A stretch of 64,000 bases of DNA from Planctomycetota bacterium (GTDB lineage Bacteria > Planctomycetota > Planctomycetia > Pirellulales > Pirellulaceae). The stretch is from the NCBI GenBank assembly GCA_026692865.1, contig JAPLNI010000058.1, forward strand, positions 496,938 through 560,937, given 5' to 3'. Position 1 is the first letter of the stretch. Each line of letters starts with the position of its first letter. The notes beneath the pieces are model-generated. The model was given only the letters and a program-made list of their open reading frames with translations. It was not told the DNA's origin and made no database searches. The position numbers were made by a program, and so were the translations under genes. Positions 1-64,000 of this stretch are shown here, piece after piece.

Positions 1-606
1 GAGAATTGCTGTATCAAAAACAATTGGCGTTTCTCGTTTGCGTTTCGTTCGTTTAACAGTCGGTTGCTGAATCGAAATCTTAGGATCAAACGTCGGTTGC
101 ATCGATACCATGCGCCAAAGATCGTCGATGCCTTGAAAGACAAGCTCATCATGGATCGAGAGAACTATTTGATCAAGTACGCGGTATTGCTTGGCTCGTA
201 CGCGGCGCTTTTTATGGGGAACGCGTGTTTCAATAATGTCCAGAAGTGGTACTTCCAAGGTCATCCGCGGATGGGGGAAGACTTGCGTGAAATGAAGAAG
301 ACTCGCGAAGATATCTAGATGAGAACTGCTTTTAGGGCTGCGGCGTTTCCGAGCAACCTTCAGTGACTTGTCGTCCAGCGTATGAATCCACTTGTTGGCG
401 ACAATCGGTTTCACGACTCGGACCGAGTGATCCTCTAGAAGCTTTGCGACCTTGTTTCGAATTGCCCCCAGCCCAGCATGTTGGACTTCGACTAGTCTTC
501 CGCAATCATCAATGGCATCGATGCGAAAGGTACCTACACGAACTTCGATCTGGGATTCGTCGGCCGCATAATGAGCCTTCAGTGTTCGATGTAAGCTTGT
601 TTCCAT
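1..606 (-). CDS. Conserved hypothetical protein, cut by left window edge
   Basis: From an ATG at 606 the minus strand is open for 202 codons and runs off the left edge, so the C-terminus is missing. The ATG lies 7 nt after the pyrE stop codon (614-616), so the two are very likely co-transcribed; purines around the pyrE stop (TTAGGTAG) may serve as its ribosome site. The N-terminus begins METSLHRTLKAHYA and contains RVGTFRIDAI and LVEVQHAGLGAIRNKV, followed by a basic middle (KKRRVRAK) and a second basic stretch (KRTKRKRE). It resembles an uncharacterised planctomycete family whose start reads as a small alpha/beta domain. I cannot assign a function. Two short plus-strand reading frames here (64-318 and 363-617) are judged to be shadows of this gene. 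Confidence 0.75.
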   Translation of the reverse strand, partial: METSLHRTLKAHYAADESQIEVRVGTFRIDAIDDCGRLVEVQHAGLGAIRNKVAKLLEDHSVRVVKPIVANKWIHTLDDKSLKVARKRRSPKSSSHLDIFASLLHFTQVFPHPRMTLEVPLLDIIETRVPHKKRRVRAKQYRVLDQIVLSIHDELVFQGIDDLWRMVSMQPTFDPKISIQQPTVKRTKRKRETPIVFDTAIL

Positions 607-613
607 TTTCTAC

Positions 614-1180
614 CTAAGATGGCCTTGGAATGCCGAAGTCTTCTATCGTCAGCAACGTCGTAAGTTTTAGTCCGGCGGCGTCGAACGCTGCTCGTCCACC
701 TTCCAAGCGATCAATCACGGCGACGACCCCCAACACTTCAAGTCCGAAATCTTTTGCTGCCTTGACGGCTTGGAGTGCGCTGCCTCCGCTGGTGACGACA
801 TCTTCTATGATGATGGCTTTCATTCCCGCTTGGACTGGTCCTTCTACCAAGCGACCCATGCCATGTTGTTTGGCTTCTTTGCGAACCATGAATCCAAGGG
901 TATTCAAGCCTCTTTGGCCAGCGATGGTGACGACTCCGGCTGTAATGGGATCGGCACCGATAGCCATTCCTCCAACGCAATCTGGGAAGGAATCGGCGTA
1001 CTCGATGCTGATTGAATCGAGCATTCCACAAGCAATTTGATTGATGCCTTGCGGATGTAGAGTCACGTGCCGGCAGTCAAGGTAGTACGAGGCCTTTTTA
1101 CCGCTTGCGAGAGTGAAGTCCCCGAATCGAAGTGCATGTTGCCGAACAATTTCAATCAATATCTGCTTTGAGTAATTCAT
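614..1180 (-). CDS. pyrE: Orotate phosphoribosyltransferase
   Basis: PyrE joins orotate to PRPP to give orotidine 5'-monophosphate in cytosolic pyrimidine synthesis. The 188-residue product has normal length. It carries the PRPP-binding loop AIIIEDVVTSGGSALQAV, in which the acidic pair and TSGGS match the type I phosphoribosyltransferase signature, and an N-terminal FTLASGKKASYYLDCR segment typical of PyrE. The ATG at 1180 has no obvious Shine-Dalgarno sequence. It follows the L,D-transpeptidase gene by 52 nt and precedes the edge-truncated gene by 7 nt, suggesting a three-gene minus-strand operon. Identification is firm. Confidence 0.95.
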   Translation of the reverse strand: MNYSKQILIEIVRQHALRFGDFTLASGKKASYYLDCRHVTLHPQGINQIACGMLDSISIEYADSFPDCVGGMAIGADPITAGVVTIAGQRGLNTLGFMVRKEAKQHGMGRLVEGPVQAGMKAIIIEDVVTSGGSALQAVKAAKDFGLEVLGVVAVIDRLEGGRAAFDAAGLKLTTLLTIEDFGIPRPS

Positions 1181-1232
1181 AGTTGCGGTATTATCCCAAA
1201 GACTTTGCTCTCGGATAGTCCACTATGAAGTC

Positions 1233-2540
1233 CTATCGTTTGATTGTTACTTGCGAACCACGGCTAAGCATTGAGAACACATCGCCAGCATCGAGTGGTG
1301 AGAGGCTGATACAACCAAGCTTCGCGTTCTCTGCACCACCACTTGTGGCTGTACCGTGAATGCTGACGTCCTGACCGAGATCGATCCACCAGCCACCGTA
1401 GGGGTTGCGAGGATCTTGACCATCAATTTGAGTTCCGCCCAAACCGTAATAGTTGCGATTACGTTGTTTATCAAGAACTTGGAAGACTCCTTCTTTAGGT
1501 ACTGGGTCGGCACCTGCAGATATCGGGAATCGACCTGCATAGAGCTCGCCAAGGAAAACTGTCATTTCGTTCTTCTTTATGTCAACTTCAGCACGGAATG
1601 GACCTTGGAATACTTTAAGTTTCGTGCCGGGGGTAATGCTGCTGGTGACTTCTATCGCGTTGATCCTTGCGAGGAGTTCGGTCGGAATTTCGAAGCGTTT
1701 TGCAACCATCTCAATGGTTTCACCAGGTCCAAGGACGTAGGGCGTGTCAAGCAGGTGGCGACGAGAATAGATTGTCTCACCGGCAAGCGAATCAAGAAGA
1801 TCAATTAAGTCGCGGGTTTGTGCTTCGCTCAATTCAGGCGAGCCGTAAAAGACACTCAAAGTTGCGAGAGCTTCTTTAATTTCGCTACGGTTGATCTGCT
1901 CCAAGGCAGTTTGCTTTGCTGTCTCATAGGACCGACCGGTGAGTGTTGATTTGCTTGGCTGTGCAATTTCAGATGGAGTTGTATTCGCGGGAGTATCGCT
2001 ACCGATGGATGGTAGTGTGCTTTCGGCAAACTGATTGTCATTGGCAACCGTTTTTACAGGCATTGCAAAAGTTGGAGGAGAATTGAGTTCGACGGGAGGT
2101 TTCGCTGGGTTGCTTGTTGTGTTGAGCCCGAACGGTGCCGCGCTGTCGGTTGTCTTGGGTGCTTGAGGAGGAGTAACTTCAAGTGGCTTGATGCTTGGCA
2201 AGGTTGTTAGTTGAGGGGGTGCAAGCGATCCACTACTTGAAGTGGAATTGGTGCTGATAGGTGCTCCAAAAGTTGGAGAAGGTCCTGGGAACGATGGAGC
2301 AGCGGATGGCTTAAGACCAGCGTTCCCGGAGAAGCCGCTTGAGAAAGAATCAGAATTCGCCGAAGCCGAGAATGGAGACGATCCCGGTGCCGAGACATCG
2401 ACGTCTAGGTTCGCCTCGCTATCAAGCATCGCTTGAAGCTCAGGTGGAAGGTCTGTGGTGCCACCGTTTATTGCGATGTACGCACCGTAGAGCACGACTA
2501 ATAACAAGACAACAACAACAGCTGTTTTTATGGTTTGCAC
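1233..2540 (-). CDS. LysM / L,D-transpeptidase (YkuD) protein
   Basis: Probable cell-wall enzyme that forms or edits peptidoglycan cross-links using a catalytic cysteine. I place the start at GTG 2540, because AAGGAGG lies 6 nt upstream (2547-2553); an upstream ATG at 2594 has no such site. The 435-residue product has an N-terminal membrane anchor (TAVVVVLLLVVLYGAYIAI), a long Pro/Ser/Thr-rich linker, a LysM-like module around VLGPGETIEMVAKRFEIP and a C-terminal YkuD domain. The catalytic signature is present: His in SIHGTA (about residue 395) and Cys in KLGCISLS (about 410). Some planctomycetes have been thought to lack peptidoglycan, so this gene is relevant evidence for a wall. The YkuD call is firm; the exact substrate is unknown. 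Confidence 0.9.
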   Translation of the reverse strand: MQTIKTAVVVVLLLVVLYGAYIAINGGTTDLPPELQAMLDSEANLDVDVSAPGSSPFSASANSDSFSSGFSGNAGLKPSAAPSFPGPSPTFGAPISTNSTSSSGSLAPPQLTTLPSIKPLEVTPPQAPKTTDSAAPFGLNTTSNPAKPPVELNSPPTFAMPVKTVANDNQFAESTLPSIGSDTPANTTPSEIAQPSKSTLTGRSYETAKQTALEQINRSEIKEALATLSVFYGSPELSEAQTRDLIDLLDSLAGETIYSRRHLLDTPYVLGPGETIEMVAKRFEIPTELLARINAIEVTSSITPGTKLKVFQGPFRAEVDIKKNEMTVFLGELYAGRFPISAGADPVPKEGVFQVLDKQRNRNYYGLGGTQIDGQDPRNPYGGWWIDLGQDVSIHGTATSGGAENAKLGCISLSPLDAGDVFSMLSRGSQVTIKR

Positions 2541-2814
2541 TGTGGTCCTCCTTGACCATTTGCTACCCAGAATCGGAATTGGCCCCCCATCCATTGAAGA
2601 CCCAGTGTTTTTCTCTTCCGATCAATTCAACTGGTATAGAGAATATTCGTAGCGAATGCCATATCAGTTTTTATCTTGAATCGTGTGGGTTTCGATTGGT
2701 GGCAAAGTATTCTTTATCTTTGTTTTTTGGTGTTGGAGTTTGGTTCAAAAATTCGTACAAATCAATCTCTAGCTGGCACTCGAAATCAGACACTGGACGT
2801 CGAAACGGACTATC

Positions 2815-5800
2815 ATGCTCAAGGCATTGGAGCTTGCAGGCTTTAAGAGTTTTGCAGACAAAACACGATTCGATTTTCCCGATGGAATTACCGTGGTCGT
2901 AGGACCTAACGGCTCTGGGAAGTCAAACATCGTAGATGCGATTAAATGGGTCCTTGGAACCCAGAGTGCCAAAAGCCTTCGCGGCGATGACATGGCTGAT
3001 GTGATATTCAAAGGCTCTGCAGCAGGCGGTAGAAAGCCATCAAATTCTGCAGAGGCAACGCTGATTCTCGACAACTCGCAGCGGAAGCTAGAAGTTGACT
3101 CCGACGAGATCCATGTCACACGGCGGGTTTATCGTAGCGGCGAAAGTGAATACCTGATCAACCGGCAGCCATGTCGCTTGAAAGATGTCAAGGACTTGTT
3201 TCGCGGTTCGGGGGTTGGTGTCGATGCATATAGTTTGATCGAGCAAGGAAAAGTCGATCGCATGTTGCAGGCTTCCCCTAAGGATCGTCGCGCGATCTTC
3301 GAAGAAGCCGCAGGCATATCGCGGTTCAAAGCCAAAAAAGTTGAAACTGAACGCCGGCTCTCTCGAGTAGACCAGAACCTCGTTCGTCTGAAGGACATCG
3401 TAGACGAAGTGCATGGTCGGCTTACGAATCTCAAGAGTCAAGCAACGAAAGCGGCTCAGTATCGCGAGATGACTCAACGAATGTCAAAGCTCCGGTATCG
3501 CGAAGGTATTGCACAGCACCAGGCACTAATTGCTCAGTCGACGAAACTTCAAAGTGACGCTAACGCACTAAAGGAATCGCTTCCGTCACTGGAGGACCAA
3601 GCTAGGGCTTCCAAGAACGATCTTGAGCAGCAAGATCGAAAGATTGCGACTGCACAGAAAACACTTGAACAACAGCAAGAGGCCTATCAAGTCCAGCGAG
3701 AACGTATTGCGAGCCTTGAAAGCTCACGCTCTTCGTTTCAAACACGAATTGTTGAATTGACCGCCGAGAAGGGGCTGGCAATTAGTCGACTAGAGTCGCT
3801 TGAGCAACGTGTTGATTTAACGACAGAACAAATCGTAGAACGCCGCGAGGAAGTCAAGCTTCTCAACGCAACACGACTCGATCAAGAGCAACGAGTTGGC
3901 GAACTAGATCACAATCGTGGTGTCGTTGATGAACAATTTCACGATTATTCCTCGCAAGCGGATTTGTTACGCACGAATCTCGTTCATTTGTCAAAGAATA
4001 TCCAGCAGCATCAGTCTCAAATAGCAATCGAAAATGGGAAGCTCGAGCAATTCGAGCAATCAATTTCTGAGTATCAGTCGCAAATCGATTCCATTGAAAT
4101 ATCCATTGAACAGCAGGTGGAGCTTTTAGAGCAAAGCAAGGCTAAGCTAGTTGGTTGCCAGCAATTAGCGGTTGATGCCGAAGAAAGTTATGTGGCAACG
4201 CAGCACGAACTGGAGTTCATTCAGAAGCAACTCGCAGCGGTCCAAGAAAAATCTATTAGTGATCAGGGACGCCTGCACGGAACTCATGAGCGACTGCTTC
4301 TCCTGCAACAACTCGACGAGCAGCAAGAAGGAGTTGGACGAGGTGCAAAAAGATTATTGGAATTGGCAAAAGAGCAACCACATGCACCTTGGAATTCGGT
4401 TCACGGACTTGTAGCAGATTTAATTGAAATCGACGTACATTTGGCACCGTTGATTGACGTAGCCCTTGGGCAGAAAGCGGAAACTGTCGTTTTAACTGAT
4501 GGAACAATAGTTGAATTGGTCCGCGACGGCGCAGTGCAACTAGGCGGTCGCATTTCGATGCTTAGGATGGACCGATTACCAAGTCGTCGTGGTGGAGATC
4601 GAATTCAATTAGACGGTTTGCGAGGAGTGCTCGGACGAGCGGATCGCCTCGTTCACACCAAGCCTGAGTATGCTCTGCTTCTCCAGTTCTTACTAGGTAA
4701 CACTTGGCTTGTTGATACCTTAGCAACGGCCATTGATCTTAGCCATCTCCGAGGTGCCGGGCTTAGCTTTGTCACAGCTGAATGTGAAAAAATCGATGCG
4801 GATGGAACGGTTTCGATTGGATCACTTCAGACGGCACTTGGGTTAGTTTCACGACGCAGCGAGATGACGTCCGCACGCGAACAAATTGTTGAACTGGAGC
4901 AATCGATAGTCGAAAACGCAAATAGTCTCGCCGCTGTGCAGCTGTCTATCGCATCGCAGCAAGCAGTTCTTCGCCAACGCAACGAACTTACTCGCGACGC
5001 AAACCAGCAACTATCGAACGCTACGGCAAAGATTGCATCGGAGACAGCAACCATGGATTTGTTGTTGCTTCAACGCGTCGGTCTGAAAGAGTCGCTTACG
5101 ACTACTCTGGAAAAAAAGGTTTTAAGTCAGAATGCAGTCGCAGAGGCAACGGAATTCCTGAATCGATGTGATAAGGAGGTTCTTGAGCTTGAGACTAGGC
5201 TGCTCGATATTGAATCCGTATTGAAATCTCTAGAAAGTCAGCGTAGCGAACTGCAAGAAGTGATCACGAACGAAAGAATCCAGTTGGCGAAGCTGGATCA
5301 AAGATTAGAAGGGTTATGCGCGACACTGGATCAGCTGAATCGCGACGCCTCTGAACGCCAGGAGTTGGTATCGCAAACTGTTGAATCAATTGCGATTACC
5401 GACGCTCGGCTTATTGCGACGATCGATCAATCCGCTCAGGCCGACACGGAACTTGGGTCGCTCGTATCGCAGTCGAAGACGACTCATCAGCAGCTCGCCG
5501 CAGACCAAGCCGTACTGGAATCATTTCGCGTTGAGCGAATGTTGTGTGTTAAGCAACTTGAGCAGTGTCAACGTCAAGTGGATAAGTCGCTCGAAAGACA
5601 AGAGTCGCTGTCACAGGAGATTTCTCGCTGCGGCGATGCGATTGATCAACTCTTCGCGCATTACTTGAAGGACTACGAGATTGATATCTCAAAAGCTGAT
5701 GCGGTTGACTCAGATGACGAACCAATGGATCTTGAAAGTTTGGATTCGGAGTTAAATCAGCTTCGCGCGAGTATTGCCTCGGTCGGTGCGGTGAACATGG

Positions 5801-6435
5801 AAGCGTTGGCTGAGCTCGATTCTTTACAAGCTCGATACGATGTTCTTCATGAACACTATACGGATTTGGTGACGAGCAAAGAAAACTTGCGAAAGATAAT
5901 CGAAAGGATAGACAACGATTCAAAGAAGCTATTCACGGAAACACTCGACGCGATCCGCACCAACTTTCAAACGCTTTATCGCCGTTCGTTCGGAGGCGGA
6001 TCGGCGGATTTGGTTCTCGAGGCGGGCGACGATGTGATGGAGGCAGGTGTCGAGATTGTCGCAACGCCACCCGGGAAAACAGCACTCTCCAATTCGCTTC
6101 TTAGCGGCGGGGAAAAGGCACTCACTGCGGTCGCTTTGATCATGGCCATCTTCCAATTCAAACCAAGTCCATTCTGTATTCTCGACGAAGTGGATGCCCC
6201 ATTCGATGAAGCAAACATCGGCCGGTTCGTTGCGGTTTTGACTGACTTTTTACACATGACAAAGTTCGTAGTCGTCTCTCACAGCAAAAAGACGATGACT
6301 GCTGCCAACACAATCTACGGTGTTACGATGCAGGAGAGCGGTGTATCCCGACAAGTAGCGGTACGATTTGAAGAAATCGAAAACGAAAGCTTCGACGACT
6401 CCAATGGAGATTATCAAAGCCGCAAGGCCGCTTAA
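2815..6435 (+). CDS. smc: Chromosome segregation protein SMC
   Basis: SMC ATPase that compacts and segregates the chromosome as a dimer. The 1206-residue length is typical. The N-terminal Walker A is GPNGSGKSN (residues 30-38). A coiled coil follows, then a hinge-like globular region (about 510-680, with WNSVHGLVADLIEI), a second coiled coil rich in Glu/Gln/Leu, and a C-terminal ATPase lobe with the LSGGEK signature (1096-1101) and Walker B ILDEVDAPFDEAN (D1124, E1125). It starts at ATG 2815, about 270 bp from the divergent transpeptidase start, so a promoter should lie between. The partner genes scpA and scpB are not adjacent. The reading frame is intact. Confidence 0.97.
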   Translation: MLKALELAGFKSFADKTRFDFPDGITVVVGPNGSGKSNIVDAIKWVLGTQSAKSLRGDDMADVIFKGSAAGGRKPSNSAEATLILDNSQRKLEVDSDEIHVTRRVYRSGESEYLINRQPCRLKDVKDLFRGSGVGVDAYSLIEQGKVDRMLQASPKDRRAIFEEAAGISRFKAKKVETERRLSRVDQNLVRLKDIVDEVHGRLTNLKSQATKAAQYREMTQRMSKLRYREGIAQHQALIAQSTKLQSDANALKESLPSLEDQARASKNDLEQQDRKIATAQKTLEQQQEAYQVQRERIASLESSRSSFQTRIVELTAEKGLAISRLESLEQRVDLTTEQIVERREEVKLLNATRLDQEQRVGELDHNRGVVDEQFHDYSSQADLLRTNLVHLSKNIQQHQSQIAIENGKLEQFEQSISEYQSQIDSIEISIEQQVELLEQSKAKLVGCQQLAVDAEESYVATQHELEFIQKQLAAVQEKSISDQGRLHGTHERLLLLQQLDEQQEGVGRGAKRLLELAKEQPHAPWNSVHGLVADLIEIDVHLAPLIDVALGQKAETVVLTDGTIVELVRDGAVQLGGRISMLRMDRLPSRRGGDRIQLDGLRGVLGRADRLVHTKPEYALLLQFLLGNTWLVDTLATAIDLSHLRGAGLSFVTAECEKIDADGTVSIGSLQTALGLVSRRSEMTSAREQIVELEQSIVENANSLAAVQLSIASQQAVLRQRNELTRDANQQLSNATAKIASETATMDLLLLQRVGLKESLTTTLEKKVLSQNAVAEATEFLNRCDKEVLELETRLLDIESVLKSLESQRSELQEVITNERIQLAKLDQRLEGLCATLDQLNRDASERQELVSQTVESIAITDARLIATIDQSAQADTELGSLVSQSKTTHQQLAADQAVLESFRVERMLCVKQLEQCQRQVDKSLERQESLSQEISRCGDAIDQLFAHYLKDYEIDISKADAVDSDDEPMDLESLDSELNQLRASIASVGAVNMEALAELDSLQARYDVLHEHYTDLVTSKENLRKIIERIDNDSKKLFTETLDAIRTNFQTLYRRSFGGGSADLVLEAGDDVMEAGVEIVATPPGKTALSNSLLSGGEKALTAVALIMAIFQFKPSPFCILDEVDAPFDEANIGRFVAVLTDFLHMTKFVVVSHSKKTMTAANTIYGVTMQESGVSRQVAVRFEEIENESFDDSNGDYQSRKAA

Positions 6436-6460
6436 CTACGAATTTGAAACACCAGCAAAA

Positions 6461-6498
6461 AAAGACGGGCTATGATTTCTCAACCATAGCCCGTCTTT
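6461..6498. terminator. Bidirectional intrinsic terminator
   Basis: A perfect 14-bp stem (AAAGACGGGCTATG at 6461-6474 and its complement at 6485-6498) surrounds a 10-nt loop. It lies between the convergent smc and PEP-CTERM genes. On the minus strand the stem is followed by an unbroken T run, a strong rho-independent signal for the PEP-CTERM gene; on the plus strand the T run is short. Confidence 0.85.
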
Positions 6499-6527
6499 AG
6501 GAAATCCTAATCGCTCATCGGCGTGGA

Positions 6528-7160
6528 CTAAACAGTAGCTACCTTTTTGCTGCTTCGAAATCGGCGAGCTGCAACTCCCGATAGTCCAACAACTGCTAGC
6601 AACGCGAATGTGCTTGGCTCAGGAACAGCGGCAACCACTGTGAAGGTGCCGGAAGTAATTGGTAAACCAATTTCATTGCCACCACCATCTTGGATTCCAA
6701 GTGCACTTCCTGTTAGCGTATAAACTCCAGGAGCTAGGTTGGTACTAACTGGCAAAAATGCCAAAGTGTTAGGAGTATTAACCGAAAAGCTAGTCTCGGT
6801 TAACGCAAGGATCGACAGGTTAGCAGTCGAACCATTCGATCTGTAGAAGGTGGAATTTGGATCATTGAAAAATCCGCCAGTTCCTGCTTGGCCTGGCGCA
6901 TTGAACAGAGTGCCGTTCGATTCAGCCGGGGTGAAAACGCGAAGGCTGTTAGCAGGTGAACCCGCAACAGAGAAATCAACCAAATAAGCCCCAACAAATT
7001 GTGGACCCGAGTTCGAGCTGACCGTAATCGGAACATTAAAGAACCCGCCAGACGAGCCTTGTTCGACCGATGTCGATCCGATGACGGTCACCAAAGCTGC
7101 ATAACTTTGCGAGCTGGCTGCTACCACAAGCATCATGGCAGCAAGAATTACTTTTTTCAT
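6528..7160 (-). CDS. PEP-CTERM sorting domain exported protein
   Basis: Exported protein of unknown role that should be processed by an exosortase. I start it at ATG 7160, which has GGAGAAG 7 nt upstream; a TTG two codons earlier lacks that spacing. The 210-residue product has a signal peptide (MKKVILAAMMLVVAASSQSYA), a beta-rich middle and the tripartite C-terminus: VPEPS, a hydrophobic helix (TFALLAVVGLSGVAA) and a basic tail (RRFRSSKK). The middle (SVEQGSSGGFFNVPITVSS) resembles cohesin-like or adhesive folds of planctomycete surface proteins, but this is weak. It lies directly downstream of the giant LEPR-XLL gene on the same strand. The exosortase gene is not in the window. Confidence 0.9.
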   Translation of the reverse strand: MKKVILAAMMLVVAASSQSYAALVTVIGSTSVEQGSSGGFFNVPITVSSNSGPQFVGAYLVDFSVAGSPANSLRVFTPAESNGTLFNAPGQAGTGGFFNDPNSTFYRSNGSTANLSILALTETSFSVNTPNTLAFLPVSTNLAPGVYTLTGSALGIQDGGGNEIGLPITSGTFTVVAAVPEPSTFALLAVVGLSGVAARRFRSSKKVATV

Positions 7161-7194
7161 AAACAAACTTCTCCAATAACTAGAAACTTATATT

Positions 7195-7220
7195 GTCCAT
7201 CCAGAACGCTCTGGATGGAC
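7195..7220. terminator. Hairpin after the giant surface-protein gene
   Basis: A perfect 11-bp inverted repeat (GTCCATCCAGA at 7195-7205, complement at 7210-7220, 4-nt loop) lies between the stop of the 7247-12991 gene and the start of the PEP-CTERM gene. There is no T run, so it may act as an attenuator or mRNA 3' stabiliser rather than a full terminator. Confidence 0.5.
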
Positions 7221-7246
7221 CTTCCATACAAACAGCTCGAAACTCA

Positions 7247-10200
7247 TTAGAATTGCGAGAAGAAATCATCAGTTGCGTCGATCAGCGTCTTTTTGACAAC
7301 GCCTTGCGATAGAATCGCTGGTGTTCCCAATGATGCGGATCTGGCTAGTTGCAAGCTAGCGGGTGCGTTGAAAAATCGAAGGCTATTTACGTTAGTACCA
7401 CCACGCGTCGCATTCGTGTCCAAAACGTTTACCGCTCCAGAGCGATCTACGTCAAAGACATTGCTAACGATCCCGCTATTCTGTCCATTTTGACCGCGAA
7501 CTTGATTCGTGTCCAGAATGTTGGTTCCAACTTGTACGGTTGCGTTAGTTGAATTCACGTCGAATCGTGCGTTGCCAAAGTAGAAGACGTCATTCGCAGT
7601 CAAACCAGTGGTTAGCGGATTTGCCAGGACAGTTACTCGAAGCCAAGCGTTTTCAATTGCTCGGTCCGGGAATGTTAGTTTAACTCGAGCCGAACCACCT
7701 TGGCCACCCGTGGCAAACGTCGAAACGGTTACTGTGGGGGTGATGGTCACAAAGTTGGGTGTTGCATCTGGGAAGGTACTCCATGTTGCAAACTGGAAGC
7801 TGCTCGCGTCGATTGCTGCTAAGTTCGCTGGGTTGGTAATGTCGATAACCAAACCGTTGATTCCACGAGAGTAGTTCGTGAAGTTGGCTACCCCTGCGGT
7901 TCCGCCAGGCAATAGAGCCGACTTGGTCGGATCGATTGCAAGGACAGGATTTACAAGCGGATCAGTTGCATTAGCGCCGTTGGTTCCGAAGACTGCTCCA
8001 GCGTTGTTGTAGAACACATTTCGACCAACAACCGAAGCTGCCGTGGCGGCTGGCTGAACAGTGAGAGTGAAGAAGACTTCCGAGAAAGCACCGCTTCCAT
8101 CTGTTACGCGAATTACGATGATAGATGTGCCGGACTGGCCGCTTGCAGGAGTCACTACCAGCGTTCGGTTTCCACCGGTCCCGCCGAAGGTCACGTTCGC
8201 TACAGGAACCAACGCTGTATTCGAGGACGATGTCACCGAAAGTACGAGATCGTTGAGAGCCGTCTCTGCGTCGAAGACCGTTACCGGAATCGCTGCCGTT
8301 GGAGTTTGGAACGCAGTCGTTTGATCGCCGATATTGGAAATCGTTGGTGCTGTTAAAGGCAACGCACCTGGTGAACCGCGGTCTGTTACTGCGTAGACAG
8401 CTGCGGAAACTGGGTTTCCTAAGGCATCTACACCAGTTACTACGGGAACTGGGTTGATCGCCCCAGCTACGCCGACTACTGAAGCAGCCCAGCTAGCACC
8501 AATATTGTTGTCCGATGCGACACTCGTTAAGTAAATGCTACTAGCAAATGCAGCACCCGCTACGGTAGAAAATACGTTCGCTGGCCAAGGAGCGATGTCG
8601 TCATAGTTGACTGTATCGATCGTTGCGTTGCTTGAATCACGAAGCAAAATGTTTTCGTTGATTGGAGCCACTGCTGCAGGGGTGTTAGCTAGATCGCCCC
8701 AGAATACACCAACCACTATCGCATTGGCTGGAACGTTCCATGCATTTCGGAACTGGGTAACCGTCGCTCCACCAGCCGGACCATTGTAGAAGACACCAAC
8801 TTGTCCTGGAGCCAAAGTCGTTCCATTAGGAATCTTACCCCAATTGGTAACGTCTTCGTCATCGAATGACCAACCACTCAAATCAGCGGTGGCTGTTCCT
8901 CGGTTGACAACTTCGATCCACTCTCGCTTGGTTGCATTAGTGTTTGTAGTGCCATTTACTGGAGCTCCGCCAGCCGGCGCGTACATGATCTCGGTAATGA
9001 CCACGTCAGCTATCTCGTCATCAGCGACAGAGACAACCGCAGAAGTGCTGTTGAAGCCAGCAGTGGCGGCAGAAATCGTTACATTTCTAATACCATGTGC
9101 TACTGCATTGTTGACGGCAGTTACATTGAATGTTGCCGACGCTTGTCCGTCGAGAATTGTCACGGTTTGAGGAACGGTCGCGATGGAAGTATCGCCACTC
9201 GCCAAATTCACGACCAAGTCACCGGTCGTTCCCAAATTTCGAGTAACTGTTACTACCGCAGTTCCGCCATTCTCAGCAATAGGTGTAGGAGCAACAGAGA
9301 GACTTACAGGAACGTCTGCTGTTGTGAAGTTCCAAACGGTGGCTTCCGTGTTAGCAATACCTGGATAGGCAAGGCCGCTCGTATCACCGATAACGTTGAT
9401 GTTATCGATCGCCCACCACCAATCGTTCGCACCTTGGACATTCCATCGGAATTGCATAATTCCAGAAGAAGGTTGAGAAGGTAAAGCGATCGTTCGGCGT
9501 TCGTTAATGTTACTTGCGTTCGTTGCGTTTGACGTGTTGCTTGGATCCAAGGTCAAAAGATTTTCCCAAGTCGCACCACCGTCATAAGTGACATCTAGTT
9601 TACCAATTTGGCTATCCTCAGGACGGAAGCTAGAATCGAACGAGAGAACAGCAGTACCTGCTGCGACGCCCGTAAGATTAATTGGGCTCGTTAGGATAGA
9701 ACCATTAAAGCCATTGTTGAACGTGACCGTATCATCCCACTCGTCAACATCGCCAACTGCGATTGTTCCTTGTCCACGGGTAAAGAGTGCACGGTTCTGA
9801 CCGCCCTGGGTACTCCAGAACGACTTTTCAGCAAACGTCCAACCATTCCACTCAGGAACACCACCAGCTGGCAACAAGGTGTTGTCTACTTGGAAGCCTG
9901 ATGGAGGGGTAATTGTAAAATCCTTTCCATTCGGCGTGAGCCCAACGGTTTCGAAAACGGCTGGCCCGAGGGGTAGCAGTTCGAAGTCTTGTGTTAACAG
10001 CGATCCACCGATCTGGGTTGCCGCTACTGTGTTAAGGATCGCACCTCGTTCGAACGAAACGTAATAATCGGTCAATCCACGTAGATCAGCGGATGGATTG
10101 ATCGTAACGGTGCTGCCCGAAATCGTAACCGCTGGCGACTGAATGTCGATGCTTTGAGCAGCCTTACCATCAGATGTTCGGATGATGTGAACGAATCCGT

Positions 10201-12991
10201 TACCCTTCTTGATTTGCTGGTCGAAAGTGACAACTAGATTTGCGTTTACAGGAACAGCCGTCGAGTTATCCGCTGGGCTAAAGGTGACAACCTTAGGGAA
10301 GTCATCATCAGCAACATTAATCGATGCTGGAACTGAGAAATAGTCGACTACAACAGGAGTGATTACCGCCGTTTGCAATCCATCACCCTCAGTGTCATTC
10401 ACCGCGTTGATGGTGAATGTTACCGATGCCTGACCAGCAGGAATCGTTACCGTTGCAGGAATCGAAACTTCGGTAGGATCACCGTTGACCAAGGTTACCA
10501 CAAGGGCTGGAGTCAAAGGGTCGCTGATGTTTCGAGTTACGGTCCCAATCGCGGTTCCGCCGTTCTCATTGATCGTTGTTTGATTTATCGTCAATGTCAA
10601 CGTTGGAGCAACTGCAGTAGTGAAACTCCAATCGGTAGGAATCACAACGCCTTGGAAAGGAAGACCAACGACCCCACCCTTGATTTGTAGGTTGTCGATT
10701 GCCAAGTAACCGCCAGCGTTGAATTGCTGCCCGAATCGGAATACCATCGATCCAGAAGTTGGATTGCTGAACGGAGTGAGAGCTGTCGCTCCGGTAACAC
10801 CGGTGCTCGAAATAACAACTCGAGTGTTGTCAACGTTGCCACTGAATTGAGCGATTCCGATCCAGCTGAGACCACCATCGTACGAAACGTCGATAGTTCC
10901 AAGCTTCGGAAGCCCTCCGCGATAGGCTGCATCAAATTCCAAAACAACCGAGCCCTCTTCCATACCAGTCAGATTAATTGGGGTGGTCTGAAGGAATGAA
11001 TCTTGTGCTGATGTAACTGCGACTGTTCCTTGACCGGAAGTGAAGTTCGCTGTCCCGCCGTTAGCAATGAAGTTAGCCTTGCTAATGAAGCTCCATCCTC
11101 CACCAGGAGTGACATTGAATCCAGTGGGAGGAGTCGTACCTGTAACAATCCGGTCGAAACTTTGCTGAAGAAGAATCGCACCAGCTGTCGGTGTCGAGGA
11201 TAGATCGACAAATGCACCTTCGTCGACCAAAACGTAAAACTCGGTAACTCCAGGCAAATTACCCCGAGGGTTAACGGTAACTGTGCTGCCCGAGACCACG
11301 ACGATTGCAGGATTCGAATCGTTAACGTTGATGCTTTCGATTAGCGTGCTATCGCTTGATCGAAGAATACTGATCAGGCCGTTACCTTTTCGAACTGGAG
11401 AGTCAAAGTTAATTACCAAATTGCTTTGGTAATCGACATTGGTAGAGTTATCAGCCGGTGTCACTGTGACAATCTTAGGTCCCTCATCGTCTAGAACGTC
11501 GATCGAACGAACGCCTTGAACGAATGTAGGAGCATCAGCGGTGATTGTTACCGTTTGCTTTCGATCGCTGATCGCGTCATCAACTGCGGCAATAGCGAAC
11601 GTAACCGACGCTTGGTTGGCTGGAATCGTTACGGTCGCAGGAATTGTGGCTTCCGTCGTATCGCTATTGGCAAGCGTAACTACAAGAGGATCTGCCCAAT
11701 TGCCTATGGATCCATTTCGAGTGACCGTGCCAACGGCTGATCCGCCATTTTCACTCATGGCGATTTGGTTGATACCAACGGTTAGTGTTGGAATGTCCAA
11801 ATTCCAAGTGGTTGCGTTGGTGATTCCCAAGAATGGAACACCCACTACTTCCGCACTTACCTTGACGTTGTCGATCGCCCACCACCATGTATTACCACCT
11901 GTAACACTCCAACGAAGTTCCATCGTGGCGGCATTAGCTGGGTTCTGAATATTTCGGATTGGAACGTTGCCCTTGCCGTTATCCAAGCCACCGGTGCTAA
12001 CCCCAGTGTTCGTACCCGTCACGAGTCGTTCGTTTAGGTTGACAGGATTTACAGTTGGGGAAGGTCCATCATTGCTTGTGTTGGATGGGTTAAGAGTTAG
12101 TAGGTTTTCCCACGCACCGCCATCAAATCGTACTTCTAACGTTCCTACTTGGGAGAATTCTGGTCGGAAGCTCGAGTCAAACTCAAGAACTACTGATCCC
12201 GGAGTGACACCCTCAAGCTTGATTGGACGCGAGATGAATTTACTATTGAACGGACCTCCGTTAGCGGCATCGTCAAACTGATCTGGGTCACCTAGACCAA
12301 CAGAACCAACACCTCTAGTGAAAGCATCACGAGATTGGCCGCCGGCTTCGCGAATCCAAGAATTCTTATCGATAACACTCCATCCGCGGTATGGCTCAAG
12401 ACCGCCGGTTGGGAGTTGCGTATTGTCTACGGTCCAATTGAGCGGCGGAGTCAACGAGAAGTCGGTTCCATCGCCCCTATCTGCTGGAATTGGAAGTGTG
12501 AACGGACTCAGAGGAATGAATTCAAAGTCCTGTACCAGTGTCGTCGCGCCTGCTGTTTTGACAGTCGGCCCGCCAGTTGTATCGAGGAACGCTCCGTTAT
12601 CGATGAATACGGTGTAAGCTGTGTTAGCGAGCAAGTCAGAAGGAAGATCCACTGTTACGGTGCTTCCCGAAATCGAAACACTTGGCGAGTTCACGTCGAC
12701 CGCGATTCCGAGTGTTCCCGTCGCTTGATTAACAACGTGAATAGCCCCCTGTCCTTTGACAACCGGTTGGCTGAAGACAACTTGGAGGTCTGTATTCAAT
12801 GGCCAATTAATGGAATTGTCCGCAGGGCTTAGGCTTACAATGTCAACCGCCATCAAATTACGCGGTTCGAGTTGCTCAAGAAATCTTCTTCTAGCTTGCA
12901 ACCGTCGAGCTTCAGTTCTCCTACGCTTACCAAGAAGGCGTTGTGCCGACTTGGCGAAAGACTTCAGTGTTCGACTTCCAGAAAATGACAT
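7247..12991 (-). CDS. Giant LEPR-XLL surface protein with Calx-beta, LTD and dockerin-like modules
   Basis: Large exported, probably surface-located protein of 1914 residues. The start is ATG 12991, with GGAG 8 nt upstream; the frame is open 17 codons further but without that signal. A basic N-terminus leads to LEQLEPRNLMA (residues 39-48), the planctomycete LEPR-XLL export motif. Three successive composite modules follow. Each has a bacterial Ig-like domain (SLSPADNS, VTPADNST, FSPADNSTAV), a jelly-roll-like segment ending in an AIDN motif, and a Calx-beta-like segment with (S/N)ENGG(S/T)A and TIPAxQASVTF. Then come a lamin-tail-like domain (VVITEIMYAPAG, EWIEVVNRG), a cadherin-like segment and a C-terminal dockerin-like pair of calcium loops (DVDRSGAVNVLDTN). 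The role is presumably adhesion or cell-envelope assembly. The very long open frames on the opposite strand are shadows. Confidence 0.9.
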   Translation of the reverse strand: MSFSGSRTLKSFAKSAQRLLGKRRRTEARRLQARRRFLEQLEPRNLMAVDIVSLSPADNSINWPLNTDLQVVFSQPVVKGQGAIHVVNQATGTLGIAVDVNSPSVSISGSTVTVDLPSDLLANTAYTVFIDNGAFLDTTGGPTVKTAGATTLVQDFEFIPLSPFTLPIPADRGDGTDFSLTPPLNWTVDNTQLPTGGLEPYRGWSVIDKNSWIREAGGQSRDAFTRGVGSVGLGDPDQFDDAANGGPFNSKFISRPIKLEGVTPGSVVLEFDSSFRPEFSQVGTLEVRFDGGAWENLLTLNPSNTSNDGPSPTVNPVNLNERLVTGTNTGVSTGGLDNGKGNVPIRNIQNPANAATMELRWSVTGGNTWWWAIDNVKVSAEVVGVPFLGITNATTWNLDIPTLTVGINQIAMSENGGSAVGTVTRNGSIGNWADPLVVTLANSDTTEATIPATVTIPANQASVTFAIAAVDDAISDRKQTVTITADAPTFVQGVRSIDVLDDEGPKIVTVTPADNSTNVDYQSNLVINFDSPVRKGNGLISILRSSDSTLIESINVNDSNPAIVVVSGSTVTVNPRGNLPGVTEFYVLVDEGAFVDLSSTPTAGAILLQQSFDRIVTGTTPPTGFNVTPGGGWSFISKANFIANGGTANFTSGQGTVAVTSAQDSFLQTTPINLTGMEEGSVVLEFDAAYRGGLPKLGTIDVSYDGGLSWIGIAQFSGNVDNTRVVISSTGVTGATALTPFSNPTSGSMVFRFGQQFNAGGYLAIDNLQIKGGVVGLPFQGVVIPTDWSFTTAVAPTLTLTINQTTINENGGTAIGTVTRNISDPLTPALVVTLVNGDPTEVSIPATVTIPAGQASVTFTINAVNDTEGDGLQTAVITPVVVDYFSVPASINVADDDFPKVVTFSPADNSTAVPVNANLVVTFDQQIKKGNGFVHIIRTSDGKAAQSIDIQSPAVTISGSTVTINPSADLRGLTDYYVSFERGAILNTVAATQIGGSLLTQDFELLPLGPAVFETVGLTPNGKDFTITPPSGFQVDNTLLPAGGVPEWNGWTFAEKSFWSTQGGQNRALFTRGQGTIAVGDVDEWDDTVTFNNGFNGSILTSPINLTGVAAGTAVLSFDSSFRPEDSQIGKLDVTYDGGATWENLLTLDPSNTSNATNASNINERRTIALPSQPSSGIMQFRWNVQGANDWWWAIDNINVIGDTSGLAYPGIANTEATVWNFTTADVPVSLSVAPTPIAENGGTAVVTVTRNLGTTGDLVVNLASGDTSIATVPQTVTILDGQASATFNVTAVNNAVAHGIRNVTISAATAGFNSTSAVVSVADDEIADVVITEIMYAPAGGAPVNGTTNTNATKREWIEVVNRGTATADLSGWSFDDEDVTNWGKIPNGTTLAPGQVGVFYNGPAGGATVTQFRNAWNVPANAIVVGVFWGDLANTPAAVAPINENILLRDSSNATIDTVNYDDIAPWPANVFSTVAGAAFASSIYLTSVASDNNIGASWAASVVGVAGAINPVPVVTGVDALGNPVSAAVYAVTDRGSPGALPLTAPTISNIGDQTTAFQTPTAAIPVTVFDAETALNDLVLSVTSSSNTALVPVANVTFGGTGGNRTLVVTPASGQSGTSIIVIRVTDGSGAFSEVFFTLTVQPAATAASVVGRNVFYNNAGAVFGTNGANATDPLVNPVLAIDPTKSALLPGGTAGVANFTNYSRGINGLVIDITNPANLAAIDASSFQFATWSTFPDATPNFVTITPTVTVSTFATGGQGGSARVKLTFPDRAIENAWLRVTVLANPLTTGLTANDVFYFGNARFDVNSTNATVQVGTNILDTNQVRGQNGQNSGIVSNVFDVDRSGAVNVLDTNATRGGTNVNSLRFFNAPASLQLARSASLGTPAILSQGVVKKTLIDATDDFFSQF

Positions 12992-13204
12992 CAACGTTTC
13001 TCCAAAATAGTGTTCGATGAAAGGACAAATCGCACAAGGCAAATAAACTTCTCTCGATATCGATCAATTTGGTACTATGCCCAAATTACGCAATCCGATT
13101 AGTAAGCATTGTCCGTACACTCGTTAAGACTTATGTGCCTTAATAGAGAAGAAATCGTTAATGTGTCGTAAAGAAATAACGAAGTTGGCACGTTCGGCTG
13201 ACAC

Positions 13205-13927
13205 TTAAGAGCCTATGCGTGTTCGCTCAGCGAGTCGACTAGCTGATAACGAACCAGTCTTCAAATGAGCTTGGGCGTTGAAAGCAATAACTGCTCGATC
13301 TGTCTCACCTTGATAGGGTAGGCCACTATGCATAAGAAACGAAGGAAACAACAAAAGCAATCCATTTTCGATAGGTGGGTCGAGTGATGCGGACAAGTAT
13401 TTATTGCCAAAATCGCGGTAGCCACCACCTAAATTATGTGGGCAATAAAAGCGACTTCCGCCATTAGGTGCAGACTGACCAACCCTTTGTCCGCTTGCAC
13501 CTGTTTCAAGATAAAAAATCCCACACCATGAGCACCCGTGATGAACGTGCGCATCGTGAAAGCCACCTTCATTGGTGATGTGGTACCAGCTATCGACGAA
13601 TTGAATTTGAATATCTTGCGGACTTGCTTCTTGATCATTCGCAATGCAAATAGCTGTCGCAAGCGTCGACTCGATGAACTTCACAAGTCTCTGAAGACTT
13701 TCTTCGTTCTGTAAAAATAAATCGAAATTACTCTCATATAGCCCATGAGCTGATTTTGCACCGACAGCAACTCCACTTTCAACCGCTTGCTTCTGGCTGT
13801 CTTTTAAACGCTTCAAATAAGCTAACAAATTTACACCGTCGATTGACATGGCATCCCAACGACGCGTAAAAAACATCGTCGACCACGCTTGAGTTCCTCG
13901 GAGATCGTAAGTTTTATCTGTGGACAT
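13205..13927 (-). CDS. Putative 2OG-Fe(II) oxygenase, TIGR02466-type
   Basis: Predicted 2-oxoglutarate and iron-dependent oxygenase, 240 residues. Candidate iron ligands are the HxH of HDAHVHHGCSW (H127, H129) and a distal His in LLLFPSFLMHSG (H200); an Arg at 211 (TDRAVIAFN) would bind 2-oxoglutarate. This HxH...LFPSxLxH...R pattern matches the uncharacterised TIGR02466 family. Starting at ATG 13927, it is transcribed divergently from a second member of the same family at 14316. The substrate is unknown; other members are often near sulfotransferase or TPR-sulfotransferase genes, as here. Confidence 0.8.
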   Translation of the reverse strand: MSTDKTYDLRGTQAWSTMFFTRRWDAMSIDGVNLLAYLKRLKDSQKQAVESGVAVGAKSAHGLYESNFDLFLQNEESLQRLVKFIESTLATAICIANDQEASPQDIQIQFVDSWYHITNEGGFHDAHVHHGCSWCGIFYLETGASGQRVGQSAPNGGSRFYCPHNLGGGYRDFGNKYLSASLDPPIENGLLLLFPSFLMHSGLPYQGETDRAVIAFNAQAHLKTGSLSASRLAERTRIGS

Positions 13928-14315
13928 TGAGAATACGAGAAAGTTCCATGCGATTTGGATAACACTAAAGAGATACCGAAGGCTTCGCTACTGCTAGACA
14001 CACTCATAAAGATAGCTGAGCCTACATCGCTTAATTGTTAACGAATAATGAATGATTGAAGAAGGTTTCGAGAATCTTTCGTTCTGTGAGAAGAGCGACA
14101 TTTCTCATCCCCGTAGCAGATGTCGTAAGACATCTGAAGCCTTCGGCATGCTCTAATTTCTCGAACGACTTCTGAATTCTTACGAATCCAGCTACCCAAA
14201 ATCGAAGTTGGATAAAACACGAAGATACGGCCAAGGCAAGTTTTCTAGAACTCGCTACAATTCGATGTGCTTAGTATTCGCACCTGTTATTCTCCAATCG
14301 AACGAATTGCTTATC
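13928..14315. other. Divergent intergenic region between oxygenase genes
   Basis: This 388-bp gap separates the divergent oxygenase genes and should hold both promoters. I see no convincing -35/-10 pair. Its main feature is an REP-doublet element at 14113-14195, listed separately. The plus-strand oxygenase frame is open back to TTG 14208, which would overlap the repeat's edge, but no conserved residues are found there. Confidence 0.5.
14113..14195 (+). repeat. REP-doublet (REPIN-like) element, copy 1
   Basis: An 83-bp element bounded by GTAGC (14113) and GCTAC (14195). The left half is GTAGC followed by the hairpin AGATGTC-GTAA-GACATCT. The right half is the hairpin TGAATTC-TTAC-GAATCCA (one mismatch) followed by GCTAC. 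The two halves are inverted relative to each other, with about 35 nt of unconserved sequence between them. The GTAG head plus stem-loop is the architecture of REP sequences mobilised by RAYT transposases. Other copies lie at 42951, 45527, 51236, 54200 and (partial) 59394. Confidence 0.8.
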
Positions 14316-14963
14316 ATGACCGCTCCTGCAGCATCGACAATGAATCAGCAAATCGCTTTAGCATTTCCGACGCTTATCGGGCGGTTCCAGATATCAGATA
14401 CGGAAGCTGCTAACGCGGCATTGCTTGCGATACTACTAGATCGCGAGGCGAAATCACCTTCAAACGATTATGCAAATGTCGGCGGCTGGCATTCCTCAGG
14501 AGATTTACTTGAATGGCCACATGAAGAAGTAAGGCTACTTAAAAGCTGGATTTCCGAGGGGCTCAATCGCATGGTTCAAGCTACAGGGCAATTACCCGAG
14601 GTTGCAGGTCGAGCCGCTCCCCCACGTGGAAGCTTTCGAATTAGTGCTTGGGGAAACATTAGCCGTCGCGGAAATTATCATCGTATGCATAATCATCCTG
14701 GTAGTGCTTGGTCGGGATGCTATTACGTAACAGGGATGGAAACTACTAACTCGATGGGTGGCGTGCTTGAACTATACGACCCGCGTCCATTTACGGAAAT
14801 GGTCGATGTTCCGGGTACGCCTTACGGTCAACGAGTCCATGTTCGTCCCGTTCCTGGACTTCTTATTCTATTCCCGAGTTGGCTCTACCACTTTGTCCAT
14901 CCGTCTGATTCCGATACGGAAAGAGTGTCGATCGCGTTCAATGCATCTTGGTGGCCAGCATGA
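14316..14963 (+). CDS. Putative 2OG-Fe(II) oxygenase, TIGR02466-type (second copy)
   Basis: A 215-residue predicted iron/2-oxoglutarate oxygenase. I start it at ATG 14316 (MTAPAAS); ATG 14340 is an alternative, and neither has a strong ribosome site. Candidate ligands are H125 and H127 in YHRMHNHPGSAWSG, a distal His in LYHFVHP (H192) and Arg 203 (TERVSIAFNASWW). The segment LAFPTLIGRF near the N-terminus is typical of the family. Its stop overlaps the start of the sulfotransferase-like gene by 4 nt (ATGA), implying translational coupling and a shared pathway. The substrate is unknown. Confidence 0.82.
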   Translation: MTAPAASTMNQQIALAFPTLIGRFQISDTEAANAALLAILLDREAKSPSNDYANVGGWHSSGDLLEWPHEEVRLLKSWISEGLNRMVQATGQLPEVAGRAAPPRGSFRISAWGNISRRGNYHRMHNHPGSAWSGCYYVTGMETTNSMGGVLELYDPRPFTEMVDVPGTPYGQRVHVRPVPGLLILFPSWLYHFVHPSDSDTERVSIAFNASWWPA

Positions 14964-15922
14964 CCAATTCAACTGGAATGACGCTGCAACAGGCTTTGAG
15001 TGCTTCTCCAAAGCTATTTCCTCTTAACATCGACGCTGAAGGGCGCGTTGTTCAACTCGTTGGTCTCTCTGAAGCGGACTACCAAGCAGCAAGTTTTTTA
15101 GATAATCGGTTGCTCTCAGCGAACACTCCTCAAGCGACCGTTCCTTGGCAAGAACTTGCCGTAGCTGCATCCGACTTACCAATACATTGCGATTTTATTT
15201 TTCATATTTCTCATGTGGGTTCTACGCTTCTATCGCGATTGCTCGGATCCCATCCGTCCTGCTTTTCTGTTAGAGAGCCTGCCATTCTTCGACTGATTAG
15301 CCAAGGAAAATTTCAAGATCGACTAAAAACGTTCCTCGGGTTGTGGTCGCGAACGTATCATCCAAGCCAACGTGCAATCATCAAGGCGACCAGCTTTGTT
15401 AGCGAGATAGCTGTACAACTACTTTCGGTTGCTCCTGATTCGCGAGCTTTGCTGATGTTTGTAAAGCCAGAAACATTTCTACCAGCATTGCTAGATGGGG
15501 CGATGAGTGATATATCGAGTAATGTTAAGTCCCGTTTCGAGCGTCTCCAAAGTAAAGGTTTTCTTAGCGAAGTTAGACTAGAAGGCCTATCACCGGGCGA
15601 GTGTGTCGCGTTGAGTTGGCTTTCGGAGATGGAATCTCTCACCGAAGTGGCGAAGGCTTTTCCGGATAGAACGCAGTGGCTGGATTTTGATGAATTCCTT
15701 GAGCAACCGGACCTGCATTTACAAGAATCGTTCTCGCATTTCGGCGTGACAGCGGAAGTTCATTCGATCATAGCCGGACCGATTATGCAGAGATATGCAA
15801 AGAAGCCCGATGTAAACTACGACTCGTCCTTTCGTGCGAAATTGCTCGACGTATCGAGGGAAAAATACAGAGGCGAAATTTTTCGCGGACTCGAGTTTAT
15901 CAAGCGATACAAAACAGAGTAA
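14960..15922 (+). CDS. Sulfotransferase-like P-loop protein
   Basis: A 320-residue cytosolic protein. The ATG at 14960 overlaps the oxygenase stop (ATGA), which decides this start over a GTG at 14948. The segment FIFHISHVGSTLLSRLLGSH (about residues 80-98) resembles the PAPS-binding 5'-phosphosulfate loop of sulfotransferases, where HxGSTLLxRxL replaces a classic Walker A; VREPAILR follows as in related proteins. The C-terminal part (LDFDEFLEQPDLHLQESFSHFG) fits the helical end of sulfotransferase-3-like folds. It could instead be a P-loop kinase-like protein. Coupling to an oxygenase suggests sequential hydroxylation and sulfation, but that is inference. Confidence 0.65.
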   Translation: MTNSTGMTLQQALSASPKLFPLNIDAEGRVVQLVGLSEADYQAASFLDNRLLSANTPQATVPWQELAVAASDLPIHCDFIFHISHVGSTLLSRLLGSHPSCFSVREPAILRLISQGKFQDRLKTFLGLWSRTYHPSQRAIIKATSFVSEIAVQLLSVAPDSRALLMFVKPETFLPALLDGAMSDISSNVKSRFERLQSKGFLSEVRLEGLSPGECVALSWLSEMESLTEVAKAFPDRTQWLDFDEFLEQPDLHLQESFSHFGVTAEVHSIIAGPIMQRYAKKPDVNYDSSFRAKLLDVSREKYRGEIFRGLEFIKRYKTE

Positions 15923-15925
15923 ATG

Positions 15926-18616
15926 TTATCTGTTTCGTAGCCAATCTACGAAGTTTGGATCGTCCATCTTAAGAAGGGGCCCTTCCTTTCGACGTCGTTC
16001 AAATTTTGGATCCGTTGGATCAAACGTGTCTTCAGGCTTAAATACACGTGGGTCGACTGGTACGAATTTGTATGGAGTGAAGTCCGGTTCTGACGTGAAC
16101 ATATCTGACAAGTCATTCGCGGTAGCGTCAAACAAGTTGTTTGGCCCCAAATTAAATAGTCGGTAAATGGTCTTGGTGATGCTAACGATTGAGGTATGCT
16201 CATGAGTGACAACGCCACGCTTTGCCCACGGGCTGATGCAAAGCACGTACGAACGATGTCGATCAATCGAATCGTTATCTCCACCCGAGTCATCTTGTGT
16301 AACGAAGATAGCCATCTTCTTCCATTCTGGCTGAGCAGATAGATAGGCGACTATCTTTCCGAGCGCTAAATCGTTGTCTGCCATATAACTCGCAACGTAC
16401 GGAAAGCCGTTTTTCGGAATCGGAGCTGCACCGTGATCGTTGCAAAGCGTAACGTTGATGAAGTTTGGAATCTTGTTTTCGTGTTTTGTTCGATACTCTT
16501 CCAAATCTTCAACAAACCAATCGACTCGCGCGATATCAGGAATGTAGTTGTTGTAAGCCGGGAAATCAAAATCCGTGTTGTCAAATAAAACCTTTGGCAT
16601 CGGAAAGTTGACTTGGGTGTATGCCCCTGATCTATTCGTCATCGGCCCCTCGTCATTGTCAGGAAGTTCAAAGCCTTCGCCATAGTTGCGAAATGGAATT
16701 CCGCCACGCGAAAGATGTTCCCACATTGATCCGTTCTCTAAATAATCTTCAGGGATCTGCGATCCGTTGGATGTGAACGATACCACTCGACCTTTCGCTG
16801 TTTCGCTTTTACTGAATCCCCATCCGGAATAAAAAACGCGAGTTGTCCATAGACTTGGATACGCACCCACCAACCACCGATGGCCGTCACCAGATGCTTG
16901 CGGCTCCATGTAGAAGTTATCCGATATACAAAAGCTTTCTGCGAGTCGAATATGATTAGGCATAATCGGCATACGCTCTTTCTTGCCCTTTTCTGCAAGC
17001 CACCCGTTGAGCCCGAACTCCGCGTACTCCGGCTCGCTAGTCGAGCCTTTCAAGCCGCCAAAGATCCCGTCGAAGGTATGATTCTCTTTCGTTATGAAGA
17101 CAACATACTCAATTTCTTTTGGTAGGGTTGTTGTCTTCTCGCCTGGGATCATTCCGTTGTTTTTCAGTACTGTTTGCAAGCCTGATTTAAGATCCGTTAA
17201 ATCAACGACGCTAATCATTCCCGGCATTTCTTGGAAACCGAATCTTTCGTCGCCTTCGGGACGGCGGTGCTTAGCTCCTCGAGGTCCATGTCCAAGTCCT
17301 TTTTGAGACGATATAAAGAGTGTGTTTTGGTCGGGAGACAGTCGACATGCAGTTGGAAACCAACCGGTAGGAATCCAATCTTCTACGACGCCTTGTGCAA
17401 CATCAATCACAGCTACTGCGTTTAAACCAGAAGCACAGACGTACAACTTCTTTCGGTTCTTGCTCAACGCCATACCTGATGGAATAGCACCTCGCAATGT
17501 TGCTAGGGCAGGCTCAGGGGCAAGTTTAACAGTTTTTCGAATCTCTAATGTTCTCGAATCTAAGTATTGAACCGTGTCATTGTTTGCATTCGCGACGAAC
17601 AAAGTGTCATCTGAGACAAGTAACGCATTTGGTGAACTCCCACCAACGGCTTTGCCGCTGTCGGTAGGTGCGTGAATGAGAATACCTGTCTTGATTTTAG
17701 CTGCAACAACCGGCATCACGGGATCTGCAACATCGATCATCCAAACTGAGTGCGCATCGGGGACCAACGGATCGCCTAAGCCGGGTACTTTGCGTCCTTC
17801 CTTGATAACTCCCTCTTCTGCTTCTTTGGAAGGAAACCCGAAGGCTGGTGTCGTTAGCCCACGTTCATCGCCATTGCCGGTGGGTACAAGCGAATAATCA
17901 AAAACTCCGATGTTTGCCACGAAAAGTCGCTTACCATCTTCCGAAAGTGCAAGTGAAAATGGCTCACGTCCAGCTGCAATATCTGCAACAACTTTTTCAT
18001 CTTGAAGGTCAAAAACAACGATTCGTTGTCGAGCAACGTCTGCTCCGAAGACGAATCGTCCATTAGGTGAAATCGCAATATCGTTAATGTACGCTTCGTT
18101 ATGTGCTTTGATCGATAGAACAGGCTTTTGATCTAGCTGCTCAAGTCGCTTACTTGCCGGCTTATACCATTGACTTGTTTCAAAGACTTGTATCCCGTGA
18201 CCTGAGTCGCCACTGGATGTAATGAGCTTTGAGCCGTCCTGTGTAAAGATCCCGCAGAACGCTGCATTTTTCCATGGAATACGATAGGAGTTGCTTTTCG
18301 CCGTGGCGTTGTCCCTGTGATAAATCACCATGCCAGGGTCGCAGAATCCGATCACAAGCTTTCCGTCTGGACTTGGGACTACATTCCAAAGGTCATCGCC
18401 CGTGTATAGCCTTTCACCCACTGGCGTCACAAATCGTCCATTGGGGAGAATAGTAACGCCGCCAGGTACAACTTGAGCAAACTCGTTACCCGATGGAGAA
18501 CGATAGCTTGGAATCTGTGCTATCGATGTACCAGCAAAAGGGACACTGACTAACAGAATGAGGGTTGCGAGAGAAACAATAGTCAAATGATTAAATAATG
18601 GTGCGTGCTTCATCAT
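15926..18616 (-). CDS. Secreted phosphoesterase with N-terminal beta-propeller
   Basis: An 896-residue exported protein with a signal peptide ending near FAGTSIAQ. Residues about 45-490 contain repeated WD/YncE-like blades (for example DGKLVIGFCD, NGRFVFGADVARQRIVVFD, DGKRLFVANIG, LSPDQNTLFISSQKG). The C-terminal half is an alkaline-phosphatase-superfamily phosphoesterase (PF04185-like): YVVFITKENHTFDGIFG begins it, with FCISDNFYMEPQASGDGHRW and IFVTQDDSGGDNDSIDRHR carrying probable metal ligands. Such proteins are common in planctomycetes and are predicted periplasmic or secreted phosphodiesterases. It converges with the sulfotransferase-like gene with 3 nt between stops. Specificity cannot be read from sequence. 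Confidence 0.85.
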   Translation of the reverse strand: MMKHAPLFNHLTIVSLATLILLVSVPFAGTSIAQIPSYRSPSGNEFAQVVPGGVTILPNGRFVTPVGERLYTGDDLWNVVPSPDGKLVIGFCDPGMVIYHRDNATAKSNSYRIPWKNAAFCGIFTQDGSKLITSSGDSGHGIQVFETSQWYKPASKRLEQLDQKPVLSIKAHNEAYINDIAISPNGRFVFGADVARQRIVVFDLQDEKVVADIAAGREPFSLALSEDGKRLFVANIGVFDYSLVPTGNGDERGLTTPAFGFPSKEAEEGVIKEGRKVPGLGDPLVPDAHSVWMIDVADPVMPVVAAKIKTGILIHAPTDSGKAVGGSSPNALLVSDDTLFVANANNDTVQYLDSRTLEIRKTVKLAPEPALATLRGAIPSGMALSKNRKKLYVCASGLNAVAVIDVAQGVVEDWIPTGWFPTACRLSPDQNTLFISSQKGLGHGPRGAKHRRPEGDERFGFQEMPGMISVVDLTDLKSGLQTVLKNNGMIPGEKTTTLPKEIEYVVFITKENHTFDGIFGGLKGSTSEPEYAEFGLNGWLAEKGKKERMPIMPNHIRLAESFCISDNFYMEPQASGDGHRWLVGAYPSLWTTRVFYSGWGFSKSETAKGRVVSFTSNGSQIPEDYLENGSMWEHLSRGGIPFRNYGEGFELPDNDEGPMTNRSGAYTQVNFPMPKVLFDNTDFDFPAYNNYIPDIARVDWFVEDLEEYRTKHENKIPNFINVTLCNDHGAAPIPKNGFPYVASYMADNDLALGKIVAYLSAQPEWKKMAIFVTQDDSGGDNDSIDRHRSYVLCISPWAKRGVVTHEHTSIVSITKTIYRLFNLGPNNLFDATANDLSDMFTSEPDFTPYKFVPVDPRVFKPEDTFDPTDPKFERRRKEGPLLKMDDPNFVDWLRNR

Positions 18617-18674
18617 TCGCGGCCTAGCGTAAGCAAGTGATTTGAGAAAAAATCTGCGAGGCTTATATACCAGC

Positions 18675-20585
18675 TTATTTTTGTTTCTTCGACAGCTTCT
18701 TCAAAGTAACCGTGTCGAACAGTCGACCTTCGAGATCGAAGCTCTTTAGTTCGAGTGTACTTCCGTTGACAGCAACAAATACGAAGTGGTGTCCACGGCG
18801 GACGTTATTTTGGAAATGAGGCCGAATCGGTCCAGCTTGTTCTAGCCCACCACCACCACCACCAGTAACCATGTAAACGGTTCCGGAGTCTTCCGCAACT
18901 TTACCATTGACAATTGGCCAAGTTCGTTCGTAGGAATGGATATGGCCATTCCAAACAACGTCCATTGCGTAACGATCAAACAATTTTGTCAAAGGTCGAA
19001 TACGCATGTCACCCCAGGTACTCTTGCCCCTCCAGAGATTACCGTAGTCATCTTCATCTGAGGAATACGACGGATGATGGTAGCTCACAAATTTCCAAGT
19101 CACATCGGAGGTTCCGTTCTTCTCGCGCTCTTGCAAGCTCTGTAACTGCTTTTCTAGCCACTGATACTGTTCGCTTTCTTCATCGACTTTTTTATTCGAA
19201 TCGAGCATGAAGAACATCGCGTTGCCATATTGGAACGAATAGTAATATTCGGGAGCAGGTAAATCCATGTAGCGATAATAAAAGTCAGCATTTCGCTCAT
19301 GATTTCCAAGCACTGGATAGAACGGTACGCGACAGAACAACGGATTCATGCTTGCAAAGAACTCGTTCACCCATTGGTTTTTTACCGGACCATCGTCAAC
19401 TAGATCGCCGGGTATTACAAGGAAATTTGGGCGGAGTGCCCAAGCAAACTCAGAAAGCTTTCCGTTCACAGCAGGGTTCCCTTGTGTGTCACCCATAACT
19501 GCAAAAGCGAAGGGGCTGCTTGCTAAGGACGCTGTTTGAAATGAGCACACTTCGCCTTTGATTGGGTCGTCGATACCTTCTTCTTCGACGATGACTTGAT
19601 AGTAGTAACCGGTTTCAGGTTTTAGATTTTCAAGTGAAGCGGTGTGAAGCAATCTATCTTGGCTAACGGCTACGACTGAGTCGGTGAACTTGCTTGTTTC
19701 ACCATACTTTACCGAAACCTTGGATGGTCGATTCAGCTCGCACATCACCTTGATACTTGTCTGCGTTGCAAACTGCAGATAAGGCTTAATCAGAAACTTG
19801 AACTCCTTCGAAGGATCAAGCTTTGCAGGAAGCGACACCCAATGCTTTTGGTGATCGAAATCATGAGCAATCCAAGCTGGCTTAGCAGCAAGATCGTAAA
19901 CAACAACTTGACCGATTCGGCCTGCAAGCGGAAACGATTCATTGGTGTCCAAGTAGGCGCCGATAGCCAACCTTGCTTCTTCAGGGTAGAGAATTTCGCC
20001 ACTCTGTTCGGATGATTCCCCATCAAGTTGTCCGTTCACCCACAGTTGCATGGTGGTCCCATCGTAGATCGCGCAGACGTGGTACCATTTGCCTAATTCA
20101 ATCGGTGTCTTGCCTGATAAATAGGTCATCTTCCCGTCGCCATCGTCGGCTCCCTTGGTCGAAAGTCCAAACGAAAATGAGTTCTTGTTGTAACCTAGTA
20201 CCCAGCCTTTTTCGAAGTTGCCATTATCTTGAAATGCGGAAATGACTCCACCATTGTCCAAGGTGGAATCAATACTTACCCAAGCAGAAATCGTGATTGC
20301 TGCAGTTGGGAGAATGGGCTGAATTTTTTTCCATTCTTCTTTGGATAAAAAGAACGATTCGTTTCCATCAAGTCGCATGCAGTTTAGCTTGCCAACCTTC
20401 TCAGGCTTTGCGGTTCCAATGATCTCCAAATCGGGACCAGCCTGGGACTTTAAAATTGCTCCGTCCAAAAAAGAAGCATCAAAAAGCCAAGATGCTCTCG
20501 GATCTGGACCCTCATGACCACGAGATGTCGAACCACATATCAGAGAGGTCACGACAATCAGAACCGCAGATATCAGCTTAGCCAT
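18675..20585 (-). CDS. Secreted LamG / purple-acid-phosphatase-like metallophosphoesterase
   Basis: A 636-residue exported protein with a signal peptide (AVLIVVTSLICGSTSRG). Residues about 30-240 form a LamG-like concanavalin fold (ITISAWVSID, GKWYHVCAIYDGTTMQLWVNG). A fibronectin-III-like segment typical of purple acid phosphatases follows (PYLQFATQTSIKVMCELN, LKPETGYYYQV). The C-terminal metallophosphoesterase has the ligand blocks GDTQGN, GDLVDDG, GNHE, SYHH and GHIHSYERT. It probably hydrolyses a phosphoester outside the cytoplasm; the LamG part may bind glycan. It lies 58 bp upstream of the phosphoesterase on the same strand. Confidence 0.88.
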   Translation of the reverse strand: MAKLISAVLIVVTSLICGSTSRGHEGPDPRASWLFDASFLDGAILKSQAGPDLEIIGTAKPEKVGKLNCMRLDGNESFFLSKEEWKKIQPILPTAAITISAWVSIDSTLDNGGVISAFQDNGNFEKGWVLGYNKNSFSFGLSTKGADDGDGKMTYLSGKTPIELGKWYHVCAIYDGTTMQLWVNGQLDGESSEQSGEILYPEEARLAIGAYLDTNESFPLAGRIGQVVVYDLAAKPAWIAHDFDHQKHWVSLPAKLDPSKEFKFLIKPYLQFATQTSIKVMCELNRPSKVSVKYGETSKFTDSVVAVSQDRLLHTASLENLKPETGYYYQVIVEEEGIDDPIKGEVCSFQTASLASSPFAFAVMGDTQGNPAVNGKLSEFAWALRPNFLVIPGDLVDDGPVKNQWVNEFFASMNPLFCRVPFYPVLGNHERNADFYYRYMDLPAPEYYYSFQYGNAMFFMLDSNKKVDEESEQYQWLEKQLQSLQEREKNGTSDVTWKFVSYHHPSYSSDEDDYGNLWRGKSTWGDMRIRPLTKLFDRYAMDVVWNGHIHSYERTWPIVNGKVAEDSGTVYMVTGGGGGGLEQAGPIRPHFQNNVRRGHHFVFVAVNGSTLELKSFDLEGRLFDTVTLKKLSKKQK

Positions 20586-20609
20586 TTCCGTAATTTCTTT
20601 CAGTCGGAT

Positions 20610-21701
20610 TTACTCAGGCACTGTAACTATTTGGCCGCTATTTCTTGATCCAAGTCGGCTATAGATAACGTTATCGATATTCTCATCTAAGTACCGAACG
20701 GACCCGTCACAGAACGCGAAGTTGGCTCCCCCGCGGTGCTTGCTTCCGAAGCTAAGTTCGTACTCAGCAAAGGCAGCTGTCCCCGCAGCAACAGGACGTA
20801 GATTCATCGGAACACCGGTTGATCCCAGGTGCTCGGACATGTCACCCTGGCCTGTCGTGTCTACATCGTCGCTTCCAAAGGGCCAGTGATCTTTCCTACC
20901 GAAATTTGAGGCACTATTTTCTCGAGTAATGCCCATTAATGCAACGACGTTCGTATCTGGTTCGCATTCTCCGATAGCGATTGTGTTGGAGGTTCCATCA
21001 GTAATAGATGCGAGGGTAGCTCCGGTAAATCCGTCAGATTGGGAGTTACGTCTAATTCGTTGGTGGTTGATTCTTTGAATAAACACGCCGTCCAAATCAC
21101 TAATCACTTCGACGTTCCCGATCGAGCCCGAAGGAGTCTTGACGTTCTGAGGTCTACGGTCGTCTTTGAGTACACCGGAAACACAACCCAAATAGTTAAT
21201 CGGAGTTCGTCTTTGGATGATCCAGTTGTCGCCAGAGATGTCAGCCGCCTCTGCAGGAAAAATGGAGGACGGACATCGGAACGAAGGAACTTTTTGCTCC
21301 ATAACCCAGATGTTTCTAAAGAAAGCAAACGCTGGATTGGTGCGAGCGGTATTTCCAGGAATGCCTGGAACAGTGAGTCCCCATTGATAGTTGCCATTAC
21401 TGTCCTCTTGAAATGTAAGAACTTGGTAGAGGCTGTCCTGCTCCATTTGAGGCAAGATAAGCGAGGTCCATGCAGTACCCACGCCAAACTCAGCTCCCAT
21501 CGGAAGGCCCTTGTACGAGCCTTCAAAATTGAGCGTAGCCAACATTATATTTCTAACGTTGTTTTGGCACTGAGACCTTCGAGCGGCTTCACGGGCAGCT
21601 TGCACCGCTGGTAAAAGCAATCCAGCTAGAACCCCGATGATAGCAATCACAACTAACAACTCAACAAGAGTAAATGCGAGTCTTCTTTTCTTAACTTCCA
21701 T
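20610..21701 (-). CDS. DUF1559 prepilin-like protein
   Basis: A 363-residue protein with a type IV pseudopilin N-terminus: KKRRLAFTLVELLVVIAIIG, a prepilin peptidase site before the Phe, and a hydrophobic helix that would drive membrane insertion. It then has the planctomycete DUF1559 body, with AREAARRSQCQNN after the helix and the hallmark FAFCDGSVRYLDENID near the end. Members are found in many copies in planctomycete genomes; their role is unclear. AAGGA lies 11 nt before ATG 21701. The next gene downstream on the same strand is the secreted metallophosphoesterase, 24 nt away, and a small lipoprotein gene precedes it. Confidence 0.93.
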   Translation of the reverse strand: MEVKKRRLAFTLVELLVVIAIIGVLAGLLLPAVQAAREAARRSQCQNNVRNIMLATLNFEGSYKGLPMGAEFGVGTAWTSLILPQMEQDSLYQVLTFQEDSNGNYQWGLTVPGIPGNTARTNPAFAFFRNIWVMEQKVPSFRCPSSIFPAEAADISGDNWIIQRRTPINYLGCVSGVLKDDRRPQNVKTPSGSIGNVEVISDLDGVFIQRINHQRIRRNSQSDGFTGATLASITDGTSNTIAIGECEPDTNVVALMGITRENSASNFGRKDHWPFGSDDVDTTGQGDMSEHLGSTGVPMNLRPVAAGTAAFAEYELSFGSKHRGGANFAFCDGSVRYLDENIDNVIYSRLGSRNSGQIVTVPE

Positions 21702-21728
21702 AGTAAAAATGATCCTTTTAAAGAAAAA

Positions 21729-22175
21729 CTACTTCGAGGTAATATTGAATGAAAAAATGTTTTCACCGTCTTTCACAACGGCCTTCTCTGTTGATAAGCT
21801 GGGCTCTTCATAAGAGGCAGGAAATAGATTCTTGACGCCACCTTCCACTTCGCTCGGCTTCGATTCTGCGGGAACAGGATTCCCGTTTGCATCAGTCCAA
21901 GCAACGAACGTGACCTTGTATTTCCCTGGCCAAATTCCTTTATCACCTTGGGGATGTTGTATCTCAAAGCGACCTTCCGGATCGGTGATCCCAAATCCAA
22001 AGCCATGTATGTCTGGATTGAATGATTCTGCGTCTGGAAAGAAGCCAACCTTGCAATTTGGCACCGGCTTTCCGTCAAGCGTTACCTTGCCGCTGACTGC
22101 CAACATCGGGGGCTTACCGCAGCCAATGGCGGTTACGCATAACACAGCAAACAAAATTAAACTACGGACAAACAT
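21729..22175 (-). CDS. Small carboxypeptidase-regulatory-like lipoprotein
   Basis: A 148-residue predicted lipoprotein. I start it at ATG 22175, immediately before the hydrophobic signal (MFVRSLILFAVLCVTAIGCG) whose AIGC is a lipobox; the frame is open 16 codons further upstream without signal character. After the lipid-anchored Cys comes VSGKVTLDGKPVPNCKVGFFP, the opening of a transthyretin-like regulatory fold common in planctomycete lipoproteins. It is followed 27 nt later by the DUF1559 gene. This lipoprotein plus DUF1559 arrangement recurs in planctomycetes, so the two probably work together at the envelope. Confidence 0.85.
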   Translation of the reverse strand: MFVRSLILFAVLCVTAIGCGKPPMLAVSGKVTLDGKPVPNCKVGFFPDAESFNPDIHGFGFGITDPEGRFEIQHPQGDKGIWPGKYKVTFVAWTDANGNPVPAESKPSEVEGGVKNLFPASYEEPSLSTEKAVVKDGENIFSFNITSK

Positions 22176-22357
22176 GAACGCCTCTGACCACGGTCGGGAT
22201 AGTCTATTAAGAACGGGCGACATTATTGTGGTACAAGATGTAGATCTAGCGCAGGAACGGTTAACTTTTGTTTAAGAAATGGGTGTGATTTAAATGATTG
22301 AGTCAGGCTTGTTTGCTATGAGGTGGTAGTTTAAGAGGCCTGCGCAAAGGTTACGGT

Positions 22358-23368
22358 TTAAGCCAGATCGAATCGAACCCCCGCAGTTTGTGCAATGAGA
22401 CGAGGGTCGCCAGAAGTTATGGTTAAGAGTCTTCCTTCCAACGCTTCGAAACATCGCTGAAGCGTTTCGTATTCGAGTCGTTGCATGGCTTCTTCTGTGT
22501 AGAACGTCAGATGCGGCCAAAGAATTACGTTATCCATCGAGTACAAGTCCGAAAGGCGATGCCCGAGCTTTCTCAATGGTTCGTCTTCATAAACGTCCAG
22601 TGCGGCTCCTGCTAGACGTTTTTCACACAGTGCACAAAGCAACGCATCTTCATCGATGAGTTCTCCACGCGAGACATTGACAAGGTACGCAGTTTGCTTC
22701 ATGCAACGCAATTCCTTATCTCCTAGTATTTTGCGAGTCTGTTCGTTAAGGACGCAATGCAACGAAACAAAATCGCATTGCTCAAGCATCGCCGTCAGAT
22801 CGGTGTAGCGTTCTGCGGGCATATCAACGACATGCGGGTCAAATCCCAAGACCTGCATTCTGAAGGCACTTGCCATTCTTGCCATGCTCCGGCCAATGCG
22901 CCCGACTCCAATCAATCCTAGCGTTTTCCCTGCTAAATCGTTGGCTATCCAGCGATTCTCCGGCCAAACCCAGCCGTCTGTTTGCATGGCATGATGAATA
23001 AGCTTGAAACGCTTCGCCAAAGCCATCATCAGTACGAAAGCTCCTTCTGCTACAGTCTCTTCGGCATATCCTGGAACATTAGCGACTGGGATGGAACGCT
23101 CGCGAGCCGCATCAATGTCAATCGCATCAATTCCGACTCCGTACTTCACAATTGCCTTTAAATTAGACGCGCCTTCAATAACCTTTCGGGTGATCTTGGC
23201 ATAACACGTGAGCAATAGATCAGCATCAGCAATCGCGAGAATCAATTCTTCTTCGGATACATCCCCTGCAAGCAAGACCAGCTCTACACCTGACTCTCGC
23301 AATCGGCGATCGACTCCCGGTAACTCCAATTCTCGATCTGTACGAACGACCTTCCAAGCCTTTGTCAT
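22358..23368 (-). CDS. D-isomer-specific 2-hydroxyacid dehydrogenase
   Basis: A 336-residue NAD(H)-dependent oxidoreductase of the D-3-phosphoglycerate dehydrogenase/CtBP family. The Rossmann motif is LGLIGVGRIGRSMARMA. The catalytic Arg lies in VNVSRGELIDEDAL, the Glu in VYEDEPL, and the His in the LWPHLTFYTEEA segment, where canonical family members have PHxA. ATG 23368 starts with TKAWKVVRTD. The substrate cannot be determined; the position beside a TIGR03032 gene and sulfatases hints at sugar-acid metabolism, but this is only context. Confidence 0.9.
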   Translation of the reverse strand: MTKAWKVVRTDRELELPGVDRRLRESGVELVLLAGDVSEEELILAIADADLLLTCYAKITRKVIEGASNLKAIVKYGVGIDAIDIDAARERSIPVANVPGYAEETVAEGAFVLMMALAKRFKLIHHAMQTDGWVWPENRWIANDLAGKTLGLIGVGRIGRSMARMASAFRMQVLGFDPHVVDMPAERYTDLTAMLEQCDFVSLHCVLNEQTRKILGDKELRCMKQTAYLVNVSRGELIDEDALLCALCEKRLAGAALDVYEDEPLRKLGHRLSDLYSMDNVILWPHLTFYTEEAMQRLEYETLQRCFEALEGRLLTITSGDPRLIAQTAGVRFDLA

Positions 23369-23506
23369 CGATGAGTTCCGTTAAGTTTTGAAGAAGGTTA
23401 CGAGCGTGTTGCTATGGCAAGCAACATCGCACGTACCATACGCCATCGTAATGATGTTCTCAAGGACTCAATGTCGGACTTTGTAAAGCGATTGTTAAGA
23501 GTTGAT

Positions 23507-24556
23507 CTACTGGATCTCGCTCGCGCCAATTCTGAGAACACGACGGATCTCATCAGTCTTAAAGCCAAGAGCTTGGGGGCGAACGACACCAGCTAGGCTT
23601 ACCACGTCATACAACTCGGTAACGACCCCGTCGATACGAAGCCAATGAACAATGTCTCCAGTTTTAAGATCGATCACATGGAGTCCGCAGCGCGGCTCAG
23701 CATCGTGAGTGACAAGATTGTTGTCGAGTTCTAAACCGGAGAATGTTTTGTTCTCGCGTGATTTTGAAAGTCCAACAATCGCGTAATCGCCATGGAAAGA
23801 AAGTCCCCGAAGATATCCTGGGCAGAATGCGACTCGTTCAAACTTTCCAGTTGCACGATCAATGAAGCCAAAGTGCCCTGAGCCCGAATTCAATAGCCAC
23901 AATTTGTCTCGATAGACGCGAGGCGAATGAGGCATCGAGAGCCCAGTCGCAATAATTTCATTTGACTGGATGTCGATCACGCAACCTCCGTCGTGACGGC
24001 GATCTCTCCATCCATCGGCAACATCTGATTGGCTAACTGCGGTTACGTACTTTGCTTTGCCGTCTTCCAACGCGAGCCCGTTGAGATGGCAACGATCTTC
24101 GGCTGCTAATTTACTTATAAACGGAGGCTTCCATAGCGGCACGAAGCTGTGTGTATCGCTAATTGTCGCTACGCAACCAAATAAAGTGTTTACAAACACA
24201 ACACGCCCACTGTCTTCAACCGCTACATCATGAATATCGAGATCGCCAGTTGTGTATCCGACCTGCGGGACGTAAAGCCGATCAAAGCCGTTTGCTGATT
24301 GTCCGGGATCAAGGACATTTTCAAATCGCCATAACTGATACAGCGACGACATCCATACCGTCTGCCCATTGCTCCACAGTCCAAGGCAACGATTGAAGGT
24401 GCGTTCAAAGACCGACAGTCGACCATCGGGTTGTAGGCCTAGCAAGAATAGTTTTCCAGCTTGATAAGTTGTAAAACCCAAACTCAGCTTTTGCTCGAGC
24501 ATCCAGTTTGTGAATTGACGTGACGCATTGATCTCGAGTGCGGGGGCTGTTGACAT
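23507..24556 (-). CDS. TIGR03032 / DUF4915 family protein
   Basis: A 349-residue protein matching the uncharacterised TIGR03032 family, recognised from its start (FTNWMLEQKLSLGFTTYQAGKL), the early LFLLGLQPDGRLSVFERTFN and the later SMPHSPRVYRDKLWLLNSGSG. The sequence reads as a beta-propeller of six or so blades. Family members are often found near TPR or sulfotransferase genes, but none is directly adjacent here. No signal peptide is visible, so it is probably cytosolic. The 2-hydroxyacid dehydrogenase lies 138 bp downstream on the same strand. No function is known. Confidence 0.85.
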   Translation of the reverse strand: MSTAPALEINASRQFTNWMLEQKLSLGFTTYQAGKLFLLGLQPDGRLSVFERTFNRCLGLWSNGQTVWMSSLYQLWRFENVLDPGQSANGFDRLYVPQVGYTTGDLDIHDVAVEDSGRVVFVNTLFGCVATISDTHSFVPLWKPPFISKLAAEDRCHLNGLALEDGKAKYVTAVSQSDVADGWRDRRHDGGCVIDIQSNEIIATGLSMPHSPRVYRDKLWLLNSGSGHFGFIDRATGKFERVAFCPGYLRGLSFHGDYAIVGLSKSRENKTFSGLELDNNLVTHDAEPRCGLHVIDLKTGDIVHWLRIDGVVTELYDVVSLAGVVRPQALGFKTDEIRRVLRIGASEIQ

Positions 24557-24717
24557 ATTGGGTAATAAACTTTTACTTCGGAGAAAACGAGTCTACTTAT
24601 AAGCTAATTTGCAAACGTCAATTCTCATAATCGGAAAAAACCAGATTGTTACAATAATGTCACAAGGCGTTATCGAGTAAGACACAAATTCGTTCGAAAT
24701 CGGATCGAATTCCATAG

Positions 24718-26274
24718 TCATTCTAGTACTGGCGGAAGCGTGTCTACCAATTTTGCATTGGTTCGCCGAAGCTCAGCAAGCGCAGATGCGCGCAGCCTCT
24801 GGAGAAGCTCCAGTTGCATAGGCTCATGAGCGATGTTTTTCAGTTCTTCAGGATCTAAGGTGAGATCGTAAAGCTCTTCTGGCTCATTTTGCTGGAGCGT
24901 TCGAATGTATTTGTAGTTTTTCTCCGCTACCAAAACATACCAAGGTATGCCCGTTTTATGTTGGTTCCCAGGTGGAGGTGGGACATGATCACAGTCTGCA
25001 CCAAACTTATCGGCGGTAAATGGAAGCATCGTTGTGTGTGGCCAAACGGTATCTGGATTTTTCAACAAGGGTGTTAGGTCGTGACCGTGCATTACCCATG
25101 GTAGCTGCATGTCGGCGAACGCGAAAATCGTTGGAGGCAGATCTACGCCTCCGACTGGTGTTCGACATACTTTGCCTTCCGGAATTGTACCTGGCATAGA
25201 AATGATCAAGGGCGATCGAATGTTGGCATCATAGGGTGCAAGTTTAGCTCGAAAGCCATGTTGTCCCCAAGCGTATCCTTGATCCGAAGTAAAGATGACG
25301 AGCGTGTTCTCAAGTTGGCCCGTTTCCTCAAGCTTTGCTAGAACTCGACCGACGCCTTCATCTAGCGCACGAACAGCTTGATGATATTGCCGTGACCAAG
25401 AGTCAAGCGAGCGGCCTTTATCACGCATTGGATCGTCGCCAACTTCGCTGCCGATAGCTTTATCGCTCAAGACAGGCTCACGGTTGGCTCCTTTTTCCCA
25501 GGCGGCAATCTTTTGCATGTAAGAAGGTTTTCCTGGTCGCGGTGGGTAGATGTCTTTTGGAGTGTCGACTGTCGCGTGAGCGTAATCATTCAAGTGGCGA
25601 TCTGCAGGTGTGTACGGTGCGTGGACACCGCCATAGCACAGCCAAAGATACCAAGGTTTCGTGCGATCGCGGTTCTTGCCTTGAATGTAATCGACCGCCC
25701 ACTGCGTGTAGTTATCGGTCGAATACCCAGGCGTTAACTTCGGCGGTCCTCCATCAATTGAAACAAGTTGATCGTGGTAATAGTTTGGTGAATTTGCTGG
25801 GTATTTGGGACGATTCCAAACCATTTGATGATCCCAATCACGGCCGAAACCTGAATCGCGACCAGAATGCCATTTTCCCATATGAGCCGTATGATACCCG
25901 TGCTTGCGAAATACAGCGGGCCAGAATGGCGACTCTTTTGGATCGTACTCGCTACCAGGATACTCTCCTTCCATACGCATTGTCTTGACACCGTATTGAT
26001 GTAATCCCGTCAACATCGTTGTTCTTGAAGGCATGCACCAAGTTCCAATGTAAGCATGAGTAAATCTCACGCCACGCTTGGCAAGTCGATCGATGTTTGG
26101 CGTTCGTGCCCATGACTCCGCATGTTCGTAACAGGAGATCGTTCGATATGAATGGTCATCCGTGTAGATAAATAAAATGTTCGGCTGTGTTGCGTAACAC
26201 ATCGACGTAGATTCAAATTGGTCGGGTTGGAGCAAATACAATAGGAGGATTGCCGCCGTGACGATCTGTTTCAT
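24718..26274 (-). CDS. Secreted type I sulfatase
   Basis: A 518-residue sulfatase exported by a signal peptide (AAILLLYLLQP). It hydrolyses a sulfate ester using formylglycine made from Cys80 in CMPSRTTMLTG, the CxPSR signature. Asp39 and Asp40 (IYTDDH) are calcium ligands, and KWHSGR and IFTSDQGYAWGQHG complete the active site. A formylglycine-generating enzyme is needed but not encoded here. It sits 41 bp downstream of a second sulfatase on the same strand. Planctomycetes use such enzymes on sulfated algal polysaccharides; the precise substrate is unknown. Confidence 0.95.
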   Translation of the reverse strand: MKQIVTAAILLLYLLQPDQFESTSMCYATQPNILFIYTDDHSYRTISCYEHAESWARTPNIDRLAKRGVRFTHAYIGTWCMPSRTTMLTGLHQYGVKTMRMEGEYPGSEYDPKESPFWPAVFRKHGYHTAHMGKWHSGRDSGFGRDWDHQMVWNRPKYPANSPNYYHDQLVSIDGGPPKLTPGYSTDNYTQWAVDYIQGKNRDRTKPWYLWLCYGGVHAPYTPADRHLNDYAHATVDTPKDIYPPRPGKPSYMQKIAAWEKGANREPVLSDKAIGSEVGDDPMRDKGRSLDSWSRQYHQAVRALDEGVGRVLAKLEETGQLENTLVIFTSDQGYAWGQHGFRAKLAPYDANIRSPLIISMPGTIPEGKVCRTPVGGVDLPPTIFAFADMQLPWVMHGHDLTPLLKNPDTVWPHTTMLPFTADKFGADCDHVPPPPGNQHKTGIPWYVLVAEKNYKYIRTLQQNEPEELYDLTLDPEELKNIAHEPMQLELLQRLRASALAELRRTNAKLVDTLPPVLE

Positions 26275-26315
26275 GGTGGATGCGTTGCTTGTGGAGTTTA
26301 TTTGACGAGGAGGTG

Positions 26316-27857
26316 TTACTCAGGAATGGAATCACCGCGACGAATCACTTTGCCTTCCCAAATGGCTTCGTCGGTTGCTTTATCGTAAGTAAGTACACGA
26401 CTTGCACTGTTTGGAGCTGGAGGTAAGTCAATCTTAGGAAGCCACTTTTTATGTTCGGCTACCACGGTAGCCATCTCTGGTTTCGTAACGATGTTGTGCC
26501 ACTCATTGGGGTCGCTCATCATGTCATAGAGTTCTTCGCTACCGTCAGCATAACGAATATAGCGATAACCTTCGCTTCGGATGCCATGGTTGCCTTGATT
26601 GTGGCTTGTGATTGCAGGACGCTCTCGCTTTAGATTTGCATCGCGAAGCTGCGGTACTAGGCTCAGTCCTTCCAAGTCATCTCGAGCGGTAAGGTTTGCG
26701 AGTTCGACGAGTGTCGGATACACATCTAGCAACTCAGCCGGTTGCGTGCAACGTTGTCCGGATGTGATACCAGGGCCCGCGAAGATAAGTGGTACTCGCG
26801 TGCCATTGTCCCAAAGCGTGTTCTTTCCGGTAATCGCCTTTTCGCCGAGATGCCAACCATGATCTCCCCAGACAACTACGATTGTGTTTTCGGATTGTCC
26901 AGATTCTTCTAACGCTGCGAGGAGTCTACCAATTTGCGCGTCGACGAAGCTTGTGGATGCGAGATAGCTCCGGACAAGATTGCGCCATTGCTGATTGTCT
27001 CGGACCCATTTCAATCTAGGTTCTGGTAGTTCCCAGTGAATGTACCAAGAGAAATGCGGCGTATCGTCTCGATCCCCTTCGAGAATGATCGGAAGAACAC
27101 TATCGTCGTCAGGATAAAGATCGAACCACTTTTGCGTTGTGTAGCAAGGGACGTGCGGCAAGAAGAATCCTGCTGCAATGAAAAACGGCTGATCTTTGGG
27201 AGCTTGCTTTATCTGATCGATGGTCCACGACGCGACTTGATAGTCCCCCTTCTGTGTGTCGTCGTTGTCAAGCGGCCAAACGCCCCAGTCCATCAACGGA
27301 TTGTTTCCCATCGGCGTTGCCGGAATCAACTTTTGCGGAGGCCTCGATCCCACGCCACCGTAGGGAGCCGTTACCTGGAACTCAGGAGCGAGCGACTCTC
27401 CCTGAATCTCAGCCTTGCTAGAAGCCTTGTTCTTGTTTAGCTTCGCCTTAGCGCCGCCACCGCCCGTTCCACCGTGGTAGATCTTCCCGGTTGCTGAAGT
27501 TCGATATCCATGGGCTGCGAAGTGTTGCGGTAATGCGACGCGGTCCTTCCATTCCGGTAATGTGCGGAACCAGGGAGCAAGACCATAAATGCCAGTTGTC
27601 GTAGGGCGCAATCCGATCAGCAGGCTCGTTCGCGATGGATTGCATAGCGGTGCATTGCAGTGCGCATTCAAGAACGAAGTCCCGCGCTGCGCCAGGCTAT
27701 CCAAGTTGGGAGTCTTCGCCAAAGGATGGCCGCCCATATGACCGATCCAATCGTTCTGGTCATCGATTGCGATAAACAAAACATTCGGACGATCCGCGGA
27801 GTAGGAAAACGTACTTAAAAGTAGAGTGACCACGCTTAAATGAACGAGAGTTTTCAT
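26316..27857 (-). CDS. Secreted type I sulfatase, iduronate-2-sulfatase-like
   Basis: A 513-residue sulfatase. I start it at ATG 27857 (MKTLVHLSVV), directly before the signal peptide, with GGTGG 8 nt upstream; the frame extends five codons further. Formylglycine Cys72 lies in LCNPSRTSLLIG, Asp32 and Asp33 in IAIDDQND, with GKIYHGG and VWGDHGWHLGEKA downstream. The layout resembles iduronate-2-sulfatases and related sulfatases. It forms a tandem pair with the next sulfatase. A long Lys/Ala-rich insert (AKAKLNKNKASSKAE) is unusual and probably a surface loop. Confidence 0.93.
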   Translation of the reverse strand: MKTLVHLSVVTLLLSTFSYSADRPNVLFIAIDDQNDWIGHMGGHPLAKTPNLDSLAQRGTSFLNAHCNAPLCNPSRTSLLIGLRPTTTGIYGLAPWFRTLPEWKDRVALPQHFAAHGYRTSATGKIYHGGTGGGGAKAKLNKNKASSKAEIQGESLAPEFQVTAPYGGVGSRPPQKLIPATPMGNNPLMDWGVWPLDNDDTQKGDYQVASWTIDQIKQAPKDQPFFIAAGFFLPHVPCYTTQKWFDLYPDDDSVLPIILEGDRDDTPHFSWYIHWELPEPRLKWVRDNQQWRNLVRSYLASTSFVDAQIGRLLAALEESGQSENTIVVVWGDHGWHLGEKAITGKNTLWDNGTRVPLIFAGPGITSGQRCTQPAELLDVYPTLVELANLTARDDLEGLSLVPQLRDANLKRERPAITSHNQGNHGIRSEGYRYIRYADGSEELYDMMSDPNEWHNIVTKPEMATVVAEHKKWLPKIDLPPAPNSASRVLTYDKATDEAIWEGKVIRRGDSIPE

Positions 27858-28156
27858 TTTGTATTCCACCAAACTAAAGAAACCAGATGAATGAATTTCA
27901 ACAACTTACAGATTATCAGGAAACGCGAATCCAAGTGTTAGGGACTTTCGATTTCTGCGATGCAGTTCTTTGTCCGAATGATACTCACTGTCCTTGCCAT
28001 TGGTGAGTGTAAAACCTCGCAGGTTCGAAACGAACGGTCTGGAGCCTGATGGACGGTAGATGTGGAAGGTTGGTAGACTAGCGTGATTATGTCGGATACG
28101 CGGTACGATTTGGCGGATCTGAGTTGCTTTCCAGTTCAACGAATAGTGGTTGTCCT

Positions 28157-29491
28157 ATGCTAATGGCCTTCAGAGTTTTAAAAAACGGGTTGCTCTTATT
28201 GCTTTGCTTCCTAGCATACGCGAACAGTTTCGCACATGCTGCGCAGTGGGCGATTCCGCTTGCTGGAAACACCTTTCTGACTTCACCAAATATTGGCAGA
28301 TTGCCCACGGATGGATCGGGTGAACGACAACACTTGCTCGCTTGGAAAGATTCGGACGAGGTTTTTTCGATTTACTTTCATGTCGATCGAGCGGCCGAGA
28401 TCGAGCTCGCAGTGAATGCTCGTGTTCCACAAGGTCACTCGCAATTGGAGTTTATGTTCGATAAGAAAGCGTTCCAGAAAGAAGTTGCTTTCCAAAAAGA
28501 AATGAAAGGAACAGAGTTACGCGAGCACTCGATTGGTCGAATCACTGTAGCGGAAGCTGGCTATTGTCGAATTGATCTGAAGGGTATCAAGAGGACCGGC
28601 GAATTGTTTACAGAGGTCAAGGATTTGATTGTTGCTTCGGAAACAGAGGGCGTCAAAGTTAGCTTTGTAAACAACAATGAGGGAGGCATGTTTTATTGGG
28701 GCCGACGTGGTCCATCGGTTCATCTTCGTTATGAAGTTCCACAAAACCAACAATGCGAATTTGCGTATAGCGAGATTACCGTTCCCGAAGGTTACGATCC
28801 AATTGGTTCTTACTTTATGGCGAACGGTTTCTCGCAAGGTTACTTCGGAATCCAAGTTAACTCGGATAAGGAGCGACGTGTGTTGTTCTCCGTTTGGAGT
28901 CCATTTAAAACAGACAACCCCAAAGATATTCCGCCTGATCAAAAGATTATCGCACTTGGTCACGGTCCCGACGTTCAGATGGGCGAGTTCGGAAACGAAG
29001 GTTCAGGAGGCCAAAGCTACTTGCGATATCCATGGAAAGCGGGCGTTCGATATCGATTCCTTACACAGATTAAACCCGACGGAAAGGGGAACACGATTTA
29101 TGCAGCATGGTTCAGCGAGGCCGACGCCAAACAATGGCGATTGATTGCGAAGTTTCAGCGTCCCTACACGAACACGCACGTCACTGGGTTCCATTCGTTC
29201 CTCGAGAATTTTGATCCGAATCATGGTCATCTCGAACGTTGTGGTCACTATTCCAACCAATGGGTGAGAGGCGTTAACGGAACTTGGTATGAATGTACTT
29301 CGTCGCGTTTCTCGGTTGATCCGACTGGGAGAGACCGTCACCGACTCGATTTCTCTGGAGGATCGGATGGCGACCATTTTTATCTTCGTAATGGTGGCTT
29401 CTTTCATGAGCCCGTAGAGATTGGTGCGAAGTTTCGCCGAGATTCAAACAAACAACAAATGCCCGGGTTCGATATTGAATCATTACCGTAA
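28157..29491 (+). CDS. DUF3472 (with DUF5077-like N-terminus) secreted protein
   Basis: A 444-residue exported protein. I start it at ATG 28157, just before the signal peptide (LKNGLLLLLCFLAYANSFAHA); no strong ribosome site is visible. The N-terminal part (AIPLAGNTFLTSPNIGRLP) resembles DUF5077 and the C-terminal two thirds (GMFYWGRRGPSVHLRY, FGIQVNSDKERRVLFSVWSPF, YEVPQNQQCEFAYSEITV) match DUF3472, a domain seen beside glycan-degrading enzymes. It is divergent from the second sulfatase. The function is unknown, possibly glycan binding or hydrolysis. Confidence 0.85.
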   Translation: MLMAFRVLKNGLLLLLCFLAYANSFAHAAQWAIPLAGNTFLTSPNIGRLPTDGSGERQHLLAWKDSDEVFSIYFHVDRAAEIELAVNARVPQGHSQLEFMFDKKAFQKEVAFQKEMKGTELREHSIGRITVAEAGYCRIDLKGIKRTGELFTEVKDLIVASETEGVKVSFVNNNEGGMFYWGRRGPSVHLRYEVPQNQQCEFAYSEITVPEGYDPIGSYFMANGFSQGYFGIQVNSDKERRVLFSVWSPFKTDNPKDIPPDQKIIALGHGPDVQMGEFGNEGSGGQSYLRYPWKAGVRYRFLTQIKPDGKGNTIYAAWFSEADAKQWRLIAKFQRPYTNTHVTGFHSFLENFDPNHGHLERCGHYSNQWVRGVNGTWYECTSSRFSVDPTGRDRHRLDFSGGSDGDHFYLRNGGFFHEPVEIGAKFRRDSNKQQMPGFDIESLP

Positions 29492-29563
29492 AGGGGAATA
29501 AGAATCGGTCTGTCTCTACCTAAAGATACACTCCGCGGATGGGTTAATTAAAAGGGTATTTTT

Positions 29564-29639
29564 CCTGAGCCGTAGCCTCGGGTGCCGCCTGGGAAATTGT
29601 TGCAAAATCGAAACCCGTGGCTAACGCCATCGGCTCAGG
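29564..29639. repeat. Imperfect 76-bp palindrome, second intergenic repeat type
   Basis: Outer arms CCTGAGCCG (29564-29572) and CGGCTCAGG (29631-29639) are perfectly complementary. Inner segments GTAGCC and GGCTAAC and then CGGGT and ACCCG extend the stem with bulges. The element lies between the DUF3472 and DUF3817 genes, both on the plus strand. Its head also contains GTAGCC, so it may be a diverged REP-like unit. Similar G/C-rich hairpins occur between planctomycete genes. Confidence 0.55.
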
Positions 29640-29703
29640 TCTCGTCAGCCCTTTACACGACACACTACACAGAAACAATCCGCGAAATAAAGTATTTGAA
29701 AAG

Positions 29704-30021
29704 ATGATGCGACTTATTCCTTTTTTACGGGTGGTTGGGATTTTAGAAGGCTTGTCCTTTTTGATTTTGCTTGGGATAGCAATGCCGTTGAAGTACTTCG
29801 CGAATTCGCCACATGCGGTAGCCGTCGTTGGTGGTGTTCACGGGGGCCTTTTTATCCTCTACGTCGCGTTAGCTCTACTTGCAACGCTTGCCTTTCGTTG
29901 GCCGCTTTGGAGATTGGGGCAAGCAATCGTGGCGTCGCTTGTCCCAGCAGGTACTTTTTGGTTTGATCGAAAACTTAAAGACTTGCAGATAGATGCTTCT
30001 CAAAAGTCAGAGCATTCTTGA
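29704..30021 (+). CDS. DUF3817 integral membrane protein
   Basis: A 105-residue protein with three predicted membrane helices: FLRVVGILEGLSFLILLGIA, AVVGGVHGGLFILYVALALL and AIVASLVPAGTFWFDRKL. GILEGLSFL, AMPLKY and VGGVHGGLFILY are the conserved blocks of the small DUF3817 family, which has no known function. I start it at ATG 29704 (or the adjacent ATG 29707); an upstream extension to 29617 would be encoded by the palindromic repeat and is not conserved. Confidence 0.85.
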   Translation: MMRLIPFLRVVGILEGLSFLILLGIAMPLKYFANSPHAVAVVGGVHGGLFILYVALALLATLAFRWPLWRLGQAIVASLVPAGTFWFDRKLKDLQIDASQKSEHS

Positions 30022-30131
30022 TTGGCTCGGTATTTGATCGCTTTGATTTGAATGGGACAAGTTGAGAGCATTGTGGGACTAAAGGGCGCACGACATCCGC
30101 GTGTGGGTGATGATGAAGAAAGAATTGTATT

Positions 30132-31394
30132 TCAATTTAAGCTTGTAGTCCGGAAGGTTGTAGGCTTGGCTGCAAGTTCTTCGATCGCAATTGCTGAACG
30201 AGTCAATCCATCACGACTTTGGAGTCGCACTGAGTAGTCTTCGCACTTGGCGATTATCGATGGGTTGGTAAGGAGGCTAGACAAAGCTGTTTTAAGCTTT
30301 CGGGAATTCAGCTTACTCATCGGGATTGTTTCGCTGATACCAAATGTTTTCGCTCGGTGTGCGTTGTCGAACTGGTCGTGTGCGAGCGGTGTTAAAAGTT
30401 GGGGGATGCCTGCAAGGATTGCTTGAGAGGTCGACCCAATCCCACCATGGTGAACGAATGCTGCGGAGCGTGGCAGCAGTTGATCTAACGGAACGTACGA
30501 AAAATGAACGATTCCAGGAGGAAGCGATTTCGGAATGTGCTCAGCGAATTCCGAGAGCAAGATCGCTCTTCGATTAAGTGCAACACAAGCTTTTACGGCA
30601 GCTTGAAAGAAAGCTCTTCCATGGATATTTCCTGAGCCAGGTGTGAACACGATAGGTGCGTCACCTGATGCGAGAAACGACTCTACTTCCCAATCGAGTC
30701 TTTGATCCGATCGATTGTTCCAAAGCGGAAAATCAGTCTGAATCAAATTGCGAGGCCAATCGCTCTGCGGCTTTGCATACCACTGAGGAAACATACACAA
30801 AACACCAAACGGTGAATTCCACCATCGCATCGTATTGCGAATTGGAGGTAAGTTATGGTCGCTCCGCCAACGATTCATGAACGGGCAAACGACTGGATCA
30901 ATAGCAAATTTTTCTCCGGACCATAGCAACAACCGATTGAACCATCGCGGACCGTTGATTCCAAGGAGTGCCGGTGGATCGATATCGCTCCACAATACGG
31001 CGGGTTGAAGATGGAGCGTCACCACCGGAATGTTCAGAACATCTTGAGCCATCAGCGCGCCCAGTCCCAAGCAATTGGTGATACCGATAATAGGTCCGGA
31101 AGCAGAAAGCCTTTTGTGAATTTCGTATTGGCGAGGAAGGACTGCTTTTAACGAGTCAAACAAATGAGGAAACGCTTTTCGCGGATTCCAAAGATCTGGA
31201 TTTGAAACACATTGGATAAACTCTTCTTCGTCACCCAGTGATTCAAACGGCAACGAGTTGTCTCTCACGACATCTTGATAATGACCGTTTGTTGCGAAGA
31301 TTATATCGTGGCCTCGATCTCGCAATTGAATCGCAAGCCCAAGCATCGGAAAAACATCCCCAGAGCTGCCAAAGGTCGAACAGATAAATCTCAT
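30132..31394 (-). CDS. GT1-type glycosyltransferase
   Basis: A 420-residue nucleotide-sugar glycosyltransferase of the UGT/MGT (GT1, GT28-like) fold. The N-terminal acceptor domain starts MRFICSTFGSSGDVFPMLGL. The C-terminal donor domain contains AFVHHGGIGSTSQAILAG and PQLLTPLAHDQFDNA, the donor-sugar signature. It is probably cytosolic or membrane-associated and modifies a lipid or small molecule. Neighbours give no pathway context, so the acceptor is unknown. Confidence 0.9.
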   Translation of the reverse strand: MRFICSTFGSSGDVFPMLGLAIQLRDRGHDIIFATNGHYQDVVRDNSLPFESLGDEEEFIQCVSNPDLWNPRKAFPHLFDSLKAVLPRQYEIHKRLSASGPIIGITNCLGLGALMAQDVLNIPVVTLHLQPAVLWSDIDPPALLGINGPRWFNRLLLWSGEKFAIDPVVCPFMNRWRSDHNLPPIRNTMRWWNSPFGVLCMFPQWYAKPQSDWPRNLIQTDFPLWNNRSDQRLDWEVESFLASGDAPIVFTPGSGNIHGRAFFQAAVKACVALNRRAILLSEFAEHIPKSLPPGIVHFSYVPLDQLLPRSAAFVHHGGIGSTSQAILAGIPQLLTPLAHDQFDNAHRAKTFGISETIPMSKLNSRKLKTALSSLLTNPSIIAKCEDYSVRLQSRDGLTRSAIAIEELAAKPTTFRTTSLN

Positions 31395-31705
31395 TCCAAA
31401 TTACTCACAGGTTTGGGGCTTCGATCCGATGCCGATGAATCCAATTTGAAACAAATCATGATGCGAATGAGGCGTTCTGGCTACATCATTCGTTTGTTGC
31501 GGAAGAGTATTCTTCCCGCATTGTAGCATTGGTGTTTGCCGCAATGCCTTTGCTTACAATGGCTTACGGATGGCTTTTGAGTCGAGTTTTAGGTGTTTTG
31601 GGGCCTTTTTCGGCGTGAATTGGTCTTTGACTTGCACTTCGAGGATTGGTCTACGAGATATGCGAATCTCTGGTTGGTTTCAATCTGTAGGAATAGGTGG
31701 TTTTG
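31395..31705. other. Divergent intergenic region
   Basis: A 311-bp gap between the divergent glycosyltransferase and the 31706 gene. It should hold both promoters. AGGTGG at 31695-31700 is the likely ribosome site for the 31706 start. I see no repeat or small gene in it. Confidence 0.4.
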
Positions 31706-32614
31706 ATGCACGCTCGTTGGTTAGTTGATATCGCCATGCTTTACGTTCGCCAGTGGCCTGACGTATTAGCGACTCGGAACGGGTTTGCGTCTGCGGCGAC
31801 ACATGCGTATTGGGCTCGGTCACGACAGCGGTTCGAGTACTGGCAAGAAAGTCTATCGCTTCATCGCTCTCAGATCGACACGGTGGGTGCCAGTAAGCGT
31901 GTGGAGCTCTGGCAGGCGATACGTCCGACATTAGAAGAGATTTTTTTGTCGGACATGTTGACGCGAATTCTTGCTACGACGACACGCACCCTGGAGCGGC
32001 TGGACATTGATGACGATGCGGGTCCCATCGCTCATAGCGTATTTACCGGACATGAGGACATACGAAACCGCTGTTTGCGTTTAATGATGTTGCCGGGTTT
32101 GCCAGTGGATCAGGCTGTCGAGTTGAATCGAATTCGTCATTCACTTGAACATTGGACGGATCGCTTTCTAGCAAGCCTTGCGACGACAACGGAATTAGCC
32201 TCTGAAAAAACTGAAACAATTACCGAGGCGACGAAGTATTCGTTTCGCCCTGAAGTTGTAAGCGAATTCATCGAAGAAAAGCGTGAGAGCGAAGTTTTTC
32301 AGCTCCGTGGTGAACCCTCGCCGATGGTGGTTGATTCGACCGAGGAGTCGATGCACTTGAAATCCGAATCGACGCAGGCTCTCGAGATTCGGATATTATC
32401 GACGAGTTGTGAACGATGGATTGCAAAGCACTGTCGATCGCTTTCGTCCAATCCAAACGATAATCGCCTGATTGGTGAAGCGGCTCTTGCGATGGTTCGC
32501 CCGGATCGAATCAGTGAGTGGTCGCCTCTGGTAAGTTGCTCAGCAGCGCGAATCGCTTCACTATTAGATCAAACCGATCAATGGGTTAAACAGTTGCTTG
32601 CACCTTCGCGATGA
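31706..32614 (+). CDS. Conserved hypothetical protein
   Basis: A 302-residue protein without a signal peptide or membrane helix. ATG 31706 is preferred over GTG 31697 because AGGTGG lies 5 nt upstream. The sequence is largely alpha-helical: HARWLVDIAMLYVRQWPDV at the start, then RVELWQAIRPTLEEIFLSDMLTRIL, and a C-terminal WIAKHCRSLSSNPNDNRLIGEAALAMVRPDRISEW. The middle (about residues 180-230) is charged and probably a disordered linker between two helical parts. I do not recognise the family; similar hypotheticals occur in planctomycetes. It converges with the small lipoprotein gene at 32804. Confidence 0.75.
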   Translation: MHARWLVDIAMLYVRQWPDVLATRNGFASAATHAYWARSRQRFEYWQESLSLHRSQIDTVGASKRVELWQAIRPTLEEIFLSDMLTRILATTTRTLERLDIDDDAGPIAHSVFTGHEDIRNRCLRLMMLPGLPVDQAVELNRIRHSLEHWTDRFLASLATTTELASEKTETITEATKYSFRPEVVSEFIEEKRESEVFQLRGEPSPMVVDSTEESMHLKSESTQALEIRILSTSCERWIAKHCRSLSSNPNDNRLIGEAALAMVRPDRISEWSPLVSCSAARIASLLDQTDQWVKQLLAPSR

Positions 32615-32730
32615 TCACGATTTTGATCGTCCAATATCGGTGATAGCGAGTTACATTTGCTTGAATGATGAAACGTTTAATAACGAGACTCAACTTATCG
32701 GCCGCTTGCCGTGTTTGACCGACTAACTCT

Positions 32731-32773
32731 CCGCTGGCGCAGGCACGTCCATTGTCGCGGCTAGCGCCAGCGG
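32731..32773. terminator. G/C-rich hairpin between convergent genes
   Basis: Perfect 10-bp arms (CCGCTGGCGC at 32731-32740, complement at 32764-32773) flank a 23-nt loop. It lies between two convergent genes, so it may end transcription in both directions, but lacks a T run. It resembles the G/C-rich palindromes dispersed between planctomycete genes. Confidence 0.5.
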
Positions 32774-32803
32774 CTTAATTCATGCGACTTACATTTATCG
32801 ACT

Positions 32804-33100
32804 TTATCCGTCCCAAGCTGATCTTGGTCTTGCTGTGAGTTCGTTACGCTGAGCCTCTGGGAGTGGATTGGCGAACTCGCGTGGTCTGCCTCCAACAACT
32901 GGAGGGCCAATATCGTTCAACGGGAATGGATCAAAAGTGACCGCACGATTCTTTTGTCGCTCGATCGATCCTTGCCCGTAAGGTCCGCCGCCCCATCGTG
33001 ACGTGCCCGCAGAAGAGCCTTTGCAACCGACAAAAATGGGAAGCATGCTCATTTGGGCAAGGCCGACAATAAGTAGACCGGTTATAAATCGCCGTTCCAT
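32804..33100 (-). CDS. Small lipoprotein, hypothetical
   Basis: A 98-residue predicted lipoprotein starting at ATG 33100 (MERRFITGLLIVGLAQMSML); the frame is open 16 codons upstream without signal character. The hydrophobic stretch ends in IFVGCKGS, a plausible lipobox. The mature part is short, Gly/Pro-rich and without recognisable domain (WGGGPYGQGSIER, FDPFPLNDIGPP). No function is visible. Confidence 0.7.
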   Translation of the reverse strand: MERRFITGLLIVGLAQMSMLPIFVGCKGSSAGTSRWGGGPYGQGSIERQKNRAVTFDPFPLNDIGPPVVGGRPREFANPLPEAQRNELTARPRSAWDG

Positions 33101-33805
33101 GGCAATGCAATCCTTGCTGAGACATTTTAAAATTCGTAGTCGATGCATGTACCGGCTACCTAAATCAGCGACGACACGTTAAAGACTAATCCGTACGAAC
33201 TTAGGAGATATTCCCCTGCGGTCGCTAGATGACTTCCAAAATCTCGACGCCTTTACGCACTCGAAAGGCCTATCGCGTTTTCGCTAGCGAAATCTTCGGG
33301 ATTCTTGAAAAGGTGGTTTTGTATAGTCGTTTATGAAGCGGCGTTATGAACTCGCCGTGAGTTTCGGATTCATTGTGGGGTTTGGACAAGTAGCTTCTGG
33401 ACATTCCCATTGGACATGCCTAGCATGACTCCGGAACGCTCAATGCGCGGTGCGACTTTAGTAAAAGTCACGTCGATTCATTATCTTGCAGGATGCAAAC
33501 GGAATTGGAATTTGCTGACCGTGCCAACAATGTATTTCGGAAGACCAATTAATCGGCGCGTCCGTCATCGCTGGAATCAATGCGAATGATAGATCGAAAG
33601 ATTCCGGTTCTTCCGGTGAATTGTTGGCGGGCATTTCTTTGACCGAGCAAATTGTGTGACGTATATTCCCTTCGAGCCAAACTCTAGGCGACTTCGGATC
33701 GTCTTGCAGACAGGGTTGCTCGATTGCGGATTCTGGTAGTTCTTGAATTGCTCCATCATTTCAAGGCTCCACTACATCCCTCCTGCCAACGTGGAACGAC
33801 TGTTT
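33101..33805. other. Long intergenic region without clear gene
   Basis: About 700 bp between divergent genes. It holds only short reading frames (for example 33577-33759 on the minus strand) without ribosome sites or recognisable sequence. It should include the promoters of the lipoprotein and S41 protease. I see no repeat of the families found elsewhere in the window. Confidence 0.4.
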
Positions 33806-35530
33806 ATGCCTAGAGAGCTCCAACGACTACTTGCTATCCTCGGGATGCTCGCTGCCTTTGCAGTAGTGCGAAGCCCGAGTTCTTCGTTTGGGCAAGATAA
33901 AGGACTAAGCACCTCTAGCTTTGCAGAGTTAATGGAGCAGGGGATTAACTTTGAGAAGGATCACCGCTGGCAAGAGTCAATCCAACACTATGAGAAGGTT
34001 CAACGTAAGTTTCCGCAATACCAAGATGTACAAAGACGGCTTCAAATCGTCCGAATCCATTTTGATGTGACTCGTCGATATTCCGATAAATCCTTTGTGA
34101 TGACTCTTGACCAATCGCAGCCAGTAGCAGCCTTGGATCTGTTAGGCGAGATTCTTAATAAACTACAAGCTTACTATGTCGAATCTATCGACTTCTCGCG
34201 ACTACTCCGAAACGGCACAGCCTTCCTAGAAGTTGCACTCACCGAGAAGGAATTCCTTGCTACTAACGTAAGTCCTTCGGTTAGCACTGAAGCCATCGAG
34301 CACTTCCGACTGAATATTCACAAAGCTGTTCTGGATCAGCCGATCACGAATGTCGCTCAAGCCAAAGCGATGGTAAGCCACGTTGCATCTCTCGCACGCG
34401 ATCAAATCGGGATTCCACCCACAGCGGTAATCTACGAGTATATTTCCGGGTTTGTGGGCCTGCTTGATCCATATTCTGCCTATCTCACAGCGGGCGAGTA
34501 TCAAGAGATTATGGGACAGATCGAAGGCAACTTGATCGGTCTGGGGGTTGAACTGTGGGCAGAAGGTAACGAATTGAGAATCGTCGAAGTCTTTAAAGAA
34601 GGTCCTGCTTTCGAATCGGGCCTTTGCAAAGGCGATCAGCTTGTCGAAATTGGCGGTACACGAGTTGATGAAGTAGGCGCAAAACGCGCTGCGGATTTGC
34701 TTCGCGGTGCTGAGAACTCAGTTGTTAGAATTGTCTATCGCAGAGATACAAGTTCAACTCAAACAATTGATGTTCGTCGCCGTCGAGTCGATGTTCCAAG
34801 TGTAAGCGTTGCGTGTATGGTTGATCCTCAAGTGGGAACCGGCTACATCCGTATCTCGAACTTTCAAAAGACGACCCCGAAGGAAGTTGATAACTCGCTG
34901 CGACAACTTTATAGCCAAGGCTTACGAAATCTGATTATTGACTTGCGAAGAAATCCCGGTGGTCTATTGGATGCATCGGTTGAGATCGCTGACATGTTCA
35001 TTGGAAGCGGAATCATCGTGACGACTCGAGGCAGAAATGGTCAAGAGAATCACAATTATTCAGCTCAAATGCCAGGCACCTGGGATGTCCCTATGGTTGT
35101 GATGATCGATGAAGATAGTGCCAGTGCGAGCGAAATCTTCGCTGGTGCGATTCGCGATCAAGGTCGTGGGCTTATTGTTGGTCGCAACTCTTACGGAAAA
35201 GGGAGCGTGCAAGGTGTTTTTCACAACGATCAAGGCAACGGCGGAATGAGGTTGACTGTTTCGAAGTTCTTCTCGCCTAGCGGAACTGCAATCAGCGACC
35301 GAGGAATCCAGCCAAACATGGTTTTTGATCTTCCTCCCGCAGTAGCGCAACGCTCTGCCGCGAAGATTCCAGTCAGTCTCGATCCCGCACGCGATGGGAA
35401 AACGGCTGAGCTTCAAACGAATGCAAGTGTATCGGACACTAGTACTCCCGAGTGGAACCAGGATATCGAAGTCCTACGGGCTATCGAAGCAGTCCGAACG
35501 GAGTTGCCTAAGCTAGCTCGCCGTCGATAA
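33806..35530 (+). CDS. S41 family C-terminal processing protease
   Basis: A 574-residue periplasmic serine protease of the CtpA/Prc family. I start it at ATG 33806, before a signal-like helix (LLAILGMLAAFAVV); the frame is open 21 codons upstream. Residues about 30-110 hold a TPR-like segment (GINFEKDHRWQESIQHYEKV). A PDZ domain follows (LGVELWAEGNELRIVEVFK, GLCKGDQLVEIGG). The catalytic pair is Ser440 in SASASEIFAG and Lys465 in SYGKGSVQ, spaced 25 residues as in Prc. Its likely role is processing or quality control of exported proteins. The TPR addition is less usual. Confidence 0.92.
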   Translation: MPRELQRLLAILGMLAAFAVVRSPSSSFGQDKGLSTSSFAELMEQGINFEKDHRWQESIQHYEKVQRKFPQYQDVQRRLQIVRIHFDVTRRYSDKSFVMTLDQSQPVAALDLLGEILNKLQAYYVESIDFSRLLRNGTAFLEVALTEKEFLATNVSPSVSTEAIEHFRLNIHKAVLDQPITNVAQAKAMVSHVASLARDQIGIPPTAVIYEYISGFVGLLDPYSAYLTAGEYQEIMGQIEGNLIGLGVELWAEGNELRIVEVFKEGPAFESGLCKGDQLVEIGGTRVDEVGAKRAADLLRGAENSVVRIVYRRDTSSTQTIDVRRRRVDVPSVSVACMVDPQVGTGYIRISNFQKTTPKEVDNSLRQLYSQGLRNLIIDLRRNPGGLLDASVEIADMFIGSGIIVTTRGRNGQENHNYSAQMPGTWDVPMVVMIDEDSASASEIFAGAIRDQGRGLIVGRNSYGKGSVQGVFHNDQGNGGMRLTVSKFFSPSGTAISDRGIQPNMVFDLPPAVAQRSAAKIPVSLDPARDGKTAELQTNASVSDTSTPEWNQDIEVLRAIEAVRTELPKLARRR

Positions 35531-35621
35531 TCCTAGCGACAGATTGTCTGCGTGACAAAATACCGAACGCAACTCGTCTGTGAGTTCCAAAGCGTTTGAG
35601 TAAGACCATCGCATTTGTTTC

Positions 35622-38600
35622 TCAATTCGCATTCGGGTCTTTGGTAACGCGAGTCGTTATCATTCCAAAGAGCGACTCTGGTAATGATTTCACGTTGATG
35701 TCGCGCTGTGGGAATCCAAAGATGATTCCTGCTTTATTGAACTCGCGGTGAATTGCCGAGTGGATATCATGATTCGTTGGAAGTCGCTTATCAAGACTGT
35801 CAACGAAGAAGCGAACGTTCACCAGTAGCGTGCTGTCTTGAAAACCTTCCACGTGCGATGTTGGGGGTGGATCACTGAGGACGTTCGGATGTTCGGTGCA
35901 GATCTTGTGGATCAATCGACACGCAAGATCGGTATCCGATCCATAAGCGAGCCCAATCTTCACCATCATTCGCGTCGTTGAATCTGAGAGCGTCCAATTC
36001 AAAAGTCGACCAGTAATCAAATCTTTATTGGGAATGATCAATTCTTGCTTTTCAAAATTGGTGATTGTAGTGGCTCTTACGCGGATCTTGGAAACAGTCC
36101 CGCTGGTGTCGCCAACAGTGATGATGTCACCAACGCGAATTGGTTGTTCGAAAAGCAGAATAAGCCCCGAAATAAAGTTTGCGAAAATTTCTTGAAGACC
36201 AAATCCCAAACCCACACCAAGCGCTGCAACAAGCCATTGGACGTTGGTCCATCGAACACCCAGGTAGTAGAAAGCAAAAGCAATTCCGACGAATACAATG
36301 ACGTATCGCGACAGGCTTGAGATTGCATACCTCACCGAATTCTCGATCGGCAAATACTGAAGCAATGCGATTTCGAGGAGCCCCGGTAGGTTTCTTGCCG
36401 CAACAAACATTAAAACCACAATTGGGATTGAAAGGATAATGTTCCCAAGAGTAATTGGTATCTTGAGTCCTGGTGCATCCCCATCAACTTGCCACAGTTC
36501 AATCGAATCTAACATATTGACCGCGGGTAAGACCCCAGACCAAATATAGAAGACGGCAATCAAGGCTGTCACGACGATCAGGCTTGTTCCAAGGCGGATG
36601 GTCTGCGCGTTTATTTCTGCCAAATCTACTTGATTGTGGATGGTGTTCCAATCGGTTCCCGAGGTCTCAGGGCCTGTGCTGCCAGTATCCGTAAACAGCG
36701 AGTTGGGCGATGTCGGGTTTACCACTGCCTCGCGTTGCTGCTGCGCCTGTTGCAATCGCAATCGAGCTTGATTAGCCATGATTTTGCGACGACTCAGCAG
36801 CAGCCAACGTTGCATGATCTGGTTCAGTATCAGAAGTCCGACCAAGGTGATGATGGTCGTGTACCAATGCATAGAAAGCCGCACTGCGGTGTAGTGATAT
36901 CCCATCAACGAATTAAAGCAAAGCAAAACCGGACCGCAGCATAGTCCGAAATACCATACGTATCGCAATCGATCAGCCCAACCCCCTTCATGGTTTTTTA
37001 TGTACTGTCTAAAAACACCTTTGGTTGGGCGGAATACAATCACGAGGAATACGCACGTAAGGATTAATACAAAGGCGAAAGCAAGTCGCCCAAGTGAGTT
37101 CTCGAACTTCTCATCTCCCGAGCTGAATAGAACAGCGACAACCGCCGTTGCAGGAACACCCAAATCGATGAGCCATCGAAGGTTGCTTCTTACAAGGGCG
37201 GTTACGTTGTTTGAAATCTCGAAATGCTTCTCCGCTAATCCGCCGGGTCTACAAATCTGGCGAATCAACTCGAGAGGGAAAAAGTATCTCGCTGCTACTA
37301 ATAGGCCCATTCCAACTGCGGTTGAAAATGTTGTTGGATTCGAAGCACCAACCAGTCTAGATCCAAGGTAAGCAAGTAATAAAACCCATGGTGACGAAAG
37401 AATAACAGTCAATCCGATTGTCTTCGCAGTGGGTGAAAATTCTGTGTTGGTCGACCTTGCTGCTCGTTCGCCTAAAGAAGAGATTAGTCGTCTAATCTTT
37501 GCGTTTTGAAAGACGAGAACACTAAACAGGATTAGGATGATTGGAGCTTCCCATGGTCTTTGACGAAGCTCGGTCATCAACTGTTGAAATGCATCGCTCC
37601 ATTGTTTGACATCGAATAACCATTTCAGGGCAGGCCATAATTGACGCGTATCAGATCGACTGAATGGTGACGCTGATCGAATCCATAGAATGTGTTGATC
37701 AATAAAATTGCGGTAGTTTCCGACTAGGTTTAACGTTTCTTGCCGAATTTCGGAGAGCTCAAAAAGATTGTCGGAAAAGCTAGCGGCATCGATGGAAAAG
37801 TTACTCACTAGCTCACGTTCAGCGGCCAATAGGCGATCAGCTTTTTGGACGAGAGTCGGCGATAGATTTAGCTTTGCATCTCGGTCAATCGCGTCTGTTC
37901 TAGCAATGAATGCATCTTCATCCAGCAAATCTGCAGGGATTGCGTTGAGTGAAGGATCCTCGAGTTGCGTGGTGGAGTTTTGGTTCTTCCAATCCTCTAG
38001 TTCAATGATGAGTGTCTCGGTCTGTTGAATGCGGGTGAGATTCTGATCGAGTTGGGTGTTAAGCTTTGCCTCGTCGGGAAGTTCACTACGGTGACGTCGC
38101 AGAAGCAACCCGTTCCAGTTATTGATGGTCATGAATCCGGATCGGTTCTTCGCGAGACTTCGGTTCTGCATAATGCTGAATCGTTCTTGCCAGAATCGTT
38201 GTTTTGATTTCGCTTGCTCGATTTCAAGCTGGATGGCAGTGTTCTTCTTTGCTAATTCCAACCACGCATCAGCACGCGAGACCAATCGATCAGCTAGCCA
38301 CTTAATTTCCGGAGGTGCTTCTTCAGCGAGTGCTAGAACTTTGTCGCGTTCCTCTTCAATTTTTGTCTCCCGACGCTTGTTGAGCTCTTCATTGAGTTCC
38401 TTTATTCGAAGCTGAAAATATCTTTCATCTGTCGTATAGATTTCTTTTCTTAGAGGTAGCAATTCAGCTTCCGCTTCAGTCGTTCTGGCTTCTTGCTCCA
38501 GTCTCTTTAATCGCTCCGAAGCAGCTGCGACCTTAGCTCGCCCTAGCAACGCTAAGGCTTCACTCACTACAGGTTCTGTCGATTCGGAGGCGGGAAGAGC

Positions 38601-39293
38601 GGCTTCGTCTGTGAGTTTTTGAATGGAACTGCGTTGATCCGCGATGAGTTTCGGCAACTCCTTTCGACGAGCCTCACGTGTCGTTATTGCCAACTCGGTT
38701 TTGGTTCGCCCATCTAACGCTATCTGATAATTTGTTTGCTGAGTTTGCAGCAGATCCTGTAGAGCCTGGAGTGAATACGATCGCAACGCGCTTTCAGAAA
38801 CAACGTCTCGTGGAGGGGGATTCTCTTTACGTCGTTTCGATTCTAGAGTCGCTGTGGGGGCCGCTTCTGCACTTGCAGTAAATTCCTTAAGACGCTTCTC
38901 GTCCTCGGCTCGGGAGCGAATGGCAACTAGGATCGCTTCATAAGTTTGCACCAAAGATTGCTTTACCTCAGGAAGCAAGGTTGTATCGGCTTGCACTTGA
39001 GCAGACCGACTTTGAATGGTTTCTAAGGTTATCGGAGCAGACTCAGGAAGGACATTTGATGTTGGGCTGCTGCTAGTCGTTGTAGGAGACGCTTGCGGTT
39101 TTTCGATGGGAGGTATGGCAATAAAACTATTCGCCGGTGGTAGACCCTGCGCATGACTGACATCGCATCCAATTGCTATCCAAATGCAAATGCAAACACC
39201 GGCGTTCGAGATAGAGACGTTTGCAACGGAACTTGATAGAGAGTTTTTGCTTTTCAACTTCATGAGAAGTCCGAAGAGTTTTTTGAGAATCAC
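35622..39293 (-). CDS. Large MscS-family mechanosensitive channel (KefA-like)
   Basis: A 1223-residue inner-membrane channel. The first about 570 residues have a signal segment and a long periplasmic coiled coil rich in Glu/Lys/Gln (LKRLEQEARTTEAEAELLPL, KELNEELNKRRETKIEEERDK). Multiple membrane helices follow. The C-terminal MscS pore and beta domain contains VAALGVGLGFGLQEIFANF, LLFEQPIRVGDIITVGD and NKDLITGRLLNWTL. This layout matches MscK/KefA and MscM. The GTG start at 39293 overlaps the stop of the metalloprotease gene (GTGA), with AAGG 5 nt upstream, suggesting coupled translation. ATG 39263 is the alternative. Family function is osmotic-shock release; the coupled protease is unusual. 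Confidence 0.92.
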   Translation of the reverse strand: MILKKLFGLLMKLKSKNSLSSSVANVSISNAGVCICIWIAIGCDVSHAQGLPPANSFIAIPPIEKPQASPTTTSSSPTSNVLPESAPITLETIQSRSAQVQADTTLLPEVKQSLVQTYEAILVAIRSRAEDEKRLKEFTASAEAAPTATLESKRRKENPPPRDVVSESALRSYSLQALQDLLQTQQTNYQIALDGRTKTELAITTREARRKELPKLIADQRSSIQKLTDEAALPASESTEPVVSEALALLGRAKVAAASERLKRLEQEARTTEAEAELLPLRKEIYTTDERYFQLRIKELNEELNKRRETKIEEERDKVLALAEEAPPEIKWLADRLVSRADAWLELAKKNTAIQLEIEQAKSKQRFWQERFSIMQNRSLAKNRSGFMTINNWNGLLLRRHRSELPDEAKLNTQLDQNLTRIQQTETLIIELEDWKNQNSTTQLEDPSLNAIPADLLDEDAFIARTDAIDRDAKLNLSPTLVQKADRLLAAERELVSNFSIDAASFSDNLFELSEIRQETLNLVGNYRNFIDQHILWIRSASPFSRSDTRQLWPALKWLFDVKQWSDAFQQLMTELRQRPWEAPIILILFSVLVFQNAKIRRLISSLGERAARSTNTEFSPTAKTIGLTVILSSPWVLLLAYLGSRLVGASNPTTFSTAVGMGLLVAARYFFPLELIRQICRPGGLAEKHFEISNNVTALVRSNLRWLIDLGVPATAVVAVLFSSGDEKFENSLGRLAFAFVLILTCVFLVIVFRPTKGVFRQYIKNHEGGWADRLRYVWYFGLCCGPVLLCFNSLMGYHYTAVRLSMHWYTTIITLVGLLILNQIMQRWLLLSRRKIMANQARLRLQQAQQQREAVVNPTSPNSLFTDTGSTGPETSGTDWNTIHNQVDLAEINAQTIRLGTSLIVVTALIAVFYIWSGVLPAVNMLDSIELWQVDGDAPGLKIPITLGNIILSIPIVVLMFVAARNLPGLLEIALLQYLPIENSVRYAISSLSRYVIVFVGIAFAFYYLGVRWTNVQWLVAALGVGLGFGLQEIFANFISGLILLFEQPIRVGDIITVGDTSGTVSKIRVRATTITNFEKQELIIPNKDLITGRLLNWTLSDSTTRMMVKIGLAYGSDTDLACRLIHKICTEHPNVLSDPPPTSHVEGFQDSTLLVNVRFFVDSLDKRLPTNHDIHSAIHREFNKAGIIFGFPQRDINVKSLPESLFGMITTRVTKDPNAN

Positions 39294-40834
39294 TTGGCCT
39301 TATCGCTTTCCACGGTCTGCTTTGTAGGAAAGGTCTTTTCTTTGGTCGTAAATAGTTTTGCCGAATCGATTACTGATTCGGCAATTTCATCATCGAGGCC
39401 TTGGACCAAGATTACGCGTTTGTCATCTTGTTGGATTGATACCTTCCATCGGATTGGGTTGGGTGTCTCGATGGTTGATTCGGCATTTTCTTTTGGTGAT
39501 TCAGTTAGTAGTCGAATCTTGCGTTCTACATACCTCTTGTAGGTAGCAGCAAACTCCTCGGCATCTGCGACAGAATCCCACGCAGAAGCCCAAACAACCG
39601 CACGATTCGTTGTGCCGTCGTTCTGTTTCGATTCGTAGACTTCGTAACGATCGCCGTCCCAACCGGCCGCGGCCTGACGTTGAACGTCGACATCGCCGAG
39701 CATGATCGCTGTTTGAAATTCGCCCATGCAATTGCCGCCCAAATGATTCCAAGCGTCACCAAGTAAGCTGTCGGCTTTCGGTATGGTGATTGTTACAGGT
39801 TGATCAGGTTGAAAGAGATACTTTTCGGGATGCAGGATCTGTTCTGTGCTTACCGGTGGCGACGCAAATGCTCGATCGATCTCACGGAAGCGATCTCGCC
39901 GAGTAAGGTAGATTGAGAACGCCATGCCGTTCATGTACGGGAACAACAAAGACTCGCGGAAAATTCTAGGTGCCGTTCGATAGGTGCTCCCACTAGCCAT
40001 TGGTAGTGTCATCTTGAGCATCCCAAACATAGCTTCTGCGACTTGAGGATCCATTTGAAGCAAATCATCGCTTGAGCCATCAGCTCTTCCCATGTCGACG
40101 AACATCACCAGTGTCGCGTCACCTTCGACAAGCGAAGAATAAGCAAGAGTCATGTCATCGTCTTCCGAAACGAGTTTCGTTTGCGATTCAAGATCGAATA
40201 GTTGGTCTTGCAATGCGTGCGTCAATTCGTGGGCTAATGTTGTCTTCTGCTCTTCTTTGTCGAACGAAGAGTCAGGCTTAGAAAGCCAGCCAAAGATCCC
40301 TTTCTGTTTTGCCTTGGCATCTTCGGAAGGATTGTCGTGAATCAGCACCATCGCTTTGGTTCTGGGATCATAAAAACCACCGACTTCTTCCGTGTAAAGT
40401 TGGATCATCGTTTTATCGATATTCATGGACTCGGGGGCCAGTCCGAAGACTTTGAAGGTCGCTTCCATTAGATGCAACTCGGCAGGCGTTAACTCCAGCT
40501 TGAACTGCTCGGTCATCTCCTTGGCGAGCTCCTCGCGATTCATAAGCTTTGGTTTTACCATTTCCTTGAATGGTTTCCCTCGCAAATCGGCGACGACGCT
40601 CATGTACGCTTCGGTGTATTTTTCGACCGCTTGTTGGTACTTCCCTTGGTCCGCAAATCGGTCTCCATCCAAAGTGAGTTGTTCGATCTGCTGCGTTGTC
40701 AATTGCTTAGGTGGTTGCGGCAACGCTGCAGGCGTTTCACCCCGAATATTGGATACTGCGGTGGATGACGCCAGCATGAAATATAACGCCATACAAGTCG
40801 ACACACATTGGGCAAAACAAGATCGTAAAATCAT
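39290..40834 (-). CDS. Predicted secreted zinc metalloprotease (HExxH)
   Basis: A 514-residue exported protein with a signal peptide (CMALYFMLASSTAVS). A TPR-like stretch (DQGKYQQAVEKYTEAY) precedes a metalloprotease core: HELTH (H202, E203, H206) and E237 in SLVEGDATLVM, a plausible third zinc ligand in the gluzincin manner. NKTMI and VGGFYDPRTKAMVLIHD just before the motif resemble the first strands of such domains. The family is uncharacterised. Its stop overlaps the MscS start, so both are probably made together. Whether it is catalytically active is inferred from the motif only. Confidence 0.75.
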   Translation of the reverse strand: MILRSCFAQCVSTCMALYFMLASSTAVSNIRGETPAALPQPPKQLTTQQIEQLTLDGDRFADQGKYQQAVEKYTEAYMSVVADLRGKPFKEMVKPKLMNREELAKEMTEQFKLELTPAELHLMEATFKVFGLAPESMNIDKTMIQLYTEEVGGFYDPRTKAMVLIHDNPSEDAKAKQKGIFGWLSKPDSSFDKEEQKTTLAHELTHALQDQLFDLESQTKLVSEDDDMTLAYSSLVEGDATLVMFVDMGRADGSSDDLLQMDPQVAEAMFGMLKMTLPMASGSTYRTAPRIFRESLLFPYMNGMAFSIYLTRRDRFREIDRAFASPPVSTEQILHPEKYLFQPDQPVTITIPKADSLLGDAWNHLGGNCMGEFQTAIMLGDVDVQRQAAAGWDGDRYEVYESKQNDGTTNRAVVWASAWDSVADAEEFAATYKRYVERKIRLLTESPKENAESTIETPNPIRWKVSIQQDDKRVILVQGLDDEIAESVIDSAKLFTTKEKTFPTKQTVESDKAK

Positions 40835-41151
40835 GGGAGTGTTTATGTTGAAATTAGTTTGGAAACGAGTCGGTCGTACTAGCTGTCAAGTCACGCCTGA
40901 GCGAAGTCGGATTTTTGGGCCTGGATTCAATCAAGGCAAATCGTCTTCTCGTTGTTGACCAACTTGCGTCGCGCAGGGGGGTAACATTGAACGAGTATCA
41001 AGCTTAACATTGGTGATGCAAAGCGTGCTATAGCGACGACTCCGGACTTGGATCTGAAGTAAGAACTAAAGCACGTCATTCTGCTCCCTAAACCCCTTGT
41101 GAATGGCGTTTTTCGAGCTTCTGAGTATCAATTTATGGATCAGAATTTAAT
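40835..41151. other. Divergent intergenic region
   Basis: A 317-bp gap between the metalloprotease and DUF885 genes, both predicted exported peptidases. It should carry both promoters. No repeat, RNA gene or clear operator is seen. Confidence 0.4.
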
Positions 41152-42921
41152 ATGCGAAGTTTTGCCCAACTTTTAATCTGCTGGCTGTTTTTGTTTTCGA
41201 ATGGGAATCTTGCTTTGAGCCAATCATCAGACACGGCGTTGAAACAATTGTTCGAGGACTATCACGAACAGTTCCTTACTATGTTTCCCTTGGAAGCGAC
41301 GGCGTTTGGAGAGAGTCGATACAACGATCTTCTACAGATTGACATCGACCCCGGATTTGCGCAGAAAGAGTCGCAGTTTTACCGTCAAACGCTTCGTCGG
41401 CTTGACGCAGTCGATCTATCGAAGGCAACCGAAACAAATCGACTCGCCGCCGAGATCCTTCAGTACGAACTCAACCAACGACTCCTCGGGTTGAGTTTTG
41501 ATTTGGACCGAATCCCCTTTCATCAATTCGATGGACTTCCGCTTTCATTTGGACAAATGGGAAGTGGGACTGGAAGCCAACCATTTAAGTCTGTCAAAGA
41601 TTACAACAACTGGCTTAAACGAGTCGACTCATTCGCAATCTGGTGCAAAGCGGCCATCGAGCGATTTCGCGATGGCATCAAGGATGATTATGTCCTTCCT
41701 AAGATTCTGGTCGAGCGAATGATTAAACAGATGCTTGATCCTTCGATTACTAATGAAGATCCTGAAAAGAATTTGTTCTACGGCCCAATCAATTTGTTAC
41801 CGGCTAAGTTCTCCGATACCGAGAAAGCAACACTCACCGCCGCTTATAAAAAAGCGATCGTCGAAGTGATCGTCCCATCGTATTGTTCGTTGGGAGATTT
41901 TCTTCGAGATGAATATCTTCCGAAGGCTCGGGCTACATCGGGACTTGTTGGATTGAAAGGTGGTCTTGAGCAATATCAGTACTGGGTCCGACGATGGACA
42001 ACTACTGCTTTAACTCCAGACGAAATTTACGAGAAGGGGAGACAAGAGGTCGATAGAATTCTTGATGAAATGGAATCGGTGAAACAAGAGATGGGCTTTA
42101 AAGGAACGCTCGCCGAGTTCTTTGTTCACTTACGCAATGATGCGAGCTACAAGCCATTTAAAACTCCTGAAGAAGTACTTGCCTTTTTCACTGCGGTCCA
42201 ATCGAAGCTAGAACCACAGCTTGCGACAGCATTCTCGAATCGGCCCAAGACTCCATTTGAAATACGGAGAACAGAATCGTTCCGTGAAATGACTGCGAGT
42301 GCGGAATACCACCCAGGCTCTGAAGATGGCTCTCGGCCTGGCATTTTTTATACTCCGATCCCGGATGCGACTCAGTTCAATATCACGAGCGGCATGGAGT
42401 CGTTGTTTCTCCACGAAGCAATTCCTGGACATCACTATCAAATTTCTCTGCAACAAGAGAATCAAGAGTTACCGAAATTTGCGAGGTTCCTTTGGTACGG
42501 TGCGTACGGCGAAGGATGGGCACTTTATTGTGAATCGATCGGCAAGGAACTGGGGCTCTACACCGATCCCAAGCAACGCATCGGAGCCTTAAGTGATGAA
42601 ATGCACCGAGCAGTCCGATTAGTGATCGATGTTGGAATGCACTGGAAAGGGATGACTCGCGAAGAGGCCATCGAATACATGATGTCCAAAGAGCCGATAA
42701 GCGAGGAAGGGGCCATCGCAGAAGTAGAACGCTACATGGCCTACCCTGCTCAAGCTTTGTCGTACAAAATTGGCCAGCTCAAGATGAGTGAATTACGCAA
42801 ACGCTATGAAATGAAACATGGTGAAAAGTTTTCACTACCTGAGTTTCACGATCAAGTGCTTAGTAAAGGTTGTATGCCTCTGGATATCTTGGAAAAGCGG
42901 CTTGATGCGTGGAAGCCGTAA
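41152..42921 (+). CDS. DUF885 family secreted peptidase-like protein
   Basis: A 589-residue exported protein with a signal peptide (FAQLLICWLFLFSNGNLALS). It belongs to DUF885: the zinc-binding motif HEAIPGHHYQ (H421, E422) and the later YGEGWALYCESIG with its Glu are the family's M32-like metallopeptidase signature. ATFGESRYND near the start and EVERYMAYPAQALSYKIGQ near the end are also conserved. The length fits the family. Function is probably peptide hydrolysis outside the cytoplasm; the substrate is unknown. Confidence 0.92.
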   Translation: MRSFAQLLICWLFLFSNGNLALSQSSDTALKQLFEDYHEQFLTMFPLEATAFGESRYNDLLQIDIDPGFAQKESQFYRQTLRRLDAVDLSKATETNRLAAEILQYELNQRLLGLSFDLDRIPFHQFDGLPLSFGQMGSGTGSQPFKSVKDYNNWLKRVDSFAIWCKAAIERFRDGIKDDYVLPKILVERMIKQMLDPSITNEDPEKNLFYGPINLLPAKFSDTEKATLTAAYKKAIVEVIVPSYCSLGDFLRDEYLPKARATSGLVGLKGGLEQYQYWVRRWTTTALTPDEIYEKGRQEVDRILDEMESVKQEMGFKGTLAEFFVHLRNDASYKPFKTPEEVLAFFTAVQSKLEPQLATAFSNRPKTPFEIRRTESFREMTASAEYHPGSEDGSRPGIFYTPIPDATQFNITSGMESLFLHEAIPGHHYQISLQQENQELPKFARFLWYGAYGEGWALYCESIGKELGLYTDPKQRIGALSDEMHRAVRLVIDVGMHWKGMTREEAIEYMMSKEPISEEGAIAEVERYMAYPAQALSYKIGQLKMSELRKRYEMKHGEKFSLPEFHDQVLSKGCMPLDILEKRLDAWKP

Positions 42922-42950
42922 CGAATAGCGAAAAAAATTAGGGCGTACTG

Positions 42951-43033
42951 GTATTAGATGTCGTAAGAAATCTGAAGAAGCGAGCTTTTAGCGATTTCCA
43001 CGTAAAAGTCTGAATTCTTACAAATTCAGCTAC
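42951..43033 (+). repeat. REP-doublet element, copy 2 (degenerate left half)
   Basis: An 83-bp copy of the element seen at 14113. The left half has GTATT in place of GTAGC and AGATGTC-GTAA-GAAATCT with one mismatch. The right half is CTGAATTC-TTAC-AAATTCAG followed by GCTAC. It lies between the 3' end of the DUF885 gene and the 3' end of the PII gene. Confidence 0.75.
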
Positions 43034-43049
43034 CCATGGTCTACGAGCT

Positions 43050-43397
43050 TTAAACGGCGCTTGCCCCACGACCTTCGGTTTCGACATTGATGACTTCCGT
43101 GCAAGGCAAGACGAATACTTTCCCGTCGCCAATGTTGCCATCAATTCCGCTTCTGGAGGATTCGCTTATGGTTTGCAGCGTTCTATCCAGAAAGTCTTCG
43201 TTCACTACGATCTCAAGCATTACTTTGCGAAGCAAATTTGTTTGATATTCCATACCTCGAAAGGTTGCGGTTTGTCCTCGTTGGCGAGCGTAACCATGAG
43301 CGTCACTCACCGTAAGTCGATGAACACCGATCCTCCGCAGTGCGTCGCGGACTGCGTGAAGTTTTGTCGGTTGGATAATAGCAATGATCATTCGCAT
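43050..43397 (-). CDS. PII-type nitrogen regulatory protein
   Basis: A 115-residue PII signal transducer (GlnB/GlnK type), which binds ATP, ADP and 2-oxoglutarate and controls nitrogen assimilation. ATG 43397 ([20 protein letters not shown]) aligns with the usual start. The T-loop (about residues 37-55) keeps Tyr51, the uridylylation site of proteobacterial PII (RGMEYQTN), but has Phe46 where E. coli has Tyr. The B-loop segment [12 protein letters not shown] is intact. It overlaps the end of kdsA by 10 nt. A link between PII and Kdo synthesis is not known; no amtB or glnA gene is nearby. The long upstream open extension to 43451 is not conserved. Confidence 0.9.
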
Positions 43398-44239
43398 GTC
43401 GTATTGAGATCCTTTGCTGTTTCCCAGATTCGAATTACGCCTCGTAGGCAACTTGCGAATTTATCTAATGGAATCATGTTGGGTCCGTCGCTCGGAGATT
43501 CGTCAGGTCGAGGATGCGTTTCAAAGAAGAAACCGTTGACGCCCAGGGCCGCAGCGGCTCTTGCCAGGGGCTCGACCATGGCCCGATTTCCACCCGTTTT
43601 GCCACCTGCGCCGCTGGGTTGTTGAACCGAATGAGTCGCGTCAAAGATCACCGGCGCGCCCAACGATTGCATGATTGGAATCGATTGCATATCGTTCACC
43701 AAACGACCATAGCCAAAGAACGTGCCTCGTTCGCATAGCATCAGTCCACCGCTGCCCGATGCTCGCACTTTTTCAACCACATATTGCATATCATTCGGCG
43801 CCATGAACTGACCTTTTTTGACATTCAATGGCTTGCCTGTTTCTGCCGCAGCGACCAGCAGGTCAGTTTGTCTAGCCAGGAAGGCGGGAATCTGTAGAAG
43901 GTCGCAGACTTGAGCGGCCGGTTCTGCTTGCTCAGGAAGGTGAATGTCAGTGGTAACGGGAATCGAGAGCTTTTGAGAGATTCGCTGCAGTATCTCCAGT
44001 CCCGCGTAGAGGCCTGGTCCACGAAAACTTCCAGCGCTAGTTCGATTTGCTTTGTCAAATGAGGCTTTAAAAACGAAAGGTAGTGCGAGTTCGTTTGCAA
44101 TCGAAACCAAGCGTTCGGCAATCTCCATCGCGAGTGTCTCAGACTCGAGAACACATGGGCCTGCAATCAACAGTGGCCGACAACCTTGGCCTACCAAGAG
44201 ATTACGAATCGTAACATTTTGCATCATAACTTTTTGCAT
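43388..44239 (-). CDS. kdsA: 2-dehydro-3-deoxyphosphooctonate aldolase (Kdo-8-P synthase)
   Basis: KdsA condenses phosphoenolpyruvate with arabinose 5-phosphate to make Kdo 8-phosphate for lipopolysaccharide. The 283-residue length is normal. [33 protein letters not shown] and [12 protein letters not shown] are family signatures. ATG 44239 is taken as the start; two further ATGs follow within 5 codons. Its end overlaps the PII gene. A second Kdo gene, waaA, lies at 57999. Together they support a lipid A-Kdo outer membrane. Confidence 0.96.
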
Positions 44240-44389
44240 CGTGCGTGCAGATCATCCTGAGTATTAAGTTTGAATACGTTAAAGCGAGGCTTTACTTTTA
44301 TGCTGTTTTTTGTTGATGAAATAATTGGAGATATAGCTTTTTCGCGTCTTGGAGAGACGCTGCTAATTGTGTTGTTACAATGCGTAGTA

Positions 44390-45415
44390 CTAACTGCGAG
44401 GGAGCTTTAGTCCCATTGTTTTCATGAGCAGTTGCATGTCGGCCCACGTTAATCGCTTTGCATCTTCATTTCTAAGCAAGTACGCTGGATGATAGGTTAC
44501 CAGCACTTGCGCTCCGCGGAAACGGTGAAATCGACCTCGCAATCGTCCAACAGGTTCTGTGGACTTGAGGACCGCGCGAACGGCGACAGCACCAAGGCAC
44601 ACAATAAATTCGGGCTGAAGAAGTTCCAGTTGAGCATCGAAATAGGGGCGACAGTTTTCAATCTCGGCGTCTGAAGGGGTTCGATTAGCTGGGGGGCGAC
44701 ACTTGAGCGAGTTCAATATGTAAACATCGTCACGATGCATTTGTGATGCAGCGAGAATCTTATTCAGAAGTTGCCCTGCTGCACCGACGAAGGGAATACC
44801 CATGCGATCCTCATCAGCACCGGGGGCTTCACCAAAAAATACAACCCTTGGCTTTACTGCACCCACACCAAACACGGTTTGCTTTCGTGTACAAGCTAGC
44901 TCAGAACACCGACTGCAGGAAGCAACCTCAGCTTGTAATACTGCTAAGCTTTTGGACCGTTGCTCTTCGGAGTAGCTTTCGGACATCCATCGCTGTGGAT
45001 CTGTGGAATCGGGTACAGTGACTGAGCCAGCGGGTGTTGGACTGGTTCGCCTTCCAGAAATCGGTAACGAAGGTAAGGGAACTCGCGTTGTAGCTGGAAC
45101 GATTGCGGGTGATGAACTGTCCGATATAGTTTGAGCGGGGCGACTGGCAGCGGCACTATTCGAAGTAACTTCGATTGTCGATGCCCGCTGTACTGGCTGA
45201 GGCGTTGGTGCCTGTATAGTCGGTGCCTGTATAGATGTACGCGTCGTTAACGCTAGGCTTGCAAGCGGCCAATCCTGGCTGGTGATCTCGTTACCGATCA
45301 CGATGCGATCGCAACCGCATCGTTTCCAGTGCTCGAGCATCTGGATGGCAGCCCAGGCAACCTCATTCTCGGAAACATTGCTCTCGAATGGGTTTTTCTC
45401 GGGCGAATTGTTCAC
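44390..45415 (-). CDS. Family 4-like uracil-DNA glycosylase with N-terminal extension
   Basis: DNA repair enzyme that removes uracil. The C-terminal about 190 residues form the glycosylase: FFGEAPGADEDRMGIPFVG, LNSLKCRPPANRTPSDAEIENC and VTYHPAYLLRN. Four cysteines (CSRC, KC and NC) would bind the iron-sulfur cluster of family 4. The start is GTG 45415, without a strong ribosome site. The first about 140 residues are Pro/Thr/Ser-rich (for example APTIQAPTPQPVQRAS), likely disordered, longer than in most homologues. An N-terminal helix ending MLEHWKRCGCDRIVIGNE precedes it. Confidence 0.9.
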   Translation of the reverse strand: MNNSPEKNPFESNVSENEVAWAAIQMLEHWKRCGCDRIVIGNEITSQDWPLASLALTTRTSIQAPTIQAPTPQPVQRASTIEVTSNSAAASRPAQTISDSSSPAIVPATTRVPLPSLPISGRRTSPTPAGSVTVPDSTDPQRWMSESYSEEQRSKSLAVLQAEVASCSRCSELACTRKQTVFGVGAVKPRVVFFGEAPGADEDRMGIPFVGAAGQLLNKILAASQMHRDDVYILNSLKCRPPANRTPSDAEIENCRPYFDAQLELLQPEFIVCLGAVAVRAVLKSTEPVGRLRGRFHRFRGAQVLVTYHPAYLLRNEDAKRLTWADMQLLMKTMGLKLPRS

Positions 45416-45526
45416 AGTTGTATCTTTTTAGGGCAGTCTAGTGAGGAACTTCCAAGAAGTTCAAGGGATATTTTTGGCTATACTCAATATCCACTGGAGT
45501 CAAAAATTTGCAAGTAATCCAGACTC

Positions 45527-45610
45527 GTAGCAGATGTCGTAAGACATCTGAATACAGCAGCTTTTAAGCCTCATTTAAATTGACATCTGAATTCTTACGA
45601 ATTCAGCTAC
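45527..45610 (+). repeat. REP-doublet element, copy 3
   Basis: An 84-bp copy with the best-preserved ends: GTAGC then AGATGTC-GTAA-GACATCT on the left and CTGAATTC-TTAC-GAATTCAG then CTAC on the right. Both hairpins are perfect. It lies in the 341-bp gap between the divergent glycosylase and metallophosphoesterase genes; the rest of that gap shows no other feature. Confidence 0.85.
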
Positions 45611-45756
45611 CACCATATGCGATTTCGAAAATCGATAGGACTTGGACTGTCGAAGGGGGCATTACGTGATTAACGCGACGAGCGAAATCAGTTACATTAA
45701 TACTACCGGTTCCTATGTAAGGGCGTCCGAATCTAGCTCCTTAGTGGTTTTTTATT

Positions 45757-46503
45757 GTGCGCACAGCGATCGTTAGCGATATTCACGGCAATTTAGAAGC
45801 ATTAGTACAAGTTCTCGCTGACATTGCGACTCAGTCAATCGATCGCGTCGTTTGCTTGGGCGATACCGTTGGCTACGGTCCCAATCCTCGAGAATGTGTT
45901 GACTATGTGATGAATATGGATGCGTGCATCCTTGGTAACCACGATTATGGTGCTCTTATAGATGCAGAAGGCTTTAGTGCGGCAGCCGAGCAAGCAATTT
46001 TTTGGACTCGTTCGCAAATCGAAGCTGGTCCAGACAGCAACGCTACGCGGGTAAGGCTTCAGTTCCTCGCAAATCTTCCTCGAACGATCAAAGAACCCAA
46101 TGTTCTGTTCGTACACGGTTCGGTTCGAAATCCCCTGAACGAATACGTATTCCCTGAAGATGTACACAACCGCCGGAAGATCGATAAGCTCTTTTCGATG
46201 ATCAATGGCTGGTGCTTCCAGGGCCACACACACGTTCCTGGTGTTTTCACTTCAGATTTGCAGTTCATTCGCCCCGAAGAGTTAGATGGAACGATCCCGC
46301 TTACAGGAGCTCGTGCCATGATTAATGTTGGCAGCGTGGGCCAACCGCGTGATGGTGACTGGAGAAGCTGTTACGCGATCTTTGAAGATTCGAAGGTCCA
46401 ATATCGTCGCGTCGAATACGACGTGGAGAAGACAGCCCAAAAAATATTTGACATCCCCGAACTGGATAACTTCTTGGGCGAAAGAATTCGAAAAGGGCAG
46501 TAG
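45757..46503 (+). CDS. Calcineurin-like metallophosphoesterase (YfcE/MJ0936-like)
   Basis: A 248-residue cytosolic phosphoesterase. The start is GTG 45757. Metal-ligand blocks are SDIHGN, GDTVGYGP, GNHDYG, FVHGS and GHTHVPG, with NVGSVGQPRDGD near the end, the standard order of the small prokaryotic metallophosphoesterase family. It probably cleaves phosphodiesters using two divalent metals; the physiological substrate is unknown. Confidence 0.93.
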   Translation: MRTAIVSDIHGNLEALVQVLADIATQSIDRVVCLGDTVGYGPNPRECVDYVMNMDACILGNHDYGALIDAEGFSAAAEQAIFWTRSQIEAGPDSNATRVRLQFLANLPRTIKEPNVLFVHGSVRNPLNEYVFPEDVHNRRKIDKLFSMINGWCFQGHTHVPGVFTSDLQFIRPEELDGTIPLTGARAMINVGSVGQPRDGDWRSCYAIFEDSKVQYRRVEYDVEKTAQKIFDIPELDNFLGERIRKGQ

Positions 46504-46738
46504 TACTTGCGGGTCGCTCGTATTAGATTCACTCGAAGGATGGCTTTCACTGTGGAGGTGCTTTTTGTCGAACCCCATCAGCTTTCTTTTTGTCGTACTA
46601 TTAGTCGATTGGTGATTTAGTAAGAGTAACGCCGATGGCAGAGCACGAGCACGAGCACGAAAACACGGGAGCTGCGAATGACATCGTGAATCGAATGGTA
46701 GTCAGATAGATGTGTTACTTTTTTGGAGAATTTCCCAT

Positions 46739-47674
46739 CTAAGTCTCATTCGTTTTTAGTTCTCTCGATACAAGCAATGCAGGAATGCACGTTACGATCG
46801 CTAAGCTGTAGACCCAGTCATTTGCGATGACAAGATTGAAGAACGCAAATGCAGTCAGTGCCACGATTCCTGACTTTTGCCAAGTGGGGACCAAGAAACT
46901 CACTAGCACCCAAGCTTGGAGACCCAAGATGATGTAGCAAACCAGATTCATTACGTAAGGATGATCTAACCAGAATCGCATCGAGATCAAGGATTGATCT
47001 CCGCTGAAGGATAACCACCAAGGTGCCGTTCCATTCCACCAGATCGGTTCTGCGGAATGCGAGACGAGACTTGCCGCAAACCAAAGAAAGACATGGCATT
47101 GAAACAATCGAATTGCCAAATTGCAAAGCCAAGAATTTGTTTCATCGGGACTCGACGGTTCGCTACGAAGTTTCTTGAGTCTTACGCCTGGGCAGATCAG
47201 CAGATATCCAAATACGCCCGTGATTAAAAAATCTCCAGGTCCCTGAATCATCGGTACGCGATGAACTAATCCTAAGAGTAGTGCCCAAGTGACCGCCACA
47301 ACAATGCGTCCGCCAAACCCAACCGCAACAGTCGCGCACGCAAGGCTCGTCAAAAGCGCGTAAGACCAAGCCATACTCGATGGGATGTAGCTAAACAGCA
47401 GAGATATCCGACCCTCACTCCCTGTTCCTTCTACTCCGCGACCGATCAAGAACTCGGCTTGCGATCGCGAAAGCAATCCATCTTCAGCAATCCAAGAACT
47501 TAGACTGGTTAACCACGTTAGAGCATAGACTGCCGCTATTGCCGCAATCGTGATTCGAATCGAGTTGATATCGCTGAGAGGGCGTGGGCTAAACCAAAAT
47601 TCGTCCCAAACTTTTACGACATTCCATACGTTCGAAATCTTTTTCATTCCTATCTCGGACGGCTTTCTGATCAT
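46739..47674 (-). CDS. HTTM-type multi-pass membrane protein
   Basis: A 311-residue protein with about 7-8 predicted membrane helices. Features of the HTTM domain (related to the vitamin K-dependent gamma-carboxylase membrane region) are WFSPRPLSDINSIRI, FQCHVFLWFAASLVSH and GTAPWWLSFSGDQSLIS. ATG 47674 overlaps the stop of the preceding gene (ATGA), so the pair is co-translated. HTTM proteins are frequent in planctomycetes; the reaction they carry out is unknown. Confidence 0.8.
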   Translation of the reverse strand: MIRKPSEIGMKKISNVWNVVKVWDEFWFSPRPLSDINSIRITIAAIAAVYALTWLTSLSSWIAEDGLLSRSQAEFLIGRGVEGTGSEGRISLLFSYIPSSMAWSYALLTSLACATVAVGFGGRIVVAVTWALLLGLVHRVPMIQGPGDFLITGVFGYLLICPGVRLKKLRSEPSSPDETNSWLCNLAIRLFQCHVFLWFAASLVSHSAEPIWWNGTAPWWLSFSGDQSLISMRFWLDHPYVMNLVCYIILGLQAWVLVSFLVPTWQKSGIVALTAFAFFNLVIANDWVYSLAIVTCIPALLVSRELKTNET

Positions 47675-48348
47675 GAGCTGGGAGCTTCCGATTTATCGGA
47701 TGTGGATTCAACGGATTTTTGGTTTGGCGGAATCGCAGGGGCAACGCGACGGTTTTCGATTTTTGGAAGTAAGGACCAATTGCCATCACCGATTGATAAT
47801 AAGCTTGCCGCGTAAACTTCCTGAGGTCTCAAGTCTTCGGGCAGATCCTCAATCGTTTCGGCAGATTCGACTTCTGCGAATCGTTCAGGCGGAACCGTTG
47901 GTGAGACCATGATTCGAACGCGATCAATCGATGGGGCCTCGTTTCTGAAGCGGGATCGAGTAGCACTAGCAACCATCTGGCTTGCTCCCTCGGTAATCCC
48001 GAGTCCCAACAAATCGGCCAACTGGCGAAGCCATTTCTGCTCACGATCAGAGTGCAAACTCAAAGAGGCAACCCTGTTCTGAGCGGGCCAAGAGATCCAG
48101 TCACCTTCGCCTCCGTTTATGGGATGCCATTCAATCCAAATTGACTCGGATAGATTGCTGGTGCTGGCCAAAGCAAGTTGATTCGTCTCCATTCGCCAGT
48201 TACCGAAGGTTCGATAGATGTCGAAATACGCGAGAAAATCGTCTTGAATCGTCGAAGTACCACGGTGCGCAATTAAAGAAAACCAAAAGATAGCAAGTTG
48301 CAAAACAACTAGTGAAGAAACAGATAATCGTACAAACAGCTTTGGCAT
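47671..48348 (-). CDS. Hypothetical membrane-anchored protein, partner of HTTM protein
   Basis: A 225-residue protein with one N-terminal membrane helix (SVSSLVVLQLAIFWFSLIA) and an exported domain with FDIYRTFGNWRMETN and WLRQLADLLGLGI. The C-terminal tail is charged and Pro/Ser-rich. The ATGA overlap with the HTTM gene argues for a functional pair, since a similar single-pass protein often follows HTTM genes. No known domain was recognised. Confidence 0.75.
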   Translation of the reverse strand: MPKLFVRLSVSSLVVLQLAIFWFSLIAHRGTSTIQDDFLAYFDIYRTFGNWRMETNQLALASTSNLSESIWIEWHPINGGEGDWISWPAQNRVASLSLHSDREQKWLRQLADLLGLGITEGASQMVASATRSRFRNEAPSIDRVRIMVSPTVPPERFAEVESAETIEDLPEDLRPQEVYAASLLSIGDGNWSLLPKIENRRVAPAIPPNQKSVESTSDKSEAPSS

Positions 48349-48410
48349 GGGGCACTATTGGATCCAACGGGAAACTTTGGAATAAGTCGAGGATAGTTGA
48401 AAGTTGAAAC

Positions 48411-48459
48411 AAAAAAAGCCGCTGTAACAATTCCTTTGTAAAGAACGGTCACAACGGCT
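48411..48459 (-). terminator. Intrinsic terminator of the Cys-rich protein gene
   Basis: On the minus strand AGCCGTTGT and ACAGCGGCT pair over 9 positions (one G-T wobble) and are followed directly by a run of T. This is a standard rho-independent terminator, 77 bp beyond the stop of the 48536-49249 gene and before the membrane-protein pair. Confidence 0.75.
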
Positions 48460-48535
48460 AATTTTTAAGAATAATCTCAGGCTTCACCAATTGTTTCGGG
48501 ATCAACCCAAAACGATTAAAGATGAGGGCTTGCGA

Positions 48536-49249
48536 TTAAGCCTTTGGCACTGCATCGCTAGGCGATGGAACTGCAGGGGCTGCAGGGGCAGCTGGTGCGG
48601 CGTCTGGTGTTGGAGCTGGGGGAACTTCCGACGATGTCGAAACGGTTCCTGCATCTACAACGGTCGAGCTGCATGTGCTGCAACCGGCCGCTGCAACTGG
48701 AGCTGCTGATTCGCAACCACAGCTTGGAGCTGCTTCGCAAACTGGAGCAACTTCACAAACTGGTGCTGGTTCGCAGCTAACAGGTGCTGGAGCTGCGCAC
48801 CCGCACTTACGTGCGTGCAATCGCTTGAGCAACTTGCCAGTGAAGAACTTCTTGCGAGGAGCACAAGCTGGCTCGCATGCTGGAGCTGCTTCGCAAACTG
48901 GTGCTGCTTCGCAAACTGGTGCTGCTTCGCAAACTGGTGCTGCTTCGCAAACTGGAGCGACTTCGCAAACTGGAGCGACTTCGCAAACTGGTGCAACTTC
49001 GCATACAGGCTCGCAAGTAACCTCAGGAGCACTGCAGCTGCTCTTGGCAGCGTGTAGACGGGCAAGAAGCCCACCGCCGCATTCCTTCTTTGCGTGAAGC
49101 TTTTCCAGCAGAGTTGGACCACCACATTTAGCAGCGTGCAACTTAGCAAACAAACCATGTCCGCCACAATCAGCTTGTGCTTGACCGGCGAAAACCATAC
49201 CAGCAACAACAACTGCGCCAGCGAGTGACTTTAGAATACTACGATTCAT
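48536..49249 (-). CDS. Secreted Cys-rich protein with CE(V/A)AP repeats
   Basis: A 237-residue exported protein with a signal peptide ending AGQAQA; GGGAGAA lies 7 nt before ATG 49249. The mature part has two periodic elements. One is a basic motif L(L/F)xxLHAxK seen four times ([49 protein letters not shown]). The other is a six-residue repeat PVCE(V/A)A, seven in a row (about residues 80-121), with two more later. The end is Ala/Pro-rich. Many cysteines suggest disulfide cross-linking or metal binding at the cell surface. I know of no function; proteins of this style occur in planctomycetes. It has its own terminator and a long upstream region, so it is probably a single-gene, strongly expressed unit. 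Confidence 0.8.
48885..49010. repeat. Seven tandem 18-bp units inside the Cys-rich gene
   Basis: Seven adjacent copies of an 18-bp unit of the form GCTGCTTCGCAAACTGGT, with drift in the last three. They encode the CE(V/A)APV repeats. Near-identity of the first four units indicates recent copy-number change by slippage or unequal crossover. Confidence 0.9.
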
Positions 49250-49853
49250 TCAACGATTCTCCCTAAAATTGGAGGAAAGGGCGGACTCGACGCTCGGGAA
49301 GCAATAATCCAGGTGTAGGAATCTCACGCTGCCTACGAGGCAGCTTCCCCGTCCCAGAACCGTACGACCGCTTAAACAAAACAATTGGAACACCCAACCT
49401 TAACGATTGGGGCCTTTGCGTAAATTAGCTAAGGCAGCGGTTAAGCTAAACGTAACAAATCCGCGTGTCAACCATGCTGAAGGGTTTGCTGAAGGTTCCA
49501 ACGCGTACAGATCTGCCGTCGATTTTCGAATCCCTCATGTGTGAAAAGCTGGCTAAAGGAACGAATCTTCACCTTGAAATAAGAAAAGTAGCAATTCACG
49601 CACCCGAAATTTCTTGTGTCGAAATGCTAGAAAAAAGGTGCTTCATAGAAAGCTAATGGAAGTTTTTCTGCGTAAATTCCAAATACACCGATGAAGAACA
49701 TGACACTGTGCTCAACACAAAACCGGCTTTTCTGCAATTCCATCGGTCGACGAGAGGTATCGTTGTCGCGGCAAAAGGCTCTTTGGAGAACAACCATAGG
49801 ATAACTAAACTGAATCGGGTTTCCTGCGTGAACACGAACGATAAAGACTCTCG
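49250..49853. other. Long upstream region of the Cys-rich gene
   Basis: A 604-bp gap between same-strand genes. A short hairpin GCTGCC-TACGA-GGCAGC lies about 85 nt upstream of the Cys-rich gene, in its probable leader. The rest contains only short reading frames (49465-49656, 49653-49835) without ribosome sites or recognisable sequence. I see no known riboswitch. Confidence 0.4.
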
Positions 49854-50492
49854 CTATTTGCTTTCAGAAGGCTTTTCGGCGAGCAACTTTTTGATGGCTT
49901 CGTTGACCTGCAACATAGTGTCGGAGTCGGAGCCGAGCCAGAATTCACGAACGATTCCTTTTTGATCGACGATCAAAGTCATCGGATACTGAAAGCCACC
50001 TGAAGAAAGCATTTTTGCAATGCGACCTCGAGTATACATGGCTGGGTCTGCGTAGTTGGGAATCCTGGCCTCCGAGTTGTGCATAAACTGAACTGTATCG
50101 TCACGGAGTTTCTCAAGGTTTTCTTCTACGCCTGGAGAACAGCTGACAGTCAGGAATTTGACTCCAGCATGATTCTTATAAGCCGAAAAGAGCGTCGCAT
50201 ATTCGCGAAAATCTCCTTTGCTTGACGTTCCCCAAGTACCCCAAAAATGAAACACCAAAACTTGTCCTTGCATCTCTGACAGAGCAGGCAATGGAGACGC
50301 ATCCACCAGCGGTGCAAGATCCAGATCTCCTAACGGTGCGTTCATCAATCGTGCCGTATCTCGCCCGAGATAAACGAGGACCAAAATCCCCGCAACCATG
50401 AACATCGCCGCCAGCAAGAGCGGAACCAGCGATCTCAAGACTGAACGCGGTGATGGACGAACTGGTATTTCCTCGGGCAAAGAAGTAGTCAT
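49854..50492 (-). CDS. TlpA-like thioredoxin-fold protein lacking the CxxC
   Basis: A 212-residue membrane-anchored protein with one N-terminal helix (VPLLLAAMFMVAGILVLVYLG) and a thioredoxin-fold domain. The strand-turn FHFWGTWGTSSKGDF (residues 81-95) aligns with the FWATWCPPC active site of TlpA/ResA proteins, but Gly88 and Ser91 replace both cysteines. The cis-proline loop YPMTLIVD and the RIAKML segment before it are kept. It therefore cannot do normal disulfide chemistry. It may act as a chaperone or heme/metal-handling scaffold, or be a degenerate paralogue; the frame is intact. Confidence 0.85.
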   Translation of the reverse strand: MTTSLPEEIPVRPSPRSVLRSLVPLLLAAMFMVAGILVLVYLGRDTARLMNAPLGDLDLAPLVDASPLPALSEMQGQVLVFHFWGTWGTSSKGDFREYATLFSAYKNHAGVKFLTVSCSPGVEENLEKLRDDTVQFMHNSEARIPNYADPAMYTRGRIAKMLSSGGFQYPMTLIVDQKGIVREFWLGSDSDTMLQVNEAIKKLLAEKPSESK

Positions 50493-50644
50493 TGAATATT
50501 GTTAGTTAAAATGAAAGCTTGTCGACACGTTATCGGCTAGGGCTATGAACATTAGCATAATAGCTCATCAAAAACCCCCCCAAGGAAGGATTCCTATCTC
50601 AAGGAATTCTTTACAAGCCACCGTACACTTCAGGCAGTTCGCAA

Positions 50645-51211
50645 ATGATACCGATAGAGATCGAGCAAAAATTTCGCGTGGACTCGCATACGGAAGTCGC
50701 GGCCTCAGTTGTTGCAATGGGTGGTATCATTCAACCAGTCGAGTCTCATCGGGATGTTTATCTCCGGCATCCATGCCGCGACTTTGGTAAATCAGGAGAA
50801 GCATTCCGAATTCGATACGTAAACGACAGTGTGGTCGTAACGTACAAAGGGCCTAAAGAGGCGGGGCCGGTTAAAACTCGCTCCGAGATCGAATTGCCAC
50901 TTGTTGATGCGACCGCTGATGGATGGATGGACATCTTTCTAGCTCTCGGCTTTACAGTCGCCAACGAAGTCAGAAAAATCAGAACTCCTCATCTAATTAC
51001 GGTAGAGGAAACGACTGTCTGCGTAACTTGCGATGCGGTCGAGAAACTTGGAAACTTTGTTGAGGTCGAGGTCTTGTTGAGCGACCGCTCCCAAATTTCA
51101 TCCGTTCAAGCTCGAATCGCTCAGCTATCGCAAAGTTTGGGGCTTCGCGACTTGGAGCCGCGAAGCTATCTGAGGCAAATTTTGGAACTGCCGGCCCCGA
51201 ACGGATCATAG
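50645..51211 (+). CDS. CYTH domain protein (class IV adenylate cyclase-like)
   Basis: A 188-residue cytosolic protein of the CYTH (CyaB-thiamine triphosphatase) superfamily. ExExK is EIEQK (residues 5-9). RIRY, VTYKGPKEAG, RSEIELPL and FVEVEVLL supply the other charged residues of the triphosphate tunnel. Possible activities are thiamine triphosphatase, inorganic triphosphatase or adenylate cyclase; sequence alone does not decide. It is a single gene divergent from the thioredoxin-like one. Confidence 0.88.
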   Translation: MIPIEIEQKFRVDSHTEVAASVVAMGGIIQPVESHRDVYLRHPCRDFGKSGEAFRIRYVNDSVVVTYKGPKEAGPVKTRSEIELPLVDATADGWMDIFLALGFTVANEVRKIRTPHLITVEETTVCVTCDAVEKLGNFVEVEVLLSDRSQISSVQARIAQLSQSLGLRDLEPRSYLRQILELPAPNGS

Positions 51212-51235
51212 AACGCAGAAATAGAATCCATCCTC

Positions 51236-51318
51236 GTATCAGAAGTCGTAAGACTTATGAAGAAATCTGCGTTAGCTGTTTACTCGACCGACATCTGAGT
51301 TCTTACGAATTCAGTTAC
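51236..51318 (+). repeat. REP-doublet element, copy 4
   Basis: An 83-bp copy. The left half is GTATC with the hairpin AGAAGTC-GTAA-GACTTAT. The stem change is partly compensated on the other arm, so pairing survives. The right half is CTGAGTTC-TTAC-GAATTCAG followed by TTAC. It lies between the 3' ends of the CYTH gene and the 51345 gene. Confidence 0.75.
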
Positions 51319-51344
51319 CCTTAAAATCTAATTCGGGTTAATCA

Positions 51345-51653
51345 CTAATCGCAGTCAATGCGGCTCAGTGCTGTCATTAGCTGATGCCAGTACATTACAA
51401 TATCGAAGGTTTCCCATTTTTCCATGTCGTCACGTCCGAACCCTTGTTCGCCGACAGCGATCTCCGAGCCCAGATCGAGCAGACTCTCGACGATCACCGA
51501 ATCAAGTCGTTGTTCGTCCGTGATCTCATTATCGTGGTAAATCGGTCCAAGGCCTTCCATGATGCGATGGACCATCCAAAGAACCGCGCGTTGAGCGTCC
51601 TCGGATGCGATGATCATCTGAGCCGAGCCGCTTTCGACATAAAACTTTGCCAT
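51345..51653 (-). CDS. Small conserved hypothetical protein
   Basis: A 102-residue acidic protein without signal peptide or helix. MAKFYVESGSAQMIIASEDAQRAVLW opens it, followed by LDSVIVESLLDLGSEIAVGEQGFG and a C-terminal FDIVMYWHQLMTAL. The pattern suggests a small alpha/beta fold. A GGGG purine run lies 9 nt before ATG 51653. It resembles short hypotheticals conserved in planctomycetes; I cannot assign a function. Confidence 0.75.
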   Translation of the reverse strand: MAKFYVESGSAQMIIASEDAQRAVLWMVHRIMEGLGPIYHDNEITDEQRLDSVIVESLLDLGSEIAVGEQGFGRDDMEKWETFDIVMYWHQLMTALSRIDCD

Positions 51654-52089
51654 TTGATTAAACCCCTAAACATCCTGTGAGTGTGAAAAGATCGCTGATG
51701 CTCTGAGTTATCGATAGTGATTTTGACAAGTCTGGTCTCTGCGGTAAAAAAATGAAATGAATTTAGTAAATACTAAATTCGGAAAATGTGTTTTAGTTTG
51801 TCAGCCAACGCGATTGAAATAGGTTACGATTTGCGAAGGCTCCTCTTTTTGGTCTACTAAACGTTTAAAAATGCGGTGAATCTCTTTGACTAATCGACAT
51901 GAATTACCACCATTTTTATTGCGTGACCCACACACCTTCTCTACGCGATTTTTCTGGAATGCGCTCATGCTGATTTTGAACTGATTTTCAATTCAGATTC
52001 CAGTTTCCTTTCGGACCAGTGCTATGGTTGCTCGCTAACACAACCACTTACACGGCTCCATTCGCTGTCGGAAAGGACGCGTCCAACTT
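51654..52089. other. Divergent intergenic region before glgX
   Basis: A 436-bp gap, A/T-rich near 51720-51790 and otherwise without repeats or convincing small genes. It should contain the promoters of the 51345 gene and glgX. Confidence 0.4.
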
Positions 52090-54174
52090 ATGCTCATGCG
52101 GAACCCGTTACCCGAATTACAATTCACTTACACGCTACCCTATGGAGCTAACGTCTCTGATCGTGGAGTTCAGTTCACGATCTTTAGCCGATCAGCCACA
52201 GGGATGCGAGTTCTCCTATATGATCATGTCGATGATCGCGATCCCACCGAAGTGATCGACCTCGACAGGAATGTTGATCGTTGGGGAGACGTGTGGAGCG
52301 TCTTGATTCCTGGCCTTAAAGCTGGCCAACTTTACCATTTTCAAGCCAACGGTCCCTTCGATCCAGAAGCAGGGCAATGGTTCGATGGAAATGCGCGTCT
52401 TGTAGACCCGTACGCAAAAGCACTTGCGGGTTGTTTTCAAGAGTCAACCGACGGTTTGATCCGTCCACCGAAATGTGTTGTCGTCGATGATCACTTTGAT
52501 TGGGAAGGGGACCGTCACGTTCGTCGACCGCTCTCCGAGTCGATTATCTATGAAATGCACGTTCGTGGATTCACTCAAAGCAAGACTGCTAAGGTTCACT
52601 GTCCTGGATCTTACTTGGGCGTAATTGAGAAGATTCCTTATTTGCAAAGCTTAGGCATAACGGCAGTCGAGCTGATGCCGGTACACGAGTTTCCGATCAA
52701 GGACATTCACGGCAACGTAAAAGATCGCCCAAACTATTGGGGCTACGATCCTTTGGCATTCTTTGCGCCTCACCGTGGATATGCTCATTCCTCCGAGCCT
52801 GGTGCGCAAGTGAATGAATTCAAGACCATGGTGAAGGCACTTCATCAAGCAGGCATCGAAGTCATCCTGGATGTGGTCTTCAATCATACGTGTGAAGGTA
52901 ACGAACGAGGTCCGGTTCTTTCGTTCAAAGGACTTGAGAATCAGACTTACTACATGCTCAGTGGCGGTGGTGCTCACTATGGCAATTACACAGGCTGCGG
53001 AAATACCTTCAATGGCAATCATCCAGTTTGCCGAGAGCTGATTTTTCATTGCCTCCGACATTGGGTTCACAACTATCACATCGATGGTTTCCGGTTTGAT
53101 TTGGCGAGCATTCTCTCGCGAGATCGATATGGCAACTTGATTCCGAACGCACCTGTAATCGATTTGATTGCCGAGGACCCGATGCTCGCGGATACTAAAA
53201 TAATTGCTGAAGCTTGGGATGCAGCAGGAGCTTACCAAGTCGGTTCGTTCGGCGACCTTCGATGGGCCGAATGGAACGGGCGTTATCGAGACGATGTCCG
53301 ACGCTACTGGCGCGGCGACCCAGGTATGGTCGGTGCGATGGCAACGCGACTTAGCGGTTCCTCTGACCTCTACGAGCATTCCGGAAGAGCTCCGTCCAAT
53401 AGCATCAACTTCATCACGTCTCACGACGGTTATACGATGAATGACTTGGTGAGCTACAAAGACAAACACAATGACGCCAACGGAGAAGGCAATCGCGATG
53501 GAGATAACAATAACCTCAGCGACAACTACGGCGTGGAGGGTCCAACGCGAAAGAAGTACATCGAACAGCTTCGCTTGCGTCAGATCAAAAACATGCTTGC
53601 GACTCTCTTGATCAGCCAAGGGGTTCCCATGCTGGTAATGGGAGACGAAGCTCGACGAACTCAAAAGGGTAACAACAACGCGTACTGCCAAGACAATGAA
53701 ACGTCATGGAAAAATTGGGGACTTGCGGAATCAAACCCTGACCTTCTTCGATTCGTGCGTGCTCTTACAGCGTTTCGTCGACAGCAGCCAGCTCTCATGC
53801 GAAACCGATTTTTAAGCGGTCGGCCAAGCGATGCTCGTGGCGTTCCCGATGTGAGCTGGTTCGAATCGACAGGAAAACCGATTCACTGGGAGAAGCCAGA
53901 TGGCACGTTGGTTTGCTGGCTCGCTAAACCCTCGGCAAGTGACGATCCCGCCGGTTTTGGACGCGACCTGTTAATCATTATGAACGGGACGCCTGAGACG
54001 AAAAAGCTTGTGCTACCAGAGATGGTTCGCGGACAACGATGGCGGTTATTCTTGGATACCAGCAAAGAGAGCCCCGAGGACATTTATCCAGACTTGGACG
54101 GCCCAGAACCTCCGGCCAATCGCCACCTGGATCTACCCTATCGATCCATGATGGTCTACATCGCCGAAGCTTGA
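52090..54174 (+). CDS. glgX: Glycogen debranching enzyme
   Basis: A 694-residue isoamylase-type enzyme that hydrolyses alpha-1,6 branches of glycogen. The N-terminal CBM48-like domain opens PYGANVSDRGVQFTIFSRSA. The GH13 barrel has DVVFNHTCEGNERGP, GFRFDLASIL (nucleophile D337), EAWDAAGAY (acid/base E374) and FITSHDGYTMND (D446). Length and order fit GlgX/TreX. ATG 52090 is used; a second ATG is two codons later. No other glycogen gene is next to it; purH follows convergently. Confidence 0.95.
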   Translation: MLMRNPLPELQFTYTLPYGANVSDRGVQFTIFSRSATGMRVLLYDHVDDRDPTEVIDLDRNVDRWGDVWSVLIPGLKAGQLYHFQANGPFDPEAGQWFDGNARLVDPYAKALAGCFQESTDGLIRPPKCVVVDDHFDWEGDRHVRRPLSESIIYEMHVRGFTQSKTAKVHCPGSYLGVIEKIPYLQSLGITAVELMPVHEFPIKDIHGNVKDRPNYWGYDPLAFFAPHRGYAHSSEPGAQVNEFKTMVKALHQAGIEVILDVVFNHTCEGNERGPVLSFKGLENQTYYMLSGGGAHYGNYTGCGNTFNGNHPVCRELIFHCLRHWVHNYHIDGFRFDLASILSRDRYGNLIPNAPVIDLIAEDPMLADTKIIAEAWDAAGAYQVGSFGDLRWAEWNGRYRDDVRRYWRGDPGMVGAMATRLSGSSDLYEHSGRAPSNSINFITSHDGYTMNDLVSYKDKHNDANGEGNRDGDNNNLSDNYGVEGPTRKKYIEQLRLRQIKNMLATLLISQGVPMLVMGDEARRTQKGNNNAYCQDNETSWKNWGLAESNPDLLRFVRALTAFRRQQPALMRNRFLSGRPSDARGVPDVSWFESTGKPIHWEKPDGTLVCWLAKPSASDDPAGFGRDLLIIMNGTPETKKLVLPEMVRGQRWRLFLDTSKESPEDIYPDLDGPEPPANRHLDLPYRSMMVYIAEA

Positions 54175-54199
54175 GTCGCCGAAGCTTGTTATGGGTTCA

Positions 54200-54282
54200 C
54201 TAGCAGATGTCGGAAGACATCTGAACAACGCAGATCTAGCTGGTGATTCTAACGATAGCGGAATTTTTACGAAGTCCGCTAT
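54200..54282 (+). repeat. REP-doublet element, copy 5 (divergent right half)
   Basis: An 83-bp copy. The left half is CTAGC with the hairpin AGATGTC-GGAA-GACATCT. The right half has a different stem, AGCGGAATT-TTTAC-GAAGTCCGCT, that still pairs imperfectly, and ends GCTAT. It lies between convergent glgX and purH. Confidence 0.7.
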
Positions 54283-54307
54283 CTCAAAATTAACCTGCGT
54301 GGAAGCA

Positions 54308-55978
54308 TTAGTGCCGGAAATGTCTTCTTCCAGTGAAGACCATTGGGATACGATGTGCATCGCAGGCGGCGATCACCTCGTCATCCTTACGAGAGCCGCC
54401 TGGCTGGATCACAGCGATGATACCAGCCTTGGCGGCAATCTCGATGCTGTCCGGAAACGGAAAGAACGCGTCTGAAGCAAGTATGCTTCCTTGAGATCGA
54501 TCTCCAGCTTTTTGAATCGCAATTTCGACGCTATCAACGCGGCTCATTTGACCGGCTCCCACACCAACCAACGCGGCGTCTTTGGCAAGCACGATGGCAT
54601 TACTTTTCACATGCCGGACCATTTCCCAACCAAATGCCAAGTCTTCCCAAAGAGAATCAGCGACTGCAGTTTTGGTCACTGTTTTCCATTCGCTTCGGTT
54701 TGCAGGAAGAATATCTGCTTCTTGAACTAACACACCCCCGCTGATGAATCGATAAGCCAGTTCCACTGTCTGCGTCTCTAGATCGCCTACCTGCATCAAT
54801 CGAACATTATCGCGCCACTTGGGAACAGTAGTCAGAAGTTTAACTGCTTCCGGGGTATAAGCTGGTGCTACGATCGCTTCAACAAATAGTCCCGGCTGGC
54901 ACAAGTGCTTGGCCGTATCTTCATCGACTACTGCATTGAATCCAATGACACCACCGAAGGCACTCACCGGATCGCCTTCGAATGCTTTACGACATGCGAA
55001 GGAGAGTTTGTGAGCCCATGCGGCACCGCAAGGATTATTGTGCTTAATGATCACTGCAGCCGGCCGTTCAAAGCTACGAGCCATACTGAGCGCACTGTCT
55101 AAGTCCAACAAGTTGTTATAGGACAATTCCTTGCCATTTAGTTGCCGTGCATTTACCAATGATGCAGCCGTTGAATGCGAGATTCGATAGAGAGCAGCGT
55201 TTTGATGAGGGTTTTCACCGTAACGCAAATGAGCCTTATGGACCATCGATAGATTGGCTCGAGTAGGAAACATCGCTGAAGTCTGGTCCGAATCGGTTTT
55301 CGAGTCCAAGTCGATTTGCGATTGAAAATAATTCGCAATAGCCAAGTCATACGCAGCCGTCGCAGCAAAGCATTCAGACGCCAAACGTCGCCTCAAACGA
55401 AGCGAGGTTCCTCCAAGCGTTTGGAGTTCTTCTAGTATCTCCGCGTATTGATCTGGTCCAGTCGCAACGGTGACGTGGGCGTGGTTTTTGGAAGCAGCTC
55501 GTATGAGGGAAGGACCACCGATATCGATTTGTTCAATCGCTTCAGATGTAGATGTTCCTGGCTTCGAAATTGTTGCCTCGAACGGATACAAGTTAACAAC
55601 CACTAAATCAATCTGGGGAATTCCGTGCTTCAGAGCAGCTTCCAAATCGCCAGTGTTTTCTCTCCTTGCAAGGATTCCACCAAAAATTTTCGGATGAAGC
55701 GTTTTCAGCCGACCACCCATCATTTCCGGAAAACCCGTGAATTGCGACACTTCCTCAACTTGAATACCGTTGGCAGCCAAATGGGCGAGCGTACCTCCGG
55801 TGCTAATCACCTCGACTCCAGCCGCAAGCAGACCTTGTACAAAGTCGACGATCCCTAGTTTGTCGCTGACGCTTACGATAGCCCGACGAATCTTGGCAAC
55901 GCCAGCAGGCGAACTTGCTGCCTCACGGGAAGATAAATTAGGGGAACTTGATTGAGATTCAATTGGCTCGATTGACAA
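54308..55978 (-). CDS. purH: Bifunctional AICAR transformylase / IMP cyclohydrolase
   Basis: A 556-residue enzyme for the last two steps of purine synthesis. The N-terminal cyclohydrolase domain opens KIRRAIVSVSDKLGIVDFV, with TGGTLAHL and FPEMMGGRLKTLHP. The C-terminal transformylase has KHNNPCGAA and SDAFFPFPDSIE. The start appears to be TTG 55978, with GAGG about 12 nt upstream; there is a short Ser-rich lead (QSSSPNLSSREAASS) before the conserved part. Identification is firm; the start is less so. Confidence 0.96.
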   Translation of the reverse strand: MSIEPIESQSSSPNLSSREAASSPAGVAKIRRAIVSVSDKLGIVDFVQGLLAAGVEVISTGGTLAHLAANGIQVEEVSQFTGFPEMMGGRLKTLHPKIFGGILARRENTGDLEAALKHGIPQIDLVVVNLYPFEATISKPGTSTSEAIEQIDIGGPSLIRAASKNHAHVTVATGPDQYAEILEELQTLGGTSLRLRRRLASECFAATAAYDLAIANYFQSQIDLDSKTDSDQTSAMFPTRANLSMVHKAHLRYGENPHQNAALYRISHSTAASLVNARQLNGKELSYNNLLDLDSALSMARSFERPAAVIIKHNNPCGAAWAHKLSFACRKAFEGDPVSAFGGVIGFNAVVDEDTAKHLCQPGLFVEAIVAPAYTPEAVKLLTTVPKWRDNVRLMQVGDLETQTVELAYRFISGGVLVQEADILPANRSEWKTVTKTAVADSLWEDLAFGWEMVRHVKSNAIVLAKDAALVGVGAGQMSRVDSVEIAIQKAGDRSQGSILASDAFFPFPDSIEIAAKAGIIAVIQPGGSRKDDEVIAACDAHRIPMVFTGRRHFRH

Positions 55979-56336
55979 GATTAAATTTCGCCTCGTACTT
56001 TAAAAACTCGTAATGTTGATGGACTCGGCGAGAAGGAAATAACCCATCCCCCCAGCGAGAGCTCCCCTGGTAATAGGATTCCCGGAAAGAGGATTCAGAT
56101 CGGCCCGTTCAACAAACAACACGAGCTTTCTGGAATCTTTCTCGAAATCACACCGAGCAGCCTTGGTATTATCTGCCACGGCACTCTCATAATTCAAATG
56201 GTCGACGAATCTTGCCTTTTCGACAAGAGGTTCACGGGGTGGACGACTTGGCAGATACGGTATGGTTGCTAAGCTTTCACCGTGGTTTGTCGGTGTTTTC
56301 CAACTTAATTTTCTGTCCGCTCAATTTGGTTTTTTC
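55979..56336. other. Divergent intergenic region purH / aminotransferase
   Basis: A 358-bp gap that should hold both promoters. A short open frame on the minus strand (56000-56197, 65 codons) has no similarity that I recognise and no good ribosome site, so I do not call it. The aminotransferase frame is open upstream to 56262 without conserved residues. Confidence 0.4.
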
Positions 56337-57536
56337 ATGTTTCAATCGCTTCCTCTCGCTCCACCGGATTCGATCCTCGGCTTAACAGATGTCTTCAACA
56401 AAGATCCACGATCGGAGAAGGTCAATCTGACAGTTGGAGTCTACAAAGACGAAACCGGGCAAACCCCAATTCTTCAGACAGTGAAATTGGCCGAGTCGAA
56501 GCTGTTGGCTCAAGAAAAATCAAAAGGCTACCTCGGTATCGAAGGGCATCCCGAGTACTTAAAGCTCGTGAGCGAACTGGCTCTCAACGGAGTGGTCGAT
56601 CTGGACAGAGTTTCTGCAGCTCAAACACCTGGCGGCACAGGAGCCCTTCGTGTCGGGGCGGAAATGATCGGTACGCACTTTCCCGGTTCGCGAATTTGGG
56701 TAAGCAATCCAACCTGGGCGAACCACAACTCGATCTTTGCCGCATCGAAACTTCAAGTCGAAACGTATCCGTACCTATCCAGCGATAAAACTTCGCTAGG
56801 GTTCTCTGAAATGATCGACCATTTGACTCAACAAGGACTTGCTGGCGATTTTGTTTGCCTTCATGCTTGCTGCCACAATCCAACAGGCATCGATCCAACG
56901 GCCGAAAACTGGTCGACCATCGCATCGCTATTAAAAGAAAAGCGAATGATTCCTTTCATCGACTACGCTTACCAAGGCTTCGGTGACGGTATTGCTGAAG
57001 ATGGCTTAGGCATTCGGACTCTCTTACAACACAACCCTGAAGCAGTTCTCTGTAGCTCTTACTCGAAAAACTTCGGGCTTTACAGCGAGCGAGTTGGCGC
57101 TGTGATGGTGATTAACGAGTCTGCAACTGGAAAAGAAGCAACACTCAGTCAGCTCAAGCAAACTGTTCGATCTAACTACTCAAATCCACCACGGCACGGG
57201 GCAGCAACCGTCGCAGTAATCCTCGGTGACGCGGACCTAAGGAAGGCTTGGGAAGGCGAAGTCGATGCGATGCGCAGCCGGATAGCTTCCATGCGACAGC
57301 AGTTCGTAGAAGGGATGAAAGCAGTAAACTCGATTCGCGACTTTAGCTTCCTCCTGGCACAAAAAGGGATGTTCTCCTATACCGGTTTGACACCCATGCA
57401 AGCAGATTGGCTCAAGAAGGAACGCGCCATTTATTTAGTCGGCACCGGTCGCATCAACGTCGCGGGAATCAGCCCCTCGAACTTGCCGCGGTTGTGCCAA
57501 TCCATAGCGGATTGCCTCGTCGCAACTGCTAATTGA
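56337..57536 (+). CDS. Aspartate/aromatic amino acid aminotransferase (class I)
   Basis: A 399-residue PLP enzyme. ATG 56337 (MFQSLPLAPPDSILGLTDVF) matches the usual start of AspC/TyrB proteins. NLTVGVYKDE, ACCHNPTGIDPT, FIDYAYQGFGDG and the PLP-lysine motif SSYSKNFGLYSERVGA are all present; the C-terminal Arg lies in GRINVAGIS. It transfers amino groups between aspartate or aromatic amino acids and 2-oxoglutarate. Sequence does not separate AspC from TyrB. A broken GH16 remnant follows its stop. Confidence 0.93.
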   Translation: MFQSLPLAPPDSILGLTDVFNKDPRSEKVNLTVGVYKDETGQTPILQTVKLAESKLLAQEKSKGYLGIEGHPEYLKLVSELALNGVVDLDRVSAAQTPGGTGALRVGAEMIGTHFPGSRIWVSNPTWANHNSIFAASKLQVETYPYLSSDKTSLGFSEMIDHLTQQGLAGDFVCLHACCHNPTGIDPTAENWSTIASLLKEKRMIPFIDYAYQGFGDGIAEDGLGIRTLLQHNPEAVLCSSYSKNFGLYSERVGAVMVINESATGKEATLSQLKQTVRSNYSNPPRHGAATVAVILGDADLRKAWEGEVDAMRSRIASMRQQFVEGMKAVNSIRDFSFLLAQKGMFSYTGLTPMQADWLKKERAIYLVGTGRINVAGISPSNLPRLCQSIADCLVATAN

Positions 57537-57600
57537 ATGCACCGAATTTGATTTCGCATCCTGTTTTTGTAGGCAAATTATTGGCAAGGGTAATCGTGAT

Positions 57601-57969
57601 GAATCGGATACTTTCAAGGGCCAAAAAACGGACGAGATCTTTGGCACGATTCACTTTGGAAGCGCATGGCCAAAAAACAAGTCGACAGGTACTTCCTATC
57701 GTTTACCCGCAGGAAAATTTGCCGACGACTTTCATAAGTTCTCGATCGATTGGACACCTCAATCAATTACTTGGTACGCCGATGACATCCAGTTACAACG
57801 AATCGATTCTTGGTCAAGCGATGCGACTCCGTTCCCCGCTCCCTTTGATCAACCTTTTCACATGGTTCTGAATCTCGCAGTTGGCGGGCATTTCGTGGGG
57901 CTCGTGTCGAAAGATCCAAAAACGTTTCCTGCTAAGCTTTTGATTGATTATGTCCGGGTATACCAGTAG
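57601..57969 (+). pseudogene. C-terminal remnant of a GH16 beta-glucanase
   Basis: Between the aminotransferase stop and waaA one frame encodes the last about 110 residues of a family 16 glycoside hydrolase: GTIHFGSAWPKNKSTGTSY from 57643, then DDFHKFSIDWTPQSITWYAD, PFDQPFHMVLNLAVGG and a terminal KLLIDYVRVYQ before TAG (57967). These are the conserved blocks of laminarinase or kappa-carrageenase-like GH16 enzymes. The catalytic ExDxxE region and everything before it are absent, and no start codon with a ribosome site precedes it. It is therefore a deletion remnant. The recognisable frame can be followed back to about 57601. Confidence 0.8.
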
Positions 57970-57998
57970 CCCTTATCTTTTACGAGCTACCCTAAACG

Positions 57999-59372
57999 AT
58001 GTTGTTTAATGGCTTGTACTTGCTCGCGCTTTTCCTGTTGAGCCCATGGATTATTTATCGCTCCTGGAAGACAAACAGATATCGAACCGGTTGGACCGAA
58101 AAGTGGTTAGGGCAAGTACCGAGGGTTGTTTTAAACAGTCCTCAAGGAAGCGAAAGAGGCCCGCAGATTTTTTGGTTGCATGCCGTCAGTGTCGGCGAGG
58201 TTCAGGTTCTAAAAACGCTCATTGACGCAATCCTAGCTGAATGGCCCGATGCTCAGATAGCGATCTCAACTACCACGCAGACTGGTATGGAGCTCGCAAA
58301 GAGGAATTATGCCAACCACCACGTCTTCTACATGCCGCTCGATTTCACTTGGGCTGTCCGTCAAGCGTTTGCAAGGATTAAACCCGATTGGTTGCTGCTC
58401 GCAGAACTGGAGATTTGGCCCAATCTTCTAAATCAAGCGGTCCTCGCCCGATGCCAAGTCGCCGTTATCAATGGACGGTTGAGTGAAAACAGCTTCAAGG
58501 GCTATCGAAGATTACGATGGCTTCTCAAACCTAGCTTCGAAAAAATAGCATTCGTCGGAGCGCAAGATGAAGATTACGCGCAACGGTTTGTTGCGATGGG
58601 AGTTGACCAATCGAGAACTCATGTAACGGGTAGCTTGAAATTTGACGGCGCGAACACCGACCGGTCCCATCCGGAGATTGCGAAGCGGCGTCAAGAGCTT
58701 AACTTGCATGAAGGAGATCTCGTTTGGGTCGCCGGGAGCACGCAACATCCGGAAGAAGAATTAATCATGAAAACATTCAACTCGATTCGAAAGCTGGATC
58801 GATTCTCGAGGCTCCGTTTAATTCTGGTTCCTCGGCATCCTGAACGTGGTGACGATATCGCGCAGCACATAGCGACCACTGGCTTTCGCCTCATTCAACG
58901 AAGCAAGAGTCGGCATGAGCTCTCATCACTTAATGGTGACCATCAAGCTAAAACCGCAGAGCAGCAAAGGTTCAGCGATTGGGATGTTCTCCTTGCGGAT
59001 ACCATCGGGGAATTGCGATGGTGGTGGGGAATGGCCACAATTGCCTTCGTTGGCGGAAGCTTCGGCAGTCGAGGCGGTCAAAACATGATTGAACCCGTTG
59101 CATATGGAGCCCCCACGGCTGTCGGTCCGAACACGGTGAACTTCAAGGATGTCATGCGAATCTTCACCGATGCAAACGCAATTAAAACGCTTGAATCTCC
59201 ATCCGAACTCGAGCCATGGATTATCGAAATGCTCGACAACCAATCGCTTCGTGCTTCGGTCGGGCAGCGAGGAATCGCCGTTGCTTCCCAACATCGCGGC
59301 GCAACCTCGCGAACCATTGATTTGTTAACGCGATACTCAGTGCATAATCTTTCTCAAAAGATTATCTCATGA
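57999..59372 (+). CDS. waaA: 3-deoxy-D-manno-octulosonic acid transferase
   Basis: A 457-residue membrane-anchored glycosyltransferase (GT30) that adds Kdo from CMP-Kdo to lipid A. The N-terminal anchor is LYLLALFLLSPWIIYRSW; FWLHAVSVGEVQVLKTLI, LLAELEIWPNLL and VINGRLSENSFKGYRRL follow. The C-terminal half has WVAGSTQHPEEE, VPRHPERGDDI and FVGGSFGSRGGQNMIEPVAYG, all WaaA signatures. With kdsA it shows a Kdo-lipid pathway. An REP-like half element lies just downstream. Confidence 0.95.
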   Translation: MLFNGLYLLALFLLSPWIIYRSWKTNRYRTGWTEKWLGQVPRVVLNSPQGSERGPQIFWLHAVSVGEVQVLKTLIDAILAEWPDAQIAISTTTQTGMELAKRNYANHHVFYMPLDFTWAVRQAFARIKPDWLLLAELEIWPNLLNQAVLARCQVAVINGRLSENSFKGYRRLRWLLKPSFEKIAFVGAQDEDYAQRFVAMGVDQSRTHVTGSLKFDGANTDRSHPEIAKRRQELNLHEGDLVWVAGSTQHPEEELIMKTFNSIRKLDRFSRLRLILVPRHPERGDDIAQHIATTGFRLIQRSKSRHELSSLNGDHQAKTAEQQRFSDWDVLLADTIGELRWWWGMATIAFVGGSFGSRGGQNMIEPVAYGAPTAVGPNTVNFKDVMRIFTDANAIKTLESPSELEPWIIEMLDNQSLRASVGQRGIAVASQHRGATSRTIDLLTRYSVHNLSQKIIS

Positions 59373-59393
59373 CTCGCCCAAATACATTTTCGG

Positions 59394-59460
59394 GTAGCTG
59401 AATTCGTAAGAATTCAGAAGTCAAGGCGATCAAAAGCTGGTGTCTTTAGAAACTTCTAGA
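59394..59460 (-). repeat. Partial REP-doublet element, copy 6
   Basis: In reverse orientation GTAGC-TGAATTC-GTAA-GAATTCA (59394-59416) is a perfect REP half identical to the right half of the other copies. The opposite half is decayed (TGTCTTTAGAAACTTCTA near 59440). The copy sits between waaA and the xylanase-like pseudogene. Confidence 0.65.
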
Positions 59461-60416
59461 AGGATCTGGTCGCTTCATTTGGACCCTTGAAATTTTCAAT
59501 CCGTGGAACCTTCGGCTTCGACGATTTCATTTTCGGCACGGTAAGTTCAAACGACTTCGAGTCAGGCTCCCTCATTGCATTTGATTCTGCCTTGTGATCA
59601 TTATTCGATTCTTTGCCAGAAATCTCAGGTACGGATTCGTTTGGAGTCAGTTTAGCTTTTCTCTCATCTTGCTGCCATTGACGATTACCGGCCGAGTCTA
59701 AGACTTGAACTGTCACAGATGACATACGATTATCACGAATTCTTTGTTCCGCTTCGGTCCTCCAACCCGCATCGTCGTTCTGCCCTTCGTACTGAATTTT
59801 TGTCGCGGGAATTTTTTGCATCCGGTGTATCGCCCCAGCAGAGAAGTTTCGGCGAGCGGATCTCGATCTTTTGGTTTTGAGAACTGCAGTACATCGCCAT
59901 AAAAACTGTGCCGCCATCCAAGTCACGGTCAGCTCAAGCAGCACAATGAAACGGTCGCCATTCAGAATGAAGTATCACTTATGTACTAGCATCGTCATCG
60001 TTGATAGTTTTCCAAGGATCACTTTCTACGAATTGAACAGTTGCGAATGCTAAGTTATCGGGCGATGACGATTCAATGGCTCAACCTTCAAAAGAGAATT
60101 CGATCAAGTCCCATTTACGAATTGCTACATCAATTGGCTCGGTCCCCACTTGCACATCCCATGGATTCTCGGCATTTGCCGCCGAGCTGACTCGGATCAC
60201 GGCATCAACAGAACCAGAATCTCTCGCAACAACCGGTCGAAACGCATCCAGTTACTCAACCAGTATCTTTGGCTGGAAGTCTCCACCCGTACATCGACTA
60301 ATTGAGTTCGACATAATGGCGGAAACAGTCAAACCCATTACAAGTGCAACGCAGCACGCAGGTTTGTAGCTCAGAGTACACCGCAAGGGTCTGGGGATTT
60401 GTAAAGGCACATTCAT
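59456..60416 (-). pseudogene. Decayed GH10 xylanase-like gene, N-terminal part
   Basis: Reading from ATG 60416 gives a signal-like segment (CCVALVMGLTVSAIMSNS), then a beta-rich carbohydrate-binding-like domain, RVSSAANAENPWDVQVG, ATVQFVESDPW and QKIEIRSPKLLCWGD, all in one frame. That frame is broken by TAA (60252-60254), TGA (60081-60083), TAA (59979-59981) and TGA (59934-59936). Near 59825 similarity jumps frame to IPATKIQYEGQNDDAGW and TEAEQRIRDNRMSSVTVQVL, which resembles the segment just before the GH10 barrel of planctomycete xylanases. The barrel is absent. The surviving open frame 59456-59944 is probably not functional. The GH10 link is from memory of the family layout; the multiple stops are seen directly. 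Confidence 0.7.
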
Positions 60417-60879
60417 AAGAACAATTTTCTAAAACTACATTTCAAAAATGAAATCGAAAGCAAGTATCAAAGCGCTCGGTATGTGCGGGTCGGTTCGTGC
60501 GTATGGATCGGTGAGTGTGGATCGGCTAATGTCGATAAGTGAGCAGCGAACATTCACAACTAGGAAGCCTTTTCATCTGCGAAACTTCACATCGTTACTC
60601 GAGCCTCCATTTTCTCTTTGACTATTCAGCACAAGTCAAATAACCAGCCAATCTTCAATTACCAATCATTTTGCAGTTTTTTAGTCAGCATCCAAATACT
60701 TCCTGTCTACCGGACCGAGGTAAGACGGAAGAGAAAATCAGAGTTAGATTCCAACGACAGTTACGATTTTGCAGGTATTCCCAACATTTCCGCCCCTCCC
60801 TCAGCCCAAGTCAACCTTCCCCAAATACGCCGCCGGTCATGTATTGCTCAGAACGACGAAATCCATACAATGCGAATAT
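60417..60879. other. Intergenic region before tRNA-Arg
   Basis: A 463-bp stretch with no supported gene. Short plus-strand frames that run through the tRNA are spurious. It contains several near-repeats of a GATCGG(T/C)-like motif around 60480-60530 but no clear array. It should hold the tRNA promoter. Confidence 0.4.
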
Positions 60880-60953
60880 GCACCCATGGCGCAATTGGAT
60901 AGCGCATCGGTCTTCGGAACCGAGGGTTGTAGGTTCGAATCCTACTGGGTGTA
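60880..60953 (+). tRNA. tRNA-Arg (anticodon TCG)
   Basis: A 74-nt cloverleaf. The acceptor stem GCACCCA pairs with TGGGTGT (one G-U), with discriminator A. The D arm is GCGC/GCGC. The anticodon stem TCGGT/ACCGA closes loop CTTCGGA, with anticodon TCG at 60914-60916. The T arm GTAGG-TTCGAAT-CCTAC is perfect. CCA is not encoded. It reads CGA/CGN arginine codons. A terminator follows at once. Confidence 0.95.
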
Positions 60954-60964
60954 TTTTTTCTTCT

Positions 60965-60990
60965 AAAACCCCTGAGAAATCAGGGGTTTT
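60965..60990 (+). terminator. Intrinsic terminator of tRNA-Arg
   Basis: A perfect 11-bp stem (AAAACCCCTGA at 60965-60975 and its complement at 60980-60990) has a GAAA tetraloop and runs into a T tract. This is a strong rho-independent terminator 11 nt after the tRNA. Confidence 0.9.
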
Positions 60991-61133
60991 TTCTTTTCGG
61001 GGCTGATACAGGGTTTTGCTTTTGAAGCTTGAAGCGGGGTTTCACCTGCTTGTGTTTACGAGATATGTGATTAGTTTTCCATTCTGAGTGGGGTTCTTTT
61101 TCACGTTCATCGTTTCCATCAAAGGGGTAGCCA

Positions 61134-61904
61134 ATGCGTTTTGCAAAGCCTTGTGTTTCATTCGTGTATGTCGGAATAATTGCCTGCTTTTTGTTTCAAC
61201 TTTTGATTTCATCGTCGACACAGGCAGGAATCATGAGTGTTCCATTTACCCCACCTGGGTTATTACCCGGTGACAAATTTCACATTGCTTTTGTAACGGC
61301 AGGGACACGAAATGCACAAAGCCCTAACATCGCAGACTACAACCTGTTCGTATCGAATCAGGCAACTGCTTCAGGAGCAATTACAGAAACGTGGGGAGTG
61401 AAGTGGTATGCGATTGCCTCAACTCAAGCGATTGATGCACGCGATAACGCGTTTGTATCAGCGCCTGTTTTTTTACTCCGCAGCCCAGGTCCGTTTTCTA
61501 TTTCAAAGTTAGCGAATGGTTTCGCGGATATGTGGGATGGCCCTGATATAGCTGATGGTTTCACTATCGATCAATTTGGTAACGGTGTTGTAGGTCCAGG
61601 ACAATCCCGTTTCGTTTACACAGGCTCAAATGATGATGGAACTCAATATTTTGATCGTTTTGGAGTTACAAATGCACTAGGCAGTGGAGCCTCAACTGGA
61701 ATACGTGTAGGGAATGTCATAAATCCTTGGATGAGTGCGAATAACAGCATAGCAACCTTTGAGCGTCCGTTTTATGCACTGAGCGAAGAACTCACTGTCG
61801 CAGCAGTTCCTGAACCTTCATCTCTCCTTCTCGCTCCACTTGGACTTGGGCTTTACGCTCTTGTCCGTCGACGGCGTATGGCAAAGGAAGTTAGCGTCAG
61901 CTAA
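61134..61904 (+). CDS. PEP-CTERM sorting domain exported protein
   Basis: A 256-residue exported protein. AAGGGG lies 6 nt before ATG 61134. The signal helix is CVSFVYVGIIACFLFQLLI. The body (LLPGDKFHIAFVTAGTRNA, DYNLFVSNQA, KWYAIASTQAIDARDNA) belongs to an uncharacterised planctomycete PEP-CTERM type. The end has VPEPSSLLLAPLGLGLYALVRRRR, the full exosortase signal. It is processed at the envelope; its role is unknown. It is unrelated to the 6528 protein apart from the sorting signal. Confidence 0.9.
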   Translation: MRFAKPCVSFVYVGIIACFLFQLLISSSTQAGIMSVPFTPPGLLPGDKFHIAFVTAGTRNAQSPNIADYNLFVSNQATASGAITETWGVKWYAIASTQAIDARDNAFVSAPVFLLRSPGPFSISKLANGFADMWDGPDIADGFTIDQFGNGVVGPGQSRFVYTGSNDDGTQYFDRFGVTNALGSGASTGIRVGNVINPWMSANNSIATFERPFYALSEELTVAAVPEPSSLLLAPLGLGLYALVRRRRMAKEVSVS

Positions 61905-61980
61905 GTGAGTTGATTGGATTGAACTCCCAAGCTTCAAAGAATGAAGGGGCTTGTTGAGTGGAGCTGGCTAAGAATCTAGT

Positions 61981-62054
61981 CAGGGCTTTTATTGGCCCTG
62001 ATACACTACCCCCCGGTAGTATTAGCTTCAAAAACTAAGGGGTGTCCCACCCCT
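61981..62054. repeat. Three consecutive perfect hairpins
   Basis: Within 74 bp are CAGGGC/GCCCTG (61981-62000), ACTACC-CCCC-GGTAGT (62005-62020) and AGGGGTG-TCC-CACCCCT (62038-62054). None has a T run. They lie between convergent genes: the PEP-CTERM gene and the polymerase-like gene. They could be terminators, an element boundary or a replication/recombination site. Confidence 0.7.
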
Positions 62055-62158
62055 CAAAAGCCCAGGTTGACTGAAGCTACGCTAGTCGGAAGAAAAACGG
62101 GATTCACAATTCTATTCAGCTAAGTGGAACACATATGTATTCCGCCTTTAAAAAATAG

Positions 62159-63295
62159 TTAGCCTTGGTTAATCTTGAATAACCCACCGAATATCTGCTT
62201 ATTCAAGTGCTCTTCTGTTATCTCTTTGGTTTGCTCTTGGTGTGTTGTGCCGACATAAATGGAATCATGGACGGTTAAAGCAGGTATGCCGACCCTGCTC
62301 AGTTCTGCGAAAATGCCATCAACGAAAATCGATGCTTCAAGATTTTGTTTCTTAACCGCAAATTGGCGGTAATCAAATTGCTTTTGTGAGGCCACATAGT
62401 TTGCGGTTACTGGATAGTTGTCGGCGATGTATTGTTGAACCAAAAGAGCTTGGGGGCGTCTTGTTCCATGTTTTCGGATGGGCCCATAAGAGTAGCTGTA
62501 AAAAGCTTTCTTTGCTTTGTCTCTATCCAAATCAAATGCCCTAGCGATTCCCTGATAGAGTTCATCACTTAAACATGCCCCTAATAATTTTTCATCTTTA
62601 GCTAGACTTCCCATAAGCGTTGGCTGGGCGGCTTGAAGGTCAAAAGACCGTATCTCATCGCTACCAAAGGTAAAGAGCTTCCTTACCGCATTTCGCGACG
62701 TCACCCACGGACTAAAAAGCCTATCAACTTTCCTCCCCCTTTTGATGCTTCCAACGTTGTTTTCGATTGTCAGCAGGGCTTTTTGGTCTCGGTTGCGATA
62801 ACGGTCTTCTGTATTCTTTATTTTCCCCCAAGCATTCTCTTTTTTTCTCAATAGTCCGAGATTTTTTCTTGTTTGTTGGCTCGCTTCGTCGTTGGCCGTT
62901 TCAGCAATCGAAAAGCAATCTTGGATTGTCTTTGAACATAAAACATATTCAACCATCTCTTCTCTCCCCAGAGTTCGATACTGTTGAGCGGTCTGGTTTT
63001 TGATTCGAAGATTTCTCAGCGTTCCATCCTTACACATCGTCTTTCGAATCTCGATAAAGCCATTTTCTTCCAGCCAAGCCCTTATCTTTGCCCTAGTTTC
63101 CCTACTCTTTGTGATGAATTCAAAGTTTTTATCTAAGACCTGCTTCCATTCCTTACCGGTTCGCGTGGTCGTGTTGTTCTCCCAACTATCTATCAACCAC
63201 CAGAACAGATAAGTAGCTTCCATTTTGTCGATTCTCTCGCCCAAACTTTCAACCTCATCTATCAGGCGACTTGGGAGGTAAATTGAATTTTCCAT
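62159..63295 (-). CDS. Family A-like DNA polymerase of a probable mobile element
   Basis: A 378-residue protein starting at ATG 63295 (AGGTG 7 nt upstream; a TTG at 63319 is less likely). The N-terminal third looks like a helical DNA-binding region (RETRAKIRAWLEENGFIEI). The C-terminal half has the three palm/finger motifs of family A polymerases: motif A SFDLQAAQPTLM (D219), motif B DRDKAKKAFYSYSYG (R258 to G271) and motif C ALTVHDSIYV (H343, D344), with a conserved-looking QNLEAS (E320). A FSPWVTSRNAVRKLF segment precedes motif A. There are no exonuclease domains and it is much shorter than Pol I. Such compact proteins are known from integrated elements and plasmids; the actual activity (DNA or RNA polymerase, replication protein) is unknown. 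It is probably co-transcribed with the gene at 63365. Confidence 0.65.
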   Translation of the reverse strand: MENSIYLPSRLIDEVESLGERIDKMEATYLFWWLIDSWENNTTTRTGKEWKQVLDKNFEFITKSRETRAKIRAWLEENGFIEIRKTMCKDGTLRNLRIKNQTAQQYRTLGREEMVEYVLCSKTIQDCFSIAETANDEASQQTRKNLGLLRKKENAWGKIKNTEDRYRNRDQKALLTIENNVGSIKRGRKVDRLFSPWVTSRNAVRKLFTFGSDEIRSFDLQAAQPTLMGSLAKDEKLLGACLSDELYQGIARAFDLDRDKAKKAFYSYSYGPIRKHGTRRPQALLVQQYIADNYPVTANYVASQKQFDYRQFAVKKQNLEASIFVDGIFAELSRVGIPALTVHDSIYVGTTHQEQTKEITEEHLNKQIFGGLFKINQG

Positions 63296-63364
63296 CCTGC
63301 GGCACCTAGTGATAGACAAGTGAAAGATAAGGGGCGATTGGGTTCAAGGCTTCGTACACATGGT

Positions 63365-63961
63365 TTAAGGCATGTTCTTCAATGCCAACAGTAAATCTCT
63401 GTCAACAGCATTCAAAGTCGAAGGTATGTAAACAAACTGCCTATCCCTTTTAAAGTTCTCGTTGAGGACTGCCGTAACAGTTTGAAGCGGAAACCCAGAC
63501 TCAAAACCTGCCGAGGTCAATAGACGTTTCATTCCTTCGATTTCAAAATCAGCTTTATGGTCCGGTAAAACTTCAAATTGGTCTTGCCTCAAAAGTCTTG
63601 AAGCGTGCCCGATATCGTAGATGTTCTTTCGATACATCTTGAAGGGAGATATAAGGGCAGCGATTCCACAACCCGTTAGGTCCGACAAATCAACAAGGCT
63701 TTTAAGTGCTTGTAGCGTTATTTTTTTATTTCGTTGCCTTGGAAGTGTCCAAAGTAATCGAATAAGCATTACGGATTCGAGCATGCTCGATTGTCCTCGA
63801 TACTTTCCGCCAATCTCATCTACTGATATGAGCACGGAGTCGGCATAGGAATAAACACATCCACCGGTTCGATGTTTCCAATCTGGACTATCGTAAATGG
63901 CCCGAATCATCCTTGTGATAGGGTAAGCTTGTACGTCTGCCCTACAATTGATCTCTATCAT
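63365..63961 (-). CDS. Hypothetical protein upstream of the polymerase-like gene
   Basis: A 198-residue protein with a good ribosome site (GGGAGGG 7 nt before ATG 63961). It starts MIEINCRADVQAYPITRMIRAIYD and has a helical middle (SVMLIRLLWTLPRQRNKKITLQALKSLVDLS is split here only by reading: SVMLIRLLWTL, then KKITLQALKSLVDLS) and a basic C-terminal half. No membrane helix or known motif is seen. It ends 69 nt before the polymerase-like gene and is probably in the same operon, suggesting a replication accessory role. This is inference. Confidence 0.6.
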   Translation of the reverse strand: MIEINCRADVQAYPITRMIRAIYDSPDWKHRTGGCVYSYADSVLISVDEIGGKYRGQSSMLESVMLIRLLWTLPRQRNKKITLQALKSLVDLSDLTGCGIAALISPFKMYRKNIYDIGHASRLLRQDQFEVLPDHKADFEIEGMKRLLTSAGFESGFPLQTVTAVLNENFKRDRQFVYIPSTLNAVDRDLLLALKNMP

Positions 63962-64000
63962 CTAGGTGCCCTCCCTAACGAAGTGAAGTGCCCTTAATGC

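Follow-up and report, generated by a model that had tools for sequence, protein, structure and literature searches.

A compact family A-type polymerase in a putative tRNA-Arg integrative element, and its relatives in integrative elements and huge phages

What does a family A-like polymerase of only 378 residues do in the genome of a Planctomycetota bacterium? The open reading frame (ORF) lies at 62159–63295, on the minus strand, of the 64,000-nucleotide stretch that we analysed (the window; C58:496938–560937) and starts with ATG, an alternative upstream TTG start at 63319 giving 386 aa. A sequence-only reading, which had named no strand, described motif A as SFDLQAAQP, motif B as RDKAKKAFYSYSYG and motif C as LTVHDSIYV, with D219 and D344, and all of these were found in the ORF, in the order and with the spacing of family A. 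The protein is laid out as a helical/beta module at residues ~1–130, of low model confidence, followed by helices and by palm and fingers at ~136–370, with R192, R205, D219, Q224, R258, K262, Q317, E320, H343 and D344 as its key residues. In agreement with the claim that there is no nuclease domain, none was recognised: a Pfam scan of the window protein gave no match at E ≤ 1, PF00476 included, and no PHROGs family was significant. Single-sequence matches were obtained to the PADLOC model RTasPolA (E 2.5e-5) and to NCBIfam NF011538 (E 2.3e-4, under the model cut-off). A single-sequence search of the PDB returned two mitoribosomal proteins (E 0.061 and 0.4), and a profile search returned a repeat protein for the N-terminal part (E 0.01) and Pol I at E 1.3. 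That the ORF is the Pol I of the host could be ruled out, since the sole PF00476 match of the 5.55-Mb host genome is a separate long Pol I gene on contig 26, with an open frame of 1019 aa. The host most likely belongs in or near Pirellulaceae, since a relative from its taxonomic family (G506) is identical in sequence to one on a named uncultured Pirellula contig.

Relatives were collected stepwise. The first seeds came from a whole-genome search with the window protein in the same phylum, which matched three of 392 genomes including its own (relatives L004 and L005); with L004 as the query four of 392 matched, one of which (G062) was a broken match with five stops and was not used. Profile A4, built after a Hymenobacter plasmid protein had been added to the seeds, gave matches in 41 of the 397 genomes in the class and in 15 of the 149 in the family, the own genome being counted in both. 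Of 37 pattern matches in a scan of GTDB contigs 16 were confirmed; these come from Planctomycetota, Bacteroidota and unplaced bacteria. In IMG/VR, two scans with alignments upheld 9 of 61 matches and 68 of 91, the sets overlapping. With the window protein alone there was no match among plasmids and only weak Pol I matches among phages (E 0.7–0.8), and single-protein tests in IMG/VR confirmed none of eight pattern matches for the window protein and none of six for the Hymenobacter protein. Because the earlier profiles held the window protein itself, a profile was rebuilt from 83 other members. Among the 830 six-frame stretches of at least 40 aa in the window this profile picked out the polymerase ORF alone, with E 5e-27 and 90 bits over hmm positions 62–480 of 534, so that family membership is firm; a profile of 10 Pol I sequences matched none of the window's six-frame stretches. 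The family is not confined to planctomycetes, being also found in Bacteroidota, on the Hymenobacter plasmid and in phages of up to 735 kb.

The family thus delimited is a new and diverse variation on family A-type polymerases, spread over integrative elements and huge phages. Within it the window protein forms the longest end branch (5.88 in a quick tree), with a top identity to any row of 20%. PF00476 matched none of the ten members scanned (the window protein and nine others), NCBIfam gave one match, below cut-off, among 34 members, and the PHROGs family phrog_4756, of unknown function, was matched in the palm region by relative L018 (E 1.7e-7) and by neither the window protein nor the six other relatives scanned. 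In searches of an open-licence library, judged by title or abstract start, we found no paper about this family. Two alignments were used for conservation: A7 has 57 rows (the window protein and 56 others, taken from 85 proteins by clustering at 80%), and A5 has 34 rows and omits L012, L037, L040, L044, L048 and L049. The motif-pattern filter left out loci L012, L037, L044, L055, L061, L066, L069, L070, L073 and L079.

Profile–profile comparison and structure prediction, both of which the sequence-only reading had put forward as checks, bore out its polymerase assignment. Against 10 Pol I-type sequences (nine phage and host Pol I sequences plus T7; 7 of 25 listed rows), hhalign gave E 2.3e-9 (prob 96.2) for A5, 2e-7 (93.7) for A7 and 8.6e-8 (94.4) for A8, over 193–198 columns that span motifs A, B and C and also cover the motif B R-x3-K, the stretch that follows it and the Gln in the helix ahead of motif C. 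Reversed Pol I gave 0.28 and 0.7 in the same comparison and integrases 0.19 and 0.71. The six T7-type RNA polymerases, all of them phage sequences (T7 plus 5 of 20 listed rows), matched at motif C only, over 29–30 columns, at E 0.0072 (prob 5.4) and 0.028 (1.8). AlphaFold2 modelled the window protein, aligned with 56 relatives, at a mean pLDDT of 82.2 and a pTM of 0.71; block values were 84–98 over residues 141–370, bar one block of 70, and 44–84, mostly below 75, over the first 130 residues. In this model a confident palm superposes on Klenow (VIA Z 13.0, rmsd 3.4 Å, 231 residues), D219 ends strand 213–219 and D344 lies in the turn of hairpin 339–342/345–349, with block pLDDT of 97–98. As far as these placements can tell, neither outcome that the sequence-only reading had named as refuting it, a missing palm or D219 and D344 lying far apart, is borne out. 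All 20 PDB matches of the window model at E ≤ 1e-3 in Foldseek were family A DNA polymerases, and RNA polymerases began at E 0.12 among the 50 matches listed. By VIA, the top match of the window model was the mitochondrial RNA polymerase of humans, with Z 15.8 and an rmsd of 4.2 over 338 aligned residues; Pol theta had Z 14.0 (rmsd 3.3, 231). For a phage member modelled with higher confidence (pLDDT 90.5, pTM 0.84), all 50 of the matches listed were family A DNA polymerases, the top one at Z 14.7 (3.0, 247). Mitochondrial RNA polymerase thus comes first for one of the two models only, Foldseek and the phage model favouring DNA polymerases, and we do not name it as the nearest fold; the RNA polymerase rows of the window model are nonetheless evidence against seeing the protein as an ordinary DNA polymerase. 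Taken from profiles and models, the window protein has a predicted family A-type polymerase fold and is homologous to the palm and fingers of Pol I. The N-terminal part of the phage model consists of helices 54–71, 80–87 and 91–100 and then strands 104–108 and 116–121, an order of elements that we infer to be typical of a winged helix. A further variation, seen by eye in one member, was an apparent extra N-terminal helix-turn-helix at residues ~15–75 of L035:1477–2976, a gene also present in L161.

With family A DNA polymerases (Pol I/Klenow and T7 DNA polymerase; PF00476) the compact family shares the palm/fingers fold, a significant profile–profile match and a Pol I-like motif order (GR-H, R, the motif A Asp, R-x3-K, an FP segment, Q and HD). 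Unlike Pol I, the window protein has 378 aa, no recognised exonuclease and an extra N-terminal module, and the family has a shorter segment between GRxHT and motif A, Gln in place of Glu710 and mostly Ser in place of Glu883. Here we take the E. coli Pol I numbers Glu710 and Glu883 to correspond to window positions 224 and 345; Glu710 of Pol I is the steric gate, at the ribose-selecting position. D219, D344, R258 and K262 of the window protein align with the catalytic Asp pair and the motif B R-x3-K of Pol I, whereas the steric-gate Glu and the motif C Glu are missing, their positions being held by Q224 and S345. R192, R205, D219, Q224, K262, E320, H343 and D344 were present in every row of both A7 (57/57) and A5 (34/34), and P225 in every row of A7. 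Among the 57 rows of A7, 37 have R and 18 have K at position 258, Q317 was present in 56, position 266 (Phe762 of Pol I) was Y in 39 and F in 8, position 270 (Tyr766) was F in 49 and Y in 7, and position 345 was S in 50 and E in 1. The invariance of D-x4-Q and HD is partly due to selection, since rows were chosen by motif pattern (D-x4-Q in A7); selection does not explain why position 224 is Gln and never Glu in A5, because the A5 pattern allowed either. Two hallmarks of the family are present in the window protein, namely D-x4-Q-P at motif A and the pair Q317 and E320, a Glu three residues past the Gln in the helix before motif C. The NSQP form is a majority and not an invariant one (N in 55/57 and S in 53/57 rows of A7, N in 26/34 and S in 23/34 of A5), the window protein having AAQP. 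We read this pattern as that of a conserved two-metal active site with a probably altered ribose-selecting pocket.

We then considered where the gene lies. Because the window ends within the element described here, we took in the contig beyond it (C58:555000–574900, or L002; window coordinate = L002 + 58062). The polymerase gene sits in a putative integrated element of ~6.0 kb made up of the 3' end of a tRNA-Arg gene, the polymerase, small ORFs, a tyrosine integrase and an imperfect att copy past the window. The tRNA-Arg (TCG) gene, which is the presumed insertion target, was found by ARAGORN at 60879–60954 on the plus strand, and repeat comparison placed a putative attL, CTACTGGGTGTATTTTTT, at its 3' end (60942–60959, plus strand). 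The second att copy agrees in 16 of 18 bases and lies outside the window at L002:8861–8878 (C58:563860–563877), ~157 bp past the stop of the integrase (L002:7475–8704; PF13102 E 9.7e-12, PF00589 E 6.4e-8), at a spacing of 5981 bp between the copies. Taken alone the repeat is modest evidence, since its score was equalled in 1 of 60 shuffles and two stricter scans (exact matches of at least 14 nt, and near-exact ones) did not return it; the location of the att copy beside the integrase adds to it. The element ends are tentative and proposed for the window locus only, because scans for tRNA 3'-end repeats at the other loci, exact over at least 14 nt or near-exact, gave none. When 31 genomes from the same taxonomic family were searched at the DNA level, most of the matches fell in the tRNA part, and no syntenic empty site could be demonstrated. 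The G+C content was ~0.41–0.46 over L002:3001–9000, 0.46–0.51 to the left and 0.50–0.62 to the right.

Besides the polymerase, the element holds ORFs of 198 aa (63365–63961, minus strand, upstream of the polymerase), 123 aa and 91 aa on the polymerase strand, the latter two overlapping, together with a 167-aa ORF and the integrase. The small ORFs had no clear Pfam family and no convincing relative in the loci scanned, where the 198-aa ORF had none at all; Pfam scans recognised no primase or helicase in the element ORFs, and we saw no convincing iteron-like origin near the polymerase. Also between the att copies, at 61134–61904 on the plus strand, is a gene for a PEP-CTERM protein of 256 aa (PF07589, 20.9 bits against a cut-off of 20.7). 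It may be cargo or a resident gene; as cargo it would be unusual in an element of this size, and its presence may instead mean that the left end lies elsewhere.

To see whether this setting recurs, as a comparison of the genome neighbourhoods of homologues should tell, we examined 20 planctomycete loci of 10.7–19 kb (18 genomes, 342 kb in all), picked from the profile hits for contig room. By an iterated HMM, a tyrosine integrase was found in 14 of the 20 and none in the other six; in 11 loci no more than 3.5 kb separates it from the polymerase gene, and in seven no more than 1 kb. About 0.95 integrases would be expected in 342 kb, given that PF00589 has 522 matches in a set of 26 genomes that includes the 18, or ~2.8 per Mb with rounded genome sizes; the locus HMM and PF00589 are different detection methods, which would hardly make a tenfold difference. 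A tRNA gene was present in ten loci and stood at the integrase in eight, overlapping the integrase frame at its 3' end in L156, L160, L161, L169 and L170 and touching the frame or lying within 120 bp of it in L155, L166 and L168. Computation thus links the compact PolA-like family to integrases at tRNA genes. The D-x4-QP motif A, which had been taken as a sign of small-element polymerases, is a hallmark of a real family with such a link.

The same loci held other neighbours. L168:10208–12922 encodes a fused GHKL ATPase–Spo11/topoisomerase VI Toprim protein 12 bp from the polymerase frame, and L169:10376–12610 holds a split GHKL and Spo11/Toprim form, both forms lying 12–19 bp from the polymerase frame; we take these proteins to be topoisomerase VIII-like. 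A neighbour in L156 matched ParB_N under the cut-off and had relatives in L166 and, weakly, in L157, and HTH_17 was matched by neighbours in L161 (over the cut-off) and L159 (under it). Genomes G307, G698 and G832 each gave several equal-scoring integrase matches (up to five), suggesting recent multiplication of other integrase elements.

We lean, with modest confidence, towards the explanation that the window protein is a minimal, exonuclease-less polymerase of family A fold, carried by the ~6-kb putative element, that carries out templated DNA synthesis on the element after excision. What the computation provides is the predicted fold, the order of the catalytic motifs, the conserved Asp pair and fingers Lys, a coherent family and the linkage to integrases and tRNA genes. 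The tyrosine integrase would excise the element at the tRNA-Arg gene; on the excised element the enzyme would then perform templated two-metal DNA synthesis, either replicating the circle or extending and filling primed strands, and the N-terminal module, winged-helix-like in the better phage model, may bring the enzyme to the element DNA. The topoisomerase VI-like, HTH_17 and weakly ParB_N-like neighbours at other loci also speak for this explanation. Against it count the Pol I that the host has of its own, the ten members without a PF00476 match, the six loci with no integrase, the failure to see an iteron-like origin, the short and imperfect att repeat, and the long branch and AA pair of the window protein. 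A role as replicase is plausible. The sequence-only reading had gone as far as the replicative enzyme of a mobile element, and of this the fold, the catalytic Asp residues and the putative element stand, while the replicative role is weakened by the replicases in phages and the annotated plasmid initiator described below, and by the failure to recognise a primase or helicase among the element ORFs.

An unlikely alternative is that the protein primes for another polymerase, making RNA or mixed primers or starting without a primer in the manner of a single-subunit RNA polymerase-like primase. This would fit the Gln at the Glu710 position, which holds in all 57 rows of A7 (preselected for D-x4-Q) and in all 34 of A5 (where Glu was allowed), as well as the Ser that stands in for Glu883 in 50 of the 57 A7 rows, the human mitochondrial RNA polymerase at the top of the VIA list for the window model (Z 15.8), and the presence in member phage records of a replicase family that would still need primers. 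It is opposed by the comparisons themselves, in which T7-type RNA polymerases matched at motif C only (E 0.0072/0.028, against 2e-9 to 2e-7 for Pol I), RNA polymerases appeared from E 0.12 among the Foldseek matches listed, and all 50 VIA matches listed for the phage model were DNA polymerases.

Relatives of the protein were present in six uncultured phage records of 595–735 kb, two of which look like duplicates; four of the record lengths (634, 636, 642 and 735 kb) agree with complete huge phages described in PMC7162821. Of 13 phage records tested, ten matched PolB (PF00136; partial matches over the cut-off, some in frames with stops) and the other three matched DnaE (PF07733), so that a replicase-type polymerase was matched in 13/13. 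In the three DnaE records the next gene downstream of the compact polymerase encodes a second short PolA of 406–429 aa that matches PF00476, the pairs lying at L074:7989–10459, L077:7902–10343 and L183:4911–7357. The start of the second gene overlaps the stop of the compact one in L074 and L183, suggesting translational coupling and perhaps a heterodimer, and DnaE is encoded elsewhere in all three records; in L074, the one pair scanned, Pfam recognised no exonuclease in the second PolA. These records lend themselves to an accessory Pol I-like activity, such as primer replacement or lesion bypass, that would help the element or phage in place of a replicase: a PolB or DnaE stands beside the member in 13/13, in 3/13 a second short PolA gene follows immediately after the compact one or overlaps it, and a proofreading domain is not recognised. 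We nevertheless give such a repair or gap-filling role a low probability, since the gene lies near integrases in 14 of the 20 planctomycete loci and the host already has Pol I. The Hymenobacter plasmid that carries a member has both an annotated replication initiation protein and ParA, which weakens the case for the member as its replication initiator. Beside our preferred explanation of templated synthesis on the excised element, the contexts in phages and on the plasmid leave room for an enzyme that primes or fills gaps in place of replicating.

A bolder proposal, which we consider rather improbable, is a new class of replication initiator, in which a winged helix and a minimal PolA core with a Gln gate would start and extend synthesis at the element origin, acting as replicase of planctomycete and Bacteroidota islands and as priming polymerase beside PolB or DnaE in the largest phages. 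It is very unlikely that the window protein is a non-catalytic remnant: the long branch and the loss of the NS pair speak for it, but the ORF is intact and retains both catalytic Asp, Lys262, Arg258 and Gln317. The same branch and the AA in place of NS could indicate that the protein is decaying or specialised. A defence component carried as element cargo, comparable to the PolA that accompanies certain defence reverse transcriptases, has hardly any chance of being right: the RTasPolA match (E 2.5e-5) and the type I restriction-modification genes near the polymerase gene in L159 and L161 would favour it, but the PADLOC model is generic and matches ordinary PolA, only one of 34 members matches it at E ≤ 0.01, and Pfam scans of the seven listed ORFs of the window's element recognised no reverse transcriptase. 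That model (PDLC03816) matches the host's ordinary Pol I at E 1.2e-33 and, used alone, can mislabel PolA as defence.

How does the compact polymerase compare with known systems? According to PMC9023294, the C-terminal PolA part of DNAP01 of Yersinia phage YerA41 (residues 946–1306, 361 in all) is active when expressed alone, and the full-length enzyme worked without added primers; as the piece alone is reported active, a PolA core of ~360 residues can work. DNAP01 itself is a longer protein whose residues 227–577, in the N-terminal part, are described there as resembling T7 DNA polymerase, and we liken the two by this description. Pipolins are associated with tyrosine recombinases and tRNA sites. 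As in the putative window element, they are integrative elements that encode their own polymerase, of family B (PMC7385651, PMC9710591), whereas that of the window element is family A-like. The window element resembles them in having a site-specific recombinase (PF00589 E 6.4e-8) and an imperfect 18-bp att repeat, of modest support. In BFVD, the fold closest to that of the window model was A0A8D9FR19, a 403-aa protein of an uncultured marine phage (E 7.3e-13, 14% identity), whose name, 'Putative DNA polymerase I', is the deposited one only; we know of no study of it.

A sizeable polymerase family has thus been missed by the family libraries tried (PF00476, NCBIfam and PHROGs). Its members are unusually small family A cores in which the catalytic residues are retained and the ribose-selecting position bears a natural change, which makes nucleotide selection directly testable. 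The compact polymerase may serve as a marker of tRNA-inserted elements, as PolB does for pipolins, and one may ask why it is retained beside a separate replicase in some of the largest known phages.

Two further features were noticed in the DNA on either side of the putative element. Directly downstream and beyond the window is a second element-like block (L002:9346–15047, C58:564345–570046) with genes for a large serine recombinase, a DUF2924 protein and a 780-aa Prim-Pol/DUF5906/D5-like primase-helicase. Within the window at ~59376–59450, downstream of a glycosyltransferase-like ORF, a stretch of ~32–60 bp is a dispersed repeat that recurs at seven other sites of the genome with 82–100% identity.
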